Part shown: positions 1-64,000 of the stretch, one piece after another
Layout: each line of letters opens with the position of its first letter
How positions within the stretch are numbered: position 1 is the stretch's first letter
Origin: Methanothrix soehngenii GP6
GTDB lineage: Archaea > Halobacteriota > Methanosarcinia > Methanotrichales > Methanotrichaceae
DNA length: 64,000 nucleotides
Direction: 5' to 3'
NCBI RefSeq assembly: GCF_000204415.1
Contig: NC_015416.1
Span: 1,984,001 to 2,048,000 of the forward strand
Notes under the pieces: generated by a model
Told to the model about the DNA's origin: nothing
The model's database searches: none
What the model saw: the letters and a program-made list of their open reading frames with translations, nothing else
Position numbers and translations under genes: made by a program

Positions 1-265
1 ACGGGCTATAAAGCCGGTGGCCGTTCGTGCGGTGTACGATCTTGCCTCCCGTCTGGAGATCCCGGTGATCGGGGTGGGCGGAATATCCTCCTGGGAGGAT
101 GCGGTGGAGATGATCATGGCAGGAGCCTCTGCTATTCAGGTGGGGACCGCCCTTTTGCAGGGCTATGGCATATTCGAGGAGATCGCATCCGGCCTGTCAG
201 CATACCTGGAGAGGAAATCAATAACACTAGATGAGCTGTGCGGCATGGCTGGGAGGTGCTCATGA
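1..265 (+). CDS. pyrD: dihydroorotate dehydrogenase catalytic subunit, 3' end
   Basis: Only the C-terminal part (about 87 residues) is in the window; the 5' end lies outside. PyrD oxidises dihydroorotate to orotate in pyrimidine synthesis with an FMN-bearing TIM barrel. The visible part shows the family's last barrel strands: an AIKPVAVR segment, then IPVIGVGGISSWEDA and AGASAIQVGTALL, the phosphate-binding glycine regions that hold FMN. The stop codon overlaps the start of the next gene as ATGA (262-265), so the two are translationally coupled. The downstream gene is the electron-transfer subunit, which makes this the type 1B enzyme that uses NAD through PyrK. Confidence 0.93.
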   Translation, partial: RAIKPVAVRAVYDLASRLEIPVIGVGGISSWEDAVEMIMAGASAIQVGTALLQGYGIFEEIASGLSAYLERKSITLDELCGMAGRCS

Positions 266-1032
266 GACCTATCGACACCATTATAATGGAAGTCCAATCC
301 GAAACCCCTCTGATCAAGACCCTACGGCTGGACAGGAGCCTGGATCCTCATCCCGGACAGTATGCCATGGTCTGGATTCGCGGACTGGATGAGGTTCCCA
401 TGAGCTTCTCTGGACCTGATACCATCACCGTGCAATCGGTGGGTGAGGCCTCCGAGGCCCTCAATTCCCTGGGCGAGGGAAGGAGCATTGGGCTGCGTGG
501 ACCTCTTGGCAAAGGTTTTACTCTTCTGGGAGAAAGGATTCTGATCATCGGAGGCGGGGTGGGAACTGCGCCTTTGGCCTTCCTGGGCGAGCAGGCTATG
601 AATGCGGGCATGGAGGTCACATCGCTGATCGGCTATCGCTGCTGTAGCGATATGATATTCCTGAAGAGGTTCCAGAGGCTGGGCAAAACGATCGTCACCA
701 CTGACGATGGCTCGAGCGGGATCCGGGGCCGGGTGGCCGCGGGCCTTGAGGCTCTGGACCTTGATGATTACGACCAGATCTATCTATGCGGCCCGGAGCT
801 GATGATGTGGGATGTAATCTCCCGGTCACGAGAGCATGCCAAAAAAACTCAGGCCTGCATCAATCGCTACTTCAAATGCGCTGAGGGCATATGCGGATCA
901 TGCTGCCTGGATCCGGATGGGCTGAGAGTCTGCGTGGAAGGGCCGGTGATCAGGGCTGATCGCCTTCTAGAGAGCGAGTTTGGCCGGTACCGCCGCGGAC
1001 CGACAGGTGTCAAGGGGCCCTGCAGGGGATGA
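262..1032 (+). CDS. pyrK: dihydroorotate dehydrogenase electron transfer subunit
   Basis: 256 residues. PyrK carries electrons from the PyrD flavin to NAD+ through FAD and a [2Fe-2S] cluster. Visible: an N-terminal ferredoxin-reductase-like FAD barrel with PGQYAMVWI near residue 40, a nucleotide-binding glycine motif (IGGGVGTAPL) in the middle, a YLCGPELMMW segment typical of NAD(P)-binding ferredoxin reductase domains, and a C-terminal cysteine cluster C206, C211, C214 and C224 (C215 is an extra Cys). The ATG at 262 overlaps the pyrD stop and has a GGGAGG Shine-Dalgarno just upstream (251-256). An in-frame GTG at 238 is possible but would add eight residues inside pyrD, so 262 is preferred. 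Confidence 0.92.
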   Translation: MRPIDTIIMEVQSETPLIKTLRLDRSLDPHPGQYAMVWIRGLDEVPMSFSGPDTITVQSVGEASEALNSLGEGRSIGLRGPLGKGFTLLGERILIIGGGVGTAPLAFLGEQAMNAGMEVTSLIGYRCCSDMIFLKRFQRLGKTIVTTDDGSSGIRGRVAAGLEALDLDDYDQIYLCGPELMMWDVISRSREHAKKTQACINRYFKCAEGICGSCCLDPDGLRVCVEGPVIRADRLLESEFGRYRRGPTGVKGPCRG

Positions 1033-1069
1033 AAATCATAGGGGTAAAGAAAGGCGATGAAGAAAGGGG

Positions 1070-1810
1070 ATGAAAGAGATGATTGTCAGATTCAAGAAGG
1101 ACGGCCTCGTCCGGGGCGGCTCGTACAGCATTGAGCATGGAATAGTATCGGGAGGAGAGGTAATTCCCCTGGAGGATGCAGAGCTGCTCATACCCTGTCA
1201 GCCATCAAAGATAATCTGCGTGGGCCTGAACTATGTGGAGCACGCCCGGGAATTAAAGATGAAGCTGCCCGAGGAGCCCATCATCTTTCTCAAGCCCCCT
1301 ACTGCCGCGTTGAGCCCTGGGGGCGAGATCATATATCCTCCCTCCAGCCGGCAGGTGGACTATGAAGGGGAGCTAGCGGTGGTGATAGGAAAGAGGGGCA
1401 GGAATATCCCGGCAGATGAGGCGGAAGGTCATATCCTGGGATACACCTGCTTTAACGATGTTACTGCTCGCGATCTGCAGCAAAGAGATACTCAATGGAC
1501 CCGGGCCAAGAGCTTTGATACCTTTGCTCCCTTCGGCCCATGGATTGCGTCGATTGATCCCTCTGGCGTTGACATCGAGACCCGGGTGAACGGCGAGACC
1601 GTGCAAAAGTCCAATACCTCGGACCTGATATTCGGCGTTCCCAGGCTCATCGAGTTCATAAGCGGCATCATGACTCTGCAGCCGGGAGATGTGATAGCCA
1701 CTGGAACGCCGCCGGGAGTGGGACAGCTGCATCGGGGCGATCTGGTGGAGGTCGAGATCGAGGGGATAGGCGTTCTCAAGAACTCTGTGGTGGCTGCCGA
1801 CAGGAGCTGA
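1070..1810 (+). CDS. fumarylacetoacetate hydrolase (FAH) family protein
   Basis: 246 residues. The FAH fold covers fumarylpyruvate and acylpyruvate hydrolases, 2-keto-4-pentenoate hydratases and oxaloacetate decarboxylases, which use a divalent metal to cleave or hydrate a keto acid. Visible: [15 protein letters not shown] at about residue 45; the [17 protein letters not shown] block with the metal-binding acidic residues near 105; the [14 protein letters not shown] segment; and the C-terminal [12 protein letters not shown] loop. These are full-length family signatures. ATG 1070 follows AGAAAGGGG; a second in-frame ATG at 1079 is also possible. It lies 37 bp after pyrK on the same strand. The substrate cannot be told from sequence. 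Confidence 0.85.
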
Positions 1811-1866
1811 AGGGATCGTTTAACTGCCAGCATTGTCCAATTTTTTATCCTTCCCGGCGCAAACGC

Positions 1867-3165
1867 TCATGCCGTCGAGTCTAGAACCGCCAGCCAGTCG
1901 AAGTCGGTGAAGCTCTCTGGCCCCAGGGGAAAGTAGGTGGGATTCTTTGCGCTTCCGGATCGGCGCGGAAGAGAGGCGATCTCATCTGCAGGAAGCCCCT
2001 GGCCTTTGCAGGTGGGGATGAGCCGTGCCGGACCAGGTGCAGCAGTCAGTCGTGCCTCCAGGGTGCTCTCCTCAGGCTTGCCTATGCCATTGGAGCTTGA
2101 TACGCCCACTGCGGTTCCTATGACCGCATAGCCCGAACCCATGATCTGATCCAGGTGAGAGCCTGCCGGCCACCAGGAATAAAGGTCATCTGTGTATTGC
2201 CATTCAGCCCGACCCCGTTGCAGATGACGGTTGTGAGCGAAGGCCATCACCCTTCCCCTCTGGCTGCCCTCCCGGGACGTTATATACGCCAGGTTTTCCG
2301 CCATCATGGCATCACGAATGCCAAGGAGCCTGCTTGTTCGGTCGAGTGAGTTTCCGGCAAGCTCGGCATGATAGCTAAGCTGTTGCCGGGCAAGGGCTGC
2401 ATAATGCACTGCCTCCTGATAGCGAGCTGGATCGCTTCCGGCCACCAGCTCGGGGCGGCGAACGAGCAGCTCCTCATAGAGGTCCTCCACTTCCGCGCGC
2501 AGCGCGATCGCATTGGGAGAGCGGCCAATGGATTTTGCCGGATCGATCAGAGAATCCGGATTATCCCAATCGGATTCCTGGCCCAGGAAGGGTTCGATCC
2601 TCTGGCGATGCTCCTCTCCTTGAACCGGGTCGATTGTGCCGAGGAAGTCCAGGACGAAGTATATCAGCTGCTTTGGACTGTCGCTGGCCAACATCTCCGT
2701 GGGGCTGTCAAAGCCGTAGAAATGGAGCTTGTGGACATGAGACGGATCCGAATTGTACTCTCTCATCCACTCCACCAACTCTCGATTGGCATCAAGGCGG
2801 CCAAAGCCGTGGCTGAAGCCCAACTCCAGGATATCATCGAATGAATCCGGGCCCAGGCCGGCGATATACTGGTCCACCAGCCGCCCGCGGGGAAAGCTGC
2901 TCTCAATGGCTATGGCCACAAAGCCGTGATTCTCCACCAGGCGAATGAAAAGCCGGTTGCGCAAGAGGAGGATGTCGCTCTTCCCATGAAGAGCCTCTCC
3001 AAAGCCCAGGAGCCTCACTGTGTCCCCTATTCTGGCCATAGCCCTATCTATGGCATCGTTCAATTCGGTTGAATCGAGAGAGAATGGGATCGTCTGGGCC
3101 AAGATCCAATCTTCCAGGGTGGAATACCCGGGCTCAAAGCCGCCTTTGCGAGATAAGCTATCCAT
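1867..3165 (-). CDS. erythromycin esterase-like protein
   Basis: 432 residues. The family (EreA/EreB and many uncharacterised relatives) has a fold in which a conserved His and Glu activate water for ester or lactone hydrolysis. The N-terminal block LLGFGEALHGKSDILLLRN holds the GE-x-LHG signature at about residue 50, followed by ENHGFVAIAIES; a later MAFAHNRHLQRG block supplies further conserved His. The ATG at 3165 is preferred over an in-frame TTG at 3189 because GAGGT lies about 9 bases upstream. No signal peptide. It converges with the FAH gene and stands alone. In an archaeon it probably acts on an unknown ester; a resistance role is not shown. Confidence 0.8.
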   Translation of the reverse strand: MDSLSRKGGFEPGYSTLEDWILAQTIPFSLDSTELNDAIDRAMARIGDTVRLLGFGEALHGKSDILLLRNRLFIRLVENHGFVAIAIESSFPRGRLVDQYIAGLGPDSFDDILELGFSHGFGRLDANRELVEWMREYNSDPSHVHKLHFYGFDSPTEMLASDSPKQLIYFVLDFLGTIDPVQGEEHRQRIEPFLGQESDWDNPDSLIDPAKSIGRSPNAIALRAEVEDLYEELLVRRPELVAGSDPARYQEAVHYAALARQQLSYHAELAGNSLDRTSRLLGIRDAMMAENLAYITSREGSQRGRVMAFAHNRHLQRGRAEWQYTDDLYSWWPAGSHLDQIMGSGYAVIGTAVGVSSSNGIGKPEESTLEARLTAAPGPARLIPTCKGQGLPADEIASLPRRSGSAKNPTYFPLGPESFTDFDWLAVLDSTA

Positions 3166-3346
3166 TTCCAGTAACCTCTGGCATCTCAAAGCTGCACATT
3201 GATGTCATAAAAAGGATTTCAGTGGGAAAAGTAATCTATATACCTCTATTTTTTGAATAATTAGATAAACTGTATCATGCAATATGTATATTCTATTTTG
3301 ATTAAAATCATATATTCAGATGGTAATCCTCACAGGAGGTAACGAA

Positions 3347-4612
3347 ATGAATACCAGATCATCTCCGGCAAAGCTCTTCTTAGCTATTGCCATAATCTGC
3401 AGCTCAATTCAATTGGGTATGGCAGATAATGCAACGCATGAGACTTCGGCAAAGAATGTAATTCTCCTTATCGGCGACGGAATGGGATTTCCCCAATTGA
3501 CGCTGGCCAGGATCGATAAGGCAGGAGGAAATGTCACCCAGTATGGCTCAGTCGAGCTTTTCATGGACGGAATGGAGCAGACAGGGATGGTCAAGACATC
3601 CAGCGCGAACTCACTGGTAACCGATTCTGCTCCTGCATCTTCGGCTATGGCAACCGGTGAAAAGACGAACAATGGTGTTATCAGCCAAAATTCCGCCGCC
3701 ATCCAGGGAAAGAGAGATGGAGAGAACCTGACCACCATTCTGGAGATGGCTGAAGATAGTGGCCTCTCCACCGGGCTTATCACCACCACCAGGATAACTC
3801 ATGCCACGCCAGCCGCCTTCTACGCTCATGTGGATAACAGGGATAATGAGAGCGAGATAGCAGATCAGCTTTTGGCCAGCGGCGTTGAGGTGATTTTGGG
3901 AGGAGGTCTGCAGTACTTCACAGGAGAGAATGACACTGATCCCCTGGGCAATTATGGAAAGAGAGGCGACGAGAGAGACCTTCTCAATGAATTCGAGTCG
4001 CAGGGTTATGCTCTGGTCTATAATGGATCGAGCTTCCAGAAGGTAGATTCCAACACCACAGAGAGGCTTTTGGGCCTATTCGATAGCTCTCATATGCAGT
4101 ACGATCTGGAGAGGCTTTCGGGAGTGGAGAGGGATCCAAGCCTCGCTGAAATGACCCGCAAGGCAATCTCCATTCTCTCCCGTAATCCCAAGGGCTTCTT
4201 CCTTATGGTTGAAGGAGGAAGGATCGATCATGCAGGGCATGAGAGGAACATCAGCAAGAACATCGCCGACACCTTGGCCTTTGATGAGGCAGTGAAGGTC
4301 GCAACGGATTTTGCCTCATTGAAAAATGAGACACTGGTGATTGTAACTGCAGATCACGAATGCGGTGGGCTGGTCTTGCAGCCGGAGAATCTGGATGTGT
4401 ATGAGGCAGGAGGCATCAATCCCCTGTTTGCTTCTGGGACTACAAAGACCCAGGGACCCAGATACGATTTCATAACGGAGATGGAGGAGGCCACCCATAC
4501 AGCAGTGGATGTTCCCATCATGGCCTCGGGCCCTGGTGCGGAAAAGGTCAGCAAAGGCGTGATAGACAATACCCGGATCTTTGAGATAATGAAAGAGGCC
4601 TTCGGATTCTAG
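3347..4612 (+). CDS. exported alkaline phosphatase
   Basis: 421 residues. Alkaline phosphatases release phosphate from monoesters outside the membrane using two Zn and one Mg. Residues 1-27 form a signal peptide (KLFLAIAIICSSIQLGMA). The first metal site is ILLIGDGMGFPQ at about residue 40; the nucleophilic Ser is in VTDSAPASSAMATG (about 88-101); MVEGGRIDHAGH and TADHECGG supply later metal-binding Asp and His. The start is fixed by a strong AGGAGGT at 3334-3340, seven bases before the ATG. The 150 bp upstream are AT-rich and hold archaeal TATA-like stretches (for example tctatata near 3235). A phosphate-responsive site was not recognised. Confidence 0.9.
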   Translation: MNTRSSPAKLFLAIAIICSSIQLGMADNATHETSAKNVILLIGDGMGFPQLTLARIDKAGGNVTQYGSVELFMDGMEQTGMVKTSSANSLVTDSAPASSAMATGEKTNNGVISQNSAAIQGKRDGENLTTILEMAEDSGLSTGLITTTRITHATPAAFYAHVDNRDNESEIADQLLASGVEVILGGGLQYFTGENDTDPLGNYGKRGDERDLLNEFESQGYALVYNGSSFQKVDSNTTERLLGLFDSSHMQYDLERLSGVERDPSLAEMTRKAISILSRNPKGFFLMVEGGRIDHAGHERNISKNIADTLAFDEAVKVATDFASLKNETLVIVTADHECGGLVLQPENLDVYEAGGINPLFASGTTKTQGPRYDFITEMEEATHTAVDVPIMASGPGAEKVSKGVIDNTRIFEIMKEAFGF

Positions 4613-4928
4613 GCCTCTTTACAATTTTTGAAGGGAATGATGAAGGTGAAAGAATGGTCCAGGCAGTATCATTGATTGCGTCAAGCATGCTTATCTGAAA
4701 AAATCTATCTCATAAGTTCGAGGCAAGATAGCACAGAAAGCAGCCAATTCATTGCTCCCAGGATAGCAGCTCATAGAATCATCAGAATGAATCACCGGAA
4801 AGTTCTTTTAATATGCTGTTCTCTATGCATTTATGAATGTTATGGATAATAGAAAGAATATCTGGGGCATGTGTCATTGGCATTATTATTAGTTTGTCAT
4901 TTTGACTCAGGTAATTATAATCAGGGGT
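4613..4928. other. AT-rich intergenic region
   Basis: About 315 bp between the alkaline phosphatase and the TPR gene. The base composition drops to strongly AT-rich from about 4790 onward, matching the AT-rich TPR gene that follows. No ORF with a ribosome binding site, RNA gene or repeat was recognised. The stretch around 4840-4900 is a plausible promoter region for the TPR gene. Confidence 0.4.
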
Positions 4929-7100
4929 ATGATGGTGCCAACTGAATCGGTTTTAGCAAGCCTTGAATGCATTAATGGTAAGATGCTGATAAATAAAGAA
5001 TCTGTTAGAATAGAAATATATAAGCAAAAGATGTTTACCTTGCCGCCTCCAAAATGGGATAGTTCAAAAATAAGCAAGACATATAATATTTCCAGAAAAA
5101 ATATTATAAAAGCTGAATTGGCGAAATTTCTAGGCACTAGACAATTTCATGTATACTTTCCAGATGCAGGACTTGGTGGATTTGTTAATTTATTTATTAG
5201 CGATGCACAGGTAGCACAAGCCGAAGAAATGGCAAGGATGTTGACAAGGATCGAAACATCTACGACTCGATTAAAATGCCCAAAGTGCGGGGCAGAAGAT
5301 GACGGGAAGTTTTGTTCACAGTGCGGATCCCCTCTTTCCCAAATAGATGCCTTGGCAAAAAATGAACCAATAACCGACATGCTTGAACACTCTGATGATG
5401 ACTCGTCACTTATAGATGAGGTTCAGAATAAGCAACCAAATTGCATTGAGAACAATACATCATTTGAACTAACTAGCAAAACTATTTGGAGAGACAAAGG
5501 CAACGCCATTGAAAATTTAGAGGAGATTAACAGATCCATCGAGACAAATGCTCAAGATGCGGATGCATGGAGAAATAAAGGCATTGCGCTCCATAAACAA
5601 GGAAAGTTTAATGAAGCAGTTGCAGCCTATGAAAAGGCAATCCAGATTAATCCACTAGATTCTAGCTCTTGGAGTGGAAAAGGCGCTGTTCTCGATGATT
5701 TGGGCCAATATGATCAAGCTATCAGGGCTTATGATCAGGCCATAGAGATAAATCCTCAAGATGCAGATTCTTTTGCCAACAAAGGATTAAATCTCTATCA
5801 CTATCAGGCTAAATATGATGAGGCCATAGTAGCACTCGACATGGCCATAAAAATCAATCCGCAATTAGCGGGTGCCTGGAACATAAAAGGTGGGATTCTA
5901 ACTGGCCGAGGCAAATATGGTGAAGCAATAGAGGCTTACGATAAGGCCATTGAGCTAGACCCTTTAAATGCATCTATCTGGAACAATAGAGGTGCTGCTT
6001 TTGTTGGCGAGGGAAATTATGATGAAGCCGTTCGGGCTTTTAATAGAGCCATTGAGATCGATCAACAAAATGCATATTATTGGAATGCTAAGTGCACTGC
6101 TCTCTTTAAACAGACCAAGTATGATGAAGCTCTAAACGCGGTCAATAAGGCAATTGAGCTAGATCCTAATTACAAAGCGGCTCAAACGACCAAAACATTA
6201 ATACTGCGAAAGCTAGGAAATTTCAATACGGAAGAAGCAGTTGATTGCTTTGGCAAAGGAGTCTCCTTCCATCAACAAGGCAAGTACGATGAGGCTATCC
6301 TGGCGTATAACAAGGCTATTGAGCTAGATCCTACTTTAACACCAGAGGTTCAGAAAGCAAAAGATTTATTATTAGGTACCCAGGAGAATTCGAAGATTGA
6401 AACAATTTCGGAAACTAATACACATAACGTGATTGAATTTGATGCATGTCCTGCTTGCAAGATGGGACGATTGATAGTAACAGATAGAAAAAAGCTATTA
6501 GGACTCATGACTCAACATGATGTTACCTGTAATAAATGCTATTCAAAATTGCCGGATACAAAGGAGTTCATGAGAACGTGGGAGGCTCATAAAAACATTG
6601 CTAGAGATACATGGCTAGCTGATATCAGACGTGGTCAGGGATTCCCTATTGAACACAATCCTCCGATCATACTTAAGAGGAACGAAACTGCAATAATCAC
6701 GCTGGGTGATATATCTCTATTTGAGAACAGGAGTGTGCGTACGGGGAATTATAGCAGTTCTCGCGTCAGAGTAGCCAAAGGTGTATCAATTGGAGGCGGA
6801 ACGTTTCGATCTAAATCTCATGAAGTGCTTACTGAAATTGATAGAGGCACACTGACACTCACAAACCGGAGGATTGTATTTTTAGGAGGATCACATAGCT
6901 CTGACATATTACTTAAGAAAATCATATCTATTGAGCCATATAGGGATGGAATAGTAATTGGAAAGGAAGGCAGGGCAAGAACACAGACATTTAAAGGTAT
7001 TAATAAGACCTATCTCAATATAACAGTTGAAAATAGAACTTTTCAGGTTCCCATTGATGGAGTGATTTTCAATAGCATGATAGAAGCATTGATGAATTGA
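4929..7100 (+). CDS. TPR protein with two zinc ribbons and flanking PH-like domains
   Basis: About 723 residues, no signal peptide, probably cytoplasmic. Order: an N-terminal beta-rich domain (residues 1-110) resembling small PH-like modules; a zinc ribbon CPKCGAEDDGKFCSQCG (about 116-132); roughly eight TPR units (about 195-475) with the repeated pattern A-W-x-x-K-G...Y-D-E-A-I-x-A-Y-D-K-A-I-E-I-x-P; a second four-Cys motif CPACKMGRL...CNKC (about 510-540); and a C-terminal beta-rich domain (590-723) with TLTNRRIVFLGG, the usual core of a PH/GRAM-like domain. TPRs bind partner peptides. ATG 4929 or 4932 is preferred to a TTG at 4902 because AGGGGT lies directly upstream. The gene is more AT-rich than its neighbours, consistent with an accessory origin. 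Function unknown. Confidence 0.75.
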   Translation: MMVPTESVLASLECINGKMLINKESVRIEIYKQKMFTLPPPKWDSSKISKTYNISRKNIIKAELAKFLGTRQFHVYFPDAGLGGFVNLFISDAQVAQAEEMARMLTRIETSTTRLKCPKCGAEDDGKFCSQCGSPLSQIDALAKNEPITDMLEHSDDDSSLIDEVQNKQPNCIENNTSFELTSKTIWRDKGNAIENLEEINRSIETNAQDADAWRNKGIALHKQGKFNEAVAAYEKAIQINPLDSSSWSGKGAVLDDLGQYDQAIRAYDQAIEINPQDADSFANKGLNLYHYQAKYDEAIVALDMAIKINPQLAGAWNIKGGILTGRGKYGEAIEAYDKAIELDPLNASIWNNRGAAFVGEGNYDEAVRAFNRAIEIDQQNAYYWNAKCTALFKQTKYDEALNAVNKAIELDPNYKAAQTTKTLILRKLGNFNTEEAVDCFGKGVSFHQQGKYDEAILAYNKAIELDPTLTPEVQKAKDLLLGTQENSKIETISETNTHNVIEFDACPACKMGRLIVTDRKKLLGLMTQHDVTCNKCYSKLPDTKEFMRTWEAHKNIARDTWLADIRRGQGFPIEHNPPIILKRNETAIITLGDISLFENRSVRTGNYSSSRVRVAKGVSIGGGTFRSKSHEVLTEIDRGTLTLTNRRIVFLGGSHSSDILLKKIISIEPYRDGIVIGKEGRARTQTFKGINKTYLNITVENRTFQVPIDGVIFNSMIEALMN

Positions 7101-7166
7101 CTTCTTTTGGGTTGACATGAGTAGATACATATACATTTATTAACAAGGAATCTATTCACAACCATC

Positions 7167-7382
7167 ATGAGCAGAATTGCCAATGCATTAGCAGCATGGT
7201 TCACATTATTATATGCAATTCCCGCACTAATCTTGGGAGTTTTAGCTCTCTTTTTTGGTGTCGCCTCGATCTGGCTTCTAATGGATTCAGAATATGGATC
7301 TTTCTTTTTGGGATCAGTAATAACTATTATTTTGGCATTAGCATCTTATAGGTTATCCCCCTATTACAAAAAGCAGAGATAA
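7167..7382 (+). CDS. small two-span membrane protein
   Basis: 71 residues. Two hydrophobic helices are evident, about residues 14-37 (FTLLYAIPALILGVLALFFG) and 45-62, with a basic C-terminal tail ending YYKKQR. It starts 66 bp after the TPR gene and shares its AT-rich composition, so the two may be co-transcribed. No family is recognised. No clear Shine-Dalgarno precedes the ATG, which lowers confidence. Confidence 0.5.
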   Translation: MSRIANALAAWFTLLYAIPALILGVLALFFGVASIWLLMDSEYGSFFLGSVITIILALASYRLSPYYKKQR

Positions 7383-7440
7383 AAATATTAATTTTAGCAT
7401 TTATACGCTAAATTTGAGCATTTCTGATTGTCTCTCTAGA

Positions 7441-7930
7441 GTGAACCCCTAAGAGTGGACAATTTTGAGCAATGCCGACTCATGGGAGGAAGTGCATGAA
7501 GGAGGCAGACAAGCCACTTGCTCAGATCGCCCGCGAATATGGCATCCATCCCAGCCTTCCCTGCCGGTGGCGAGATGAACTGGCCGAGAATCCCGAAAGA
7601 GCGAACAGCTCCAATGGCAATCGATGCAAGTACGAGACCATGATCGCCGAGCTTGAGAGGCTGCTAGGTCAAGCTCATGCCGAGAACGAGCTTTTAAAAA
7701 AAAGCGTTCGCCATGACCCAAAAGAAAGTCAGGGAGGAAAGACTAAAACCGACACTAATAGGCGGTACATGATTATCCAGGAAGCTCATTCGAGCTGCCT
7801 TCAGTTGTCCATATCCCAATCATGTTATGCATAGGATGTGAGTCGCAGCGGCTACTGCAAATGGCGAATAGAGCAGAATTCAGATACCTCTGAGAATACC
7901 GAAAATACGGTCCTCAGAGACGAGATTCAA
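7441..7930 (+). pseudogene. decayed IS3-family element (orfA plus start of orfB)
   Basis: The left end tgaacccctaagagtggaca (7441-7460) looks like an IS3-family terminal repeat. An orfA-type helix-turn-helix reading frame follows from 7472: PLAQIAREYGIHPSLPCRWRDEL, then a leucine-rich coiled coil (MIAELERLLGQAHAENELLKKS). After 7750 the same frame reads into orfB-like sequence (MIIQEAHSS), meets a stop at 7832, and resumes with DVSRSGYCKWR, the usual start of the orfB N-terminal domain. The integrase core is gone: the frame runs straight into an unrelated IS1634 fragment at about 7930. The element is not functional. Confidence 0.75.
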
Positions 7931-8105
7931 CCCACATCCCGCATGTCTCTCATCCGATATAGTATTTTACATACTGGGCAGAACTATTAATAAGTTTAGT
8001 TTAATTCTTCACAGAAATTGATATTCTCTGTATGAAAAGATCACTTAAATTAATAATTATCTCGTTTATATTCGTGAGCATCTGGAATATCCATTTCAGC
8101 ATGCT
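7931..8105 (-). mobile_element. remnant of an IS1634-type element (transposase 3' end)
   Basis: This stretch resembles one end of the complete IS1634-type element at 59040-60760. Both read cccacatcccgcatgtctctcatccgatatag and later share catttatattc...tggaatatccatttca. It therefore retains the inner part of one terminal inverted repeat and about the last 45 codons of the transposase (minus strand), with many substitutions and short indels. Similarity ends near 8100, three bases short of the stop codon of the cyclase-like gene. The rest of the element is missing. Confidence 0.75.
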
Positions 8106-8108
8106 TGT

Positions 8109-9029
8109 TCAATCGTCCTTCCCATCGACGATGCGTATAATATTTCCACCTAAATCCGGTGCTTGTTCGAAAACTATTTTTCTATTGATGGGGCCCCAAT
8201 CCATTTCGCACTTAGCTATCTGGTCAGTTGCAAATTTTAAAAATTTTTTAGTATTGGCAAAAATCTTTTCCTCATGAGATCCTGAGTCGAATGGCTGAAA
8301 CTTTTTAATTATATGGTCAGGTGATATCCAATTAAATTCATCAATCCAATTAAGGGCAAATCTGGGTAGCATTTCTCCATATTTGGATTCTTCATTTTTA
8401 AATGGAATCGAGTATGGGAGAATTAGTGGAGAAAGTCCATCTAGTAGTTCGATTTCATTTAAATATTGCTGCAATGATGGGCAAATGCAGGCTCCAGACC
8501 ATATTTGTCGCTTTTCGAACTCAAAAGCTTCCTCAAGTGCTCCGCCTAACAGTAAAACAGGGTCCTTATTAATTAATAACTTGCCTGTAGATAACGCCCC
8601 TCTTAGCGGATGCCCGGCAAGAATTGCATAAAACATCATGCAGTGCGCATTATACAAAAAATGTTTGATATTTTGTGGCTCTCGCAACATACTGTAAACA
8701 ATAATTGTATCTGATATTTGAACCGTTTGAGCAGATATTTCACTGATTTTGCCATTAATTTTAAACCTCCTTTCACAGTCTTCGCCACATCTTTTAACTA
8801 GATTTGATATTCCAATAAGCTCGGAATAAATCTCATATAGATTTGGCTGCGACATAAATTTTTTGAACCCTAGAAAATCGAAAACACCTACAATAGCCGC
8901 TTCAGAGACTATTAAACTAGATTCATCAATATGGGCTTTGGGAAAATATCTAATGGGTTCTGTACTGAGTGGTACGAATTTGAGATCCTTGACAATATCA
9001 ATACTCTTGGATATATTTTCTTGAGCCAT
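8109..9029 (-). CDS. divergent class III nucleotidyl-cyclase-like protein
   Basis: 306 residues, soluble. The middle (about 45-185) follows the order of class III cyclase motifs: a first metal-binding Asp in GVFDFLGFK (D51), a second Asp in QISDTIIVYS (D107), then PLRGALSTGKL (about 142-151), which matches the R-x-G-I-x-T-G strand, and LGGALEEAFEFEKRQIW (about 161-177), which matches the helix that normally carries N-x-A-A-R-L-E. The canonical transition-state Asn and Arg are replaced. Divergent cyclase domains of this kind occur in signalling and in Pycsar antiphage systems, but no effector gene is adjacent. GAGGC lies 8 bases before ATG 9029. AT-rich, between an IS remnant and a tRNA gene: probably acquired. 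Confidence 0.55.
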   Translation of the reverse strand: MAQENISKSIDIVKDLKFVPLSTEPIRYFPKAHIDESSLIVSEAAIVGVFDFLGFKKFMSQPNLYEIYSELIGISNLVKRCGEDCERRFKINGKISEISAQTVQISDTIIVYSMLREPQNIKHFLYNAHCMMFYAILAGHPLRGALSTGKLLINKDPVLLLGGALEEAFEFEKRQIWSGACICPSLQQYLNEIELLDGLSPLILPYSIPFKNEESKYGEMLPRFALNWIDEFNWISPDHIIKKFQPFDSGSHEEKIFANTKKFLKFATDQIAKCEMDWGPINRKIVFEQAPDLGGNIIRIVDGKDD

Positions 9030-9345
9030 GTCTCTTGCCTCGAAACCTCAACCATGCTTCTCTTCAGCCTCTACCAGATGCCTCAGATGAAGAACCTTTT
9101 GAATGAATATTACAGCTATCATTTATTTCTCGAACATCTGCTATCACATTGCATGCACTGCTATTAAGACTATCTCTGTGCTCCTGCAAGCAGATGAGGC
9201 ATCCGAGGCGTCGCCGCATAAAGATAGTACTACTCGAATCTAATTCAATCCCTAAGTTGGACACGGATTCCCTTATCCCTGATGCAAGCATCTGGGTATT
9301 GCTAAGGCAGTCAATGCCAAAATCGGTATCATATAAAAAGTTTAA
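9030..9345. other. intergenic region between cyclase-like gene and tRNA-Leu
   Basis: About 316 bp. A minus-strand reading frame of roughly 75 codons (9064-9291) contains GCLICLQEH, a CxxC motif, but has no ribosome binding site, so it is not called as a gene. No repeat or attachment-site duplication of the tRNA end was found by eye. The region probably holds the promoter of the cyclase-like gene. Confidence 0.35.
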
Positions 9346-9429
9346 TGCGGGGTACGGGATTCGAACCCGCGAACTCCTGCGAGACAGGATCTTAAGTCCT
9401 GCGCCTTTGGCCAGCTTGGCGAACCCCGC
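9346..9429 (-). tRNA. tRNA-Leu(TAA)
   Basis: The minus strand folds as a class II tRNA. The acceptor stem is GCGGGGT/ACCCCGC with discriminator A; the D stem is GCC/GGC; the anticodon stem-loop is CAGGA-CTTAAGA-TCCTG, giving anticodon TAA; the variable arm is long, as required for leucine; and the T arm contains GGTTCGAATCC. CCA is not encoded and no intron is present. Confidence 0.95.
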
Positions 9430-9656
9430 AACCATATAAGGCCGCCGCTTACAATAGGACATGATGGATAAATAGTTTCCCGAATGATCTCAGAAAAAGG
9501 AATATTATCTGTTTAGAGGCAAAGGGGAGGCCCGTATGGGCTTGCCTTTGCCGATATAGCATCAGGGATCGGCAATGAGCCAATGGCCCAAAGCCTATTC
9601 CAGTGCTTTTACTCTCTATTTGCCGTATCTTGATATTATTTATCTATCCGTATTGC

Positions 9657-10256
9657 TTATTCCGGAGGCAGAACCTGCTCGCCCGCTACTGCTGCTGCCT
9701 CGCCCTTGACTATCTTCAGGCTGTTGATCAGGTTCATGGTCACATCCTCTGGGTAGGTTGAGGATATAGCTACACTTGTCGTGCCTACAGAGACTGGTCC
9801 GCACTCGCACTCCTCGCTGTCCAGCCAGTACACGGCCTCAAAGAGCTGGGTATCGGCTGGAATGCTTGTGATCCCCGGGAAGGGAACTCCGCTGGCTACA
9901 TATCCTTCCTTTCCATCTATGACCGTGTCTTCTACACTGGTAACATTGAAGCCGTTAACGGCGGCATTCAGGACAGTTATGGTCTTTTGGGGAGCGATGG
10001 TTGAATCTATAAGCTCCTTGTACTCGGTTATGACCACCCTTGCCCAGGTGGAGTTGTCTGTTACTACCTGCAGGCCGTAAAATGCAGCTGCATCAGACTC
10101 TCCGGCCTCCAGCGGTATCATCTCATACTGCATTTCGGTATTCATATCGAAAGTGACGGCATACGGTCCAAGCTGACTGCTCTCCGGCGCAGATATAGCC
10201 AGAGAGGAGAGCATCAGCACCAATGCAAATGCTAATACTGTTCTCACACAATTCAC
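9657..10256 (-). CDS. secreted hypothetical protein
   Basis: 199 residues. A clear signal peptide (TVLAFALVLMLSSLAISA, residues 6-23) is followed by a beta-rich mature domain with a central TVIDGKEGYVASG segment and a CECG pair near residue 150. It looks like the small secreted proteins common in Methanothrix-type genomes, in which a signal peptide precedes one mixed alpha/beta domain. No catalytic motif is visible. It is a single-gene unit, divergent from the DUF123 gene with about 110 bp between them. Function unknown. Confidence 0.65.
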   Translation of the reverse strand: MNCVRTVLAFALVLMLSSLAISAPESSQLGPYAVTFDMNTEMQYEMIPLEAGESDAAAFYGLQVVTDNSTWARVVITEYKELIDSTIAPQKTITVLNAAVNGFNVTSVEDTVIDGKEGYVASGVPFPGITSIPADTQLFEAVYWLDSEECECGPVSVGTTSVAISSTYPEDVTMNLINSLKIVKGEAAAVAGEQVLPPE

Positions 10257-10367
10257 CGAGCTTCTCTTTGCTCCTCATCCTAGAAAAGTCTTGCTTTGAT
10301 ATAAATCTCGTATCATCCCTCCAAAAGAGCATTAGTATCAAATAGCGATAATGGGAAACGGATTCAT

Positions 10368-10823
10368 ATGAGATATGGCTGTGATGAGTTGGGAATCTAC
10401 ACCATCATCCTCTCTTTGGAAAAGGCGAAGCAGATCTGTATAGGGGCCCTGGGTGAGATCGATTTTGCCCCCGGATGCTATGCTTATACCGGCTCTGCCC
10501 GGGGGCCTGGCGGCTGCAAGAGGGTGGATCGCCATATAGAGATATTGCGGGGCACTAGAAACACCAGGAGATGGCATATAGATTATCTCCTCGCTCAGGC
10601 GGGCCTGGTCGAGGTGTTCATAACCAGGACATCGCGAGATCTGGAATGCAGTATAGCGGAAATGGTAGGAGAGCGTCTTGTGCCCATCAAGGGATTTGGC
10701 TCTAGCGATTGCCGCTGCATCAGCCACCTTCACTATGGAGAGGATCTGGTGAGCACGATGGCTGCGGTATCTCTTGCTCATTCTCGGGCGGCATCAATGA
10801 CGCTTGAGCCATCGCGAGAATAA
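10368..10823 (+). CDS. DUF123 (GIY-YIG-related) protein
   Basis: 151 residues. The DUF123 family is common in archaea and is related to the GIY-YIG nuclease fold; it is sometimes fused to endonuclease III. Visible: LGIYTIILSLE at residues 8-18, the YAYTGSARGPGG segment at about 38-49 (the GIY-YIG equivalents), and WHIDYLL at about 68-74, a hallmark of the family. The C-terminal third has C-x-C and His residues (DCRCISHLH). No neighbour suggests its pathway. A nuclease role is plausible from the family but unproven. Confidence 0.8.
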   Translation: MRYGCDELGIYTIILSLEKAKQICIGALGEIDFAPGCYAYTGSARGPGGCKRVDRHIEILRGTRNTRRWHIDYLLAQAGLVEVFITRTSRDLECSIAEMVGERLVPIKGFGSSDCRCISHLHYGEDLVSTMAAVSLAHSRAASMTLEPSRE

Positions 10824-11076
10824 CCAAAATTATAAACTAAATAAAATGAAAAAATAGTTATAGAAGCGGTATAAGTTCAGCTGATAGTGATATATCTCCA
10901 CTGCTATAAATCTAAAAGTATGCATGCATTCCCCTTTTTTGCCCAAACATCCGAAACCCATTTATAGATTGAAATATAAAAAATGCTCAAAAGGGAAATA
11001 ATCATAATAAATTAGCAGGGAACCAAAGTCACAATCTATTGAAGGGATAGATTAGATACAATAAGGGAGTAGTTGG

Positions 11077-14000
11077 ATGAGGAGGAGCTCCAAGCTCAGA
11101 CTACCAAGGGGGAAGCGTAGTCCAAAGGCAAGCCCTATGATGATGGGCATCGCCATATTTCTGGTTATTCTAGTTCCGACCATATTCTATCTTTTTCCCA
11201 CAGGAGAAGATACTAAATCCTCCATTTCTCTCTCTTCTGACCAGGATTCTGGTATTGAGAATCCCTCTGTCAGCTCCCCGGCAAGAACCGAAAAAGAAGA
11301 TCCTCAAAGCAGTTCTTCTGAGCCGGTGTTGAGGATTGCTTCCTCAGACGTCTCCCTGCTGGCAGTGGTCAACTCCAGCCCGAATCTATCCCAGGTCCAC
11401 CTGGAGAACAACGGCATCACAAAGCTTCATAGGATCAAGGTGACGGATCGGGATAGATCCCTGGGCACCCTCTCCGAGCTCGACCCGGGGGAGAAGAAGG
11501 TCCTGTCCATAAGCGGCAGAGCGGAAAAGCTATCGGTCTTCGCTCTGGATCCAACCGGCCTGGAGATTCAGGGCCGGGTCAAATACAACTCCACAAAGCA
11601 AGAAAAGAATGCATCCGAGGATGTCGGCCTAGAGACGATATTCGATCCGCTTTTATTTTCCATGTCCATTCCCGCCGGTGGCGCCATTCCCGCCGGTGGC
11701 GCCATTCCGGCGGAGGCGGAAGTACCAATAGCAGAAGAGCCTGTCATTCCAGCCATCCCCCAGAACTCCAGCTCCACTTCTATAGCTCTGAATATATCAG
11801 TAAATAGATCGGCCTGCCTGGCAGGAGAGGCGATAAGCTACCGATGCCTGGCCACAAACATTGGCCAGGATGAGCTCTCCGATGTTCGCATCACCTGTGC
11901 GGGCAAGCTCGCATCCACTGGTTTTCTCACTCCGCACAAGGAGCTGGAGCTGGATGGCATTCTGCTGGTCGAGAATAACACCCGCCTCCTGGCCGAGGCC
12001 AGCGCCAAGGATGGCAAGGGCAATATCTATACCAACAACACAAGCATCGATATCCGCATGATCTCCCCTCAGATCAACCTCCTGCTGGAGGCTCCGGAGC
12101 TTGTTCACCGGGGGGAGAACGCCTCCATCCTGATCCGGATCGAGAATAGCGGTGAGGATAATCTGACCGACCTGAAGGTCGATGATGGATTCGGAGAGGT
12201 GGCCCGGATTCCTGCACTCGCGGCAGGAGAGGCCAAGACAGTGCAACAGAATAGGACGATTCTCCACAGCCTGCCTTATGAGGTCATGGTATCCGCCCGG
12301 GACGAGGTCGGTGGAGAGGTCTATTCCAGCCAGAGCCAGACGATTGCAGTGATGAACTCATCGCTCGAGATTCAGAGCGAGAGCACGCAAGTGGCCACAT
12401 ATCCCGGAGAGCCGGCAGAGGTGACCTGGATCCTGGAGAACACTGGCCAGGAAACACTGTTCAATGTCACGCTGCAAGGGAACGGAACGGACTGCATTTT
12501 GCCCCAGATGCTCCCGGGAAGATCGGTACGAATGGCCGCCATCTACAGCAAGAATGACAGCACCTGGATCAATGTCACCGCCAGGGGAATGGACGGCCGC
12601 GGCTTTGAGACCACCACCAATGGAAGTGTGCTCTTGAGGGCCATCAAGCCTGGAATTAGCCTGAAAGTCATGCCTGAAAAGATCGAGGCTGCACCGGGTG
12701 ACGAAGCAGAGATCAGCTGTCTGGTCACCAACTCCGGCGAGGACCGATTGAGGGAGGTGGTCCTCACCCTGGATGGCGCAAAGCTCAGCTCATTGGGCGA
12801 TCTTGAGCCGGGAGAGTTCAGAGTGGTCCAAGCAAGGCCGCTCATCGAGGAGAACAGCACCCTGCAGTTCGCCGTTGCTGGAGAAGACTCCCAGGGCGAG
12901 GTCTGGTCCGACCGGATGGCAGTTGAGGCGATGACGGTCACAACGGCGATCCGGGTCTTTGCAAGCGCCTCGCCCTCGGCCGTGGCCCCCGGAGGCACGA
13001 GCAGCATCACCTGCACCGTGGCCAATATGGGAAGCGTGCCACTGTACAGCATCTTCGTCATAAGCGAGAGTTTAGGCCCGCTGGGCAGCATAGACATCCT
13101 CTCCCCCAAGCACCAGAAGACGATCACTGCGAAAAAGTCGATCAGCAGGGGTGGAGAAGACACCATAACCGCCGAGGGCTTCACCATGGACAGGAGTTCG
13201 GTGCGGGGAGAGTATAATCTGAACCTGGCCCTGATAGAGGGCGCATCTGCTGAAGGGAGTGTCAAGCCATCGGACGATTACCCAGACTATAACGTCAGGA
13301 TGGTTCCGGCTCGCGTCAGCTATGGAAACAGCAGCCTGCCCTTCAACCTGCCAGAAGAGAAATCGACCATCACTCAGGTATCCGGAAAGATGGCTCGAGA
13401 TGTGGAGCAATCCGCTAAGAAGTCCGACAACGCCGTGGTAGAAGGAGTCTCAAACCTCCTCCGTTATGTAGAAACGCTCTTGGGCATCTCCGACATCGTG
13501 GGAGCTGATAAGGATGCGACAAATGAGTCCGAGGCGGACGAGACCATTAGCCCCGAGTCTGCTCATGAGGATGAGCCGACAGCAGTGCCCTCTATTAATA
13601 TGTCGACTCAGCCAGAATCTAAGGAGAAGAACCTGTCTGGCCAAGAAAACTATGAGCTGAGCATCGAGGGGGTGAAAAGCTCTGAGCACGGGGCGATCGC
13701 CATACTGGACGTGAACGCCCAGCCCAGCCAGCCGGCTGCAGAGGAGGATGTCAAGGTCACTGTTCATATAAAGAGCCCATCTCCAATAACGGATGCCTCT
13801 GTGAAGTACGGGCTCTCTGATGCACCATTGACCAGACAGAGCATGAAAGGAATAGACAGGGTATACGACACAAAGATGGTACTTGAGTCGGGAGATGAGA
13901 TGGATGGATACTGGAGCAGCACCATACCCGGCAGATCGGCAGGCACCTATATGCCGCTCTCAGTTTGGATGACCGATGGATCGAGCACTGCTGAAGGCGG

Positions 14001-14568
14001 TCCTTATCTGATCCACTGGAGCACTGTCAATGTCGCTCCTGATGCGAAGAGAGAGGAGAGCACCTCCTCAACACTTAATAAGAAGCTATTCATTGAGTCC
14101 TCATCGGTAAAAGGCGAGGGGGAGGTCTCCATAAAGGACAACTTCAATGGAGTGGCGATGAACTACAATGAGAATATGATGGGCAGCGGATCGATATCCA
14201 TGGAGAGCCAGAGGAGCATTGAGAGAAGGCAATCAATAGATAACTTCACCGAGACCAAGGATCTGGTTTTCACTGGCGGCAGCCTGAAAGGCCACAAGAC
14301 CGTCGAATCGCCAAGGTTTGATGGCGGCATGGGTGCATCAGTCAGCGAGAGGTACAACCTGAGCCATGTGGACCGGTCTGAGAGCTCCAGCGTATCCAGC
14401 GCCGGCTATGCCAACAACACCCTGAACTTCAAGACCGAACAGGCCTTTAATGGAACCTGGAATATCCAGACCAAGTATGCCAAGCTCTTCAAGAAGGTCA
14501 AGGCAGATCAGCAGTATAAGGGCTCCTTCCAGACGGAGAAGGATATCCAGTTCAAGGACGGCAAGTAG
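11077..14568 (+). CDS. large membrane-anchored surface protein with Ig-like (CARDB-type) repeats
   Basis: 1163 residues. A basic N-terminus and one hydrophobic helix (about 22-41) form a signal anchor, so most of the protein is extracellular. Residues 198-216 contain a short PAGGAI repeat encoded by an 18-bp duplication. From about 245 to 715 come five Ig-like modules of roughly 90 residues, each with a pattern such as PGE-A-x-I-x-C-x-V-x-N-S-G-E-x-x-L; this is the CARDB/DUF11 style of cell-surface beta sandwich. The last 170 residues (SSSVKGEGEVSIKDNF onward) are polar and beta-prone with repeated S-x-x-S-E-R patterns. The 250 bp upstream are AT-rich. Probably adhesive or structural. Confidence 0.7.
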   Translation: MRRSSKLRLPRGKRSPKASPMMMGIAIFLVILVPTIFYLFPTGEDTKSSISLSSDQDSGIENPSVSSPARTEKEDPQSSSSEPVLRIASSDVSLLAVVNSSPNLSQVHLENNGITKLHRIKVTDRDRSLGTLSELDPGEKKVLSISGRAEKLSVFALDPTGLEIQGRVKYNSTKQEKNASEDVGLETIFDPLLFSMSIPAGGAIPAGGAIPAEAEVPIAEEPVIPAIPQNSSSTSIALNISVNRSACLAGEAISYRCLATNIGQDELSDVRITCAGKLASTGFLTPHKELELDGILLVENNTRLLAEASAKDGKGNIYTNNTSIDIRMISPQINLLLEAPELVHRGENASILIRIENSGEDNLTDLKVDDGFGEVARIPALAAGEAKTVQQNRTILHSLPYEVMVSARDEVGGEVYSSQSQTIAVMNSSLEIQSESTQVATYPGEPAEVTWILENTGQETLFNVTLQGNGTDCILPQMLPGRSVRMAAIYSKNDSTWINVTARGMDGRGFETTTNGSVLLRAIKPGISLKVMPEKIEAAPGDEAEISCLVTNSGEDRLREVVLTLDGAKLSSLGDLEPGEFRVVQARPLIEENSTLQFAVAGEDSQGEVWSDRMAVEAMTVTTAIRVFASASPSAVAPGGTSSITCTVANMGSVPLYSIFVISESLGPLGSIDILSPKHQKTITAKKSISRGGEDTITAEGFTMDRSSVRGEYNLNLALIEGASAEGSVKPSDDYPDYNVRMVPARVSYGNSSLPFNLPEEKSTITQVSGKMARDVEQSAKKSDNAVVEGVSNLLRYVETLLGISDIVGADKDATNESEADETISPESAHEDEPTAVPSINMSTQPESKEKNLSGQENYELSIEGVKSSEHGAIAILDVNAQPSQPAAEEDVKVTVHIKSPSPITDASVKYGLSDAPLTRQSMKGIDRVYDTKMVLESGDEMDGYWSSTIPGRSAGTYMPLSVWMTDGSSTAEGGPYLIHWSTVNVAPDAKREESTSSTLNKKLFIESSSVKGEGEVSIKDNFNGVAMNYNENMMGSGSISMESQRSIERRQSIDNFTETKDLVFTGGSLKGHKTVESPRFDGGMGASVSERYNLSHVDRSESSSVSSAGYANNTLNFKTEQAFNGTWNIQTKYAKLFKKVKADQQYKGSFQTEKDIQFKDGK

Positions 14569-14678
14569 AGACAGAAATATAGCCTTATGGTAAGATTTCG
14601 ATTGACTTTTGCTATTTTTTAAAAATTATATCGCTCTTATGGAAGCTTTCACTGCAAAGAGCATGATGGACAGGGCTC

Positions 14679-15035
14679 TTAGCCCCGTCTGGCACTGGCT
14701 GCCTGTCTCCAGACCTCATCATAATCATCCAGAGACTCGATCTGGTCATGTATATCGATGCGATGCTGAACCTCAGCCGCGCGCAGCTTATGCTCCATAA
14801 AAAGCCGCATCAACTCACGGCACTCATCTCGGATGTTCTCTGCCTCCTGCCAGAAGCTCTCCGCCAGTTCGGCATTCACTGATCTCGTCTCCACGGACTT
14901 CCGGCGCAGCTCGATCTCCTTCTGACTGAGAGCTTCGCTCTTCTCCCTCTCTTCCCTGGCCAGAGCCTGCAGCTCTTCTACTTCTTGAGCCATATCCTCT
15001 ATGCTTCTGGCCACCAGATCCTTCTCTGAGAACAT
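14679..15035 (-). CDS. coiled-coil protein downstream of pdxT
   Basis: 118 residues, almost entirely charged heptad-like sequence (EEVEELQALAREEREKSEAL), predicted to form one long coiled coil. The start codon (15033-15035) lies one base after the pdxT stop and is preceded by GGAGG inside the end of pdxT, so it is the third gene of the pdxS-pdxT unit. No link between such a protein and PLP synthesis is known to me; the coupling may be purely transcriptional. Confidence 0.65.
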   Translation of the reverse strand: MFSEKDLVARSIEDMAQEVEELQALAREEREKSEALSQKEIELRRKSVETRSVNAELAESFWQEAENIRDECRELMRLFMEHKLRAAEVQHRIDIHDQIESLDDYDEVWRQAASARRG

Positions 15036-15036
15036 A

Positions 15037-15615
15037 TCAAGCCTCCAGCATCTTCAAAAACAGCTGGTGAAATCTCATATCATCCGTCAGCTCAGGGTGG
15101 AAGGCAAGGCCGAGCAGGTTCTTTTCCCGGACAGCGACCGGCAAACCACCCACCTTCGCCAGGACCTGCACATCTCGTCCCACCTCGGATACCACAGGGG
15201 CGCGGATGAAGACCGCCCTATAAGGACGGTCCATATCCTCTACATCCAGGTCTGCCTCAAAGGACTCCCTCTGAGGGCCGAATGCATTCCGGCTGATCTT
15301 GATATCCATCAGGCCCAGGGGCTGAACATGATTGTCGCCCTCTATCTCTCTGGAGATCAGCACCAGACCGGCGCAGGTGGCAAGGATGGGCAAGCCCGTC
15401 GTCGCAGCTGCCTCCAGCTCCCCGGCCAGGCCGGAGCTATTCAGCTGTTGGACGATGGTTGTGCTCTCTCCGCCAGGCAGAACCAGGGCGGAGCAGGATG
15501 CGATCTGGCCGGGCTTTCTGACCTCCAGCACATCTATGCCTTCCCCAATCCTCTGCAGAGCATCGACATGCTCCGAGACATCGCCCTGCAGGGCCAGCAC
15601 TCCTATTTTAGGCAC
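15037..15615 (-). CDS. pdxT: pyridoxal 5'-phosphate synthase glutaminase subunit
   Basis: 192 residues, the usual length. PdxT hydrolyses glutamine and channels ammonia to PdxS for making PLP. Visible: IGVLALQGDVSEHVDAL at the N-terminus; LPGGESTT near residue 47; the nucleophilic Cys in ATCAGLVLI near residue 79; and the FHPELT block near the C-terminus with the catalytic His and Glu. The start is GTG (15613-15615), immediately after the pdxS stop, with GAGAGG upstream: coupled translation. Confidence 0.95.
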   Translation of the reverse strand: MPKIGVLALQGDVSEHVDALQRIGEGIDVLEVRKPGQIASCSALVLPGGESTTIVQQLNSSGLAGELEAAATTGLPILATCAGLVLISREIEGDNHVQPLGLMDIKISRNAFGPQRESFEADLDVEDMDRPYRAVFIRAPVVSEVGRDVQVLAKVGGLPVAVREKNLLGLAFHPELTDDMRFHQLFLKMLEA

Positions 15616-16509
15616 CTACCAGCCTCTCGTCTGCAGGGCTTCAGCTTCGGGAATGCTAGCCGCATCCAGCCCCTTCATGGCCGCCCCCAGACCCTTTGAG
15701 ACCTTAGCCAGATGAGCAGGATCATCATAATGATGCACCGCCTCCACTATCGCTCTGGCCATCGCCTCCGGGCTCTCTGACTTGAATATTCCCGAGCCCA
15801 CGAAGACCCCGTCAGCGCCCAGCTGCATCATGAGAGCAGCATCTGCAGGCGTTGCCACCCCACCGGCAGCGAAGTTGACCACCGGTAGACGCTGCATCTG
15901 GGCGCACTCCCTGACCAGATCCAGATCGGCCTCGATCTCCCTGGCCACTTTCATCAGCTGAAGATCGTCCATTCCCTTCAGGCTCCTGATCTGGCCCAGG
16001 ATCATGCGCATATGCAAGACCGCCTGGCTCACATCTCCGGTTCCTGCTTCACCCTTGGTTCTGATCATGGCTGCCCCCTCCTTTATCCGCCGGCAGGCCT
16101 CTCCCAGGTTCCGGGCTCCGCAGACGAAAGGAATGGTGAATTTCGTCTTCTCGATATGAAATTCGTCAGCAGGCGTCAAGACCTCGGACTCATCCACCAT
16201 ATCCACGCCCAGTGCTTCCAGTATCTGGGCCTCAACGAAGTGGCCGATCCTGGCCTTTGCCATGACGGGAATGGTCACCGCCTCTATGATCGACTCAATG
16301 ACCAGGGGATCTGCCATCCTGGCCACTCCACCCATCTTCCTGATGTCAGCGGGAACGGCATGTAAGGCCATTACCGCAACAGCACCTGCTTCTTCTGCTA
16401 TTATGGCCTGTTCAGGGGTTGTGACATCCATGATCACTCCCCCTTTCTGCATCTTTGCGAAACCACGTTTGAGCAGTTCCGTACCAAATCGAAGATTTTC
16501 AAGTTCCAT
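15616..16509 (-). CDS. pdxS: pyridoxal 5'-phosphate synthase lyase subunit
   Basis: 297 residues. PdxS builds PLP from ribose 5-phosphate, glyceraldehyde 3-phosphate and ammonia from PdxT, as a dodecamer of TIM barrels. Visible: [20 protein letters not shown] at the N-terminus, the VIMDV strand, [15 protein letters not shown] with the active-site Lys, and [21 protein letters not shown], the phosphate-binding loop. The ATG at 16509 is preferred to an in-frame TTG at 16521: it matches the family start and has GGGG at about -8. It leads the pdxS-pdxT-coiled-coil unit. Confidence 0.95.
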
Positions 16510-16681
16510 GAATTGCCCCAAATATTCTTAAGGGGATAGCTAAACACCGAGAATAAATAAACTTTGCCCCGACGGACTGCGATATCCCTCAAAAAAAATC
16601 AGATGAAAAATCCGAAGGATAGCGACAAAAAAGGTCATAAAAGATTGGAGAAGGGGAGGAACGAGCCCGACCCACTCCCTC

Positions 16682-19600
16682 TTATGGCATATAGTTTTCG
16701 TAGATGTATATATCCTTGTCTCCGCTTCGGTCGTCCGTCCAGACGATCCTCCCAGTCCTTATGCGCGGCTCCATCTGATTGCCAGGATCGGTGCAGATGG
16801 GCGTCTCCCTTCCAACGTTCTGGTCGTAGACATAAATATCCCAATCTCCATTGCGCTTATCCTGCCATACGATGACCCCGTTCTCTACATCGGGATTGAT
16901 CTGATCGGCTGAATCGGTGGTTATCTGCATCTCCTTGCTCGTGTTCAGGTCGTAGGCATAGATGTCCCAGTTTCCATTGCGGTTGTCCTGCCAGACCACG
17001 GTGCGACCATCCGTCGACGCATTGATCTGGTCGGCAGGATCGGCTACAATCGACACCGGCTGCGTGCCCATGCCCTGCTTCCAGAGGAAGATATCCCAGC
17101 TTCCTGCCTTGTTGTTCTGGAAGACCAAATAATCCCCTCCCGCCCGGACATTGATGCCGCTAGGAGGTGATTCAGGTGCTGTCTCCTTCTCGTATAGGGG
17201 CCGGGAGTAGACCATCCAACCGAAGTAGGTCTTTCTCAGATAGGCCAGGTAATCGTCGCTCAGGGAGATGGGGGTGGAATTCTCCAGGCCATAGACCAGC
17301 TCAGTTGAGTTGTCTATGGATATGTCAAACGTCCTGATACACCAGTAGTCCTCAATCTGGTATTGATTGTCCGGATTTCTGGCCACCCAGGCGATGATGT
17401 TTCCTCTTATATCCGGATACATGTCTTCGTAGGGACTGGCAGCAAGCGGCAGCTCCAGCTCCTGAGCCAGGCTGTAGACGTAGACATCGGGATCGCCGGT
17501 GCGGTTGTCCATCCAGGCCACATAGTAGCCCACCTGATCGTTTCCTCCTACAACCGGATGGCTCTGATCTCCTGGGACCTTGCTGATAACGCTGGTCTGG
17601 CCGGCGGCAACTGCCACTGACCTTGGCTTACCGCTGTGGGTATTGATCCAGACCAGCTTCTTGTCCATGCTCGGTTTGGCCTGGCCTGGGCCTGCCTGGA
17701 CCAGCTCATCCTTCCAGCTGGCCAGGTCCAGCTTCCTAATGGAAGTGTCCTCGCCCGAGCCGTCCACATAGGCGATATAATTGCCCGATACCACGGGGTT
17801 GGTCTGCTCTCCCTCCCGGGGATAGGTCTTGCCCCATTTCTTGTCCCAGAAGTAATAAGAGATATCTCCCGTCGTGGCATCCTGCCAGGCAATGGTGTAT
17901 CCGGAGATATCCGGATAGAGCTGGTCTCCATCTCCAGTGAGCTTGGTCTCGGTTCCATTGACCAGATCCTTCACATAAATATCGAAGTCGCCGTTTCTGC
18001 TATCCTGCCAGACCACCAGATCGCCGCTGATGGCTGGATACATCTGCTGCCCCGATCCCTTGTAGATGGGAGTCGTCTTGTCCGTGGACAGCTCCTTCAT
18101 ATATATGTCCCAGTTGCCGCTGGAGTTGTCCTGCCAGACCACCAGGTCGCCGGAGATGGAAGGCCACATCTGGTCGCGTTTGCCGGTAGCCACAGGGGAC
18201 TCGACGCCGGTGGCAATGTTCGTCATATAGATGTCTGAGTCTCCGCTCCGGTAGTCCGAGTAGACCACTATATCCCCCGAGGCCTTGGGATAGAGCTGAT
18301 CGTAATCCCCTTTGGTTATGGGCTTTTCCGATCGGGTGAAGAAGTCAAAGCCGTAGATATTCCAGTTGCCCCTCCTGTTATCGCTCCATACCAGCAGGCT
18401 GCCGTTGGTGCTTGGATAGTCAGCCTCTAAAAGCAGAAGCGGATCGGAGTTGATATATCTCATCTTTATCTGCGAATAGCCATCGCTGTTGTCCATCCAC
18501 ACGATTTTGTTGTCGCTTATGATCTTGCTTGAGTGATAGGGTTTGATCTGATAGGGATCGCCCTTGCCGTCGTTAGGGGTCTGCTGGGTGGGAAGAGTGG
18601 CAACAGGCACCTCCACCCCTTTTCTCAGGTCAAACAGATAGATATCCGAATTCCCCTGCCGGACGTCGAGCCAGGCCAGGTAGTTGCCATGGACCACGGG
18701 GTTCCCCTGATTTGCAGTGTCTATCACCACCGCTCTCTCCGTATTGGTGGCCAGGTCATAAGCATAAATATCCCAGTTCCCGTTTCTGCCATCAGCCCAG
18801 ACCACGTTATCCCCCCAGATCCAGGGTTGGGCCTGACGCGCCGGGTTGGTGCAGATAGCCGTCTCCTCACCTGTGGTGAGGTTGTAGAGATACAGATCCC
18901 ATTTATCCTCGCCGCTGCGGGAATCGATCCAGACGATTCTGTCTTGATGGATCACCGGGGAGAGCTTCAGGGACTGGGCGGCAGTGATCTGCTTTTCCTG
19001 GCCCGTGATGATATCATAGAGGTAGATCTGCTCTCCACCTGAGCGCGCATCGATCCAGATGATGTTGTTTCCATCGATCATACCATAGCGGTGGTCGGAC
19101 TGATCTATGGTTACCTGCTTGGTCTCCTTGGTTGACAGGTTGCGGAGGAATATCTGCAGATTTCCCAGGCTCATATCCGTCCAGATCAGATTCTTGTTGC
19201 TGATATCAGGGCTGCTGTGATCGAAGCTGTCCTCGGTTATCTGCGTCTCCTTTCCGGTTGTGATGTTGAACAAATAGACATTGAAGTTGCCGTCTCTGTT
19301 GTCAGTCCAAACGACACTATCTTCGGAGATCGAGGGATTGGTGTGATTGAAAGGACCACTGGTTATGGATATATCGGCCAGTATCTCGAAGTCGAACATC
19401 TGGATGTCCGGATCGTTGGTTCCTTTCCGGTAATCGGTCCAGACCACTCCTCGTTCGCTGATCGCCGGCTCCATCTTGATGCTGCCTGGAGCAAGAGCGA
19501 TATCTGCACTGGTCTCGATATCATAGAGATTGATGTCCGTGTGGTTGTTGAGGTAGGCGATGTAGCGGCCATAGACCCTGGGATCGGTCTGTATGCCTGA

Positions 19601-20332
19601 TTTATTGATGGTCGTCTCCTTGCCGCTCGACAGATCCATAAAGGCGATATCGGATTCTCCTGTGCGGTTGTCTGCCCAGGCTACGATGTCTTTGCTGACC
19701 GAGGGAAACGACTGATCACCGGGACCGGTAGAAACGGCGGATTCTTTGCCGGTGGAGATGTCATACATATAGATATCAAAATCACCGGAACGCTCATCCA
19801 TCCATACAATTCGGTCATCGCTGATCTTGGGCCTGATCTGCTCGCCCTTTGCAGAGGATATCTCCACCTCATTTCTGGAGGAGAGGTCTAGAAGATGGAT
19901 CTGATAGGTGCCTTTGCGGTCATCTGCCCAGACCACTCTATTTCCGCTGATGTCCGGTTGAGTCTGGTTTCCCTCTGCGGTGGTGATCGCGGACTCGGTT
20001 TTGTTGATGACATCATACATATAGATGTCCCCGTTACCGGAGCGCATATCCTGCCAGACGATGCGTTCACCGGAGACGGCGGGACTGATCTGGAAGAAGG
20101 GATCGATACAAACCCATCTCTCCAGGCCGGTCTCCAGGTCGTACATGAATATGTCATAATTTCCGCTCCTGTTATCCGACCAGGCCACGACGTATTCATC
20201 TATTGCAGGCTGCAGCTGCTCTGAGCCCACAATGATCGCTATAGGACGCTCCTTTCCAAAGTCAGCCCCGCTGGCCGCTCCCGCCAAGAGGAGGGCCGCC
20301 GTTATGATCAAAAGCCTAATTGCCTTATGCAT
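16682..20332 (-). CDS. secreted giant beta-propeller protein (TolB/WD40-like repeats)
   Basis: 1216 residues. A signal peptide (LLIITAALLLAGAASG, residues 7-22) precedes about 28 repeats of roughly 40 residues with a core such as D-x-V-V-W-x-D-N-R-x-G-N-W-D-I-Y-x-Y-D. Each repeat resembles a TolB or WD40-like blade; 28 would fit four seven-bladed propellers, though this is arithmetic and not a structure prediction. The conserved D-N-R-x-G-x-x-D loops could bind metal or sugars. The last repeats are the best conserved, while repeats 19-25 are degenerate. ATG 20332 has a weak GTGATGAG upstream. It is one of several large exported repeat proteins here. Partner unknown. Confidence 0.8.
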   Translation of the reverse strand: MHKAIRLLIITAALLLAGAASGADFGKERPIAIIVGSEQLQPAIDEYVVAWSDNRSGNYDIFMYDLETGLERWVCIDPFFQISPAVSGERIVWQDMRSGNGDIYMYDVINKTESAITTAEGNQTQPDISGNRVVWADDRKGTYQIHLLDLSSRNEVEISSAKGEQIRPKISDDRIVWMDERSGDFDIYMYDISTGKESAVSTGPGDQSFPSVSKDIVAWADNRTGESDIAFMDLSSGKETTINKSGIQTDPRVYGRYIAYLNNHTDINLYDIETSADIALAPGSIKMEPAISERGVVWTDYRKGTNDPDIQMFDFEILADISITSGPFNHTNPSISEDSVVWTDNRDGNFNVYLFNITTGKETQITEDSFDHSSPDISNKNLIWTDMSLGNLQIFLRNLSTKETKQVTIDQSDHRYGMIDGNNIIWIDARSGGEQIYLYDIITGQEKQITAAQSLKLSPVIHQDRIVWIDSRSGEDKWDLYLYNLTTGEETAICTNPARQAQPWIWGDNVVWADGRNGNWDIYAYDLATNTERAVVIDTANQGNPVVHGNYLAWLDVRQGNSDIYLFDLRKGVEVPVATLPTQQTPNDGKGDPYQIKPYHSSKIISDNKIVWMDNSDGYSQIKMRYINSDPLLLLEADYPSTNGSLLVWSDNRRGNWNIYGFDFFTRSEKPITKGDYDQLYPKASGDIVVYSDYRSGDSDIYMTNIATGVESPVATGKRDQMWPSISGDLVVWQDNSSGNWDIYMKELSTDKTTPIYKGSGQQMYPAISGDLVVWQDSRNGDFDIYVKDLVNGTETKLTGDGDQLYPDISGYTIAWQDATTGDISYYFWDKKWGKTYPREGEQTNPVVSGNYIAYVDGSGEDTSIRKLDLASWKDELVQAGPGQAKPSMDKKLVWINTHSGKPRSVAVAAGQTSVISKVPGDQSHPVVGGNDQVGYYVAWMDNRTGDPDVYVYSLAQELELPLAASPYEDMYPDIRGNIIAWVARNPDNQYQIEDYWCIRTFDISIDNSTELVYGLENSTPISLSDDYLAYLRKTYFGWMVYSRPLYEKETAPESPPSGINVRAGGDYLVFQNNKAGSWDIFLWKQGMGTQPVSIVADPADQINASTDGRTVVWQDNRNGNWDIYAYDLNTSKEMQITTDSADQINPDVENGVIVWQDKRNGDWDIYVYDQNVGRETPICTDPGNQMEPRIRTGRIVWTDDRSGDKDIYIYENYMP

Positions 20333-20516
20333 CTCATCACTCTGTGATCGATCTATGATGTTCTTCCTCGATACTTGTCTGATGGTTTTGGCGAACCACT
20401 ATAAGGACTTTTCTCGACGTTTGCCGTGATCAATCCAAAAGGATTTGGATCCATTGTCGGCGGCACCCAAAGGCAATGGTCCTCTCTTCAGGGCCTGGAT
20501 GGATCGATCCGGCGCT

Positions 20517-21923
20517 CTAACGGATCATCGTCCGGCCAAGGCTCACAAGGAATAAAGCAAGGAGCAGCCAGCCCAGGATGAACTCCAATGTGGCCAGGTA
20601 GCGGTAGACTCCTACTGGGTACCACTTGACCTGGGTCTTGGCGGTGAAGACCATGGCGCTGAAATATAGGTTGTCCAGGAACGTGAGCTCCTCGTTTTGA
20701 CCCTGGAGGTATTCAGATCCATTCAGAGGCTCCACCACGATTCCCATTCCCTGCCAGTAGAGAAATGCGAACAGCAGGATGAAAAAGCAGCTCAAGAAGA
20801 CGGTATATCTGGGCCGAACCCCATAACCGCAGGAGATCCAGGCCAGGCCGTCCAAGAGCTTGGACCAGTTGATCTTTCGGTTTTCCCCTTCCCGGATGGC
20901 AAAGCTCTTGCCCGCCTGGCTCGCGCGACGGTAGTGGTAATAGCAGTCGTCTGCATCCTCGAACCACTCCAGGTTCCTGTAGTTCCTGGCCAAAGAGAGG
21001 TAGGTTTCGCCATCATATCTCAGGTGATTGCACAGCACTGGCCATCTGGCCTCCAGACGGTTGAACTCCGCGTTTTGAAGGGACAACTGACCGGAGATCT
21101 GTGCTCTTGAGAGACGCATTTTATTGATGCTAGCGCCTGCAAAGGTGATCTCTCTTTGGAAACTGGCCGCGGAACAGTCTGCTGTCTTCATGAATGCCGT
21201 CCCATCGAAGAGCGCATCCTCCTGAAAGTGGGCAGAGGCGAAGCTGACCATTGCCAGAAAGGTAGCAGAAGAGAAGCTCGCCTCCTGGCGAAAGGTCGAG
21301 CCGCTGAGGTCAAGAGGTTCGCGGAATATAGAATTGATGAAATTGACCCTCCCTAAAAAAACCGAGTTCCTGATCTCGATGCGAGAGGCCAGTACATGGG
21401 CCAGAGCGGACATATCCCGAGACCTTTCATTGTGAGTCAACTACTCCGGCCTAAAGACCGGAGCTTGTAACTGAGGTAAGATGTTTCCCCGCTACAATAG
21501 GCTGGTTGACACCGACTTGCAAAATCGGTCGAGCCATTTCGTGGTCGAGGCAGCCCGTAAACAGATCATAGCTTCAAATGCATTTCAGCTTAGGCATTGC
21601 TGCCTATTCCGATCTGAGTCAGTGTGTGTCTCTCAGTCATCCCACCGAACCGTTGGCTCCGAAGAGTGTCTTGTGGTCTGAGAAAACAACATGTGGAGAT
21701 GGTATTATGAGAATAAGTATGTTTGTATTGCATTGCGAAAGTAATCCTGGAAAGCGTACGGCTTTCCTCTCCGGCCTGAGGTTTCTATGAAGGGCAGATC
21801 AAGTCTGGATAGGTCAATATCGCCAGCTATCGCCGCGTGCTCATAGATGACTGGCTCTCCACGTTCGATCCTCTCCAGGATCTCGCGGGCCTCAATCACG
21901 GGGAGATTTGATCCTTCTACCAT
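20517..21923 (-). pseudogene. pentapeptide-repeat ion-channel-like protein, interrupted by a 351-bp element
   Basis: The N-terminal piece (ATG 21921-21923) reads MVEGSNLPVIEAREILER...GDIDLSRLDLPF, and the C-terminal piece resumes at HNERSRDMSALAHVLASRIE. Removing 21436-21786 joins them in frame, giving 351 residues. The middle (about 70-170) is a run of pentapeptide-like units (A-x-F-x-x style, for example SGSTFRQEASFSSATF). The C-terminus has two membrane helices (YTVFLSCFFILLFAFLYW and a last helix LGWLLLALFLVSLG) flanking a pore-loop-like segment, as in two-span ion channels. The segment at the filter position is TAKTQVKWYPVG, not the TVGYGD of potassium channels. As sequenced the gene is split, and its products would be truncated. 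Confidence 0.75.
21436..21786 (-). mobile_element. 351-bp non-autonomous IS200/IS605-type element (MITE/PATE-like)
   Basis: Read on the minus strand. The left end starts just after TTCAT (a plausible IS200/IS605 target) and carries a perfect 7-bp hairpin, GGAAAGC-CGTAC-GCTTTCC, about 20 bases in. The right end carries CTCCGG-(8 nt)-CCGGAG followed by TAGTTGAC, the layout of IS605/IS1341 right ends, where the 3' end of the tnpB-associated omega/reRNA lies. No tnpA or tnpB is present. Termini were set by requiring excision to restore the interrupted gene's frame, which it does with no bases lost. There is no target duplication, as expected for single-strand Y1 transposition. Mobility depends on an enzyme in trans. 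Confidence 0.65.
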
Positions 21924-22034
21924 GCGGTCGCCTCTCTCAATCCACTATCTTAATCCTTTTTGATAGCTTCTCCCAAATCAGCAACGACTTTATACTCCTT
22001 CCGATAACCCCTAACACACCGGGAGGAACTTTAG

Positions 22035-23255
22035 TTGAAGGATTATCTCACGATGGAAGATGTCAAACTCGATAATAAAAGGGTCCTGGTTAGAGTCGAC
22101 TTCAACTCCCCCATGGACCCGAGCGGAAATATCCTGGATGACAAGCGGATCAAGAGCCATTTAGATACTTTGCGTGCTCTGGAGGATTGCCGGGTGGTCC
22201 TCATGGCCCATCAGAGCAGGGCGGGAAAGAAGGACTATACCACCATGGAAGCCCATGCCCGCTCTGCCACCAGACTCCTTCGACGCGATGTTGCCTATAT
22301 CGATGACATCTTCGGCTCTCATGCTCGAGAGGCCATAAGATCCCTAATGCCAGGGGAGGTTCTTCTCCTGGAGAACACCCGCTTTTATGCAGAAGAGAAC
22401 ATGAACCGCACGCCTGCCGATCATGCTAAAAGCCATATGGTGAAGAGGCTGGCTCCTCTATTCGATCTGTTCATAAATGACGCTTTTGCCGTCTCCCATC
22501 GCTCTCATTGTTCTGTAGTCGGATTCACCGAGGTTCTGCCCAGCATTGCCGGCCTTCTGATGGACAAAGAGATCACTGCTCTGGACAAAGGGCTGAAGGG
22601 CGATGAGCATCCCACGATCTACTCATTAGGAGGTACCAAAGCGGACGACTCCATCAAGGTGATAGAGAATGTGCTGCGGCGCGGCGGAGCGGACAAGATT
22701 CTGACCTCCGGGGTTGTAGCTACTGTCTTCTTGATGGCAGCAGGAATCAATGTTGGTGAAGCCAATCGAAAGTTCGTAGAGGATCAGGAGTATCTTGAGC
22801 AGATACCGGTTGCAGCTAAGCTTCTGGCAGAGTATCCGGACAAGATCGCAATGCCGGTGGATGTGGCCCTGAATAAGAATGGAGAGAGGATCGACGTCGC
22901 AGTCTCCGCCCTTTCCAACGATCTGCCTATAGCGGACATAGGTCTGGAGACCATAGTCGATTATTCCAAAGAGCTAAAGGATGCTCGGGTTACAGTCATG
23001 AACGGGCCGGCAGGGATATTTGAGCAGGAGAAGTTCAAATTGGGGACATCTGAGCTCCTGAAGGCCTCAGCCGAGTCGGACTACTCCATCGCCGGCGGAG
23101 GGCATAGCGTGGCCGCCATCGAACAGCTGGGGCTGGAGTCCAAGTTCTCTCATGTGAGCATGGGCGGCGGTGCGAGCATCACCTACCTATCGGGAGAGCC
23201 CCTGCCGGGAATTGAAGCCCTGAAAAAGTACGCTCTAAAAGTACGCAAGGCTTAG
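22035..23255 (+). CDS. pgk: phosphoglycerate kinase
   Basis: 406 residues, archaeal length. Pgk transfers phosphate between 1,3-bisphosphoglycerate and ADP in glycolysis/gluconeogenesis; in an acetate-using methanogen it mostly runs toward hexose synthesis. Visible: VLVRVDFNSPMDPSGNILDD at the N-terminus with the substrate Arg and Asp/Asn; LMAHQSRAGKKD; the HRSHCSVVGF block; and the C-terminal GGGHSVAAIE nucleotide-binding loop. The start is TTG at 22035, supported by GGGAGGA at 22021-22027 with normal spacing; ATG 22053 is the alternative. It stands alone, flanked by the interrupted channel gene and a convergent DHH gene. Confidence 0.95.
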   Translation: MKDYLTMEDVKLDNKRVLVRVDFNSPMDPSGNILDDKRIKSHLDTLRALEDCRVVLMAHQSRAGKKDYTTMEAHARSATRLLRRDVAYIDDIFGSHAREAIRSLMPGEVLLLENTRFYAEENMNRTPADHAKSHMVKRLAPLFDLFINDAFAVSHRSHCSVVGFTEVLPSIAGLLMDKEITALDKGLKGDEHPTIYSLGGTKADDSIKVIENVLRRGGADKILTSGVVATVFLMAAGINVGEANRKFVEDQEYLEQIPVAAKLLAEYPDKIAMPVDVALNKNGERIDVAVSALSNDLPIADIGLETIVDYSKELKDARVTVMNGPAGIFEQEKFKLGTSELLKASAESDYSIAGGGHSVAAIEQLGLESKFSHVSMGGGASITYLSGEPLPGIEALKKYALKVRKA

Positions 23256-23265
23256 AAAAGAAATA

Positions 23266-24204
23266 TCAGGGCAGCAACTCTGCCACCCTATTTCTGCATT
23301 CCTGCAGAAGGGCTTCAGGATCGCCCCTGGCATCAAAGGAGGCTGCCGAACTGTGGCCTCCGCCGTCACCTCCATGGGCTCTGCCGATGTCACCCAGGAT
23401 CTGGTTGAGGTTCAAGCCGGCATTCGCTGCTTTGCGGCTGGACCGGGCGCTGATCCTGACCCGATCGCCATGCCTTCCGGCTACAAATGCCACGTCTGCC
23501 CCCAGGTCTATCAGCGCTGCTGCCGATGAGCCCTCGAAGGAGTTGATCCTGGAGGCGGCTATCAGCCATTCTCCCCGGCGCTCGATCTTTGCCCGGGAGG
23601 CTGCCTTGAGGACTGCTATCCTCTGAGAGATGTCCGGGGCAACGGATAGGGCCTGCAATGCCTCTTCATAATCAAATCCTCCTGCCTCTAGTAGCTCTGA
23701 GGCCGCCAGAAATGACTCCGCGCTGGCTCGCTTGAACCGCCCAGTGTCCGAGATAATCCCCGCCATTAACCCCAGGGCCATCTCCCTGCTCGGCTGCCGT
23801 CCATTGTCCTTCAGGATCTTCCAGACGATCTCCGCAGTGGATTTGGCCGGCCTTTGGATATAGAATTCTGCCTTGTGGGTCAGCCCTTCATCCTGGTGGT
23901 GGTCTATGAGTCCATATCTGGCAAGCTGGATTCTGCCCAGCTGCAACTGGACGGATGTGTCCACCACCACAATCAGGTCCCAGCCCTCTTCTGAGGGATC
24001 GATCAGTATATGTGCTCCTATGATATCAGATAGAGCCTCTCCGATGCGGCTCAGGTCGTCTATCGCCCCCACTGTCCCTCCGAAGGCCCCGGCCAGGGCA
24101 AAGGCGCTCCCTATGGCATCAGGGTCGGCGTTGCGGTGGCACAGGTACAGGACGTTTTTGTATCTGCTGACGATGGAGCCGAACTCGGCCTCTGAGATGA
24201 GCAT
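23266..24204 (-). CDS. DHH-family phosphoesterase
   Basis: 312 residues. DHH/DHHA1 proteins (RecJ-, NrnA- and GdpP-like) use two metal ions to hydrolyse nucleic acid ends, nanoRNA or cyclic dinucleotides. Visible: CHRNADPDAIGSAFAL (motif I with DxD-type Asp) near residue 25; a VVVDTSVQLQL segment; LIDHHQD, the DHH motif itself, near 115; and the C-terminal DHHA1 GGGHSSAA near 285. An in-frame extension up to 24699 is rejected because it lies antisense to the phosphoribosyltransferase gene; ATG 24204 starts right before the conserved domain. Divergent from that gene with 54 bp between them. Substrate not determinable; nanoRNA or oligonucleotide turnover is likely. Confidence 0.85.
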   Translation of the reverse strand: MLISEAEFGSIVSRYKNVLYLCHRNADPDAIGSAFALAGAFGGTVGAIDDLSRIGEALSDIIGAHILIDPSEEGWDLIVVVDTSVQLQLGRIQLARYGLIDHHQDEGLTHKAEFYIQRPAKSTAEIVWKILKDNGRQPSREMALGLMAGIISDTGRFKRASAESFLAASELLEAGGFDYEEALQALSVAPDISQRIAVLKAASRAKIERRGEWLIAASRINSFEGSSAAALIDLGADVAFVAGRHGDRVRISARSSRKAANAGLNLNQILGDIGRAHGGDGGGHSSAASFDARGDPEALLQECRNRVAELLP

Positions 24205-24258
24205 AAGAGAATTGGTCAAATCCAAAGAGATAAGTTCTTTCCCGCCAGACAATATTTT

Positions 24259-24894
24259 ATGCTCTTTATGGATAGATCCCAGGCAGGAAAGGCGCTGGCA
24301 GGGGCCCTGGACGGGTTTATAGGCCAGGATTCGGTGGTCTATGCCCTTCCCAGAGGTGGGGTGGTCCTGGGATATGAAGTAGCCCGCCACCTTGATGCTC
24401 CGATGGATCTGCTCATAACCCGAAAGATCGGCTATCCCGGCAGCCGGGAATGCGCCGTCTGCGCAATATCCGAGGATGGGGAGATGATATGCGACAGCTT
24501 GGGCGCTTCCCGCCTGGATCCCGCATGGCTCGGCGTGCGGGCAGAAGAGGAGATGGAAGAGGCGAACAGGCGGCGAAGAGCCTATCTTGAAGGCAGACCG
24601 CCCCTGAATGCGGGAGGGAAGGTGGCCATAGTGGTTGACGACGGCATGGCCACCGGGCTTACCGTCCTCCTGGCCATTATGGTGCTGAAAAAGCAACATC
24701 CTAAGAGTATAGTGGTTGCCGTTCCCGTCTCTTCGATGGAGGCAGCAGAGAAGATCAGAAGAGAGGCCGATGAGCTTGTCGCCCTGGATGTGCCCCCTGA
24801 TTTCTGTTCAGTATCTGAGCATTACGAGGAGTTTGCACAGCTTGAGGATGAGGATGTCATCCGTCTCCTCAGGGCGGCGGAAAAGAGGGAATAG
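24259..24894 (+). CDS. phosphoribosyltransferase family protein
   Basis: 211 residues. Type I phosphoribosyltransferases bind PRPP with a short acidic loop; here it is VAIVVDDGMATGLTVLLA at about residues 122-139. The N-terminal hood contains VVYALPRGGVVLGYEVA and DLLITRKIGYPG, typical of the stand-alone archaeal/bacterial group annotated only as phosphoribosyltransferase, whose natural base is not known. Near the C-terminus is VPVSSMEAAEKIRREADELV. It shares a short intergenic region with the divergent DHH gene and could use the same control region. GC-rich, housekeeping-like codon use. Confidence 0.85.
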   Translation: MLFMDRSQAGKALAGALDGFIGQDSVVYALPRGGVVLGYEVARHLDAPMDLLITRKIGYPGSRECAVCAISEDGEMICDSLGASRLDPAWLGVRAEEEMEEANRRRRAYLEGRPPLNAGGKVAIVVDDGMATGLTVLLAIMVLKKQHPKSIVVAVPVSSMEAAEKIRREADELVALDVPPDFCSVSEHYEEFAQLEDEDVIRLLRAAEKRE

Positions 24895-24948
24895 TATCGT
24901 CTCCCGATCAAAACGGTCTGCTCCGACTGCAACCGCAGTCAGTGGCAC

Positions 24949-27420
24949 TTAGCTCTTATCTTTTACATGAAGATCGGGAAGGACAAATGGGGTATAAACC
25001 AGACCGAGGGGATTGTATTCTTTGAGCAGCTTCAACCTGGCCATCCTTATGGCATCTCCGATCGAGCTTTTGTCTTTGAGAAAATGCCCCAGACACGCCT
25101 CGGCGAAGCTACATGCCAGCGGTTCGAAGATGGTGGTCTCTGTCCCAATGACCCCTGCGCTGCCCGAGCGGACGAAGTCGGCAACCAGATTAATTGCCAT
25201 TTCCGGGTCCAGGGCAGTAGTGTGGCAACCATTGATAAAAACCAGTGGTTTGGGTTCTATCCATTCGATGTTGAAAGCATTCAGATTCGATCCATCTATG
25301 AAATCGTTGCCCGTTCCATCTCCGACCTGAAGGTAGGGAATATTGTTAGTGGAAATCCCGCCATGACAGTAGAAATAGATCAGATGCGATTTCGGGCTCT
25401 TTAGGTTATTGATGATCTCCAGCCGCTTATCTGAATAATGCCAGGATATATCGGTCCTGATTTCTCGCAACGCCCTCATATGCCCATCGAGGCGATCGAG
25501 GTTTGTGGCTACACATACCACCATATGCGGACCATCATCCATGACGATCTCCGAGGATGATTCGTCGGGCACAGAGGTGGGAAATCCCAGGATATGCCTG
25601 AAGCCCCAAAATCCACTTGGACAGACGTAGCCATCTGGGTTGCCCATTTCGTCTCGCTTGGAGTGGGGGCATAATCCATTAAAGCATGGTGCTTTGTCCA
25701 AAGGCGAATTGCTCTGAAGTGCGGCGGAGAAAGCCTCGCAGAGCTTGTAGCTACCTGCTTTGGTATCAAGAGGATAATCATAGATCAAAGCTGCCGGGAG
25801 AATCTGGGTGGGCGAGTCCCTTATGGCGATCTGCACCATGCCAGGATTGAGCATCAACCTCGCCAGCTCATTGGTCTTGCTGTGGGTTTTGATGAACTTT
25901 CCAATTATGGCATCATAAAGCAAATACCCTCTTCTGGCCAGAGATATCAGATCCTCTTCAAGCCTCTTGAGACTTAAATTCTCATCAGAAAAGCGATCTA
26001 GATAGCGATAGGTCTGCCCTTCACCCTCCTTCCAGGGCTTTTCTTCCCCCCATGAGGCTTTCCACAGGGCTTTTCTGGCATTCTCTGTCAGATTCTTCAG
26101 TTCGGTCGCCGGTATCACAGCGCTATTCTTGAAAATGGGCTCCTGCTCCTTGGCACCAAAGAAGCTGAGGGTATGGGTGCCATCGCCATTGCTGTTCAGG
26201 AGAATGCTGAGGCGGTGAGGAGCAAAGCCCCTGAGATGATTTGCCCATAGGGTGTGGCTCAGGGTGTAATCAACCTCCGAGCTCAGGGCTCCCTCTTTTT
26301 GCAGGCCATGATTTGCTACGATAGCTCTTATCAGCCTGGATTGGATGAGGATCTGCTCGTAATAAATATTGCAGCGCAACCGGAATGTGCCCTCTTGTGC
26401 CGGTGACTTGACCGGGAAGAGCAGGCGTCGGTTAAGGATATCTACATCTGATACTGCCCGCATTGATGGATCCGGCTGGTGCAACACACGGGCAGTTCCA
26501 TCATCTTGAAGCTCCAGCTCCCCTACATCCGCCCCTTCAGTGATCTCGATCTCACCATCGAAGGGAAAGATGGCTACCACCAGCCTGGCTTTCGGTGGCA
26601 CATAATCAGGAATCGTTGCAGGCGCTGTTTCGATAGATTTCAGAGTTGGCCGGCCAATATCAAGCCAAAAGCAATAGGTCTGACCAGGCTTTAAGGGAGT
26701 CTGAGGATCTAGGGGATTGTCAGCATGCTGCGAGGGTGCAAAGCCGGTGTTGACTGTACGGATCTGAAGGCGAGTCAGAGCTACTCTGAATAGATTCCTT
26801 CTCTCCTCTTCACTCATGGAAGCTATCTGTTCTGGCAGAGACATCCCAATTCCATCGTCCTTAGATGCTACTGATTCGAATACATCTGCCTCATCCTTTC
26901 TCGTCTTTGGAGGAGGATGCCCTTTTTGTTCCGCTTTGGGAGAATAATGTGTCCATCCCCCTCCCTTAAAATCGTCGACACTATTTGAGACCCCCTTGAG
27001 CATCAAATCCCATTTTTCCAGATCTTTAGACGATATCGATGGGCGCCCTTTCAGATCTGCCTCCCAATTTTCCTCTTGAACCAGCTCAGCCTGAACTAAA
27101 ATGCGGTCCTGACTGGTTGTGAGCAGAAGGATCCTTTTCAGCACCTTGATTCTTTCCGGTTGCGAAGTAATCTCGTGCTCAGCTTCATGGGCAGCATCCA
27201 CCAAGGCCTTTTTCCTGGCATCAGAAAGGTGGGCGGATTCAGCCAGCGCCAGGAGTATAAGAGCGCGCTGGTAAGGATCTGAAACTGCATAGGCAATCGA
27301 TATCGCTCTTGAAAGAAGTGGCTCAGTCAGATAAGGCGCGAGGTGAATAAGCAGATCTGGATTGAGCCCCTTCTCGCTAAAGATTGCTTCTTTGAGATCC
27401 CTTATGGATTGTTCGATCAT
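24949..27420 (-). CDS. CHAT-domain (caspase-like) protein
   Basis: 823 residues, no signal peptide. The last 210 residues form a CHAT domain: the catalytic His is in YFYCHGG (H686) and the catalytic Cys in VFINGCHT (C732), 46 residues apart, followed by a G-x-x-G-x-I-G-T-E strand. CHAT proteases include separase-like and Craspase-type enzymes that cleave a specific partner. Residues 1-150 are alpha-helical (LLSRAISIAYAVSDPYQRAL). Residues 230-420 look beta-rich and may be a sensor or interaction domain. It is the last gene of a three-gene minus-strand unit behind two small membrane proteins (gap 59 bp). GAGATGGA precedes ATG 27420. A function in stress response or defence is inferred from the family, not shown. 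Confidence 0.8.
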   Translation of the reverse strand: MIEQSIRDLKEAIFSEKGLNPDLLIHLAPYLTEPLLSRAISIAYAVSDPYQRALILLALAESAHLSDARKKALVDAAHEAEHEITSQPERIKVLKRILLLTTSQDRILVQAELVQEENWEADLKGRPSISSKDLEKWDLMLKGVSNSVDDFKGGGWTHYSPKAEQKGHPPPKTRKDEADVFESVASKDDGIGMSLPEQIASMSEEERRNLFRVALTRLQIRTVNTGFAPSQHADNPLDPQTPLKPGQTYCFWLDIGRPTLKSIETAPATIPDYVPPKARLVVAIFPFDGEIEITEGADVGELELQDDGTARVLHQPDPSMRAVSDVDILNRRLLFPVKSPAQEGTFRLRCNIYYEQILIQSRLIRAIVANHGLQKEGALSSEVDYTLSHTLWANHLRGFAPHRLSILLNSNGDGTHTLSFFGAKEQEPIFKNSAVIPATELKNLTENARKALWKASWGEEKPWKEGEGQTYRYLDRFSDENLSLKRLEEDLISLARRGYLLYDAIIGKFIKTHSKTNELARLMLNPGMVQIAIRDSPTQILPAALIYDYPLDTKAGSYKLCEAFSAALQSNSPLDKAPCFNGLCPHSKRDEMGNPDGYVCPSGFWGFRHILGFPTSVPDESSSEIVMDDGPHMVVCVATNLDRLDGHMRALREIRTDISWHYSDKRLEIINNLKSPKSHLIYFYCHGGISTNNIPYLQVGDGTGNDFIDGSNLNAFNIEWIEPKPLVFINGCHTTALDPEMAINLVADFVRSGSAGVIGTETTIFEPLACSFAEACLGHFLKDKSSIGDAIRMARLKLLKEYNPLGLVYTPFVLPDLHVKDKS

Positions 27421-27479
27421 TCCATCTCACACATCCCTTTTTCCCAGGAGCAATTATGAGCGCCCATCCAGCGTCTTCA

Positions 27480-27890
27480 TCAATCCGGGGGAACTTTGCC
27501 TCCGCTGCCATCTCCCGCGTTCATTGGCGTCACCGTCACTGCAGTGCCCGGTGGGATCACATAGTCGCTGGAGGGCTTTCTGCGTCGTCCGTCTAAGAAC
27601 CAGTCAATATTGAAGTTATCAGATCTCGATACCATTACAATCAGGGAGAGGAAGTAGGAGAAAAAGCCAATGGCAAGCCCTATGCCATATGCTCCGAAGA
27701 GGCCGCCCTCTCGATCGAATAGAGCGAGGACTGCGCTCCCGCCTATGACGCCAATCAATGCTGCCAGGTCGCTCAGCTGGACATCGCCTTTTCTATACCG
27801 ATTTATTAGATAAACATACCATCCGATTATGGTGCCAAATAGCAGCGCGCCTATCAACTGAATCATCTGAATTACCGATTCATCTAACAT
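27480..27890 (-). CDS. small membrane protein in the CHAT operon
   Basis: 136 residues. Three hydrophobic segments (about 10-28, 42-58 and 65-88: IQLIGALLFGTIIGWYVYL, LAALIGVIGGSAVLALF, AYGIGLAIGFFSYFLSLIVM) are followed by a basic, then Gly/Pro-rich cytoplasmic or external tail of about 45 residues ending VPPD. AAAGGAGG lies 8 bases before the ATG, inside the upstream gene, and the two genes overlap by 11 bp, so expression is coupled. It precedes the CHAT gene and could be a membrane anchor, partner or substrate of it; this is inference. No family recognised. Confidence 0.7.
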   Translation of the reverse strand: MLDESVIQMIQLIGALLFGTIIGWYVYLINRYRKGDVQLSDLAALIGVIGGSAVLALFDREGGLFGAYGIGLAIGFFSYFLSLIVMVSRSDNFNIDWFLDGRRRKPSSDYVIPPGTAVTVTPMNAGDGSGGKVPPD

Positions 27891-28170
27891 GATATTGCCT
27901 CCTTTCCCACTCTGAGTCAGGCAGACTAAAACGATCGATCAGCTCTCGTCTCCAGGCAAGATGAAGATATAAAGTCAATCCTCCAGCACAAAAGAAAAGC
28001 ACAGGAGCCCACATGCCAGAGAGATAAAATGCCCAAAGAGCAAACATCAGAGTCGCTGCTCCTGCTGCTATACCATCAAAGAGCGGACGAGTGATCTTGC
28101 CGCTTAGACTGCCAATCCACCAGCCCCAGATCAGGCCTATCCCCATGTATCCAAGCAAGGAAATCAACAT
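27880..28170 (-). CDS. small membrane protein, first gene of the CHAT operon
   Basis: 96 residues from ATG 28170, which has AGGGG about 5 bases upstream. An in-frame TTG at 28227 would add 19 residues but has no ribosome binding site. Three hydrophobic segments (LISLLGYMGIGLIWGWWIGS; IAAGAATLMFALWAFYL; APVLFFCAGGLTLYLHLA) are followed by a charged tail with RRELIDRFSLPDSEWERR. The stop codon overlaps the next start by 11 bp. No family is recognised. The adjacent gene pair and its tight overlap suggest that the two membrane proteins work as a pair. Confidence 0.68.
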   Translation of the reverse strand: MLISLLGYMGIGLIWGWWIGSLSGKITRPLFDGIAAGAATLMFALWAFYLSGMWAPVLFFCAGGLTLYLHLAWRRELIDRFSLPDSEWERRQYHVR

Positions 28171-28415
28171 AAAGCCCCTATATCCCTTATTTTGTATAAC
28201 AGATAAGCCGACCTGTTCAGGTATCAATCAATTATTGATAATCTGAGTATAAATAACTAACTTAATTGGAGTCTATTATCTATTATCGATATCGAAGATT
28301 GATATCGAAGCTTATCGAATTTAAGGGGCGGATCATGAATATCCGCGGGTTCTGGTTGCGCCTTGGATTAGGAAAGCTATTAACATCTATAACGCCAATT
28401 AGGTAAGTGAGAGAT

Positions 28416-28946
28416 ATGCAGCAAGATACGCAGCAAGAATTGAGGCAATTGCCAAACCTGGAGGGAATCGATCCGGAGACTGCAAGGCGGCTGCAGTCAT
28501 GCCTGGATTGTGAGTTCGCCTGCACACCCGTTCGATATTTCCGGACCAGAAAGGCGACATTCCTCGCTAGTTCAATTGAGCCCTTGTCCATAAGAATCTC
28601 GGGATTTGGCGAGCCCTTCCAGTCCAGACAGCTGACCTGCTGCAACATCGACAACCCAGAAGACCTGGAAGTGAGCATGGATTCCTGCGAGATGCTCTTT
28701 TTTTCGGCAAGAGATCCGGGCGTCCTCTATCTGAAGGAGGGGATGTGCTCTGTCAGCGGGCCGAAGCGCTCGGATCTGGCCCGAGAGATTGATCGCCCGG
28801 CCAGGCTTCTGGATGAGCTGCCAAGAAGGGATCCTGATGTGGTGAGGATGGACGAGAGGACATTCCGCCAGACGGGGACGATCTCTATCCAGAGTCCTTT
28901 CACCCTGGTGATCCTGGATGGTCAGCCCGGAGCGGCCAAGCTATGA
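28416..28946 (+). CDS. hypothetical protein, first gene of the SPFH cluster
   Basis: About 176 residues from ATG 28416 (GTG 28407 is an alternative), soluble. It contains several Cys (CLDCEFACTP at about 29-38 and TCC further on), which could bind metal, and a C-terminal beta-rich stretch (TGTISIQSPFTLVILDG). Its stop overlaps the next start as ATGA (28943-28946), so it is translationally coupled to the downstream membrane protein. Divergent from the CHAT operon with about 245 bp of shared upstream DNA. No family recognised. Confidence 0.6.
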   Translation: MQQDTQQELRQLPNLEGIDPETARRLQSCLDCEFACTPVRYFRTRKATFLASSIEPLSIRISGFGEPFQSRQLTCCNIDNPEDLEVSMDSCEMLFFSARDPGVLYLKEGMCSVSGPKRSDLAREIDRPARLLDELPRRDPDVVRMDERTFRQTGTISIQSPFTLVILDGQPGAAKL

Positions 28947-29839
28947 ACGAAATCAGGGAGATTTCCAGCCTCTTGGACCGAGAGCTAGAGGCGATAAAGC
29001 ACTCTTTCTCCAATGATCTAGCTTCTGAGAAGATAGGCGGGAAGGCTTCTTCCAGGGTGGTAAAATTTCTGAATCCCAAGGTCATCACCTCTGAGAATAA
29101 GATAGAGGTTATGGGGCCGGCGTTCCTGATAAGCCTGGCCGAACTGAAGAAGGCAATTAAAAACCGCTACAAGACGCCGGGGCGGAATATATTCCCGGAG
29201 GTGGCCGACGACTTCGTATTCAAGAACGGCATGGATGCCATAAACAGGCTGAGCAACTTCGACACCAGCCAGGCGGCAAGCGATCTGGTCAATCTGTCAA
29301 GGCAGGTGAAAGTGCCTTCTGACTCGGAAAAGGTCGCTCTTGTCAGAAGGATAAAGCCGCTGGAGCTGGTGGACGAGTACATAATCGATGGCAAGCATAC
29401 CAGCGGCAGCTTCCTGGGGAGCTTTGATCTTCCCCTGGTGGTTATGACCGACGATGGTGCCCAGTTTGATTTTGAGAATCCCTCAGATGTGATGGGCACA
29501 GATAAGCGGCTGGAAGAGTCGATGTCCATCAACATGAAGAGTATAATGCTCATAGTCGAGCGGGTGGACGACAACACCATTCAGACCACCAGCGGGCTGA
29601 AGCATGTATTTTTGGGAAACACAATGGCAGTTATATCCCTGATCTGTCTTTTAATAGGCGCCTTCTCGCTAATCGAGCGCAGGCTGTTCTTTTTCATTAT
29701 ACTGTTCATCTGTGGGGTGGCTCTGGCGGTGGCCAGATATCTGCCCACCAGCTGGAACAGAGAGTTCTTTGGCGTCTCGGAGATGAAGGTGGTGGGCAAT
29801 GGCTACACGGTCTTCAAGTTCTATGGAGATATGACATGA
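28943..29839 (+). CDS. membrane protein of unknown function in the SPFH cluster
   Basis: 298 residues. The first 220 residues are soluble and mixed alpha/beta. They are followed by two close membrane helices (about 227-245 and 249-266: NTMAVISLICLLIGAFSLI; FFFIILFICGVALAVARYL) and a short tail of 30 residues. No signal peptide is seen, so the large domain is probably cytoplasmic. It sits between a soluble partner gene (4-bp overlap upstream) and a band-7/SPFH gene 80 bp downstream. Such an arrangement suggests a membrane-microdomain complex, as for NfeD or flotillin partners, but no NfeD domain is visible. Function unknown. Confidence 0.65.
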   Translation: MNEIREISSLLDRELEAIKHSFSNDLASEKIGGKASSRVVKFLNPKVITSENKIEVMGPAFLISLAELKKAIKNRYKTPGRNIFPEVADDFVFKNGMDAINRLSNFDTSQAASDLVNLSRQVKVPSDSEKVALVRRIKPLELVDEYIIDGKHTSGSFLGSFDLPLVVMTDDGAQFDFENPSDVMGTDKRLEESMSINMKSIMLIVERVDDNTIQTTSGLKHVFLGNTMAVISLICLLIGAFSLIERRLFFFIILFICGVALAVARYLPTSWNREFFGVSEMKVVGNGYTVFKFYGDMT

Positions 29840-29919
29840 TGTTCCTGGGATGAGAAATATCTCACCAATAAAGAGCAAAGCAAAGCTAATGAGCATAGCA
29901 GTATATAGCGGAGGAATAG

Positions 29920-30801
29920 ATGAGCGGAATAGATAGCGATATATTACGGGAAAAAATAAGAGAGAGGATGCCTAAGCCACCACATTTCTCTCTCGGAGCA
30001 ACAGCTTTCATTGCCACTGCAATCATCTTATTGCTGCTGCTGGTTTTAGTGGGAGGATCCTTCATTGCCATAATCCCTGCCGGGCATGTGGGGGTGCAGG
30101 ACCGGTTTGGGGTGGTCTCCGATACTGTCCTGAGTCCGGGATTCAACCTCAAAGATCCACTCACCAGCGTCCACCAGATGAACACCCAGACCCAGCAGAT
30201 AGAGTACAAGCAGGTAACCGGGACGTTGACCCGTGAGGGCCTGGAGATAAATCTGGACAGCAGCGTCCTGTGGCACCTTGATCCGGCCAAGGCTCCGGAC
30301 ATCTTCAGATCGGTAAGAGGAGACTATGTGGACACCAAGCTGACTCCTTCCTTCATGGGCCTGCTTCGAGCGGAGATCAAGAAGTACACCGCCGAGGACA
30401 TTTACACCAATAAGTCGACTGAGATCCAGGCGGATGTGGAAAAGCAGCTCAAGATGGAGCTAGATAGAACCGGCATCATCATCGAGAGAGTCTGGCTGAG
30501 GGGGATCTTCCTGCCGACTGAACTCCAGGTGGCCATCACCACCAAACAGCAAAAGCAGCAGCAGGCCCAGCAGATGCAGTTTACCATCCAGCAGTCTGAG
30601 AAGGAAGCGGAGAGGCTGGTGATCGAGGCCAAGGGCATAGCGGAGGCCAACCGGATCAAGGGAGAATCGGTAACGCCAACCCTGGTATCCTGGGAGTTCG
30701 TGCAGGCGATCAAGAACAACCCCAATGTGCTCTACGTGCCCATCGGCTCGGGTGGGGGAGAGGTGCTCTTCAACCTCCCCGCCCCTGGGCTTAAGAGCTG
30801 A
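29920..30801 (+). CDS. SPFH/band-7 (prohibitin-like) membrane protein
   Basis: 293 residues. One N-terminal membrane helix (about 26-50) is followed by the SPFH domain: IIPAGHVGVQDRFGVVSDTV...SPGFNLKDPL, DSSVLWHLDPAKAP, a coiled-coil region with KQQKQQQAQQMQFTIQQSEK, and the EAKGIAEANRIK motif typical of prohibitin/HflC/stomatin proteins. These assemble into large rings on the membrane that organise proteases or other proteins. The C-terminus ends with a Gly-rich, hydrophobic tail (GSGGGEVLFNLPAP). It is the third gene of the cluster starting at 28416. Confidence 0.88.
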   Translation: MSGIDSDILREKIRERMPKPPHFSLGATAFIATAIILLLLLVLVGGSFIAIIPAGHVGVQDRFGVVSDTVLSPGFNLKDPLTSVHQMNTQTQQIEYKQVTGTLTREGLEINLDSSVLWHLDPAKAPDIFRSVRGDYVDTKLTPSFMGLLRAEIKKYTAEDIYTNKSTEIQADVEKQLKMELDRTGIIIERVWLRGIFLPTELQVAITTKQQKQQQAQQMQFTIQQSEKEAERLVIEAKGIAEANRIKGESVTPTLVSWEFVQAIKNNPNVLYVPIGSGGGEVLFNLPAPGLKS

Positions 30802-30949
30802 GGGTTATTAAGGTTAATATTGATATGGGGAGGCTGTTTTTTGTGCACGCCGCGAGTCGGCCTGCTGGCCTCCCTCAACGCCGGAGAGGCTTGGATACAA
30901 TCGAGGTATGCCATTGAAGGATTTGAGTTATTTGCTATGGAGCCCGATT

Positions 30950-31105
30950 ATGGTAACAGTTCTATGTAATGATGCTGAGATCGAGGTTCCGGATGGCGAG
31001 GTCTGCCAGATCTGTGGCTGCGAGCTGGAGGAGTTCGACGAGGTCACAGGAACAGGGATTTTCGGCTACTATCACTGGATCTGCGTGAATCATGTGGATG
31101 CCTGA
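30950..31105 (+). CDS. small Cys-rich protein (putative zinc-binding)
   Basis: 51 residues from ATG 30950. A C-x-x-C pair (VCQICGCE) and a second C/H pair (WICVNHV) could hold one zinc. A longer reading from 30908 would add 14 hydrophobic residues but lacks a ribosome binding site. It resembles the small zinc-binding protein at 54604 in design only. No family recognised; moderately convincing as a gene because of the spacing of Cys and His. Confidence 0.45.
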   Translation: MVTVLCNDAEIEVPDGEVCQICGCELEEFDEVTGTGIFGYYHWICVNHVDA

Positions 31106-31246
31106 GAGGCTTGTTTTTTATGGTGATTGCCTCCCGCCCCGTAGGGCCCAGGCCAGGAGGAATGCGGATGGCAAGATTCATAAACCAGCAGGTGATTGCA
31201 TTATCCTCGATCTGCTGGAAGTCGATCGAATAGATGCAGGTCGTAT

Positions 31247-31331
31247 GCGGGGATAACCAAGCCAGGCCAACGGTGATAGACTCAAGATCTATTCTCGCAG
31301 GAGTTCAAGGGTTCGAATCCCTTTCCCCGCA
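31247..31331 (+). tRNA. tRNA-Leu(CAA)
   Basis: Class II tRNA. The acceptor stem is GCGGGGA/TCCCCGC with discriminator A; the D stem is ACC/GGT; the anticodon stem-loop is ATAGA-CTCAAGA-TCTAT, giving anticodon CAA; the variable arm is long; and the T arm is AAGGG-TTCGAAT-CCCTT. CCA is not encoded and there is no intron. A T-rich stretch follows at 31333. An IS200-like element begins within about 20 bp of its 3' end. Confidence 0.95.
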
Positions 31332-31344
31332 TATTTTATTTTTA

Positions 31345-31925
31345 AATGAATACCCCGCAGCTTGCTGCGGTTGGGATGGTCAGGAAACCGACTTAAGGAA
31401 AGGGGCATATTCTATGTTAGATGATTGAGGTTAAAAAAGCAAGCCATTGTGCCTACAAAATTCGATATCATATGGTATTTAGTATAAAATATAGAAGAAA
31501 ATTGCTTCAGGATATCGATCGCATTAATTATATCAAATTCGTATGCAGTGAGATCGGTGAACGATACTATTTCGATTTCGATGCAATTGGTACTGATGGT
31601 GATCATGTTCATATCTTTGTTGGAGCAGCGCCAAGATATTCGCCATCAAAGGTTATGCAAATTGTAAAAAGTATAACCGCAAGAGAGTTTTTTAAGAAGT
31701 ATCCTGAAGTGAAAAAACAGCTTTGGGGTGGCGAATTTTGGAGCGATGGAGGTTATGTTGGAACAGTAGGTGATGGTGTTATGGCCGACACTATACGGAA
31801 TTACGTTGAAACTCAAGGATCGCCTGAAGAAAAGGAAGCATATAAGCAAATGAACTTGTTAGATTTCGAATGACGGCAAACGGCGCGAACATGCCCCGCT
31901 GCTTGCAGCGGGGTGCGCTGTTTGA
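31345..31925 (+). mobile_element. IS200-like insertion element (tnpA only)
   Basis: The element has a left subterminal hairpin, CCGCAGC-TT-GCTGCGG, at about 31353-31368, and a right hairpin, CCCCGCTGC-TT-GCAGCGGGG, at about 31893-31912, bracketing a single Y1 transposase gene. This is the organisation of IS200/IS605-group elements that transpose as single strands with no terminal inverted repeats and no target duplication. Exact ends could not be set. It appears intact. Confidence 0.7.
31421..31873 (+). CDS. tnpA: IS200/IS605-family Y1 transposase TnpA
   Basis: 150 residues, full length. TnpA cuts and joins single-stranded DNA at hairpin-marked ends. Visible: IRYHMVFSIKYRRKLL near the N-terminus; the HUH motif in DGDHVHIFV (H62 and H64), which binds the metal; FWSDGGYVGTVG; and the catalytic Tyr in TIRNYVETQ (Y128). 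It is the only gene of the element and could, in principle, also act on related ends. The 351-bp element at 21436-21786 has different hairpins, so it is probably not served by this enzyme. Confidence 0.92.
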   Translation: MIEVKKASHCAYKIRYHMVFSIKYRRKLLQDIDRINYIKFVCSEIGERYYFDFDAIGTDGDHVHIFVGAAPRYSPSKVMQIVKSITAREFFKKYPEVKKQLWGGEFWSDGGYVGTVGDGVMADTIRNYVETQGSPEEKEAYKQMNLLDFE

Positions 31926-31966
31926 CTATAAAAACAGGTCATTTCAGGATAAGGACTATAATTAGA

Positions 31967-33028
31967 GAATTCCGAAAAACCCCATTTAATCGATAACTAT
32001 AAATACTATTGTTAGTATATAATGTTACATGAGGAACCTCACTGATTTTGCCCTTCGTCTGGAATACGAACGGGTCAAAGATCTTGGAGATAAGCTGGTC
32101 GATATTGGGGGTAGACTAAATTGGGAAGGCTTCAGACCGCCGCTTGAAGCTATGTACAGGAACAATACCGAATGCGGCGGCCGACCGAATCTCGATGTGA
32201 TCGTGATGCTCAAGTCGCTTTTCATTCAACAGCTATACAGCCTATCCGATGAGCAGCTTGAACGGGAAATTGCCGATCGCATCTCGTTTAGAGTGTTTCT
32301 TGGCACAACGGAGACTGTTCCAGATTCCACAACGATATGGAAGTTCAGAGAACGCCTTGCTGAGACCGGTGCAGACCAGAAAATATGGGCTGAGATGCAA
32401 AGGCAACTTGATGCCATGAAACTCAAGGTGCAAAAGGGAATCATGCAGGATGCCACGTTCATAACATCTGATCCTGGCCATGCCAAAGCAGATACTCCTC
32501 GTGGCGATGAAGCCAAGACCAGGCGAAGTAAAGATGGAGCATGGGCGAAAAAAGGAACTAAATCCTTTTTCGGCTACAAGCTGCATGATGCCATGGACGA
32601 GAAATTTGGTTTGATTAGAAGGATCGAGGTTACAGCTGCTAATGTCCATGATAGTCAAGTAGATTTAGCAGAAGAAGGCGAAGTTCGCTATGCGGATAAA
32701 GGATATTCTGGCGCGAAGACAAAAGGATATGATGCAGCCATGAGAAAAGCCACCCGAGGCCATCCTTTAAGTTACAAGGATGAAATGCGCAACAAGCGGA
32801 TCTCCAGTAAAAGATCGCCTGTAGAGAGGTTCTACGCTTTCATCAAGTGTGTCTGCAAAGCAGGGCATGTCGCTGTTACTACAGTTGCCAGAGTTCGAGT
32901 CAAGATGATGATTACGGGTATCGTTTTCAATGTCTATCATTTGGCCTCGGCCAAAAGCAAAATGGTGGTTTAGCTTTAGCTGTCGAAAAAATATGGAAAA
33001 TAAGAGGAAAATGAGGGATTCAGGAGGC
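31967..33028 (+). mobile_element. IS5-family element (approximate ends)
   Basis: One transposase gene with short flanks. Candidate imperfect terminal repeats are gaattccgaaaaacccc(attt) at 31967-31987 and aaatgagggattcaggagg at 33009-33027; they match over about two thirds of positions with a two-base gap, so the boundaries are tentative. It sits directly beside the IS200-like element and downstream of tRNA-Leu(CAA). Confidence 0.5.
32029..32973 (+). CDS. IS5-family DDE transposase
   Basis: 314 residues, complete. The N-terminal DUF772-type domain contains RPNLDVIVMLKSLFIQQLY and DEQLEREIADRISFRVFLG; the catalytic domain follows with MQDATFITSDPG (first Asp, about residue 141), ADKGYSGAKTKG (second Asp, about 222) and KRSPVERFYAFIK (Glu, about 266). 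No frameshift, so it could be active. An in-frame upstream start is not needed because the ATG at 32029 begins at the family-typical position. Confidence 0.9.
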   Translation: MRNLTDFALRLEYERVKDLGDKLVDIGGRLNWEGFRPPLEAMYRNNTECGGRPNLDVIVMLKSLFIQQLYSLSDEQLEREIADRISFRVFLGTTETVPDSTTIWKFRERLAETGADQKIWAEMQRQLDAMKLKVQKGIMQDATFITSDPGHAKADTPRGDEAKTRRSKDGAWAKKGTKSFFGYKLHDAMDEKFGLIRRIEVTAANVHDSQVDLAEEGEVRYADKGYSGAKTKGYDAAMRKATRGHPLSYKDEMRNKRISSKRSPVERFYAFIKCVCKAGHVAVTTVARVRVKMMITGIVFNVYHLASAKSKMVV

Positions 33029-33321
33029 AAGAGCTGGAAAAATTAGAGTGAAAACGTCAAAATATTGACGGATTCCATTATGGGGACCATCGACATCACG
33101 TTAATCGGAATCCTCATTAGCATAAAACTTATAATTTGGTATGCAAACATTTTGCAGGAATAAAGATTAAATAGACGAAATTCGGATTGTTTATTTTATA
33201 TTGCTAGGACTGAACTTTGCAGATTCTAGCCCTATCCACAAAAACCTGCATGTCTTCAGCCCCCGGTTTGAACAGATGTGATACTCGAATATGACTAAGA
33301 ATTGAATGAGAGGTTTAAATC
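33029..33321. other. intergenic region upstream of the Cys-repeat surface protein
   Basis: About 290 bp. It holds a perfect palindromic stem, cgtcaa-aata-ttgacg (33053-33068), of unknown role close to the IS5 end, and an AT-rich, TATA-like stretch (tttattttatatt, about 33190-33202) that could be the promoter of the surface-protein gene. No ORF or RNA gene recognised. Confidence 0.4.
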
Positions 33322-34461
33322 GTGATAAATCGAGCCGTTATCTGGACTCTGATAGCCTTCATCTCCTTCGCAGGCATAGCCTTAGGTGGATATGATCTAT
33401 CCGGAAGCGAAAAAGCAGAGAGCCTTAGCACTTCCAGCTCCGCCTTGCAGGGAATTGAGGCTGGCGCCGGCGCTCTTGCCGGTGCAGAGATACCACAAAT
33501 GACTGCCACCGCAGCAGGAACTGAGCAAGCCTTCTCTACCACACAGACACCGACAAACACTGAGCTGTTGACGCTCCTGCCCTTTGATGCCGAAGCCAGC
33601 CAATCCACGCACGTCTTCTTCAAAGGGAGCTATTTGGGATGGAACGGATTTGAAGTTCAATATCCCCGCGCCTCTCCCGGCCTATGGATTGAAAGATCGG
33701 TGAGCTGGTCTTGGTACGCCACTATGCCTCTGGGCAGCTGGGCACGGGAGCTTCTCTATGTGCCGACAGCTTCTCCGATCTCCATATTTGAGATTTATCC
33801 CAGCGGATATGTAATGAAGCACGACCTGGGATCAGTCCCGCCGGGATACTACTATATCTGGTATTATGCGGACACTCCGGGCAGGCATCTAAGCTTATTC
33901 GCATTAAGCAACAGTGTTAGCAATGCTGTGACCATCGACGTGTATGGCATTTACCATCAGAAGGTAACCCCCACCGACCCTAAGAAGGAATGCGAGAAGA
34001 ACTCCTACTGCCATTGGGTGAATGGCCAGTGCCTTTGCACTATGCCAGATCCTGTTGATCCGGAAAAGGAGAAGTGCGAGCAGAAATCCTACTGTGATTG
34101 GGTGAACGGCCAGTGTCTCTGCACTATGCCAGATCCTGTTGATCCGGAAAAGGAGAAGTGTGAGCAGAAATCCTACTGTGATTGGGTGAACGGCCAGTGC
34201 CTTTGCACTATGCCGGATCCCGTTGATCCGGAAAAGGAGAAGTGCGAGCAGAAACCCTACTGCGATTGGGTGAACGGCCAGTGTCTCTGCCGCGGCTTAA
34301 ACCCCATACCTGAACCCTCTCCCGAACCCGATGAGGCTACGATCTGTCAGCAGAACCCCTATTGCAATTGGGTAAATGGTCAGTGCTTTTGCACAGGATT
34401 AAGAGACTCTAGCAGCGGTGGTTTATTAGGGAATTCTGCGGAGGCTCAGACTCAGATTTAG
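33322..34461 (+). CDS. secreted protein with beta domain and Cys-rich tandem repeats
   Basis: 379 residues, GTG start with GAGAGGT upstream. A signal peptide (VIWTLIAFISFAGIALGG, residues 6-23) precedes a low-complexity linker and then a domain (about 95-215) with SWSWYATMPLGSWARELLY and PPGYYYIWYYADTPGRH. The same pattern (W-x-W-Y-S-T-x-P-L-G-x-W, then P-G-Y-H-Y-x-W-F-N-G-D-T-P-G-R) is in the two interrupted genes at 59021-64000, so the three are one family. The C-terminus has five Cys-rich repeats (C-x5-C-x-W-V-N-G-Q-C-x-C), each with four Cys, separated by acidic Pro-rich linkers. Exported, probably disulphide-bonded or metal-binding. Function unknown. Confidence 0.75.
   Translation: MINRAVIWTLIAFISFAGIALGGYDLSGSEKAESLSTSSSALQGIEAGAGALAGAEIPQMTATAAGTEQAFSTTQTPTNTELLTLLPFDAEASQSTHVFFKGSYLGWNGFEVQYPRASPGLWIERSVSWSWYATMPLGSWARELLYVPTASPISIFEIYPSGYVMKHDLGSVPPGYYYIWYYADTPGRHLSLFALSNSVSNAVTIDVYGIYHQKVTPTDPKKECEKNSYCHWVNGQCLCTMPDPVDPEKEKCEQKSYCDWVNGQCLCTMPDPVDPEKEKCEQKSYCDWVNGQCLCTMPDPVDPEKEKCEQKPYCDWVNGQCLCRGLNPIPEPSPEPDEATICQQNPYCNWVNGQCFCTGLRDSSSGGLLGNSAEAQTQI
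33991..34396 (+). repeat. 84-bp coding tandem repeat (four units plus a diverged fifth)
   Basis: Units begin at 33991, 34075, 34159 and 34243 (exact 84-bp spacing), with a fifth at 34345 after a different linker. Each unit encodes a 28-residue block with four Cys and the core WVNGQCLC. Units 2 and 3 are almost identical at the DNA level, which suggests recent expansion and possible copy-number variation between strains. Confidence 0.9.
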
Positions 34462-34640
34462 ACAATCCTTATATCTTTTTTTTGCCACTGCATATTATTC
34501 CATGTAAAGGAGGCATTGACAGAAACTATAAATCTTCCGGCGTACTTCATTAGTCTTGGCCGCCCAGGATGTATTCCCGGGTTTTTGATTTCGGTAGGAC
34601 CCAGTCCCGATCGCGGGCTTAAATAGGAGGCATGTGGGGA

Positions 34641-35288
34641 ATGCTGAGAGAACTGGATGATAAGAGAGGCGAACTCGGACAGAAGTCCCTTGGCCTCAAG
34701 GATGGACCGAGGGAGCAAAACGCTGAGGCTAGCAAGTGGGCCGCCAGGCGAAATGAGCTCAACCAGGCCACTGAACAGCTGATCGATACGGCACAGGATT
34801 TCAAGAAGCTGCGGGACGAATGCAATAAGAATGTGGCACAGTCCAAAAGGAAGTGGGATGAGTGCAATGAGTTGGTCAGCCAGCTCTATCAAAAGATCGA
34901 CTCAATCCGAAAACAGCACAGCAACCACCGCGCCGGTGAGCGGTCCATAACCGACCTGCGCCGGGAGATAGATTATCTGGAGTTCCGGCAACAGACTGAG
35001 GTCTTAAGCCCGGACAAAGAGAAGCAACTGGTCAACAAAATTGCTGCCCTGCAGGCGGAGTTCAATGGAAGAAAAGAGGAGCTTGAGAAGACAGAGGAGA
35101 TGAAAAAGCTGCTGGATGAAGCGCAATCCTTGAGAGACCAGGCATCCAGCTACCACGATAAAGTGATCAACTTCGCTGAAATGGCCCAGGAATGCCACGA
35201 TCAGATGATCAGCAACTTCAAAGAGGCCGATCAGACTCGGGCCGAAGCCGATGCCGCTCAAAGGGAGTTCTTGAAGGCTCTGCAATGA
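34641..35288 (+). CDS. coiled-coil protein coupled to the RFAP synthase gene
   Basis: 215 residues, nearly all charged heptads (for example LDDKRGELGQKSLGLKDGP and AALQAEFNGRKEELEKTEEM), no membrane segment. It resembles the archaeal coiled-coil proteins often annotated as phosphoserine-phosphatase-like without a phosphatase domain. AGGAGG at 34625-34630 is ten bases before ATG 34641 but only one base before ATG 34632, so 34641 is preferred. Its stop overlaps the next start as ATGA (35285-35288): translational coupling to the methanopterin gene. Role unknown. Confidence 0.7.
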   Translation: MLRELDDKRGELGQKSLGLKDGPREQNAEASKWAARRNELNQATEQLIDTAQDFKKLRDECNKNVAQSKRKWDECNELVSQLYQKIDSIRKQHSNHRAGERSITDLRREIDYLEFRQQTEVLSPDKEKQLVNKIAALQAEFNGRKEELEKTEEMKKLLDEAQSLRDQASSYHDKVINFAEMAQECHDQMISNFKEADQTRAEADAAQREFLKALQ

Positions 35289-36820
35289 AGAGTCCTCACA
35301 AATGTCCTATTCAAAGGATCTCTGAGCTGGAGAGCATTGTAGGCAGGCTAAGTCCTGTGCAGAAGATGCTTTTAGGGACCGATGGGTCCGTGACCAGCCT
35401 TCTGGAGATTCTCACCGGAAGTCCCATCGAGATCGAAACGTTAGCACAAGAGATCATCCCTGCAGACCAAGCGGTGGCAAAAGAGCTGAACCTGAATCCC
35501 GGAGAAGATGTCAACTATCGGGTGGTGAAGCTGAAGAAGGCAGGGACAGGCGAAACTCTCATTTATGCTGTATCTCACACGCCTCTAAAAAGGCTGGAGG
35601 ATAGCTTTCGGGACGACCTAACCCGAGCAGATATTCCAATTGGAGTCATCCTGAAAAAGCACAAAATCGAGTCCAGACGAGAAATTAACAGTGCAGGATT
35701 CCTGCAGGCCGACAGGAAGCTGGGCCAGATCTTCAACATCTTTCCAAAGGAGCTAGCGCTCCAGCGCAATTATAAAATCATCCGGCAAGGAGAACCGCTG
35801 ATAGCTATTGAGGAGACGTTCCCCTACAACAGTTTTCAGGATGCCAATAGAGTGGTGATAGAGACTCCAGCCAGGATCCATTTGACTCTGACCGATCTGA
35901 CTGGCACATCCGGCCGCGTGGATGGTGGAGCAGGAATCACACTGGACGAGCCAGGGATCCTGCTTGAAGCGGAGAGAAGCAATGAACTCCTGGTCACGGG
36001 AGAAAATGCCGACCGGGCTAAGGCTGCCGCCCAGGCAGTAATGGAACGCTTTGGCCTGGGAGGAGCGCGGCTGACCTTGAGAGAGAATTATAAAATGCAT
36101 GTGGGCCTGGGCAGGGGAACGCAGCTTGGCATTGCAGCAGGAAAAGCGATCTGCGAGCTTTATCATAAGGAGGTTGGCGTGCGGGAGATCGCCAGGACCA
36201 TCAACCGCGGCGGAACAAGCGGGATCGGGACAGCGGCCTTCGATATGGGCGGCTTTATAATCGATGGAGGGCACACCTTTGGACCGGGCAGAGAGAAGAC
36301 GGATTTCAGGCCTTCGTCTGTCTCATCAGGCATTCGCCCGGCGAGAGCGACAGCTCGCCACGATTTTCCCCAGGACTGGAATATACTGCTCGCAATACCC
36401 GAGGTTCCCAGGGGCGCTCATGGCCAGCAGGAGGCGGATATCTTCAAAAAGTACTGCCCATTGCCTCCAGCCGAAGTTCATGAGCTCTGCTACCAGATCC
36501 TTGTGAGGATACTGCCTTCTGTGGTGGAAGAGGATCTGGATGAGTTTGGAGCGGCGATAAACCGGATTCAAGAGATCGGATTCAAGAGGATCGAGATAAT
36601 GCTCCAGCATCCCCTGGTGCGCAGCCTGATGGAAGAGATGAGAGCAGCGGGATCTGCTTGCGCCGGCCTCAGCTCCTTTGGGCCGACGGTTTATGTCATC
36701 ACCGATACCCAGACAAGAGACATCGAGTCCGCAGCTCATGATGTAATGAGATCTGTGGGAGGAGAGGTCATGATCACAAGAGCCCGAAATGAAGGGGCTC
36801 GGATCAGGGCGCTCCAATGA
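35285..36820 (+). CDS. fusion of chorismate-lyase-like (DUF98) and beta-RFAP synthase domains
   Basis: 511 residues. Residues 1-185 resemble the archaeal DUF98/chorismate pyruvate-lyase-like family, which would make 4-hydroxybenzoate (SPVQKMLLGTDGSVTSLLEI at the start). Residues 190-511 are a beta-ribofuranosylaminobenzene 5'-phosphate synthase: RVVIETPARIHLTLTDLTG, GRVDGGAGITLDEP, and the GHMP-type ATP-site-like loop VGLGRGTQLGIAAGKA. This enzyme joins PRPP to the benzoate with loss of CO2, the first committed step to the methanopterin arene. Earlier work (R. H. White) proposed 4-hydroxybenzoate as the methanogen substrate, which fits the fusion of the producing and using enzymes. ATG 35285 overlaps the preceding stop. 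Confidence 0.85.
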   Translation: MKSPHKCPIQRISELESIVGRLSPVQKMLLGTDGSVTSLLEILTGSPIEIETLAQEIIPADQAVAKELNLNPGEDVNYRVVKLKKAGTGETLIYAVSHTPLKRLEDSFRDDLTRADIPIGVILKKHKIESRREINSAGFLQADRKLGQIFNIFPKELALQRNYKIIRQGEPLIAIEETFPYNSFQDANRVVIETPARIHLTLTDLTGTSGRVDGGAGITLDEPGILLEAERSNELLVTGENADRAKAAAQAVMERFGLGGARLTLRENYKMHVGLGRGTQLGIAAGKAICELYHKEVGVREIARTINRGGTSGIGTAAFDMGGFIIDGGHTFGPGREKTDFRPSSVSSGIRPARATARHDFPQDWNILLAIPEVPRGAHGQQEADIFKKYCPLPPAEVHELCYQILVRILPSVVEEDLDEFGAAINRIQEIGFKRIEIMLQHPLVRSLMEEMRAAGSACAGLSSFGPTVYVITDTQTRDIESAAHDVMRSVGGEVMITRARNEGARIRALQ

Positions 36821-36960
36821 TTCTATTCACGACTGATCTCCGCCTGAGCCCATCCGGCTCAGATGGTTCCGTCTATGATATCTATCTGCCATTCTTGGGC
36901 CCTCTAAAAAAATCTGACTAAACAAAAAAAATAAATCCTTCTGCGTGCTAATAACGAACA

Positions 36961-38733
36961 ATGGATTCAGATCAGGCCGCAATTTTTATTATCATATCCA
37001 TTGCTTTTGCCTTTTTCATCTGGGGGCGATGGCGCTACGACCTGGTTGCCATGATGGCACTGCTCACATCGGTCATTGCAGGCGTCGTGCCCTGGAGCCA
37101 GGCGTTTTCCGGTTTTGCTCATCCTGCCGTTATTACCGTAGCGGCTGTGCTTATAATCAGCCGTTGTTTTCTGGAATCCGACTTAATTGAATTCATCTTC
37201 CGGCATATCTCGAAGTCGAACCGCTCAGTCAATAGTCAGGCTCTCTCCCTGACCGGTCTGGTGGCCCTCCTCTCAGGATTCATGAACAACGTGGGTGCCC
37301 TGGCCCTTCTTATGCCTTTAAGCATCCGCATCTCTCGCTCCGGCGGCAGCTCGCCATCCCTCTACCTTATGACCCTGGCCTTCGGCTCGCTTCTGGGCGG
37401 CCTGATCACCCTCATTGGAACTCCTCCTAACATCATCATCTCCACTTTCAGGGCAGATAATCTTGGACAGCCATTCACTATGTTCGATTTTACGCCCGTC
37501 GGCCTGGGAGTAGCATTCGTCGGCCTGGTCTTCATTTCATTGATAGGATGGAGGCTAACCCCCATACGCCAGGGGCAGGCCTCCGGGGAAGAGGAATTTG
37601 AGGTTGAAAACTACTATACCGAGGTGAGAATCCCCCAGACTTCGATGACATCGGGCAAGAGCATCCATGAGCTTTTGTCTGCAGCAGGATCTGATATCCA
37701 GCTCCTGGGACTATGGAGAGAACAGCAATGCTTGCCGGATTTGAATGGTAGTGAGGCTCTCTTGCCGGATGACATTCTGATCATCAAGACCAACGTCGAT
37801 GCCCTGGACAAATTGCTCAAATCCGCCAATCTTGAGCTGGTGGGCTCAAAGGAGGCAGGAGCGATTCAGTCAGAGAGGATCGGCTTGATGGAGGTAGTGG
37901 TGATGAACAGCTCCCTTCTGGCAGGAAAATCCGCAAACAGCATCTGCATGCGTCGGCACTATGGTGTCAATCTGATCGCTGTGGCCGGCCACGACTCCAA
38001 AAGCCTGAAGCGCCTGAGCCAGATCATTTTTCATCCAGGGGATGTTCTGCTCCTGCAGGGCTCAGCGGATTCCCTGCCTGGAATTGTGGAACTGTTGGGT
38101 TGCCTGCCGCTGGCAGAGCGCAGCCTAAAGCTGGGCCAGGCAAAAAATATGATTCTGCCTTTGGTCATCTTTGCTCTTGCCATCATCGGCTCAGCTTTGG
38201 GCCTGCTTCCCGTGGAGGTTGCTTTTGTCGGCGCGGCAACGGTCATGGTCCTGATTGGAATCCTGACTTTGCAGGAGGCTTATGAGAGCATAGACTGGTC
38301 GATCATCATTCTCCTGGGAGCAATGATTCCCGTCAGCCAGGCTCTGGAGAGCAGCGGAGGAGCGGAGCTGCTTGCCGGGAACCTGCTGCAGGTCTTTGGC
38401 CAGTTTCCCGCAGCGGTCATTTTGACTGTCCTGCTGGTCTGGACAATGGTCCTCACAAATGTGGTGAACAATGCAGCGGCAGCCGTCCTCATGGCTCCAA
38501 TCGCCTATGACACGGCCCTGGTCATCGGTGCGTCTCCCGATCCTTTTTTGATGACGATAGCCATTGGCGCTTCATGCGCTTTCCTGACCCCGATAGGCCA
38601 CCAGTCCAACACTCTAGTGATGGGGCCAGGGGGCTATAAGTTCGGCGACTACTGGCATATGGGCCTGCCGCTATCTATTATCGTCACCGCGGTGGCAATT
38701 CCCTTGATATTATGGTTCTGGCCGTTGTTCTAA
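36961..38733 (+). CDS. SLC13/DASS-family transporter with two RCK_C (TrkA-C) domains
   Basis: 590 residues. Sodium-coupled anion transporters of this family carry dicarboxylates, sulfate or similar anions. About 11-12 membrane helices are visible. The substrate/sodium motifs are FMNNVGALALLMP (about 102-114) and, in the second half, TNVVNNAAAAVLMAP; IGTPPNIIISTF is the first hairpin loop and LTPIGHQSNTLVMGPGGY its mirror. Between the halves (about 215-375) are two TrkA-C-like regulatory domains (ELLSAAGSDIQLLGLWREQ and HPGDVLLLQGSADSL). The gene runs 22 bp into the histidine kinase reading frame. Transported ion unknown; sulfate or a dicarboxylate is likely. Confidence 0.88.
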   Translation: MDSDQAAIFIIISIAFAFFIWGRWRYDLVAMMALLTSVIAGVVPWSQAFSGFAHPAVITVAAVLIISRCFLESDLIEFIFRHISKSNRSVNSQALSLTGLVALLSGFMNNVGALALLMPLSIRISRSGGSSPSLYLMTLAFGSLLGGLITLIGTPPNIIISTFRADNLGQPFTMFDFTPVGLGVAFVGLVFISLIGWRLTPIRQGQASGEEEFEVENYYTEVRIPQTSMTSGKSIHELLSAAGSDIQLLGLWREQQCLPDLNGSEALLPDDILIIKTNVDALDKLLKSANLELVGSKEAGAIQSERIGLMEVVVMNSSLLAGKSANSICMRRHYGVNLIAVAGHDSKSLKRLSQIIFHPGDVLLLQGSADSLPGIVELLGCLPLAERSLKLGQAKNMILPLVIFALAIIGSALGLLPVEVAFVGAATVMVLIGILTLQEAYESIDWSIIILLGAMIPVSQALESSGGAELLAGNLLQVFGQFPAAVILTVLLVWTMVLTNVVNNAAAAVLMAPIAYDTALVIGASPDPFLMTIAIGASCAFLTPIGHQSNTLVMGPGGYKFGDYWHMGLPLSIIVTAVAIPLILWFWPLF

Positions 38734-41700
38734 TAAGAACGGTATCCAGTATCCGGCGCAGTCTAAGAACAGGTCGACAGGAACTTCTGGCTCAAGACAG
38801 AGATTTATTAGCTAGAAAATATCTGACCTGTATTCGGAGTATCCTGAAGCAATTAAAAATTTATTTAGTATTTGATTATGCGATCGAAAATATCTTATAT
38901 TCAAACGGTTTGAATAATGTGTCTCCGGATAGGTGCCTGTTTATGAACTGCAGAATTGCCAGCAACGAGGTATTAAGCTTGATATCCGATATCCAGGATA
39001 GGCTTAATGACCTTAAAAAATGGGATTTTAGCGATAAAAGCAATTCAGAAGAGATTCTGTACGATCCCTTGAGACAGGCAAAGGCGGTCTTTGATTCACT
39101 GCTTGCCAATGATTCAGCAAATGCCCAGAATAATGAATCCCCCCTGGGATTGCAGCCCCATCTAAAAGATGAAAAGCCCAAATCCTTTCAATCTGCAGAA
39201 CAGGACCCTGAAGAGAATACCATGGCTCCTGCCAGCGACAATCGTCCCTTGCCATTTATGCTCGTGCACATCAGCTCGGATCAGCGCTACCTTTTCGTCA
39301 ACCAATCCTACGCCAACTGGTTGGGCCTTGATAGCTCAGAGATGGTGGGCCGGCATATCTCCGATATCCTGCCCGAGGAGATATACCAGACATATCTTCC
39401 TCTCATCCAGCGGGTCCTCTCAGGTGAGGAGGTGATCTCCTGCATAACCTTCCCCTCAGGAGATCGTCTGAAGTATCAGGACATAACCCTGATACCCCAG
39501 CTTGACGAATCCGGCTCTACCATAGCATATTTTGCCGTTATCAAGGATATAACCGATCATAAGCTTAACGACGATGAGCTTCGCAGATCGAAGATGGAGC
39601 TGGAGGAAAGAGTCGCCTGGAGGACGAAGGAGCTCGAGCTAGCAAACTCAGCTCTCGAGAGATCAAGAGACTATCTGGATATGATAATCAACTCCATCAG
39701 CGATCCGATATTTGTCATAAACAGAGAACATCGTCTGGTGCTCGTCAATGCCGCTTTTTGCAGGCTCATGAGCCTCCCTAAAGAGGATCTCTTAGGCGAG
39801 GAGGTGCACGATTTCTGCTTCTCCAGGGAGATGGCAGACGACCACTGGCAGAGAAACGAAGAGGTCTTTAACAGCCGCAGGGAGACTGTAGTTGAGGAAA
39901 TCCATTCCTATTCTCCAGGTGCTCCAGCCACTGTTCTCATCAAGAGGATACCCATCATTGATTCCGATGGAAAATGGCTTATTGTGGGCATAATAAGAGA
40001 TATCACCGATATAAAGAAGGCCCAAGAGAGGATACGCTTCCAAGCCGATCTTTTAGAGCAGGTCCATAACACTGTGATCGCAACAGACCTGGAAGGGAAT
40101 ATAATCTACTGGAATAAGTCTGCAGAGACCCTCCTGGGCTGGAAGTCGGAGGAGGCTATGGGCAAGAATATCGCTGAGACCGTAGTGCCGGAATGGGGAC
40201 TTGACAAGATGAACAGGGTGATCTCAGACCTTATCAAAGACAGAGGCAACTGGGATGGAGAGTTCTACTTCAAGAAGAAGGATGGCAGCACTGTGCCCTT
40301 CCATCAGTGCTTTAGCAGCATAAGAGATGGCCGGGGAGAGCTCATCGGTCTGGTGGGGGTGGCTGTGGATTTGACCGAAAGAAAGCATATAGAGGAGGCA
40401 CTGAAAAAAGCAAAGAGGGAGGCAGAAGAGGCAGCCAGAGTCAAATCGGATTTCTTAGCCAACATGTCCCATGAGATCAGAACCCCCATGAACGCCATAA
40501 TAGGAATGACCAGCCTCCTTTTGGAGGAGCCGCTGACGCCAGAACAAAGAGACTGCATCGAGGTAATTGAGACCAACGGCGACGCCCTCTTAACAGTGAT
40601 CAATGATATCCTCGACTTCTCCAAGATGGAAAACAATAAGACCGTTCTGGAGGAGTGTCAGTTCGCTATTGCTCAGTGTGTTGAAGATTCCCTGGATCTG
40701 GTGGGGATCAATGCCGCTAATAAAGGCCTAAACCTGGCTTATTCAATCGACAAAAGCGTTCCTGAAATGATCGTAGGCGACCCTTCCAAGCTCAAACAGG
40801 TGCTGGGAAACCTGCTCTCCAATGCAGTCAAGTTCACGGATAAGGGCGAGGTCGTGGTCACAGTCTCAGCTCAGGAGGTCGATGGCGATAATGTGATTCA
40901 ATTCGAGGTTCGGGACACGGGGATAGGCATTCCACAGAATCGCATGAAGCTTCTATTCCTTCCTTTCAGCCAGATGGAGCCGTCGACCTCCAGGCTGTAC
41001 GGAGGGACGGGCCTGGGACTGGCGATATCCAAGAGGCTGGTGGAGATGATGAAGGGAAGAATCTGGGCGGAGTCCAGTGAGGGTACAGGCTCCAGTTTCC
41101 ATTTCACCATCAGAGCGCCTGCAGTGAAACTAAAGTTCGATTCGCCGGCAGCAACATCCCAGATGATAGGCAGAAGGGTTGTGATAATCGTGGATAACGA
41201 GACCACCCGGCGTATCCTGTGCAAACAGATCTGTGATTGGGGCATGATTCCGCTTATTACCTCATCTGCTTGGGAGGCAATCCAGTGCATTCAGCGGGGC
41301 GGTGTTGATATCGCTATACTGGACACGGATCTTTTGGACAATAGCGGCCTGGAACTGGCCGAGGAGATCCAAAGATGCATGAGGACCATGCCTCTGCTCC
41401 TGCTTACCACCCGGGGAAAGCAGGTGCCTGACGGTTATTCTCATCTGACCAAACCACTCAAACCAACTCAGCTGCATAGAGCATTGTCTGACATCCTTCC
41501 CAACAGCTCTGAAAAAGAGATAAGAAAAGAACCTGTCAAAAAAGAAAAACCTCAGATCAGCCCTCTGAGAATACTCCTGGCCGAGGATGATATGCCAAGC
41601 CAGTGGGTGGCCCAGAAGATGCTGAAAAGACTGGGATATAGGGCGGATACAGCATGTAACGGATCAGAGGTCCTTTTGGCTTTGGAGCAGCACGATTTCG

Positions 41701-41939
41701 ATGTAGTACTTATGGACTGGAGGATGCCTGAGATGGACGGTCTGGAGGCTACGCGCATCATCCGCCAGCGCTGGCCTAAGAGCCAACTGAAGATCATAGC
41801 TCTCACCGCCTATGCCCTGCCTGGTGACATGGAAAAATGCCTTGAAGCAGGAATGGACGGATATATCAGCAAACCACTTCGAAAAGAGGATCTGGCTCGG
41901 GAGCTGGAGAAATATCAGAGAGATTCGACGTCGGTGTGA
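38712..41939 (+). CDS. hybrid sensor histidine kinase with PAS and two receiver domains
   Basis: 1075 residues, cytoplasmic. Order: an N-terminal helical region (1-165); three PAS domains (about 175-285, 325-435, 445-560); HisKA with the phospho-acceptor His in NMSHEIRTPMNAIIG (about 587); HATPase_c with NLLSNAVKFTDKG, DTGIGIP and YGGTGLGLAISKRLV; a first receiver (about 825-935, acceptor Asp near 870 in AILDTDLLDNSG); and a second receiver (about 950-1065, Asp near 1001 in VLMDWRMPEMDG). ATG 38712 overlaps the transporter's end by 22 bp, so the pair is probably one unit, and the kinase may sense something related to transport or redox through its PAS domains. The start is uncertain: no clear Shine-Dalgarno. 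No separate response regulator is adjacent. Confidence 0.88.
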   Translation: MVLAVVLIRTVSSIRRSLRTGRQELLAQDRDLLARKYLTCIRSILKQLKIYLVFDYAIENILYSNGLNNVSPDRCLFMNCRIASNEVLSLISDIQDRLNDLKKWDFSDKSNSEEILYDPLRQAKAVFDSLLANDSANAQNNESPLGLQPHLKDEKPKSFQSAEQDPEENTMAPASDNRPLPFMLVHISSDQRYLFVNQSYANWLGLDSSEMVGRHISDILPEEIYQTYLPLIQRVLSGEEVISCITFPSGDRLKYQDITLIPQLDESGSTIAYFAVIKDITDHKLNDDELRRSKMELEERVAWRTKELELANSALERSRDYLDMIINSISDPIFVINREHRLVLVNAAFCRLMSLPKEDLLGEEVHDFCFSREMADDHWQRNEEVFNSRRETVVEEIHSYSPGAPATVLIKRIPIIDSDGKWLIVGIIRDITDIKKAQERIRFQADLLEQVHNTVIATDLEGNIIYWNKSAETLLGWKSEEAMGKNIAETVVPEWGLDKMNRVISDLIKDRGNWDGEFYFKKKDGSTVPFHQCFSSIRDGRGELIGLVGVAVDLTERKHIEEALKKAKREAEEAARVKSDFLANMSHEIRTPMNAIIGMTSLLLEEPLTPEQRDCIEVIETNGDALLTVINDILDFSKMENNKTVLEECQFAIAQCVEDSLDLVGINAANKGLNLAYSIDKSVPEMIVGDPSKLKQVLGNLLSNAVKFTDKGEVVVTVSAQEVDGDNVIQFEVRDTGIGIPQNRMKLLFLPFSQMEPSTSRLYGGTGLGLAISKRLVEMMKGRIWAESSEGTGSSFHFTIRAPAVKLKFDSPAATSQMIGRRVVIIVDNETTRRILCKQICDWGMIPLITSSAWEAIQCIQRGGVDIAILDTDLLDNSGLELAEEIQRCMRTMPLLLLTTRGKQVPDGYSHLTKPLKPTQLHRALSDILPNSSEKEIRKEPVKKEKPQISPLRILLAEDDMPSQWVAQKMLKRLGYRADTACNGSEVLLALEQHDFDVVLMDWRMPEMDGLEATRIIRQRWPKSQLKIIALTAYALPGDMEKCLEAGMDGYISKPLRKEDLARELEKYQRDSTSV

Positions 41940-41980
41940 TGATAATGATTAATAGCAATCAGCTCATAAGTCAATTTTAA

Positions 41981-42991
41981 ATGAATTGCTTTCCCAGGCC
42001 GAATATAGTTATAAGCAGATGCATAGAGTTTGATCACTGCCGCTATGACGGGAGCATGATAACGAGCGATTTTGTAGCAGCTCTCAAGCCTCATGCCCAC
42101 TTCATCCCGGTATGCGCGGAAATGGAGATAGGCCTTGGAGTTCCCAGAAGCTCTATTCGGATTGTGTCTGTTAAGGGAGAGCTCAGGCTCATCCAACCGG
42201 CCACCGGTCTGGATGTGACCGATAGGATGGTATCGTTCTCCAGGAGCTTCCTTTGTTCGCTATCTGGAATTGATGGATTCATTCTGAAGTTCCGCTCGCC
42301 ATCCTGCGGCATGAAGGATATCAAGGTTTACTCCAGCCAGGACGGTCCAAGCACTGCAACCAAAGCAGCTGGCTTTTTCGGAGGAGCTGTGGTCAAGAGT
42401 TTTCCAGATCTGGCCATTGAGGATGAGGGAAGGCTGAGAAACAACAATCTCAGAGAGCATTTTCTGACCAGGATCTTCACCTTGGCCGCCTACAGAGAGG
42501 TGGAAAGAGAGGTCAATATGGCAAAGCTCATTCGCTTTCATTCCACCAACAAGCTGTTGCTGGCAGCACACAGCCAGAAGGAGGCGAAGGTCCTGGGAAA
42601 TATAGTGGCCAACCGGGAGGGAAAGGATATTTCAAAGCTCCTGGGAGAGTACCATGAGCATCTGGCAATGGCATTGATGAGGCCTCCCAGGTACACTTCC
42701 AAAGCCAATGTGCTCATGCACTCCCTGGGATACTTCTCCCATGAGCTATCCTCTGCCGAGAAAGCCTTCTTTCTGCAGAGCATTGAGAAGTACAAGCAGA
42801 AGAAGCTTCCGTTCAGCGCACCGCTCTCCATCCTGCAGAGCTGGATTGCCCGCTTCGATGAGGAGTATTTGAAGGAGCAGACCTTTTTCGAGCCCTTTCC
42901 AGAGAAACTGATAGAGCTCTGCCGGGACACTCAATGCGAATGGGCGGGAGCAGATCTATTTGAAGGGAGAAAAGCGGGCAGAGCTGATTAA
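41981..42991 (+). CDS. DUF523/DUF1722 (YbgA-like) protein
   Basis: 336 residues. The N-terminal half (about 8-160) is DUF523: SRCIEFDHCRYDG, VCAEMEIGLGVPR, and FILKFRSPSCGMKDIKVY with conserved Cys that suggest a metal or Fe-S site. The C-terminal half is DUF1722/YbgA: FHSTNKLLLAAHSQKEAKVLG, then YTSKANVLMHSLGYF. The fused form is widespread in bacteria and archaea; a link to tRNA or nucleotide metabolism has been proposed but is not settled. It starts 42 bp after the kinase on the same strand, with a weak ribosome binding site. Confidence 0.82.
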   Translation: MNCFPRPNIVISRCIEFDHCRYDGSMITSDFVAALKPHAHFIPVCAEMEIGLGVPRSSIRIVSVKGELRLIQPATGLDVTDRMVSFSRSFLCSLSGIDGFILKFRSPSCGMKDIKVYSSQDGPSTATKAAGFFGGAVVKSFPDLAIEDEGRLRNNNLREHFLTRIFTLAAYREVEREVNMAKLIRFHSTNKLLLAAHSQKEAKVLGNIVANREGKDISKLLGEYHEHLAMALMRPPRYTSKANVLMHSLGYFSHELSSAEKAFFLQSIEKYKQKKLPFSAPLSILQSWIARFDEEYLKEQTFFEPFPEKLIELCRDTQCEWAGADLFEGRKAGRAD

Positions 42992-43420
42992 ATTGATCCA
43001 ACTGGCTCTTCGCTGTATCGAGTGGGTAGCGGGATAATTAACACTGGTGGTTTACGGAATACGGAATAAAACCGCAGAGGCGCAGAGCGCACGGAGGACG
43101 AACGAACGGAGACGACTATTCGCTCAGAAATATGCTATTTTTTCAAGTGCTGGTAATAAGGCAAATTTTCACGTCTCTGCGAACTCTGCGGTTAATATTC
43201 GTAGCTGAATATTCAAACACATGGTAGTTACGGAAAAAAACCTCAGAGTCACAGAGCGCACAGAGGATCATGAAAAAATGTCGAATTCCTGTGAATAGCG
43301 CACGAACCCACACCAAATAGCGAGGAGCCATCCAACTTTATTAGCTCTCATTGCTATTCCCTTTCATCATTCCCATCCCATCATCATCCCATCTTCCGGA
43401 GATATCGCTCTTCCGAACGA
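42992..43420. repeat. intergenic region with direct and inverted cacagag-type repeats
   Basis: No gene. Two direct copies of a degenerate ~50-bp unit lie at about 43050-43103 (tttacggaat...accgcagaggcgcagagcgc) and 43226-43275 (agttacggaaaa...cctcagagtcacagagcgc). Between them an inverted partial copy (gtctctgcgaactctgcggtt) lies at 43173-43193, able to pair with either. A related piece, aaccacagagacacagagg, is at 52501-52519. Such cacagag-rich units recur in intergenic DNA of many genomes; here they could form a stable cruciform. Confidence 0.7.
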
Positions 43421-44158
43421 TCACCCTTCAGAGACGATCACCTTTCCAGAGCCGCTGACCATCTGGCTGACATTCCTGGGATTGCCCTTATAGTAAACGC
43501 TTCCGCTGCCGCTTATCAGGGCATTCAGCTCATCCATGGCGTTTACCTGAGCCATTCCAGAGCCGCTGATGGTTACATCAGACCGGTCTGTCATAAGATC
43601 ATAGCCGTGCATCGTCCCCGAGCCGCTGATCATAATATCGCTGTCTTTTGTCACGCCCTTCAAGAGGGCATCGCCCGAGCCCGATATTGTCGCCCGAAGA
43701 TCCTGGCAGAGGATGTTCAGTTCCATGCTTCCCGAGCCGCTCATGCCAAGGCTGAGAGCATCAGATTCTATAGGGGACCGGCTGATGATCCTCCCAGAGC
43801 CGCTGATGCTTATGCTCTCCAGCACTGGGGTGGAGGCGAAGATCTTGATGGGCTCATGGGGATTTATGCAGTCCGCCCTTTGATATATGGTGAGCTTTCC
43901 GCCAGAAACATCGGTTTTCATATATTGAATGATATTATCCTCTGCCTCAATTCTCAAATGCTTCTCCTCCTGGACGAGATAGACATCACCGATTCCCGCC
44001 AGGTCGATGCTGCTGAAGTCGTCAACCGTCCTGTTCTCAAAAGCATAACTTCCTGATCCCTGAATGCAGCCGGGCATAATGCAGCCGCTGATAAAAACCA
44101 AAAGGACTATGCTTATTGCGCTTATGAGGATGATCTGCTCGATCAATGGTTTCATCAT
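43421..44158 (-). CDS. exported DUF2807 (GIN-domain) protein
   Basis: 245 residues. An N-terminal helix (ILISAISIVLLVFISGC) ends in a lipobox-like Cys at residue 26, so it is probably a membrane-anchored exported protein. The rest is a DUF2807 beta-helix-like domain: FSSIDLAGIGDVYLVQ followed by repeated S-G-S-G turns (ISGSGRI, MSGSGSM, ISGSGDA, ISGSGTM, ISGSGMA, ISGSGSV, VSGSGKV) spaced about 18-24 residues apart. The family occurs in cell-surface adhesin-like proteins with no known catalysis. CAGGTG precedes ATG 44158. Single gene. Confidence 0.85.
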   Translation of the reverse strand: MMKPLIEQIILISAISIVLLVFISGCIMPGCIQGSGSYAFENRTVDDFSSIDLAGIGDVYLVQEEKHLRIEAEDNIIQYMKTDVSGGKLTIYQRADCINPHEPIKIFASTPVLESISISGSGRIISRSPIESDALSLGMSGSGSMELNILCQDLRATISGSGDALLKGVTKDSDIMISGSGTMHGYDLMTDRSDVTISGSGMAQVNAMDELNALISGSGSVYYKGNPRNVSQMVSGSGKVIVSEG

Positions 44159-44195
44159 TGCACCTGATCCAGACGAATATGCGTCTATTCTTTAT

Positions 44196-45092
44196 TCAGA
44201 GCACTAAATAATACATTAGAGAAGCTGCTACTGGAAGGACGATGTTATCGTTGACCTTTAAGGGGAGCGATTCAATGATGCTGGACAGGAGCACAATGGC
44301 TAGGGTCCCTACAGTCGGCAGCACCATAAATGCACCCATAGCCCCTGCGGCAAAGCCAACAGTTCCCTCAAAGGTCTTGCTCTCATTCCAGGGCAGCTTA
44401 TGTCTGCCATAGCTGCTTCCCATAAATGTGGCAAGGCCGTCGCCCATAGCCAGTATGATGATAACAGCGATCGCTGCCGCTGGATGGTCCCTCAAAAGGC
44501 CCAGGGCAAAGAGGACTCCAAGGGCATTGTAAAGCGCTCCCTCACCCGGGATCTCTCCCTCCCGGCCCACGTTTTCCACCCATTCCTTCATCCCTGGTAC
44601 CTTAATCCCGGATGCGATCAGATGAATGAGCAGGATCTCTGTGCATGTCAATAAGAGGACAAAGATCGATGTCGTCCGGATGCCAAAAATCCAGATCAAA
44701 AGGCATGTAGCCAGGTTGGAAGCAATATGCAGAGCTTTTCTCGCCCGCTCATCATCTCTGTTTTTTGCCTTCCTCTCCCGGAAGACTATTGCCTCGGCAA
44801 CGGCATATCCCAGGCCGGCGATGGCAACAACCAGCCCCAGGTCCAGCCACCACATCTCTTTCCCTGATACCTGGTAGCTGCCGAAGATAAGTCCCACGAA
44901 ATACAATACGGGAAATATCAGATTTCCCAGGAGGGGAAACAGGATCGAGAACCAGCCACTGAGTATCTCAATCCGGGTGCTTCCCCCTACACCTATGAAG
45001 ACCTCCATGGCAGTGGCTATCAACATTGCAGCGATGATGCTGACGAGGAGGAGCTTGAAGCGCTCGGTCGAGGTTGGATTGGAATGGGACAA
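44196..45092 (-). CDS. dolichol/phytol-kinase-like membrane protein
   Basis: About 298 residues. The family (SEC59/VTE5, DGK1-like) phosphorylates isoprenoid alcohols or lipids with CTP. About eight membrane helices are visible. Signatures: RARKALHIASNLATC (about 128-142) and, near the C-terminus, LAMGDGLATFMGSSYGRHKL followed by NESKTFEGTVGF, the conserved G-D-G...G-x-H-K...K-T-x-E-G blocks. TTG 45092 with AGGAGAG just upstream is preferred to a TTG at 45140 that lacks a ribosome binding site. In archaea such enzymes may recycle dolichol or geranylgeraniol for glycosylation or ether lipids. Confidence 0.78.
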   Translation of the reverse strand: MSHSNPTSTERFKLLLVSIIAAMLIATAMEVFIGVGGSTRIEILSGWFSILFPLLGNLIFPVLYFVGLIFGSYQVSGKEMWWLDLGLVVAIAGLGYAVAEAIVFRERKAKNRDDERARKALHIASNLATCLLIWIFGIRTTSIFVLLLTCTEILLIHLIASGIKVPGMKEWVENVGREGEIPGEGALYNALGVLFALGLLRDHPAAAIAVIIILAMGDGLATFMGSSYGRHKLPWNESKTFEGTVGFAAGAMGAFMVLPTVGTLAIVLLSSIIESLPLKVNDNIVLPVAASLMYYLVL

Positions 45093-45236
45093 GGGCTCTC
45101 CTGATCGATAGCAACCATGTAGCTGATCGATATCGGGCAATTGACCCGGAGGTATATAAAAGAATGGTGTGCTTCATTGCCGCCTGATAAGGGATTATTA
45201 AATCAGAGTGAATCAGGATAAATCAGTATCAAAGAG

Positions 45237-46628
45237 CTATGCCGGTTCAATTCGATCCCCGTTTAGGTCCGACAGTATTCCCCTTCCAGCCAGAATTCCC
45301 GTTGCCGCTGCGCTCACTATCCCCCTAGACAGGCCCGCGCCGTCTCCTGCCACATATAGCCCTTTCAGAGAGCTCTGGAAGCTGCCATCCACCTCGATCT
45401 TCCGGGCATAGAACTTGATCTCGGGAGCATATACTAGGGTGGAGTCGGCATTAACTCCGGGGATGATCTGGTTTAGGATCTCCAGGCCCTCGATGATGTC
45501 CATCACTATCCGGTGAGGCAGGGCCATGGAAATATCCCCCGGGGTCACATCCTTGAGGGTATTCTCCACAGTGTTCCGGGCTATTCTCTCCTCAGTTGAC
45601 CTGCGGCCCCTGTGCAGATCACCGAGCCTCTGGATGACCGGCTTATGCCCTCCAATGGTTGTGACCAGCTTTGCTATGGACATGCCATAAGCGGTGGTGT
45701 TCTCCACCGGCCGGGTAAGCTCCAGCCGAACCAGGAAGGCGAAGTTGGTGTTCTCAGACTTCTCTACTATCATGGAGTGGCCATTGGTGGCGATGAAATC
45801 AGGGTACTCCTCTTTGACCACAAAACCACCCGGATTGGTGCAGAAGGTCCGGACGAAGTCGTCGTACCTGCGAGTGACTATGTGAAACTTAGGGTCCCTG
45901 TTTATCCGGGTGATGGGATCCATTATGATCGAGGGCACCTCTATCCTGACACCTACATCCAGGGGCCCGTACCTGGCCTTGATAGCGTACCTGTCCAGGA
46001 GAATGCTGATCCATTGTGCTCCTATCCTGCCTGGAGCCAGCAGGATCCGGGAGGCCTTCTCCTCTGTGCCATCGGCCAGCCGGATTCCTGTGCACCTCTC
46101 GCCCTCAACAATCAGATCCTCCGCCCGGCAGTTCAGCCGGAACACAACTCCCCTCCGCTCCAGATCCATCTTGAACGCGGCTATTATCTCGGGCGTTCTG
46201 TCGCTGCCCATATGGCGCTGATTTATGGGCACAAAACGGGCTCCGGCAGCAGCCGCCTTTCGCCTGAGCTGTTCTTTATCGTATTCTGATGATTCAATGA
46301 CCATGTTTGGCGCACCATATCTGAGAAAAGCGGAGTCGACCTCATCGATCAGCCTCCAGGCCTCGCTTTTCGCCAGGCTCTCCAGGTCACCTCCAATTGT
46401 GGGATGGAGGTTGAGAAGGCCATCAGAGAATGCGCCTGCTCCTCCCACCCCGCACATTATCTGGCAGGGATAACAGTGAAAGCAGTGGCCTCTATCCTTC
46501 ATGGGACAGTTGCGATCCCGGATGTCCTTTCCCTGATCTATCACCAGTACTTTAGCATCTGACCTGGAAAGCTCTAAAGCGGCGAACAGTCCCGCAGGGC
46601 CGGCACCAACGATGATCACATCGACCAT
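45237..46628 (-). CDS. FAD-dependent dehydrogenase (COG2509-like)
   Basis: 463 residues. An N-terminal Rossmann motif, VDVIIVGAGPAGLFAALELS, binds FAD; VLVIDQGKDI is the second strand with the ribose-binding acid. It is followed by a Cys cluster (NCPMKDRGHCFHCYPCQIMC, about 40-59), which could bind a metal centre, and GVGGAGAFSDG. Near the C-terminus LKGLYVAGDGAGLSRGIVSA closes the FAD site. The substrate is unknown; relatives are annotated only as FAD-dependent dehydrogenase. About 95 bp from the divergent-lipid-kinase end, on the same strand. ATG 46628 is upstream of everything conserved. Confidence 0.85.
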   Translation of the reverse strand: MVDVIIVGAGPAGLFAALELSRSDAKVLVIDQGKDIRDRNCPMKDRGHCFHCYPCQIMCGVGGAGAFSDGLLNLHPTIGGDLESLAKSEAWRLIDEVDSAFLRYGAPNMVIESSEYDKEQLRRKAAAAGARFVPINQRHMGSDRTPEIIAAFKMDLERRGVVFRLNCRAEDLIVEGERCTGIRLADGTEEKASRILLAPGRIGAQWISILLDRYAIKARYGPLDVGVRIEVPSIIMDPITRINRDPKFHIVTRRYDDFVRTFCTNPGGFVVKEEYPDFIATNGHSMIVEKSENTNFAFLVRLELTRPVENTTAYGMSIAKLVTTIGGHKPVIQRLGDLHRGRRSTEERIARNTVENTLKDVTPGDISMALPHRIVMDIIEGLEILNQIIPGVNADSTLVYAPEIKFYARKIEVDGSFQSSLKGLYVAGDGAGLSRGIVSAAATGILAGRGILSDLNGDRIEPA

Positions 46629-46854
46629 ACAAAAATGATATTAGTGTTATGGCTATTTATATCTGCGTCTGAGCGAATATTAGCGATCGCGCGATTAACC
46701 TTCGGATCATTGTAATAAGAAAAGAAATCGAGATATCGCTTGTCCTTCTTGCCCAGATCTTTTCCGCTTCTGATTTTGTCTACAATAAGGGCATTGAGGA
46801 GCCTGCCTCATACAAGGGTATATAAGGACCATCAGCACGAGCGAGAGCACATCC

Positions 46855-48024
46855 ATGTCGCAAGATCAGTTGGCACAACCCCCATCACGGTTATGGGAGA
46901 TCGCCCAGCTGTCGTTTGCGCACCTCGTTAATGATATCTATGCTCCGGTGCTGATGGCACTTCAGCCGCTTCTCATCACCACCCTCGGGTACAGTTATGT
47001 CCAGGCCGCGCTCCTCCCGGTGATGCACAGCCTGATCTCCTCGCTGCTCCAGCCGGTCTTCGGTAGTCTCGCAGACAAGCGAGGGTTTCGGGTCAGTGTG
47101 GCAGTCTCCATCCTCCTCTCTGGCTGCGGGATAGCCGTTCTGGGCCTGCTATCGAACCACTACCTGGCCATGCTCGGCTGCGTCGCAATCGCCTCTGTTG
47201 GCGCTGCAACCTTCCATCCGGGTGCACTCTGCAAGGTAGCTTCGATTGCTGTCTTGAGTAACCGGGGCCGTCTCACCTCTTTCTTTATCGTGGGCGGAAA
47301 CCTCGGTCATGCTCTCGGACCGATCCTTGCCGGCATAGTGATCACGGCTGGAGGCCTTTCTGCTATAACCTGGCTTTTGATACCTGCTGTGATCGGCGCA
47401 CTTCTCCTCCTTATTCGTCCGATCCCAGACACCTGCCCGGTGGCGGCACGACAGGCAGAGTCCGACGGCGAGGAGAACTGGAAGCCGGTGATCCTTCTCT
47501 TCACCGGCTCTACGCTCCGCTCCTGGGTCACCGTCGGGACGATGACCTTCCTCCCCACCTACCTTGTCCTGAACGGGTACCCTCTGCTTGAGGCAACCTT
47601 CTTCATCAGCTCCATGCTCTTAGCTGGGGTTGTCGGGCAGCTTGCCGGAGGCTACTTCTCCGATCGGGTGGGCCGGAAACCGGTAGTTATCGCGACAACT
47701 CTGTGTTCCATCCCGGCTTTTGCCGCGATTCTTCTGACGAATGATGCGCTTCAGATTTTCGCGATACTCTGCTTCGGGTTTTTCCTCTGGGCCTCGTTCT
47801 CGGTGACGATTGCCATGGCTCATGAGCTTATGCCGAGCAAGATTGGCCTGATCTCGGGCCTCTTCATGGGTATCGCTATGGGCGCTGGCGGCCTTGGTGT
47901 CTCGGTATCGAGTGCCATTGCCGACCAGTTCGGGCTCACCGCCACCCTTTCCGTCTTCCCCTTTCTGATCCTCCTGGCAGCTTTGCTCTTTTCAGCCGTT
48001 GGATACCCGCGGAGGCTTTCATAA
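46855..48024 (+). CDS. Fsr-type (fosmidomycin resistance-like) MFS efflux transporter
   Basis: 389 residues, 12 predicted membrane helices. Fsr-family members are proton-driven exporters. Visible: LSFAHLVNDIYAPVLMALQP at the N-terminus (the family signature); FGSLADKRGFR (MFS motif A) near residue 70; AATFHPGALCKVAS near 120; and a repeat of motif A, YFSDRVGRKPVV, in the second half. Codon use differs from neighbours: nearly all Arg codons are CGN (neighbours use many AGG/AGA), and Leu is mostly CTC. This suggests transfer from a GC-richer methanogen. Start ATG 46855 lacks a strong Shine-Dalgarno. Confidence 0.85.
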   Translation: MSQDQLAQPPSRLWEIAQLSFAHLVNDIYAPVLMALQPLLITTLGYSYVQAALLPVMHSLISSLLQPVFGSLADKRGFRVSVAVSILLSGCGIAVLGLLSNHYLAMLGCVAIASVGAATFHPGALCKVASIAVLSNRGRLTSFFIVGGNLGHALGPILAGIVITAGGLSAITWLLIPAVIGALLLLIRPIPDTCPVAARQAESDGEENWKPVILLFTGSTLRSWVTVGTMTFLPTYLVLNGYPLLEATFFISSMLLAGVVGQLAGGYFSDRVGRKPVVIATTLCSIPAFAAILLTNDALQIFAILCFGFFLWASFSVTIAMAHELMPSKIGLISGLFMGIAMGAGGLGVSVSSAIADQFGLTATLSVFPFLILLAALLFSAVGYPRRLS

Positions 48025-48066
48025 AAAATAGGGGGGATGGTCAACTTATCCATCCTCGAATCGGTT

Positions 48067-49104
48067 TCAGGTCTCTACTCCCAGCACCTTCAGGGGGTGC
48101 ACGCCCGCGCCCTGGAGGGCCTGTAGCTCCTCCGTGCTTTCCAGGTGGAACTCCTTGATGGTGGAGACGAACTCTTCCGGAGAGTCGGCGGCGTCCATCA
48201 GGACAAAGTCCTCCTTCAGCCTGTAGGCCCAGCTTGGCCAGGTATCTATGTTGCTCATGTTTCCGGCCTTGTTGAAGTCGAACCCGAGGACCAGGCCGTC
48301 ACCAGATTTGGACGAAGCGTCCCAACGGATGAATATGCCTGCGACTCTGGTGCCGTTATACTTCTCCGTCAGAGCGCTTGTCTCATCTTCGGTAAGGCAT
48401 TTGACGAAGATGCCGCTCTTTCCAGGAGTGCAGTCCCAAGCGATCTGGAAGTAGTCATCTTTGCACCAGTTGGGACAGGCTATTACCTTGTAGCTCTGGT
48501 TGGCAGGGTCATCGATGGGGAGCTCTTTTTCCATGTACCTCGCGAGCAAGAAGCCGCTGGAGACTCCAGGGCAGAGGTGGTCGTGGAGCTGGACGGCCTT
48601 CATGAAGACATATGGGGTTTTCTCGTGGGTCCAGACATTGGCGATGGGCAGCATGTGGCTGAAGTTGCCCGGCTCCCAGGTCTCGACGTTGGCGAGGACG
48701 GTCTCTGCATCGATCTTATCCTTATCCTGGATCTCGAAGCCGGAGGCGTCAGCGTTCATCTTCATGTATACCGCCTCTCCGGTGTTCTTGTTGAAGAAGC
48801 CGAACCAGAGGGGCTTCCAGGGTGCGCTCAAGATGTTGACCAGGTTCTCCTTTCCAGGAGTGCAGCCGGAGACTTCCACCACGGCATCAAGGCACATATC
48901 GGTCGTCTGGCCGTCGATTACCGGATATCCGGCGTTGGTAAGGGCCAGGACGTTCACATCTCCCTTCTCAAACCCCAGTTCGGTCATGGCATAGTTTGTT
49001 GCATTCGTGCCGAGCTGATACATGTCCACCCCTTCGGCCAGAGCCATACCAGGCACCAGGGCCAAAAGGAGCAGAACCGTTACTGCAAATTTCTCCATTT
49101 TCAC
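48067..49104 (-). CDS. secreted FmdE-like protein
   Basis: 345 residues; GTG start at 49104 with GAGG at about -8. A signal peptide (FAVTVLLLLALVPGMALA) precedes two FmdE-type modules. Visible: MTELGFEKGDVNVLALTNAGYP; a first Cys-containing half (MCLDAVVEVSGCTPGK); and the second with AVQLHDHLCPGVSSGFLLARYM, whose H-x-H-x-C-P-G is the hallmark of FmdE, a protein encoded near formylmethanofuran dehydrogenase genes. The C-terminus is DSPEEFVSTIKEFHLESTEE. Being exported it is unlikely to work with the cytoplasmic Fmd complex, so a metal- or cofactor-binding role outside the membrane is more likely. A broken relative lies at 52592-52744. Confidence 0.82.
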   Translation of the reverse strand: MKMEKFAVTVLLLLALVPGMALAEGVDMYQLGTNATNYAMTELGFEKGDVNVLALTNAGYPVIDGQTTDMCLDAVVEVSGCTPGKENLVNILSAPWKPLWFGFFNKNTGEAVYMKMNADASGFEIQDKDKIDAETVLANVETWEPGNFSHMLPIANVWTHEKTPYVFMKAVQLHDHLCPGVSSGFLLARYMEKELPIDDPANQSYKVIACPNWCKDDYFQIAWDCTPGKSGIFVKCLTEDETSALTEKYNGTRVAGIFIRWDASSKSGDGLVLGFDFNKAGNMSNIDTWPSWAYRLKEDFVLMDAADSPEEFVSTIKEFHLESTEELQALQGAGVHPLKVLGVET

Positions 49105-49373
49105 TTTATCGCCTCATCTTCGGTACTGTGCTTGCAATCTGTGAATAGTCGCAGACGTGGAGATGTTAATCTGAATAGTTTATAACTTTTTTGGAAAAAA
49201 TTCATACTTGATATGAATAAATATAAATTTTGCTTATAACAATTTTTCAGCGCCGAAATGGCAGAAGAGGGGGGCGTCCGGGGGCAAGCATTGCACCGAG
49301 AGCCACGCCCCCAATTGTAGCTCTGTGCAGAGGTGATCGTAAAAAGATTTAGGGAGATTTGAGGACATGATGC

Positions 49374-49943
49374 TCAGGGATGATGAGCGTATCCGCCCTT
49401 TTCTCCTGTTGCCGTGGGACGGACGAACTGCATTCCCTTGTTCGAGCCCATTATGCATAGAGGCATGGCCTTCTCAAAGTCCATTCCATTCTCAGGAGAG
49501 AAGAACCTGTCGTCAGCCTCCAGGTGCACCACCCGGCCAACGATTAGCACATACTTCTCTCGGGCTATCTCCTCTTCCACAGTGCATTCAGCCCAGGCCA
49601 GGCAGCCCTCGATTCCTGGTGGCTTGACCTTGACTGAGGGTCTGGCCACTAGACCCGCTTCCTTGAGTTCGTCGACCTCTGGGGGGAAGCTCTTAGCACA
49701 GGTCATGACTGCATCCTCCATCCCAGCTCTTGGCACATTGATCACAAACTCCCCCGTCTGGCGGATGTTTTCCAATGTGTCTCTTTTTAGCCAGGAGGCG
49801 ATCAGCACCTCATCCAGTGGCCGGAGGACCGGGGTCACACAGGACCAGGGTGCCGCATTTCGCACTCCATCTTGAGAGATCGTAGATAAGAGCACTACCG
49901 GCAGAGGCATGATCTGCGACCTCTGATTCGGCTTCAGAATCAT
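49374..49943 (-). CDS. flavin reductase-like (FMN-binding) protein
   Basis: 189 residues. The flavoredoxin/flavin-reductase split-barrel family binds FMN and shuttles electrons. Visible: MPLPVVLLSTISQDGVRNAAPWS near the N-terminus (the phosphate/FMN-binding strand), LKRDTLENIRQTGEFVINVP, and IVGRVVHLEADDRFF in the last third. It begins 7 bp after the CooC-like gene (its ATG at 49943, CAAGGT upstream), so it is the third gene of the solute-binding-protein/CooC operon. In methanogens such proteins are sometimes linked with CODH/ACS or stress electron transfer; the partner here is unknown. Confidence 0.82.
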   Translation of the reverse strand: MILKPNQRSQIMPLPVVLLSTISQDGVRNAAPWSCVTPVLRPLDEVLIASWLKRDTLENIRQTGEFVINVPRAGMEDAVMTCAKSFPPEVDELKEAGLVARPSVKVKPPGIEGCLAWAECTVEEEIAREKYVLIVGRVVHLEADDRFFSPENGMDFEKAMPLCIMGSNKGMQFVRPTATGEKGGYAHHP

Positions 49944-49950
49944 ACCTTGA

Positions 49951-50700
49951 TCACTCCGCCAGCAGCCGGTCCACGATCTCTTTCATCTCCGCCAGCTGGG
50001 GCACCTGGCTGCCCTTCAGACATGCCTGGAAGACATCGCGATCAAAAGGCACGCTGCCTATGACCTTCTTCCCGTCAACCAGGGACGAAAGCTCCGCAGC
50101 ATCCTCATTCATCCGGTTGAGGATGAAGCAGACCGGCTTATTGATCTTCGCCCCCATCTCCGATATCTTCTCTGATAGCTGCACCGACTCGAAGCTGGGG
50201 TCTATGACCACCACTATCCGGTCGCTGCCCGCTTCCACCCCCCGGCCGAAGTGCTCGATTCCCGCATCCGTATCCACGATGACCTGCATTCCATCCGCTT
50301 TCAGTTTCTCGATGAACTCTCGGGCCAGGGCGCCCATGGGACAGGCACAGCCTTCGCCGTAGTCGTGGATCTTGCCGATGGCAACCAGCTTTATGCCATC
50401 CTCGCCCACAATCAGCTCCTGGGGTATATCATCTATCGAGAACTCCTGAAGAATGGAGAGCTTTTCTTTTCCCTCCGACCTCATAAATTTCATCAACCGC
50501 TCCCCCAGCCCCTTCTTGCCGCCCAGGGAGTCCATGAAGTCCCTGGGCTGGGGCAGGCCCAGCTGCTTGTAGAGGCCGAAATTGGACTCGTCGGTGTCCA
50601 CCACCAGCACTTTCTCTCCTCTCGAAGCCATCTCCCGGGCGATAAGAGCGGAGACGGTGCTCTTTCCGCTTCCGCCTTTGCCGCAAATCACAAATTTCAT
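49951..50700 (-). CDS. cooC: CooC-like nickel-insertion ATPase
   Basis: 249 residues. CooC is a MinD-like ATPase that helps insert nickel into carbon monoxide dehydrogenase. Visible: deviant Walker A FVICGKGGSGKSTVSALIA at the N-terminus; VLVVDTDESNFGLYKQLG; the C-x-C pair in GEGCACPMGALAREF (about 131-145) that holds metal at the dimer interface; and VIVDTDAGIEHFGRG, the Walker B/switch region. CODH/ACS is central to acetate-splitting methanogens. It is flanked by an oligopeptide/nickel-type solute-binding protein 15 bp upstream and a flavin reductase downstream, suggesting a nickel-related unit. Confidence 0.88.
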   Translation of the reverse strand: MKFVICGKGGSGKSTVSALIAREMASRGEKVLVVDTDESNFGLYKQLGLPQPRDFMDSLGGKKGLGERLMKFMRSEGKEKLSILQEFSIDDIPQELIVGEDGIKLVAIGKIHDYGEGCACPMGALAREFIEKLKADGMQVIVDTDAGIEHFGRGVEAGSDRIVVVIDPSFESVQLSEKISEMGAKINKPVCFILNRMNEDAAELSSLVDGKKVIGSVPFDRDVFQACLKGSQVPQLAEMKEIVDRLLAE

Positions 50701-50715
50701 CTCTATTCACATCCT

Positions 50716-52305
50716 TCAGCTGACAAATATCTGCTTATTCAGTGCCAGAGGAACGCCATTGGCAATTCCCTGCCGGGTGTAATACATTTCCACCCTGCCG
50801 TCGTGCGCCCAGTAGGTGTCAGCGTAATATAGGGGAAGAACCGGCAGCTCCTGTGCATGGATCACCTGAATACGATCGATCAGATCCTCCCGTTTCTGCT
50901 CGTCTATCTCAGCCACCTCTCCGTCCAGCAGCTCATTGAGCTCCGAGTTCTCTGTGTAGCGGGCGCTGTTGAAGGTGTATCCATCGCCGGTCATCCTCTT
51001 CAGGATCTCGGGATCTGCACCCATGCCGCCGTGGCTGTTTAGAGCCAGATCGAACTTCCATTCAGTAACCATGCTGTCAAGGGTCTTGGAATCCACTGTG
51101 CGAAGGCTTATCATGAAGCCTGCATCCTCAAGCTGCTGGCGTATCAGCTCTCCTGCCCGCTCATTGATTGAGGTTACCAGCATCTCCAGTTTGACCGGAC
51201 TCCCATCCACAGAGAAGTAGCCGTCCACCTTGGAGTAGCCCAGCTCCTCCATCAGCTCCTCTGTCTTTGCCGGGTCGTAGTCGTATGGCTCTACATCGGA
51301 ATTGTACCAGTGGTTATCCACAGCGAAAAGGCCGGGGCTGGCCAGGACTCCGTAGCCGCGAGCGGCATTGTCCACCAGGGCCTGGCGATCGATGGCATAG
51401 TAAAGTGCCTGCCTGAAACGGGAATCAGATAGAGGCTCCTTCTTGTGATTGACCATGATCTTGGTGATAGAGTCATGGGAGGAGAGCATCACGGTGAAGC
51501 CCTCGTCTTTCAGGTTCTCTACCACCTCAGGAGGCACGTTTGCTGCGTTCACATCCCCTTTCTCCAAAGCGGCCGCAGACATCTCCAGGTTTACCTTGAC
51601 GAACTTAAGCTGTTTCACTTTGGGGCTGCCGAGGTAGTAGTCGTCAAAGGCCTGATAGAGATAGCTTCCCTGGGACTGGTCATAGTCCACCAGCTGGAAT
51701 GGGCCGGTGCCCACAAGAGCGGAATCCTCCCGAAACTCTGCGGGATCGTCTACGCCCTCATATATGTGCTCCGGGAGAATGGGAAGGGTTCCGGCAACCA
51801 GTTCCAGGAAAGGAGCATAAGGCTGGTTGAGGCTGATTCTGACTGTATAGTCGTCGACCGCCTCTGCCGTCTTTATGATGTCGGAGGAGACCCATATGTA
51901 GGGATGCTCTTTAATGTAATCGATGGTAAAGACCACATCGTCGGCGGCGAACCTCTCGCCATCATGCCAGAGGACATCCTCTCGCAGCTTGAATGTATAA
52001 GCATCATCTCCCTCCATCTCCCAGCTCTCGGCCAGAGCGGGGATGATGCCCTTTTCGTCCTTCCAGACCAATGTGTCGAAGATCAGGCTCATCCTCACAT
52101 ATCCTGGGCCGCGCGAGTAATGGCCGTAGGGCGATGGGTAGCCCCAGTCGCCGATATAGTCGGCAATGGTCAGCACCTGGCCATCACCGCCATCGTCTGC
52201 CTGGGCGGTGCAAAGCAATAATAGCAGCAATCCAGCTGCAACAAATCCAATCATTGGGAGGCATCTCATGGAGATGGAATCCCTGGTTGATGATCCGATA
52301 AGCAT
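50716..52305 (-). CDS. ABC transporter solute-binding protein, family 5 (peptide/nickel type)
   Basis: 529 residues. An N-terminal hydrophobic segment (IGFVAAGLLLLLLCTAQADD) is a signal peptide or lipoprotein anchor. The mature part matches the SBP_bac_5 family: WEMEGDDAYTFKLREDVLWHDGERF, then FRQALYYAIDRQALVDNAARGYG. Such proteins bind peptides, nickel-chelates or opines and deliver them to a DppBC/NikBC permease, but no permease or ATPase genes follow; the next gene is cooC. ATG 52305 has AAGGTGA 8 bases upstream and is preferred to an in-frame upstream start at 52359. A nickel-chelate ligand is inferred only from the neighbour. Confidence 0.83.
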   Translation of the reverse strand: MLIGSSTRDSISMRCLPMIGFVAAGLLLLLLCTAQADDGGDGQVLTIADYIGDWGYPSPYGHYSRGPGYVRMSLIFDTLVWKDEKGIIPALAESWEMEGDDAYTFKLREDVLWHDGERFAADDVVFTIDYIKEHPYIWVSSDIIKTAEAVDDYTVRISLNQPYAPFLELVAGTLPILPEHIYEGVDDPAEFREDSALVGTGPFQLVDYDQSQGSYLYQAFDDYYLGSPKVKQLKFVKVNLEMSAAALEKGDVNAANVPPEVVENLKDEGFTVMLSSHDSITKIMVNHKKEPLSDSRFRQALYYAIDRQALVDNAARGYGVLASPGLFAVDNHWYNSDVEPYDYDPAKTEELMEELGYSKVDGYFSVDGSPVKLEMLVTSINERAGELIRQQLEDAGFMISLRTVDSKTLDSMVTEWKFDLALNSHGGMGADPEILKRMTGDGYTFNSARYTENSELNELLDGEVAEIDEQKREDLIDRIQVIHAQELPVLPLYYADTYWAHDGRVEMYYTRQGIANGVPLALNKQIFVS

Positions 52306-52500
52306 TTGAATTTCACCTTGGCAGTAGAATCTCGCAGGTTGTTTTAAGAACCTTTCCATTAGTAGTATGAATTAAAATCTATGAGTGAATAATAGTAACA
52401 ATGTTATTCAGTTAGGCTCCTCGCTGTTGTTATGGGTGAACTTGCATCGGAAATTCTCTGTATCTTTTCGCCTATGTGGTGAACCGCTATGCTCTGACCC

Positions 52501-52528
52501 AACCACAGAGACACAGAGGAACAGAGGC
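52501..52528. repeat. cacagag-type intergenic repeat
   Basis: aaccacagagacacagagg and the following aacagagg match the repeat family seen at 43050-43275. It lies between the solute-binding protein promoter and the FmdE remnant. Confidence 0.5.
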
Positions 52529-52591
52529 CATATTCTCTGCCTGGACTCACCCACATAATTCAGCGAAGAGCCTTCAGTTATCTATGCCCAA

Positions 52592-52744
52592 TCACATTAC
52601 TCCTGCAATCTTGAGCAGATACATGCCGGCGTTCTGCATCTGAGATAGCATTGCCTGGTCGACCTTGAACTCCTTTATAGTGGAGACCAAGCTCTCCGGG
52701 CTGTCCGCATAGTCCATGGAATTCCAGCGAATGAATATGCCTGC
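52592..52744 (-). pseudogene. C-terminal remnant of an FmdE-like gene
   Basis: About 50 codons ending at 52592 read AGIFIRWNSMDYADSPESLV...TIKEFKVDQAMLSQMQ...LLKIAGVM. They align with the end of the intact secreted FmdE protein (AGIFIRWDASSKSG... DAADSPEEFVSTIKEFHLES...HPLKVLGVET) but lack about 45 residues between IRW and DSPE, and everything upstream is gone. A larger in-frame reading up to 52981 is antisense to the ABC ATPase and is not real. This is a gene relic. Confidence 0.7.
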
Positions 52745-52859
52745 AATCCCCAGCACTGCCTTCATCAGGGCAATCTTAGAATCAATCTTAAATATAACGA
52801 AAAAAATTAGATAATTTATGCGGTTCCATACCGATCGATAAACAGATGAGAGATAATGG

Positions 52860-53732
52860 ATGTATTCAATCGAGACACGGGATTTAACCAAGAGTTTTGT
52901 GCTGTATAGAGGATTCCTGGATGCCATAAGAAGATCCGGAAATAGAGATATTCTGACCACGCTGGATAGAGTCAACATCAAAGTTCAAGAGGGGGAGGTC
53001 TATGGCCTTCTCGGTCCAAACGGAGCGGGCAAGTCCACTCTGATCAAGATACTGTGCACCCTTATTCTTCCGTCAGAGGGAGAGGCATATGTAAATGGCT
53101 ATGATGTGGTGAAAGAGGGTCAGCAGGCAAGGGAGTCCCTGGGCTTTGTGACCACCGATGAGAGGAGCTTCTACTGGAGGCTATCGGGCAGAGAGAACCT
53201 GCAGTTTTTTGCCACTCTCTACAATCTTCCTCAGAGCGTCGTCAGGTCAAGAACAGAGGAGCTTTTGGATGTGGTCCGGCTCAAACACCGGGCAGATGAG
53301 CCCTTCTATAGCTACTCTGCGGGCATGAAGCAGCAGATGGCCATCGCCCGGGGGCTTTTAAACGATCCTGCAGTCCTCTTTATGGACGAGCCGACCAGAA
53401 GCCTGGACCCGGGAGCGGCAAGGAACCTGCGGAAATTCATCAAGGAGAAAATCGTGGCAGAGAAGGGCAAGACCATATTCATCTCCACTCATCAGCTGGA
53501 TGAAGCGGAGGAGCTCTGCGATAGAGTGGCCATACTGGATGAGGGGAAGATCAAGGCAAATGGGAGCCCGTTGGAGCTGAAGGCCGGTCTTTCCCAGGGT
53601 TGCACTCTGGGCGATGTCTTCAGCCATTATACCGGCAAGGCATCGCTAGATGAGCAGTCGACGCCATTTCCAGTAAACATCCCCCGGCAGAAGAGCAGAG
53701 GGCGGGGAATAGGCAGAAGGAGGGGAATATGA
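52860..53732 (+). CDS. ABC transporter ATP-binding protein
   Basis: 290 residues. Walker A is GLLGPNGAGKSTLIKIL (about 47-63); the signature motif is YSAGMKQQMAIARGLL (about 151-166); Walker B and D-loop are VLFMDEPTRSLDPGA (about 173-187); and the H-loop is IFISTHQLDEAEEL. The order and the DrrA/NatA-like C-terminal region (LELKAGLSQGCTLGDVFSHY) point to an ABC-2 exporter. It overlaps the next gene by 4 bp. GAGAGAT lies upstream of ATG 52860. Exported compound unknown. Confidence 0.9.
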   Translation: MYSIETRDLTKSFVLYRGFLDAIRRSGNRDILTTLDRVNIKVQEGEVYGLLGPNGAGKSTLIKILCTLILPSEGEAYVNGYDVVKEGQQARESLGFVTTDERSFYWRLSGRENLQFFATLYNLPQSVVRSRTEELLDVVRLKHRADEPFYSYSAGMKQQMAIARGLLNDPAVLFMDEPTRSLDPGAARNLRKFIKEKIVAEKGKTIFISTHQLDEAEELCDRVAILDEGKIKANGSPLELKAGLSQGCTLGDVFSHYTGKASLDEQSTPFPVNIPRQKSRGRGIGRRRGI

Positions 53733-54535
53733 TCTTCGAGAAGGCATTCTGGTTCATCAAGAAGGGCTATATGTTGCAGTTGAGCTACAAGTTCGACTTC
53801 TTCTTAAGGCTGTTTTTCATGCTCTTCAATATACTGACCTACTACTTCATCGCCAAGCTGATAGGAGATGGGGCAGCCAAGTACCTGGAGCCCTATGGAG
53901 GGGATTATTTCTCCTTCGTCCTCATAGGCATGGCCTTTTCCGGATATCTGATGATCTCGCTCCGGAGCTTTTCCGAGAGCGTGCGAGATGAGCAGATGAT
54001 GGGAACTTTAGAGGCCATGCTGGTGACCCCCACCAGCACATCGAGCATCATCGCCCTGTCATCCCTGTGGAACTTCATCTTCGCCTCCTTCCGGGTGCTG
54101 CTCTATCTGGTCATAGGCATACTCTTAGGAGTGGATATGACTCAGGCCAATGTTGGAGGCGCGCTATTGATCCTGGTCCTCACTATAATATGCTTCAGCA
54201 GCATAGGAATACTCTCGGCCAGCTTCATAATGGTCTTCAAACGGGGAGACCCGATTAACATGCTTCTGATGGGCACCTCTGAGCTCTTTGGAGGGGTCCT
54301 CTTTCCCATCGAGGTATTCCCGTCCTGGCTGCAGAGCATCTCTCACATCCTGCCCATCACCTACTCGGTCAATGGCATGAGGCATGCTCTCTTGCAGGGG
54401 TACTCCATCGGCGAGCTGGCTCCGGAGTTGCTCAGCCTGGTCCTGTTCTCGATCGTGCTGCTTCCACTGAGCCTGTTTGTGTTCGAGAGGGCGGTTTTAA
54501 AGGTCAAGGCAGAGGGAGGATTGGTGCAGTATTAA
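53729..54535 (+). CDS. ABC-2 type transporter permease
   Basis: 268 residues, six predicted membrane helices. Visible: LFFMLFNILTYYFIAKLIG in the first helix, the conserved motif after the second (EQMMGTLEAMLVTPTSTSSI), and GGVLFPIEVFPSWLQSISHIL followed by PITYSVNGMRHAL, the E-loop signature of ABC-2 exporters. It overlaps the ATPase stop by 4 bp and ends one base past the downstream small zinc-protein frame's first codon. Together they form one exporter; substrate not determinable (lipid, antibiotic or sodium are common). Confidence 0.9.
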   Translation: MIFEKAFWFIKKGYMLQLSYKFDFFLRLFFMLFNILTYYFIAKLIGDGAAKYLEPYGGDYFSFVLIGMAFSGYLMISLRSFSESVRDEQMMGTLEAMLVTPTSTSSIIALSSLWNFIFASFRVLLYLVIGILLGVDMTQANVGGALLILVLTIICFSSIGILSASFIMVFKRGDPINMLLMGTSELFGGVLFPIEVFPSWLQSISHILPITYSVNGMRHALLQGYSIGELAPELLSLVLFSIVLLPLSLFVFERAVLKVKAEGGLVQY

Positions 54536-54603
54536 TGGCGCTTTCAACAGAAAAGTTCAACAATGAGAAAAACCTACACCCATGCGTAGGAGATGAATCT
54601 AAT

Positions 54604-54780
54604 ATGGCTGATTGCGATCTATGTACCCGTGCTCGTCCAACACTTTATCCCATCAAGGCTCCGGTGCATAACCTGACCTATCCTGAGGGAGCCTATAAGG
54701 GAGTATGCGACATCTGCCTGGAGCATCTGGAGAAGGGCTGGCAGGAGCGCTTTGGGTCCAAGCCTGAAGAGAAAAAATAA
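54604..54780 (+). CDS. small two-CxxC (putative zinc-binding) protein
   Basis: 58 residues from ATG 54604, with TAGGAGA about 10 bases upstream. A longer start at 54535 (ATG, adjoining the permease stop) is possible. Two C-x-x-C pairs (CDLC near residue 4 and CDIC near 35) should hold one zinc, with a conserved-looking YPEGAYKG segment between. It lies 68 bp after the permease on the same strand. No named family. Confidence 0.6.
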   Translation: MADCDLCTRARPTLYPIKAPVHNLTYPEGAYKGVCDICLEHLEKGWQERFGSKPEEKK

Positions 54781-54840
54781 ATTAACTTATTTTTAACATA
54801 ATTTTTCTTAGGATTCTGCTAGCCTTGGCTATGCCTGAAG

Positions 54841-55242
54841 ATGATGATTATGAGGATGCAAAAGGAGGAGAAGATAGTAGTGGTATTGCTTTTCATGGCA
54901 CTAGGCTCACTGGCAGCCGCCTTCTGGGCCTTCAGCCCTGAGGAGAGCTATACCCCTGCCTCTGGGGATATGGGATCCGGGGAGAATTCCCGCTCCCCTC
55001 TCATCACTCTGGACGGCCGGATCACAAGCGCAGAGAATACCAGGAGCGGCGGCAATCTGATCTTAAACCTGGATTCGACAGCAATGCCCGTTTTCATTCC
55101 CGCCAGCTCTGGGGCAAAGGAGCTATCAGCTCAGCTTCAGAAGGATACGCGGGTGAGGATCACCGGAACCATAAATAGTTATCAGGGCAAAGATGAACTG
55201 AAGGTATCCAGAAAAGCAGATGTCCAGCTGCTGGAAGGATGA
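54841..55242 (+). CDS. exported OB-fold-like protein
   Basis: 133 residues. One hydrophobic helix (KIVVVLLFMALGSLAAAFWA, about 11-30) anchors or exports it. The rest (about 53-130) resembles a small OB-fold (LDGRITSAENTRSG..., VRITGTINSYQGKDELKVS), the fold of the tRNA_anti/nucleic-acid-binding and BOF-type domains; in exported proteins this fold usually binds small ligands or proteins. ATG 54841 has no strong Shine-Dalgarno; in-frame ATG codons at 54844 and 54853 are alternatives. Function unknown. Confidence 0.65.
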   Translation: MMIMRMQKEEKIVVVLLFMALGSLAAAFWAFSPEESYTPASGDMGSGENSRSPLITLDGRITSAENTRSGGNLILNLDSTAMPVFIPASSGAKELSAQLQKDTRVRITGTINSYQGKDELKVSRKADVQLLEG

Positions 55243-55308
55243 TCCATCCCGGGAGAAGATCCAAATGACGGCTAATCTAATTCTGATAGGTAACAGAGAG
55301 GAGGAGAG

Positions 55309-56555
55309 TTGAAGGCGCTCGTCCTGGGAGGCACGGGAAGAATCGGCTCGGCGGTGGCCTGGGATCTGGCCAGGTACGGCGGAGCCGATGTGGTGGGAAT
55401 CGCTGGCCGAAGAGAGAGATCACTGCAAAAGACCCTTGATTGGATAGGTAGCGACCGAGTTGTACCCCACCTCATCGATATCTCCGATCCCAGGGAATCC
55501 AGAAGGCTGATGCAAGAGTATGATATTGGGATCATCGCCCTTCCCGAGAGAAGGAGTAGCTATAGAGCGGTGGAGACGGCGATAGGCGCAGGCCTGGATG
55601 CTGTGGACATCCTGGAGGAGTATCACCGCCGACCGGATCCCTATGAGAAGGAGGGTTTGGCAGCACCAACGGGCATGACCCTGGACGATTATGGCGAGTC
55701 GTTGCACAAAAAGGCTATTGATAGCGGTGTTGCCCTTCTGGATGGCATGGGATTTGCCCCTGGACTCTCCAATGTCACCCTGGGCGAGGGAATCAGAAAG
55801 GTGGGAGCCAAAAGGGCGGTGGCCCGGGGTGGGGCGGGATTCCCTGCCGAGAGGCAGCGGCCCGCCACCCATTGCAGTATATGATCACCTGGTCCTTTGA
55901 TCATGTTCTGCGCGAGTACATGGTCAGGGTCAGGGTGCTGGAGAACGGCCAGGTGGTAGAGGTGGCGGCAACCTCAGGACGGGAGAGCTTCCGGTTCCAG
56001 GAATGCGGAATCGATGAGCAGCTGGAGTGTGCCATCACCCCAGGGATGCCCAGCTTCCTGTACACCCACAACCATATGGAGAGCTTCTCTGAGAAGACGG
56101 TTCGCTGGCCGGGCCACTGGCAGGCCATTGACACCCTGAAAGAGTGCGGCCTCTTGGATATTGCTCCTATAAATTATGCTAGTCAGTCCGTCTCCCCCCG
56201 GGACTTCTTCTTGAATTTGATAGAGCCGAAGCTCAGACCCCTGCCCGGTGACGAGGACGTCTGCGTCATGTGGAACACTGCCTGGGGAAGGGATGAGCAG
56301 GCCGAATACTTCATGTGGACGGGCGCAGACAGCAAAAACGGCATATCTGCCATGGCCAGGGTGACCAGCTCCTCCGCAGCAATTGCCGCCAGGCTTCTGG
56401 CCCAGGGCAGGATCAAGAAGAAGGGAATTGTTGCTCCGGAGGAGGCCTTCAAGGATGAAGCCTATAGCGATCTCATGCGGGAGCTGGAAAGAAGGGAGAT
56501 CAATATAGTGGAAGCGATAAAGCCCGTGAAAGCAGAAACAACGCTGAATGCCTGA
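55309..56555 (+). pseudogene. saccharopine dehydrogenase-like gene with a frameshift
   Basis: The first frame (TTG 55309, GGAGGAG upstream) gives a Rossmann start LVLGGTGRIGSAVAWDLARYG and runs to GGAGFPAERQRP near 55855, then reads out of frame to a stop at 55884. The other frame continues in homologous order with HPLQYMITWSFDHVLREYM and ends with VEAIKPVKAETTLNA at 56555. The join needs one base fewer or two more near cggcccgccacccattg (55857-55873), where a C-rich run makes a sequencing slip possible. Together they make about 410 residues, normal for the family. It heads the same-strand cluster with DUF62, mer and nadM. Either a recent pseudogene or an assembly error. Confidence 0.75.
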
Positions 56556-56601
56556 AAGCCAGGATGAAGAGAAGAAAGGAGCGAGAAAGAGGAGATAGAT
56601 C

Positions 56602-58327
<1,726 letters not shown>

Positions 58328-58349
58328 GCCAGAAAGGAAGGTCAAGGCT

Positions 58350-58904
58350 ATGCGCGGGCTTTACATTGGGCGATTTCAGCCCTATCACCTCGGCCATCAG
58401 GCAGTTCTAGAGGAGATCGCACGAGAGGTTGATGAGATAGTGATAGTGATCGGAAGCGCCCAGGAGAGCCATGGCCCGGAGAACCCCTTCACCAGCGGGG
58501 AGAGGATGGAGATGATCTATGCCGCGCTTGGCAAAGGGGAGCTGCGGAAGAGGTGTATCGTCACCACCCTGCAGGATATCAACCGCAACTCATTGTGGGT
58601 CTCACATCTGCAGTCCATGGTGCCCTGCTTTGACCTGGTCTACTCCAACAACCCCCTGGTCATCCGGCTCTTCTCCGAGGCGGGGGTTGAGGTGAAAAAG
58701 CCCCCCCTGTATCAGCGGGATGTGTACTCCGGATCGGCCATCCGCGCTCTCATGCGGGAGAGAGGAGACTGGGAGAGGCTGGTGCCTCCGGCAGTAGCGG
58801 GTTTCATCCAGGAGATCAACGGGGTAGAGCGGCTCTGCCAGGTATCAAAGAGCGATAGCGTACATTCTGCGGATTCGGCGATGCATAACTCCAGTATGAT
58901 TTAG
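58350..58904 (+). CDS. nadM: nicotinamide-nucleotide adenylyltransferase
   Basis: 184 residues, archaeal type. NadM makes NAD+ from NMN and ATP. Visible: RGLYIGRFQPYHLGHQAVLE at the start, with the H-x-G-H nucleotidyltransferase motif in YHLGH; IVIVIGSAQESHGPENPFT; and the second signature YSGSAIRALM (S-x-x-R type) near residue 130. It follows mer by 22 bp with GGAAGG before ATG 58350. The last 15 residues (after about 165) are polar and not conserved in the family. Expected housekeeping gene. Confidence 0.92.
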   Translation: MRGLYIGRFQPYHLGHQAVLEEIAREVDEIVIVIGSAQESHGPENPFTSGERMEMIYAALGKGELRKRCIVTTLQDINRNSLWVSHLQSMVPCFDLVYSNNPLVIRLFSEAGVEVKKPPLYQRDVYSGSAIRALMRERGDWERLVPPAVAGFIQEINGVERLCQVSKSDSVHSADSAMHNSSMI

Positions 58905-59039
58905 CGGTGATGGAAAGTTCGTAAAGCTGGGGCAAAAAGGGCTAAACAGCCTACAAATGCTAACCGCAAAGCTGGCAGGCTAAACACTTGCAAATGTATA
59001 TAACCGGATGATAGAATCTTTCAAAAGACATCCAAAACC

Positions 59040-60760
59040 AATGCATCCCACATCCCGCATGTCTCTCATCCGATATAGCATTTTTCACATCCTAGGCCGA
59101 ACAACTTGATAATTTTAATTTGTTCTTCATTTAGATTAATGACCTCTCGATGAACCGATCCCTTCAGTTCAATAATTGCCTCATTTATATTCCTGAACTT
59201 TTGGAATATCCATTTCAACGTAGGACATTGCGTGGGTTTCCCTAGCTGGTTTAACACAGTTTCTCCTGATTCTTTCAGCCTCTTCCGAATCATCCATTCT
59301 GCAATCGAATAGATCAACAGAGATAGAACCATTATCATGGATAGAGCTTCGATCCTTTCCTCTTTCTTGAGATAGACTTCTGCCACTCGGAAGCTTTTGT
59401 CTTTTAGGAATCGAAAGCCTTTCTCGACAGCGTTTTGGCCTTTGTAATATTGAAGCATCAATTCCCCCTCGAGAGTCTTATCGTTACTCGCCAGGACGAA
59501 TCTGCCAAGTCTAGATCTCTCGTTAGCGATCGTTGCCTCATTTCGCTGAACTTCTCCTTCAATGAGATAGCCTTTCTCAAGCTGCTCATCCTTCTTTGGA
59601 CGGCCTCTCTTTGAGTCGATGCGTTTGGAGATTTCACATATACTTAAGCCAGTTAGTGTGAAATGAGGATTTTCCGATATCCATCGATCTGCAGCCTTTC
59701 TGGCATCAGCTTCACACGCAAAAACTATATATCCCAGTTTCTTAAGCGATTTTCGCGCTTCAGTGAACTCTTTGCCGATCCGTCTATCGAAAGTCTTTGC
59801 CTTACTAGCATGCATTTCTCTGGAATCGACCACAACCCACTTCTGATCTATTCCTCCATAGTTAATTTCCGTCTCAAAGATACTATATCGATCATCAGAG
59901 CATGTTTTCATCTCTAGATCTAGTCTCTGAAGATCTTTAACCTCACGAACGGTTGTTGGAACGCGAGTTATCCATAGAGTGCTATCGCCAAGAAGACGAA
60001 TATTCTCGGAACTGAAGAGGGCGCTATCTGCCGCAAAGTAGTTCTTTCCGGAGAAGTCCAGATTAGACTTGAACATCTGAATCGTCTCAATAAGAGTTTT
60101 CTTATCCGATTTATTTCCTGAATGGGCCTGGACAAAGAGAGGAATACCGCATTGATTGGTCACCATGCTCACAATGAACTGTTTTAGATCCCAGCGACCG
60201 TCTTTAGGATGACCAAGAGTTATCTCCATAGCAGGATTGCAGTCCAGTCCTTCGTAATCGCCATGAACACCAAAACTCGTGGTATCAACATGGTAGATAT
60301 TAGTGCCAAAAGCGAGCTGTTGCATGCATTTCATGGCTATATTATTGAAAAGAGCCGTCGAGCCAAATTTATTGATCCGGTCGAGGGTTCTGCCGACAAC
60401 ATCCTCGTTAAAATCTTCTGGGACAACACCAGGATTAAAAAGACGTTCTAGCGCTAAATTTTCAAAGTAGCTGGGAAATATATACAGTCTGCGTTCCGCG
60501 AAACCCAATCCGTTGATCACCATTGCTTTTATTATCGCAGAATGGCTCAGTTTGCAGTTACGAGTCTTAGGAATCGATTCATCAATCACCTCTGAAATTC
60601 CCAAAGCATCGAATATCGCGGCAACTAAACCTAAGTGGTCAAGCGATAGCGTTGATAATTTCATTTCAAGCCCCTTCATATCCCTTTTCCACTTAAAAGA
60701 TCATGTCAACATAAAAATGTTTCATAAAAGAAATGCCACCTGCGGGATGTGGGATGCATT
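59040..60760 (-). mobile_element. IS1634-family element (complete)
   Basis: 1721 bp with near-perfect terminal inverted repeats: aatgcatcccacatcccgca at 59040-59059 and its reverse complement tgcgggatgtgggatgcatt at 60741-60760. Contains one transposase gene. No target-site duplication is evident, as judged by comparing the flanks with the paralogous gene at 61570-62264: the eight or so bases expected between aaaacc and gcttgg are partly missing. A remnant of a related copy is at 7931-8105. Confidence 0.88.
59066..60664 (-). CDS. IS1634-family transposase
   Basis: 532 residues. The N-terminal DUF4277-type region (LSTLSLDHLGLVAAIFDALG, AIIKAMVINGLGFAERRLY) precedes a DDE RNase-H-like core: VDTTSFGVHGDYE (first Asp), AADSALFSSENIRLLG (second Asp), and in the C-terminal part QNAVEKGFRFLKDKSFRV (Glu). 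ATG 60664 has AAGGGG about 8 bases upstream; the ATG at 60679 has its purine run too close. No frameshift is seen, so the element may be active. Confidence 0.9.
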   Translation of the reverse strand: MKLSTLSLDHLGLVAAIFDALGISEVIDESIPKTRNCKLSHSAIIKAMVINGLGFAERRLYIFPSYFENLALERLFNPGVVPEDFNEDVVGRTLDRINKFGSTALFNNIAMKCMQQLAFGTNIYHVDTTSFGVHGDYEGLDCNPAMEITLGHPKDGRWDLKQFIVSMVTNQCGIPLFVQAHSGNKSDKKTLIETIQMFKSNLDFSGKNYFAADSALFSSENIRLLGDSTLWITRVPTTVREVKDLQRLDLEMKTCSDDRYSIFETEINYGGIDQKWVVVDSREMHASKAKTFDRRIGKEFTEARKSLKKLGYIVFACEADARKAADRWISENPHFTLTGLSICEISKRIDSKRGRPKKDEQLEKGYLIEGEVQRNEATIANERSRLGRFVLASNDKTLEGELMLQYYKGQNAVEKGFRFLKDKSFRVAEVYLKKEERIEALSMIMVLSLLIYSIAEWMIRKRLKESGETVLNQLGKPTQCPTLKWIFQKFRNINEAIIELKGSVHREVINLNEEQIKIIKLFGLGCEKCYIG

Positions 60761-62264
60761 GCTTGGCATGTCATTTACAGTAATCAACTGTGATCGTCGT
60801 CCTGGAGTGTCTCCATTGAACCATAAGTAGTGGTAACCAGGCGCCGCAATGCCGAAATCATAGTATACAACCGTTTGATCCGGGTAACTCTCATACATCC
60901 TGAGATTCCCTTTCTCGTGGATGAAAATGACTTCCTGCAGCCATCCTCCAAGAGGACATGTCGAATACCATTGCCAGCCTCCTTGAGTATTTATCCAGAG
61001 CATAGGTGCATTTTTAGGAAATGAAGAGACAAAGGTTCTCCATTCCAGCATTATCTGGTTGTAGTAGACGAGAGATGGTGCTCCAGTTAGTACATTATAG
61101 TTCAGCAATGCATCTTTTTCAGAATCAGACGGCTCTGGAAAAACATATGCTTCTGCACCAGATATGGGTGCTGTGGCAGCAGGCTGAGTTGCTGATGCCG
61201 ATGTTGTCTGACTATTTGCACTTGATTCTTTTGGATAAGCATTGAAGCTGGATCCGTTCGAGCCGGCATAGCTTCCGTAAGATGTCCCCATGTATGGCGT
61301 TGAAGAATAGGTAACCGAGATCTCTCCATAACTGCCAGCCGCTGCTTCACCGGGATCGACACCGGGGCCAAGAATATCATGAGCATCCGAACAACTCACA
61401 AGAATCAGGGTTGAAATTAAAAGCAGATAACACAGTTTGCAGGTTATAAACATCAACATCCCTCCACGATAACTTCCTCATGCTTCCGAGATTTATATGA
61501 ATTTTGATCCTCTATGGCGATCCTAATGGCTTCCTAATCAATCGGTTGGAAATCTTCTCCAGATGCATCTTACCTCCTTTTGCCAACCAAAATGCAATCT
61601 CCTCTCATGAAATCCCATGCATCGCAAGATGATCCTCCTGGAAATGTGCAAATACCGTTGTTATATAGATTGCCTCGTTGAATGCAGAACGCTTCAGCAG
61701 GATCATTCGGTTCTTTGATTTTTGAAGTCGCAATATCCATTTCTTCTGATGGTGATACATCAAAAACCAGAACATTGCTTGGTATATGGTCTACTGTAAT
61801 TAATTGTATATGTCGTCCTGGAGTATCTCCGTTAAACCATATGTAGTGGTAATCCGGTGTTGCATAGCCGAAATCATAATACATAACCGTTTGATTCGGA
61901 TAAGTCTCATACATCCCTAGCTTTCCGCTCTTGGGTATGAACATGATTTCCTGTAGCCATCCACCTAGAGGACACGAGGAATACCATTGCCAGCCGCCTT
62001 TGGTTTTTACCCAGAACATCGGCACATCTTGAGGGAATGAGGAAACAAAGGTTCTCCAATCAAGCATCATATTATGATAATAGACGAGTGATTGTTCTCC
62101 GCCTGGGACAGTATAGTCCAATAACACGTCTTTTTCTGATTCTGTTGGCTCTGAGAAAACATATGCTTCTGCACTAGATGCGGAAGCTGCGACAGCAGGC
62201 TGAGTTAATGATGCTGATTTTGTTAGGTTATTTGCTTTTGTTTTTTTTGGATACGTATTGAAAC

Positions 62265-62495
62265 GCCCATGAGCCCAGGCAGGGGCTCACACGTGACGGA
62301 TGGAAAACCAGATATTTTAATCCGTCCATGTTAAGTCTGATATGGGCAGTGAAGGCTGACAAGTTTATGGGACGCTTGATCCCGCGATTGAAACCAGCCA
62401 ATATCCCTCGAATACGGGACTGCGTCATAGAACGCGTATGGGAAATTATCCCATATAAGGGAATGATCATCTGCCCATATCAGGCAGAGACATAT
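62265..62495 (+). ncRNA. candidate bridge RNA region of the IS110-type element
   Basis: IS110 elements express a bridge RNA from their 5' non-coding end, with one loop matching the target and another matching the donor ends. Here the 231 nt before the transposase contain several stems: gacggat/atccgtc (about 62296-62325); tcccg/cggga enclosing attgaaac (about 62380-62412); tatggga/tcccata (about 62433-62451); and ctgcc/ggcag (about 62471-62487). The loop at 62387-62394 reads attgaaac, identical to the last eight bases of the left flank (62257-62264). tccatg at 62325-62330 equals the element's right end (63848-63853), and tatgggc at 62341-62347 can pair with gcccatg at its left end (62265-62271). 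Right-target pairing was not found, and loop order differs from IS621, so boundaries and folds are provisional. Confidence 0.55.
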
Positions 62496-63815
62496 ATGAA
62501 AAAACGAAGAGAAAGAGTTTGCGGTGCAGATGTCCATAAAGATCTGATCGTTGCCACAATAACTGGCGACGAAGTGCCGTCGATTCGAGAGAATTTTGGG
62601 ACAACAAAATCCGAGCTTGATAGATTCAGAAACTGGCTTGCAGACAACAAATGCGAACAGGTTGCATTTGAAGCTACAGGAGTCTATTGGATCCCGATTT
62701 ATGATGTTCTGAGCCGAACCATAGATACCATTGTTGCCAATCCGCTGCAGATAAAGTCCATTCCAAACGATAAATCAGATTCAAAAGATTCAAAGCGTAT
62801 TGCAACTCTGTGCTTGAATAATCAAATCAAGAGATCTCGGGTTTTTTCCGATGAAGACCGAGAGCTCAGGAACCTAACGCGAGCCAGGTCAGGATATGTC
62901 AAGACACGAACTCAGTTCAAGAATCGGATACACAAATATCTCTCATCAAACGGCATTAAACTCAGCTCTTCTATGGACGACATATTCTGCAAATCAGGAA
63001 CACATATCATAAGAGGTCTGGCTGAAGACAAGCCCGTCGAAGAGATCCTGAAAGGCATACCCTCCGGAAAGATCAGGAAAAAGCAAGACGAGATCAGATC
63101 AGCACTTGCCAATGAACTGAGCGAGACAAATCGAATGCTGATCAGCGATTCTCTTGAAATCATGGACAATGTCGAATCCAAAATAGAGAAGACAAGCCTA
63201 AACATTCTGAAAAAGATTCAAAATAAGAGCAAGGATCTGGCTATCGTTATGTCCATTCCTGGAATCGCATTTATCTCAGGTTCGGTCATCCTGTCAGAGA
63301 TCGGAAATTACAGAGATTTTCAGACCCCTGAACAGCTGGCGAAATGGTGTGGCCTCAATCCTGGAGAAAATGAATCTGCCGGCAAAAAGAGGAAATGCGG
63401 GATCACAAAGCGCGGTTCCAAGTATATCCGAGTTGTACTTGTCGAGGCTGCCCAGACAATAGCTAATATGAAAAATACAGGGCTGTCCAGATTCTACAAG
63501 AGGCTGAGCAAAAAGAAGGAGCACAATGTGGCAATCGTTGCCGTAGCCAGGAAACTCATCTGTCTGATTTATCATCTTCTGATCAACCAGGAGTTCTATC
63601 AAGAGGTTGATTGCAGAAAGAGGAAAAAAGGTCGAAATGAGTCCTGCCATGAACCTTCTTTGAAGGATGAGCATCTGACGGATAAGGTAGCTGCAATTGT
63701 AGATGCCTTTTATGGAATGAGCGATAGTAGCCGGAAGAAGGCTCTCTTGCGAGCGCTTGAAGATATTTCTGTGAACAAGCCCGACCAGAAAAGGTCATCT
63801 GATGGAGGTGGATAG
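62496..63815 (+). CDS. IS110-family DEDD transposase/recombinase
   Basis: 439 residues from ATG 62496; an in-frame extension to 62328 is inside the structured non-coding region and is rejected. The N-terminal RuvC-like DEDD domain shows VCGADVHKDLIVATI (first Asp), EQVAFEATGVYWIP (Glu) and NDKSDSKDSKRIA (Asp pair). A coiled-coil middle is followed by the Tnp_IS110 C-terminal domain: VMSIPGIAFISGSVILSEIG, LAKWCGLNPGENESAGKKRK, GITKRGSKYIRVVLVEAA, where the catalytic Ser lies. Intact, so the element may be active. It works with the bridge RNA in known relatives. Confidence 0.92.
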   Translation: MKKRRERVCGADVHKDLIVATITGDEVPSIRENFGTTKSELDRFRNWLADNKCEQVAFEATGVYWIPIYDVLSRTIDTIVANPLQIKSIPNDKSDSKDSKRIATLCLNNQIKRSRVFSDEDRELRNLTRARSGYVKTRTQFKNRIHKYLSSNGIKLSSSMDDIFCKSGTHIIRGLAEDKPVEEILKGIPSGKIRKKQDEIRSALANELSETNRMLISDSLEIMDNVESKIEKTSLNILKKIQNKSKDLAIVMSIPGIAFISGSVILSEIGNYRDFQTPEQLAKWCGLNPGENESAGKKRKCGITKRGSKYIRVVLVEAAQTIANMKNTGLSRFYKRLSKKKEHNVAIVAVARKLICLIYHLLINQEFYQEVDCRKRKKGRNESCHEPSLKDEHLTDKVAAIVDAFYGMSDSSRKKALLRALEDISVNKPDQKRSSDGGG

Positions 63816-64000
63816 CTAGCCTCTTGCATTTGATTTTTTTTTGGTTTTCCATGGGAAACTAGAATCCTTTGGGCCCATATTGCTACCGTAAGGTGCTCCT
63901 ATGTATGGCGTTGAAGAATAGGTAACCGAGATCTCTCCGTAACTACCAGCCGCTGCTTCACCAGGATCGACACCGGGGCCAAGAGCTTGAGGCTCCGAAC

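What the first reader, a model, noticed from the sequence alone, without database searches (positions are those of the whole stretch)
21436..21786. 351-bp IS200/IS605-type element whose removal restores a channel gene exactly
Deleting 21436-21786 joins two minus-strand frames (…DLSRLDLPF + IHNERSRDM…) with no stop and no lost base, giving a 351-residue pentapeptide/two-span channel protein. Both ends have hairpins of IS605 style, the left flank is TTCAT, and there is no target duplication. The element has no tnpA or tnpB but keeps an IS1341-like right end (CTCCGG…CCGGAG-TAGTTGAC), the place where omega/reRNAs end. Known relatives are called PATE/MITEs. Whether it still makes a guide-like RNA is speculation.
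Basis: partly seen in the sequence, partly recalled or inferred. Interest (0 to 1): 0.65.

Follow-up and report, generated by a model that had tools for sequence, protein, structure and literature searches.

The report
Nuclease-less transposon carrying guide-RNA-like gene
A 351-base mobile element that has split a methanogen gene carries no protein but belongs to a widespread archaeal family that keeps a conserved, folded RNA ending like the guide RNA of the TnpB DNA-cutting enzyme, which suggests it borrows that enzyme from other elements to keep its place in the genome.

Summary
21436-21786 is an IS200/IS605-type insertion. Relatives have the uninterrupted gene, matching base for base across the junction with no target duplication, and further copies occur in this and related genomes.

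The comparison makes it the best explanation. The 197 nt inside the element (minus strand) is a structured RNA family not found in Rfam: over 30 copies in 18 genomes of class-level relatives (Methanotrichaceae, Ca. Methanoperedens, another family). Covariation is strong (111 two-sided changes against 38 in shuffles), and no copy carries tnpB inside it. Its 3' domain (P5, pseudoknot GUCAAC/GUUGAC, P7, terminal hairpin) is that of omega RNAs of tnpB genes in these genomes, so the transcript would end in a guide read from flanking DNA.

Best reading: a stand-alone omega RNA used in trans by a resident TnpB, giving a protein-less element RNA-guided retention. RNA structure and omega-type 3' end are shown computationally; expression, TnpB binding and cleavage are inferred.

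The parts
21436..21786 (-). Non-autonomous IS200/IS605-type element, left end at 21786, right end at 21436
   Evidence: exact empty site in relatives; further copies
21787..21791 (-). TTCAT target / presumed TAM at the element's left flank
   Evidence: sequence; the same TTCAT flanks many copies and the L003 tnpB element
21749..21767 (-). Left-end hairpin GGAAAGC-CGTAC-GCTTTCC
   Evidence: sequence; LE hairpins stand at the same place in other copies
21705..21719 (-). TATA-like A/T-rich box before the RNA core (TACTTATTCTCATAA), presumed promoter
   Evidence: A/T-rich TATA-like stretch at the matching position of other copies; promoter activity is inference
21491..21687 (-). Conserved structured RNA core (covariance models R1/R2)
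   Evidence: R2 E=3.5e-41 in the window
21657..21666 (-). P1 hairpin CUC-UUCG-GAG, variable length between copies
   Evidence: alignment A2 by eye; not counted formally
21562..21616 (-). P2 long-range stem (arms 21610-21616 and 21562-21568)
   Evidence: all 7 pairs have two-sided changes across 33 copies
21591..21606 (-). P3 hairpin UAGGC-AGCAAU-GCCUA
   Evidence: all 6 pairs have two-sided changes
21569..21591 (-). P4 stem-loop with conserved GAAA..GCAUUUGA loop
21499..21556 (-). P5 stem GGGCUG/CAGCCU (arms 21551-21556 and 21499-21504), shared with cis omega RNAs of tnpB genes
21511..21529 (-). P6 hairpin ACCGAUUUUGCAAGUCGGU inside the P5 loop, absent from the cis omega RNAs examined
   Evidence: sequence and other copies
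21505..21510 (-). Pseudoknot 5' strand GUCAAC
   Evidence: complementary to 21436-21441 in the window; 6/6 pairs in 21 of the 31 copies assessed
21465..21497 (-). P7 stem UUGUAGC/GUUACAA (arms 21491-21497 and 21465-21471)
   Evidence: UUGUA/UACAA, UUGUC/GACAA, UUGUC/GGCAA across copies and cis omega RNAs
21444..21463 (-). P8 terminal (right-end) hairpin CUCCGGUCUUUAGGCCGGAG
21436..21441 (-). Right-end terminus GTTGAC, pseudoknot 3' strand and last scaffold bases
21436..21510 (-). [quoted passage not shown]
21416..21435 (-). Presumed guide TCACAATGAAAGGTCTCGGG read from the flank
   Evidence: position follows from the TnpB omega RNA layout; inference
20517..21435 (-). 3' part of the interrupted pentapeptide-repeat gene
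21787..21923 (-). 5' part of the interrupted gene

Best explanation
The element is a protein-less IS200/IS605 element moved in trans by a resident Y1 transposase. It carries a stand-alone omega RNA gene, transcribed on the window's minus strand from its own TATA-like promoter. The RNA has a conserved core (P2-P6) followed by the TnpB omega RNA 3' domain (P5, pseudoknot, P7, P8), and would end in a guide copied from the DNA just beyond the right end. A resident TnpB (the best candidate here is the 382-aa TnpB of L003, with the same TTCAT flank and a 97% identical right end) would bind it in trans and cut empty copies of the site (TTCAT + TCACAATGAAAGG..). The element would then be copied back by homologous repair, so a nuclease-less element is retained and spread. 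Shown: insertion, family, RNA structure and strand, omega-type 3' domain, presence of tnpB and tnpA genes. Inferred: transcription, TnpB binding, cleavage and retention.
For: Exact empty site. 33 aligned cores: 87.9% of cells paired against 71.0% in shuffles, 111 two-sided changes against 37.7, covariation 0.420 against 0.168, slid controls at most 0.109. G-U 88 against A-C 23, so the RNA is read on the minus strand. The core model, filters off, has the tnpB 3' ends L070/L074/L003/L032 as its four best hits in 31 kb, E 0.011-0.1; a model of 33 copies gives E 0.005-0.01 for L070, L074 and L003. P5, pseudoknot, P7 and P8 are shared by stand-alone and cis RNAs with compensatory changes. The pseudoknot is 6/6 in 21 of 31 assessed copies including Ca. 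Methanoperedens; 8 of the 10 copies with a defect are in two genomes with one fragment or no TnpB hit. Same TTCAT flank as the L003 tnpB element. 49 TnpB-domain matches and 6 Y1 loci in the genome. No tnpB inside any copy. No intact second target for the guide.
Against: No transcript was seen and no binding or cleavage is shown. In other genomes the segment between the P7 strands differs between stand-alone and cis RNAs, so matching to one particular TnpB is not general. The cis RNAs lack P3/P4 and P6, and TnpB might not accept them. The window copy has a reduced left end and may no longer move. The covariation count was made on an alignment fitted to the structure.
Confidence: 0.7

Rival explanations
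1. A plain PATE/MITE: a deletion derivative whose inside has no function, kept only because the ends are recognised by TnpA.
For: No protein; ends suffice for mobility; internal-deletion copies lacking most of the core exist in G020 (L071, L073), and ends-only PATEs are known (PMC7290912).
Against: The inside is conserved across families with strong covariation, and the pseudoknot strand about 40 nt upstream of the terminal hairpin is kept. A deletion derivative of tnpB would leave coding remnants, not a new conserved RNA.
Confidence: 0.1
2. A TnpB-binding decoy or regulator: the RNA occupies TnpB to limit cutting or silences the flanking sequence, rather than guiding retention.
For: Same 3' domain as omega RNAs; extra P3/P4 and P6 modules could change activity; decoy roles have been suggested for circular archaeal omega RNAs (PMC12558985).
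Against: Mobile multi-copy distribution with different flanks (hence guides) fits selfish retention better than a host regulator.
Confidence: 0.11
3. An IscB/HEARO-type element read on the plus strand.
For: Rfam HEARO aligns model positions 1-211 starting exactly at 21436 on the plus strand.
Against: 17.2 bits against a cut-off of 83, E 0.6; GTCAAC..GTTGAC is self-complementary; G-U bias and the relation to tnpB 3' ends put the RNA on the minus strand; no neighbouring HNH gene was noticed.
Confidence: 0.02
4. An unrelated host small RNA that was captured by an IS605-type element and is mobile with it.
For: P3/P4 and the 5' part have no counterpart in cis omega RNAs; the RNA extends well 5' of the shared domain.
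Against: Nearly every full copy is joined to the omega 3' domain, and P5 with the pseudoknot is part of the same fold.
Confidence: 0.07

Closest known systems
TnpB omega RNA (reRNA) of IS200/IS605 and IS1341-type elements, e.g. ISDra2 (PMC10097598, PMC8612924)
   Same: 3' domain ending at the right end; pseudoknot between the last scaffold bases and an upstream strand; guide from the flank; target motif next to the left end (ISDra2 TTGAT, here TTCAT)
   Different: No tnpB in the element; own TATA-like promoter; two added modules (P3/P4 in the P2 loop, P6 in the P5 loop) at places where the cis RNA has to code for the TnpB C-terminus
PATE / MITE of the IS200/IS605 family (PMC7290912, PMC3119063)
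   Same: Short, protein-less, palindromic ends, no target duplication, mobilised in trans
   Different: Carries a conserved structured RNA rather than ends only; the same RNA recurs in many species
Stand-alone omega RNAs reported for IscB (Altae-Tran et al. 2021, from memory, not read here)
   Same: Omega RNA without an adjacent nuclease gene
   Different: TnpB-type 3' domain, archaeal, mobile, with conserved extra structure
HEARO (Rfam RF02033)
   Same: GTCAAC..GTTGAC enclosing an end hairpin
   Different: Opposite strand, far below threshold, associated with HNH/IscB

Membership tests
IS200/IS605-type element (non-autonomous) | Insertion without target duplication or loss next to a short fixed target | tested here: met
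   exact empty site; TTCAT/TTCAC/TTCAA flank in most copies inspected
IS200/IS605-type element (non-autonomous) | Subterminal hairpins at both ends | tested here: met
   21444-21463 and a weaker one at 21749-21767
IS200/IS605-type element (non-autonomous) | Y1 TnpA in the same genome that acts on these ends | tested here: inconclusive
   6 Y1 loci present; that they act on these ends was not testable
TnpB omega RNA | 3' end coincides with the RE, with hairpin and 3'-terminal pseudoknot strand | tested here: met
   cis RNAs as comparison
TnpB omega RNA | Homology to omega RNA of a tnpB gene | tested here: met
   75 nt 97% identical to L003; models R1/R2 hit tnpB 3' ends
TnpB omega RNA | Lies at the 3' end of a tnpB gene in the same element | tested here: not met
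   no tnpB in any copy beyond the C-terminal tail at the RE of the window copy
TnpB omega RNA | Expressed and bound by TnpB, directing cleavage | not testable with these tools
   no expression or binding data
PATE | Short palindrome-ended element without transposase genes | tested here: met
HEARO / IscB omega RNA | Reaches the Rfam gathering score | tested here: not met
   17.2 of 83 bits

The most novel reading that the evidence does not exclude
Stand-alone TnpB guide RNAs form an old, independently mobile RNA family in methanogenic and methane-oxidising archaea. Freed from coding for the TnpB C-terminus, they grew extra structured modules and parasitise resident TnpBs of more than one type for RNA-guided homing, so that the guide RNA rather than the nuclease is the selfish unit.
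Probability: 0.45. Interest if true: 0.8.

Novelty: new variant of a known kind. Interest (0 to 1): 0.62.

Why it matters
TnpB retention of transposons is understood in cis, with nuclease gene and guide RNA in one element. A conserved nuclease-less guide RNA family would show that guide and nuclease separated into parasite and resource outside CRISPR, where guides are also encoded apart from the nuclease. It gives a natural set of elaborated omega RNA scaffolds and would explain why short protein-less IS605 elements persist. It is directly testable by RNA-seq and TnpB pull-down in culturable methanogens.

Tried and rejected
HEARO/IscB reading on the plus strand: weak Rfam hit, rejected by strand bias and tnpB relatives. 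A protein in the element: only short ORFs, and the aligned copies differ by indels that are not in threes. Rfam on three sets found no family for the core. Single-sequence folding was only mildly stable (z -1.7 minus strand, +0.45 plus strand), so it was not relied on. Patterns for the Methanothrix-type core found nothing in genome contigs or viral contigs (near relatives of the window genome may be left out there), whereas a second pattern named Ca. Methanoperedens. No tnpB element with the full G061-type right end was found. A second tnpB-less family in the own genome (L019-L021) was not recovered by model R2, so it is only listed as a likely relative.

Full report
WHAT WAS CLAIMED. A 351-bp IS200/IS605-like insertion at 21436-21786 splits a gene, has a TnpB-type right end and no genes. 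Whether it makes a guide-like RNA was marked as speculation.

SETTING. The window is G000:C1:1984001-2048000 of a genome of 3,026,645 bases in two contigs. The chromosome length, 3,008,626, is that of Methanothrix (Methanosaeta) soehngenii/concilii GP6 as I remember it; the tools did not name it.

THE INSERTION IS REAL. Removing 21436-21786 restores one frame. A 351-nt deletion would keep a frame one time in three by chance, so relatives are the real test. Orthologues in G020, G021 and G010 align without a gap across the junction: GDIDLSRLDLPF|IHNERS against GDIDITRLDLPLIHCERP and others. The DNA matches base for base: CTGCCCTTCAT|TCACAATG against CTGCCTCTCATTCACTGTG. No base is duplicated or lost, as expected of Y1 transposition. 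Uninterrupted homologues occur in nearly all genomes of the family. The protein is a pentapeptide-repeat protein; Pfam gave no channel domain.

ORIENTATION. The element reads on the minus strand. TTCAT (21791-21787) is the left flank and ..GTAGTTGAC (21436) the right end. The last 75 nt are 97% identical to G000:C1:969219-969293. That stretch is the end of an intact-looking 382-aa TnpB (PF07282 E 1.4e-21, OrfB_IS605 E 2.3e-11; motifs GVDLGI, LEDL and ADHIAAMNI) and codes for its C-terminal tail, still recognisable in the window element. That tnpB element is also preceded by TTCAT and begins with the same AG. The genome holds 49 TnpB-domain matches and six Y1 transposase loci; one Y1 gene is in the window at 31421-31873.

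THE INSIDE IS A CONSERVED RNA. A second copy in the genome is 97% identical inside but has a different right-end hairpin. More distant copies in other species and genera keep only certain parts. Five copies gave alignment A2 and a consensus fold. A covariance model found matches in 14 of 238 genomes of the class, and a second model, built from 33 copies, added four genomes (G010, G046, G165, G209). Contig names identify two as Candidatus Methanoperedens. A few hits (L155, L156, L166, L167) are weak. Counting pairs on 33 copies: 87.9% of cells paired against 71.0 +/- 1.1 in shuffles, 111 two-sided changes against 37.7, covariation 0.420 against 0.168, and 0.044-0.109 when partners are slid. The alignment was fitted to the model, which favours the structure, but the slid controls and the size of the effect make an artefact unlikely. 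G-U pairs outnumber A-C 88 to 23, so the RNA is the minus strand of the window. An A/T-rich TATA-like stretch lies just before the core in the copies inspected. Rfam has no match for the core.

ITS 3' DOMAIN IS THAT OF A TNPB OMEGA RNA. Run without filters over loci with tnpB genes, the core model ranks the 3' ends of the tnpB genes L070, L074, L003 and L032 as its four best hits (E 0.011-0.1); the second model gives L070, L074 and L003 E 0.005-0.01. The shared part is a stem upstream (P2), P5 (GGGCUG/CAGCCU), the strand GUCAAC in the P5 loop, P7 (UUGUAGC/GUUACAA), the end hairpin P8 and the terminal GUUGAC. In stand-alone copies and cis RNAs alike these vary in a compensatory way: P5 as GGGCUG/CAGCCU, GGGCCG/CGGCCU, GGGCAG/CUGCCU; P7 as UUGUA/UACAA, UUGUC/GACAA, UUGUC/GGCAA; pseudoknot also as GUCAGC/GCUGAC. 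The 5' arm of P5 in the cis RNAs was picked as the best of 20 places, so that single item is biased. A pseudoknot made by the last scaffold bases is a feature of the ISDra2 omega RNA structure (PMC10097598). Stand-alone RNAs differ by two added modules: P3/P4 inside P2, and P6 inside P5. In cis RNAs these sites overlap the tnpB coding frame, so the additions fit release from a coding constraint (inference).

NO NUCLEASE IN THE ELEMENT. Full copies measure roughly 350-450 bp between TTCAT and GTAGTTGAC. tblastn with TnpB queries from seven loci finds no tnpB inside any copy; one copy (L170) has a separate tnpB element about 900 bp away. All but one of 16 host genomes checked have TnpB-domain matches. 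The exception, G060, has two degraded copies. G058 has one TnpB fragment, and its copies keep the pseudoknot in 27 of 36 positions, against 42 of 42 in G061, which has 15 TnpB matches. This is suggestive only: draft assemblies lose insertion elements, and the G058 copies are also more diverged.

MECHANISM. Most likely the RNA runs from its own promoter through the right end into the flank, so that its last bases are a guide (TCACAATGAAAGG..) for the empty site, whose TTCAT is the target motif. After insertion the motif is separated from the guide sequence, so the donor is safe; at the right junction TTGAC now stands there. No other close match to TTCAT + guide exists in the genome (best three mismatches). 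A resident TnpB would cut empty copies after loss or on sister chromosomes, and repair would restore the element. Steps from transcription onward are inferred.

NOVELTY. Protein-less IS605 elements are known, and an ends-only PATE carrying 58 nt of tnpB plus a whole right end has been described (PMC7290912). Stand-alone omega RNAs for IscB were, as I recall, reported by Altae-Tran et al. 2021, which was not read here; Meers et al. 2023 was not held. Either may discuss PATEs with omega RNA. I found no description of a conserved TnpB-type stand-alone omega RNA family in archaea in the papers searched. I file it as a new variant of a known kind.

Noticed in passing
L019, L020, L021 (G000:C1 near 1957044-1957403, 736773-737132, 54715-55074): Three near-identical tnpB-less elements of about 360 bp after TTCAC, with a TATA-like region very like that of L002/L157 but a right end like the L079-type TnpB (..GTAGCTTAC). 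They look like a second stand-alone RNA type adapted to another TnpB family; model R2 does not recover them.
   Followed up: partly
L017, L018 (G000:C1 near 2466903-2467127 and 178072-178298): Two copies of a roughly 200-bp tnpB-less element with TATA-like box, GGAGAAACUGUUUCC motif and a right end GAAGCTGAC.
   Followed up: no
L004 (G000:C1:511673-511749): Looks like an internal-deletion derivative of the L208/L209 type (GGTAGGGCACT.. joined to GTCAACCAGCC).
   Followed up: partly
L005 2718-2906, L006 2718-2845: Rfam HgcC matches (E 0.0028-0.05) fall on the left-end hairpin of tnpB elements, which suggests that the archaeal 'HgcC' RNA family may partly be IS605/IS1341 end sequence.
   Followed up: no
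window 31421-31873: Intact Y1 (IS200-type) transposase of 150 aa, with a copy scoring the same at G000:C1:538913; a candidate mobiliser of the element, 10 kb away.
   Followed up: partly
window 32029-32973: A 314-aa ORF that looks like an IS5/IS1182-type transposase follows the Y1 gene.
   Followed up: no
L031, L069, L071, L073 (G020): Copies with progressively larger internal deletions of the RNA core but very similar ends and promoter region, all after TTCAA.
   Followed up: partly
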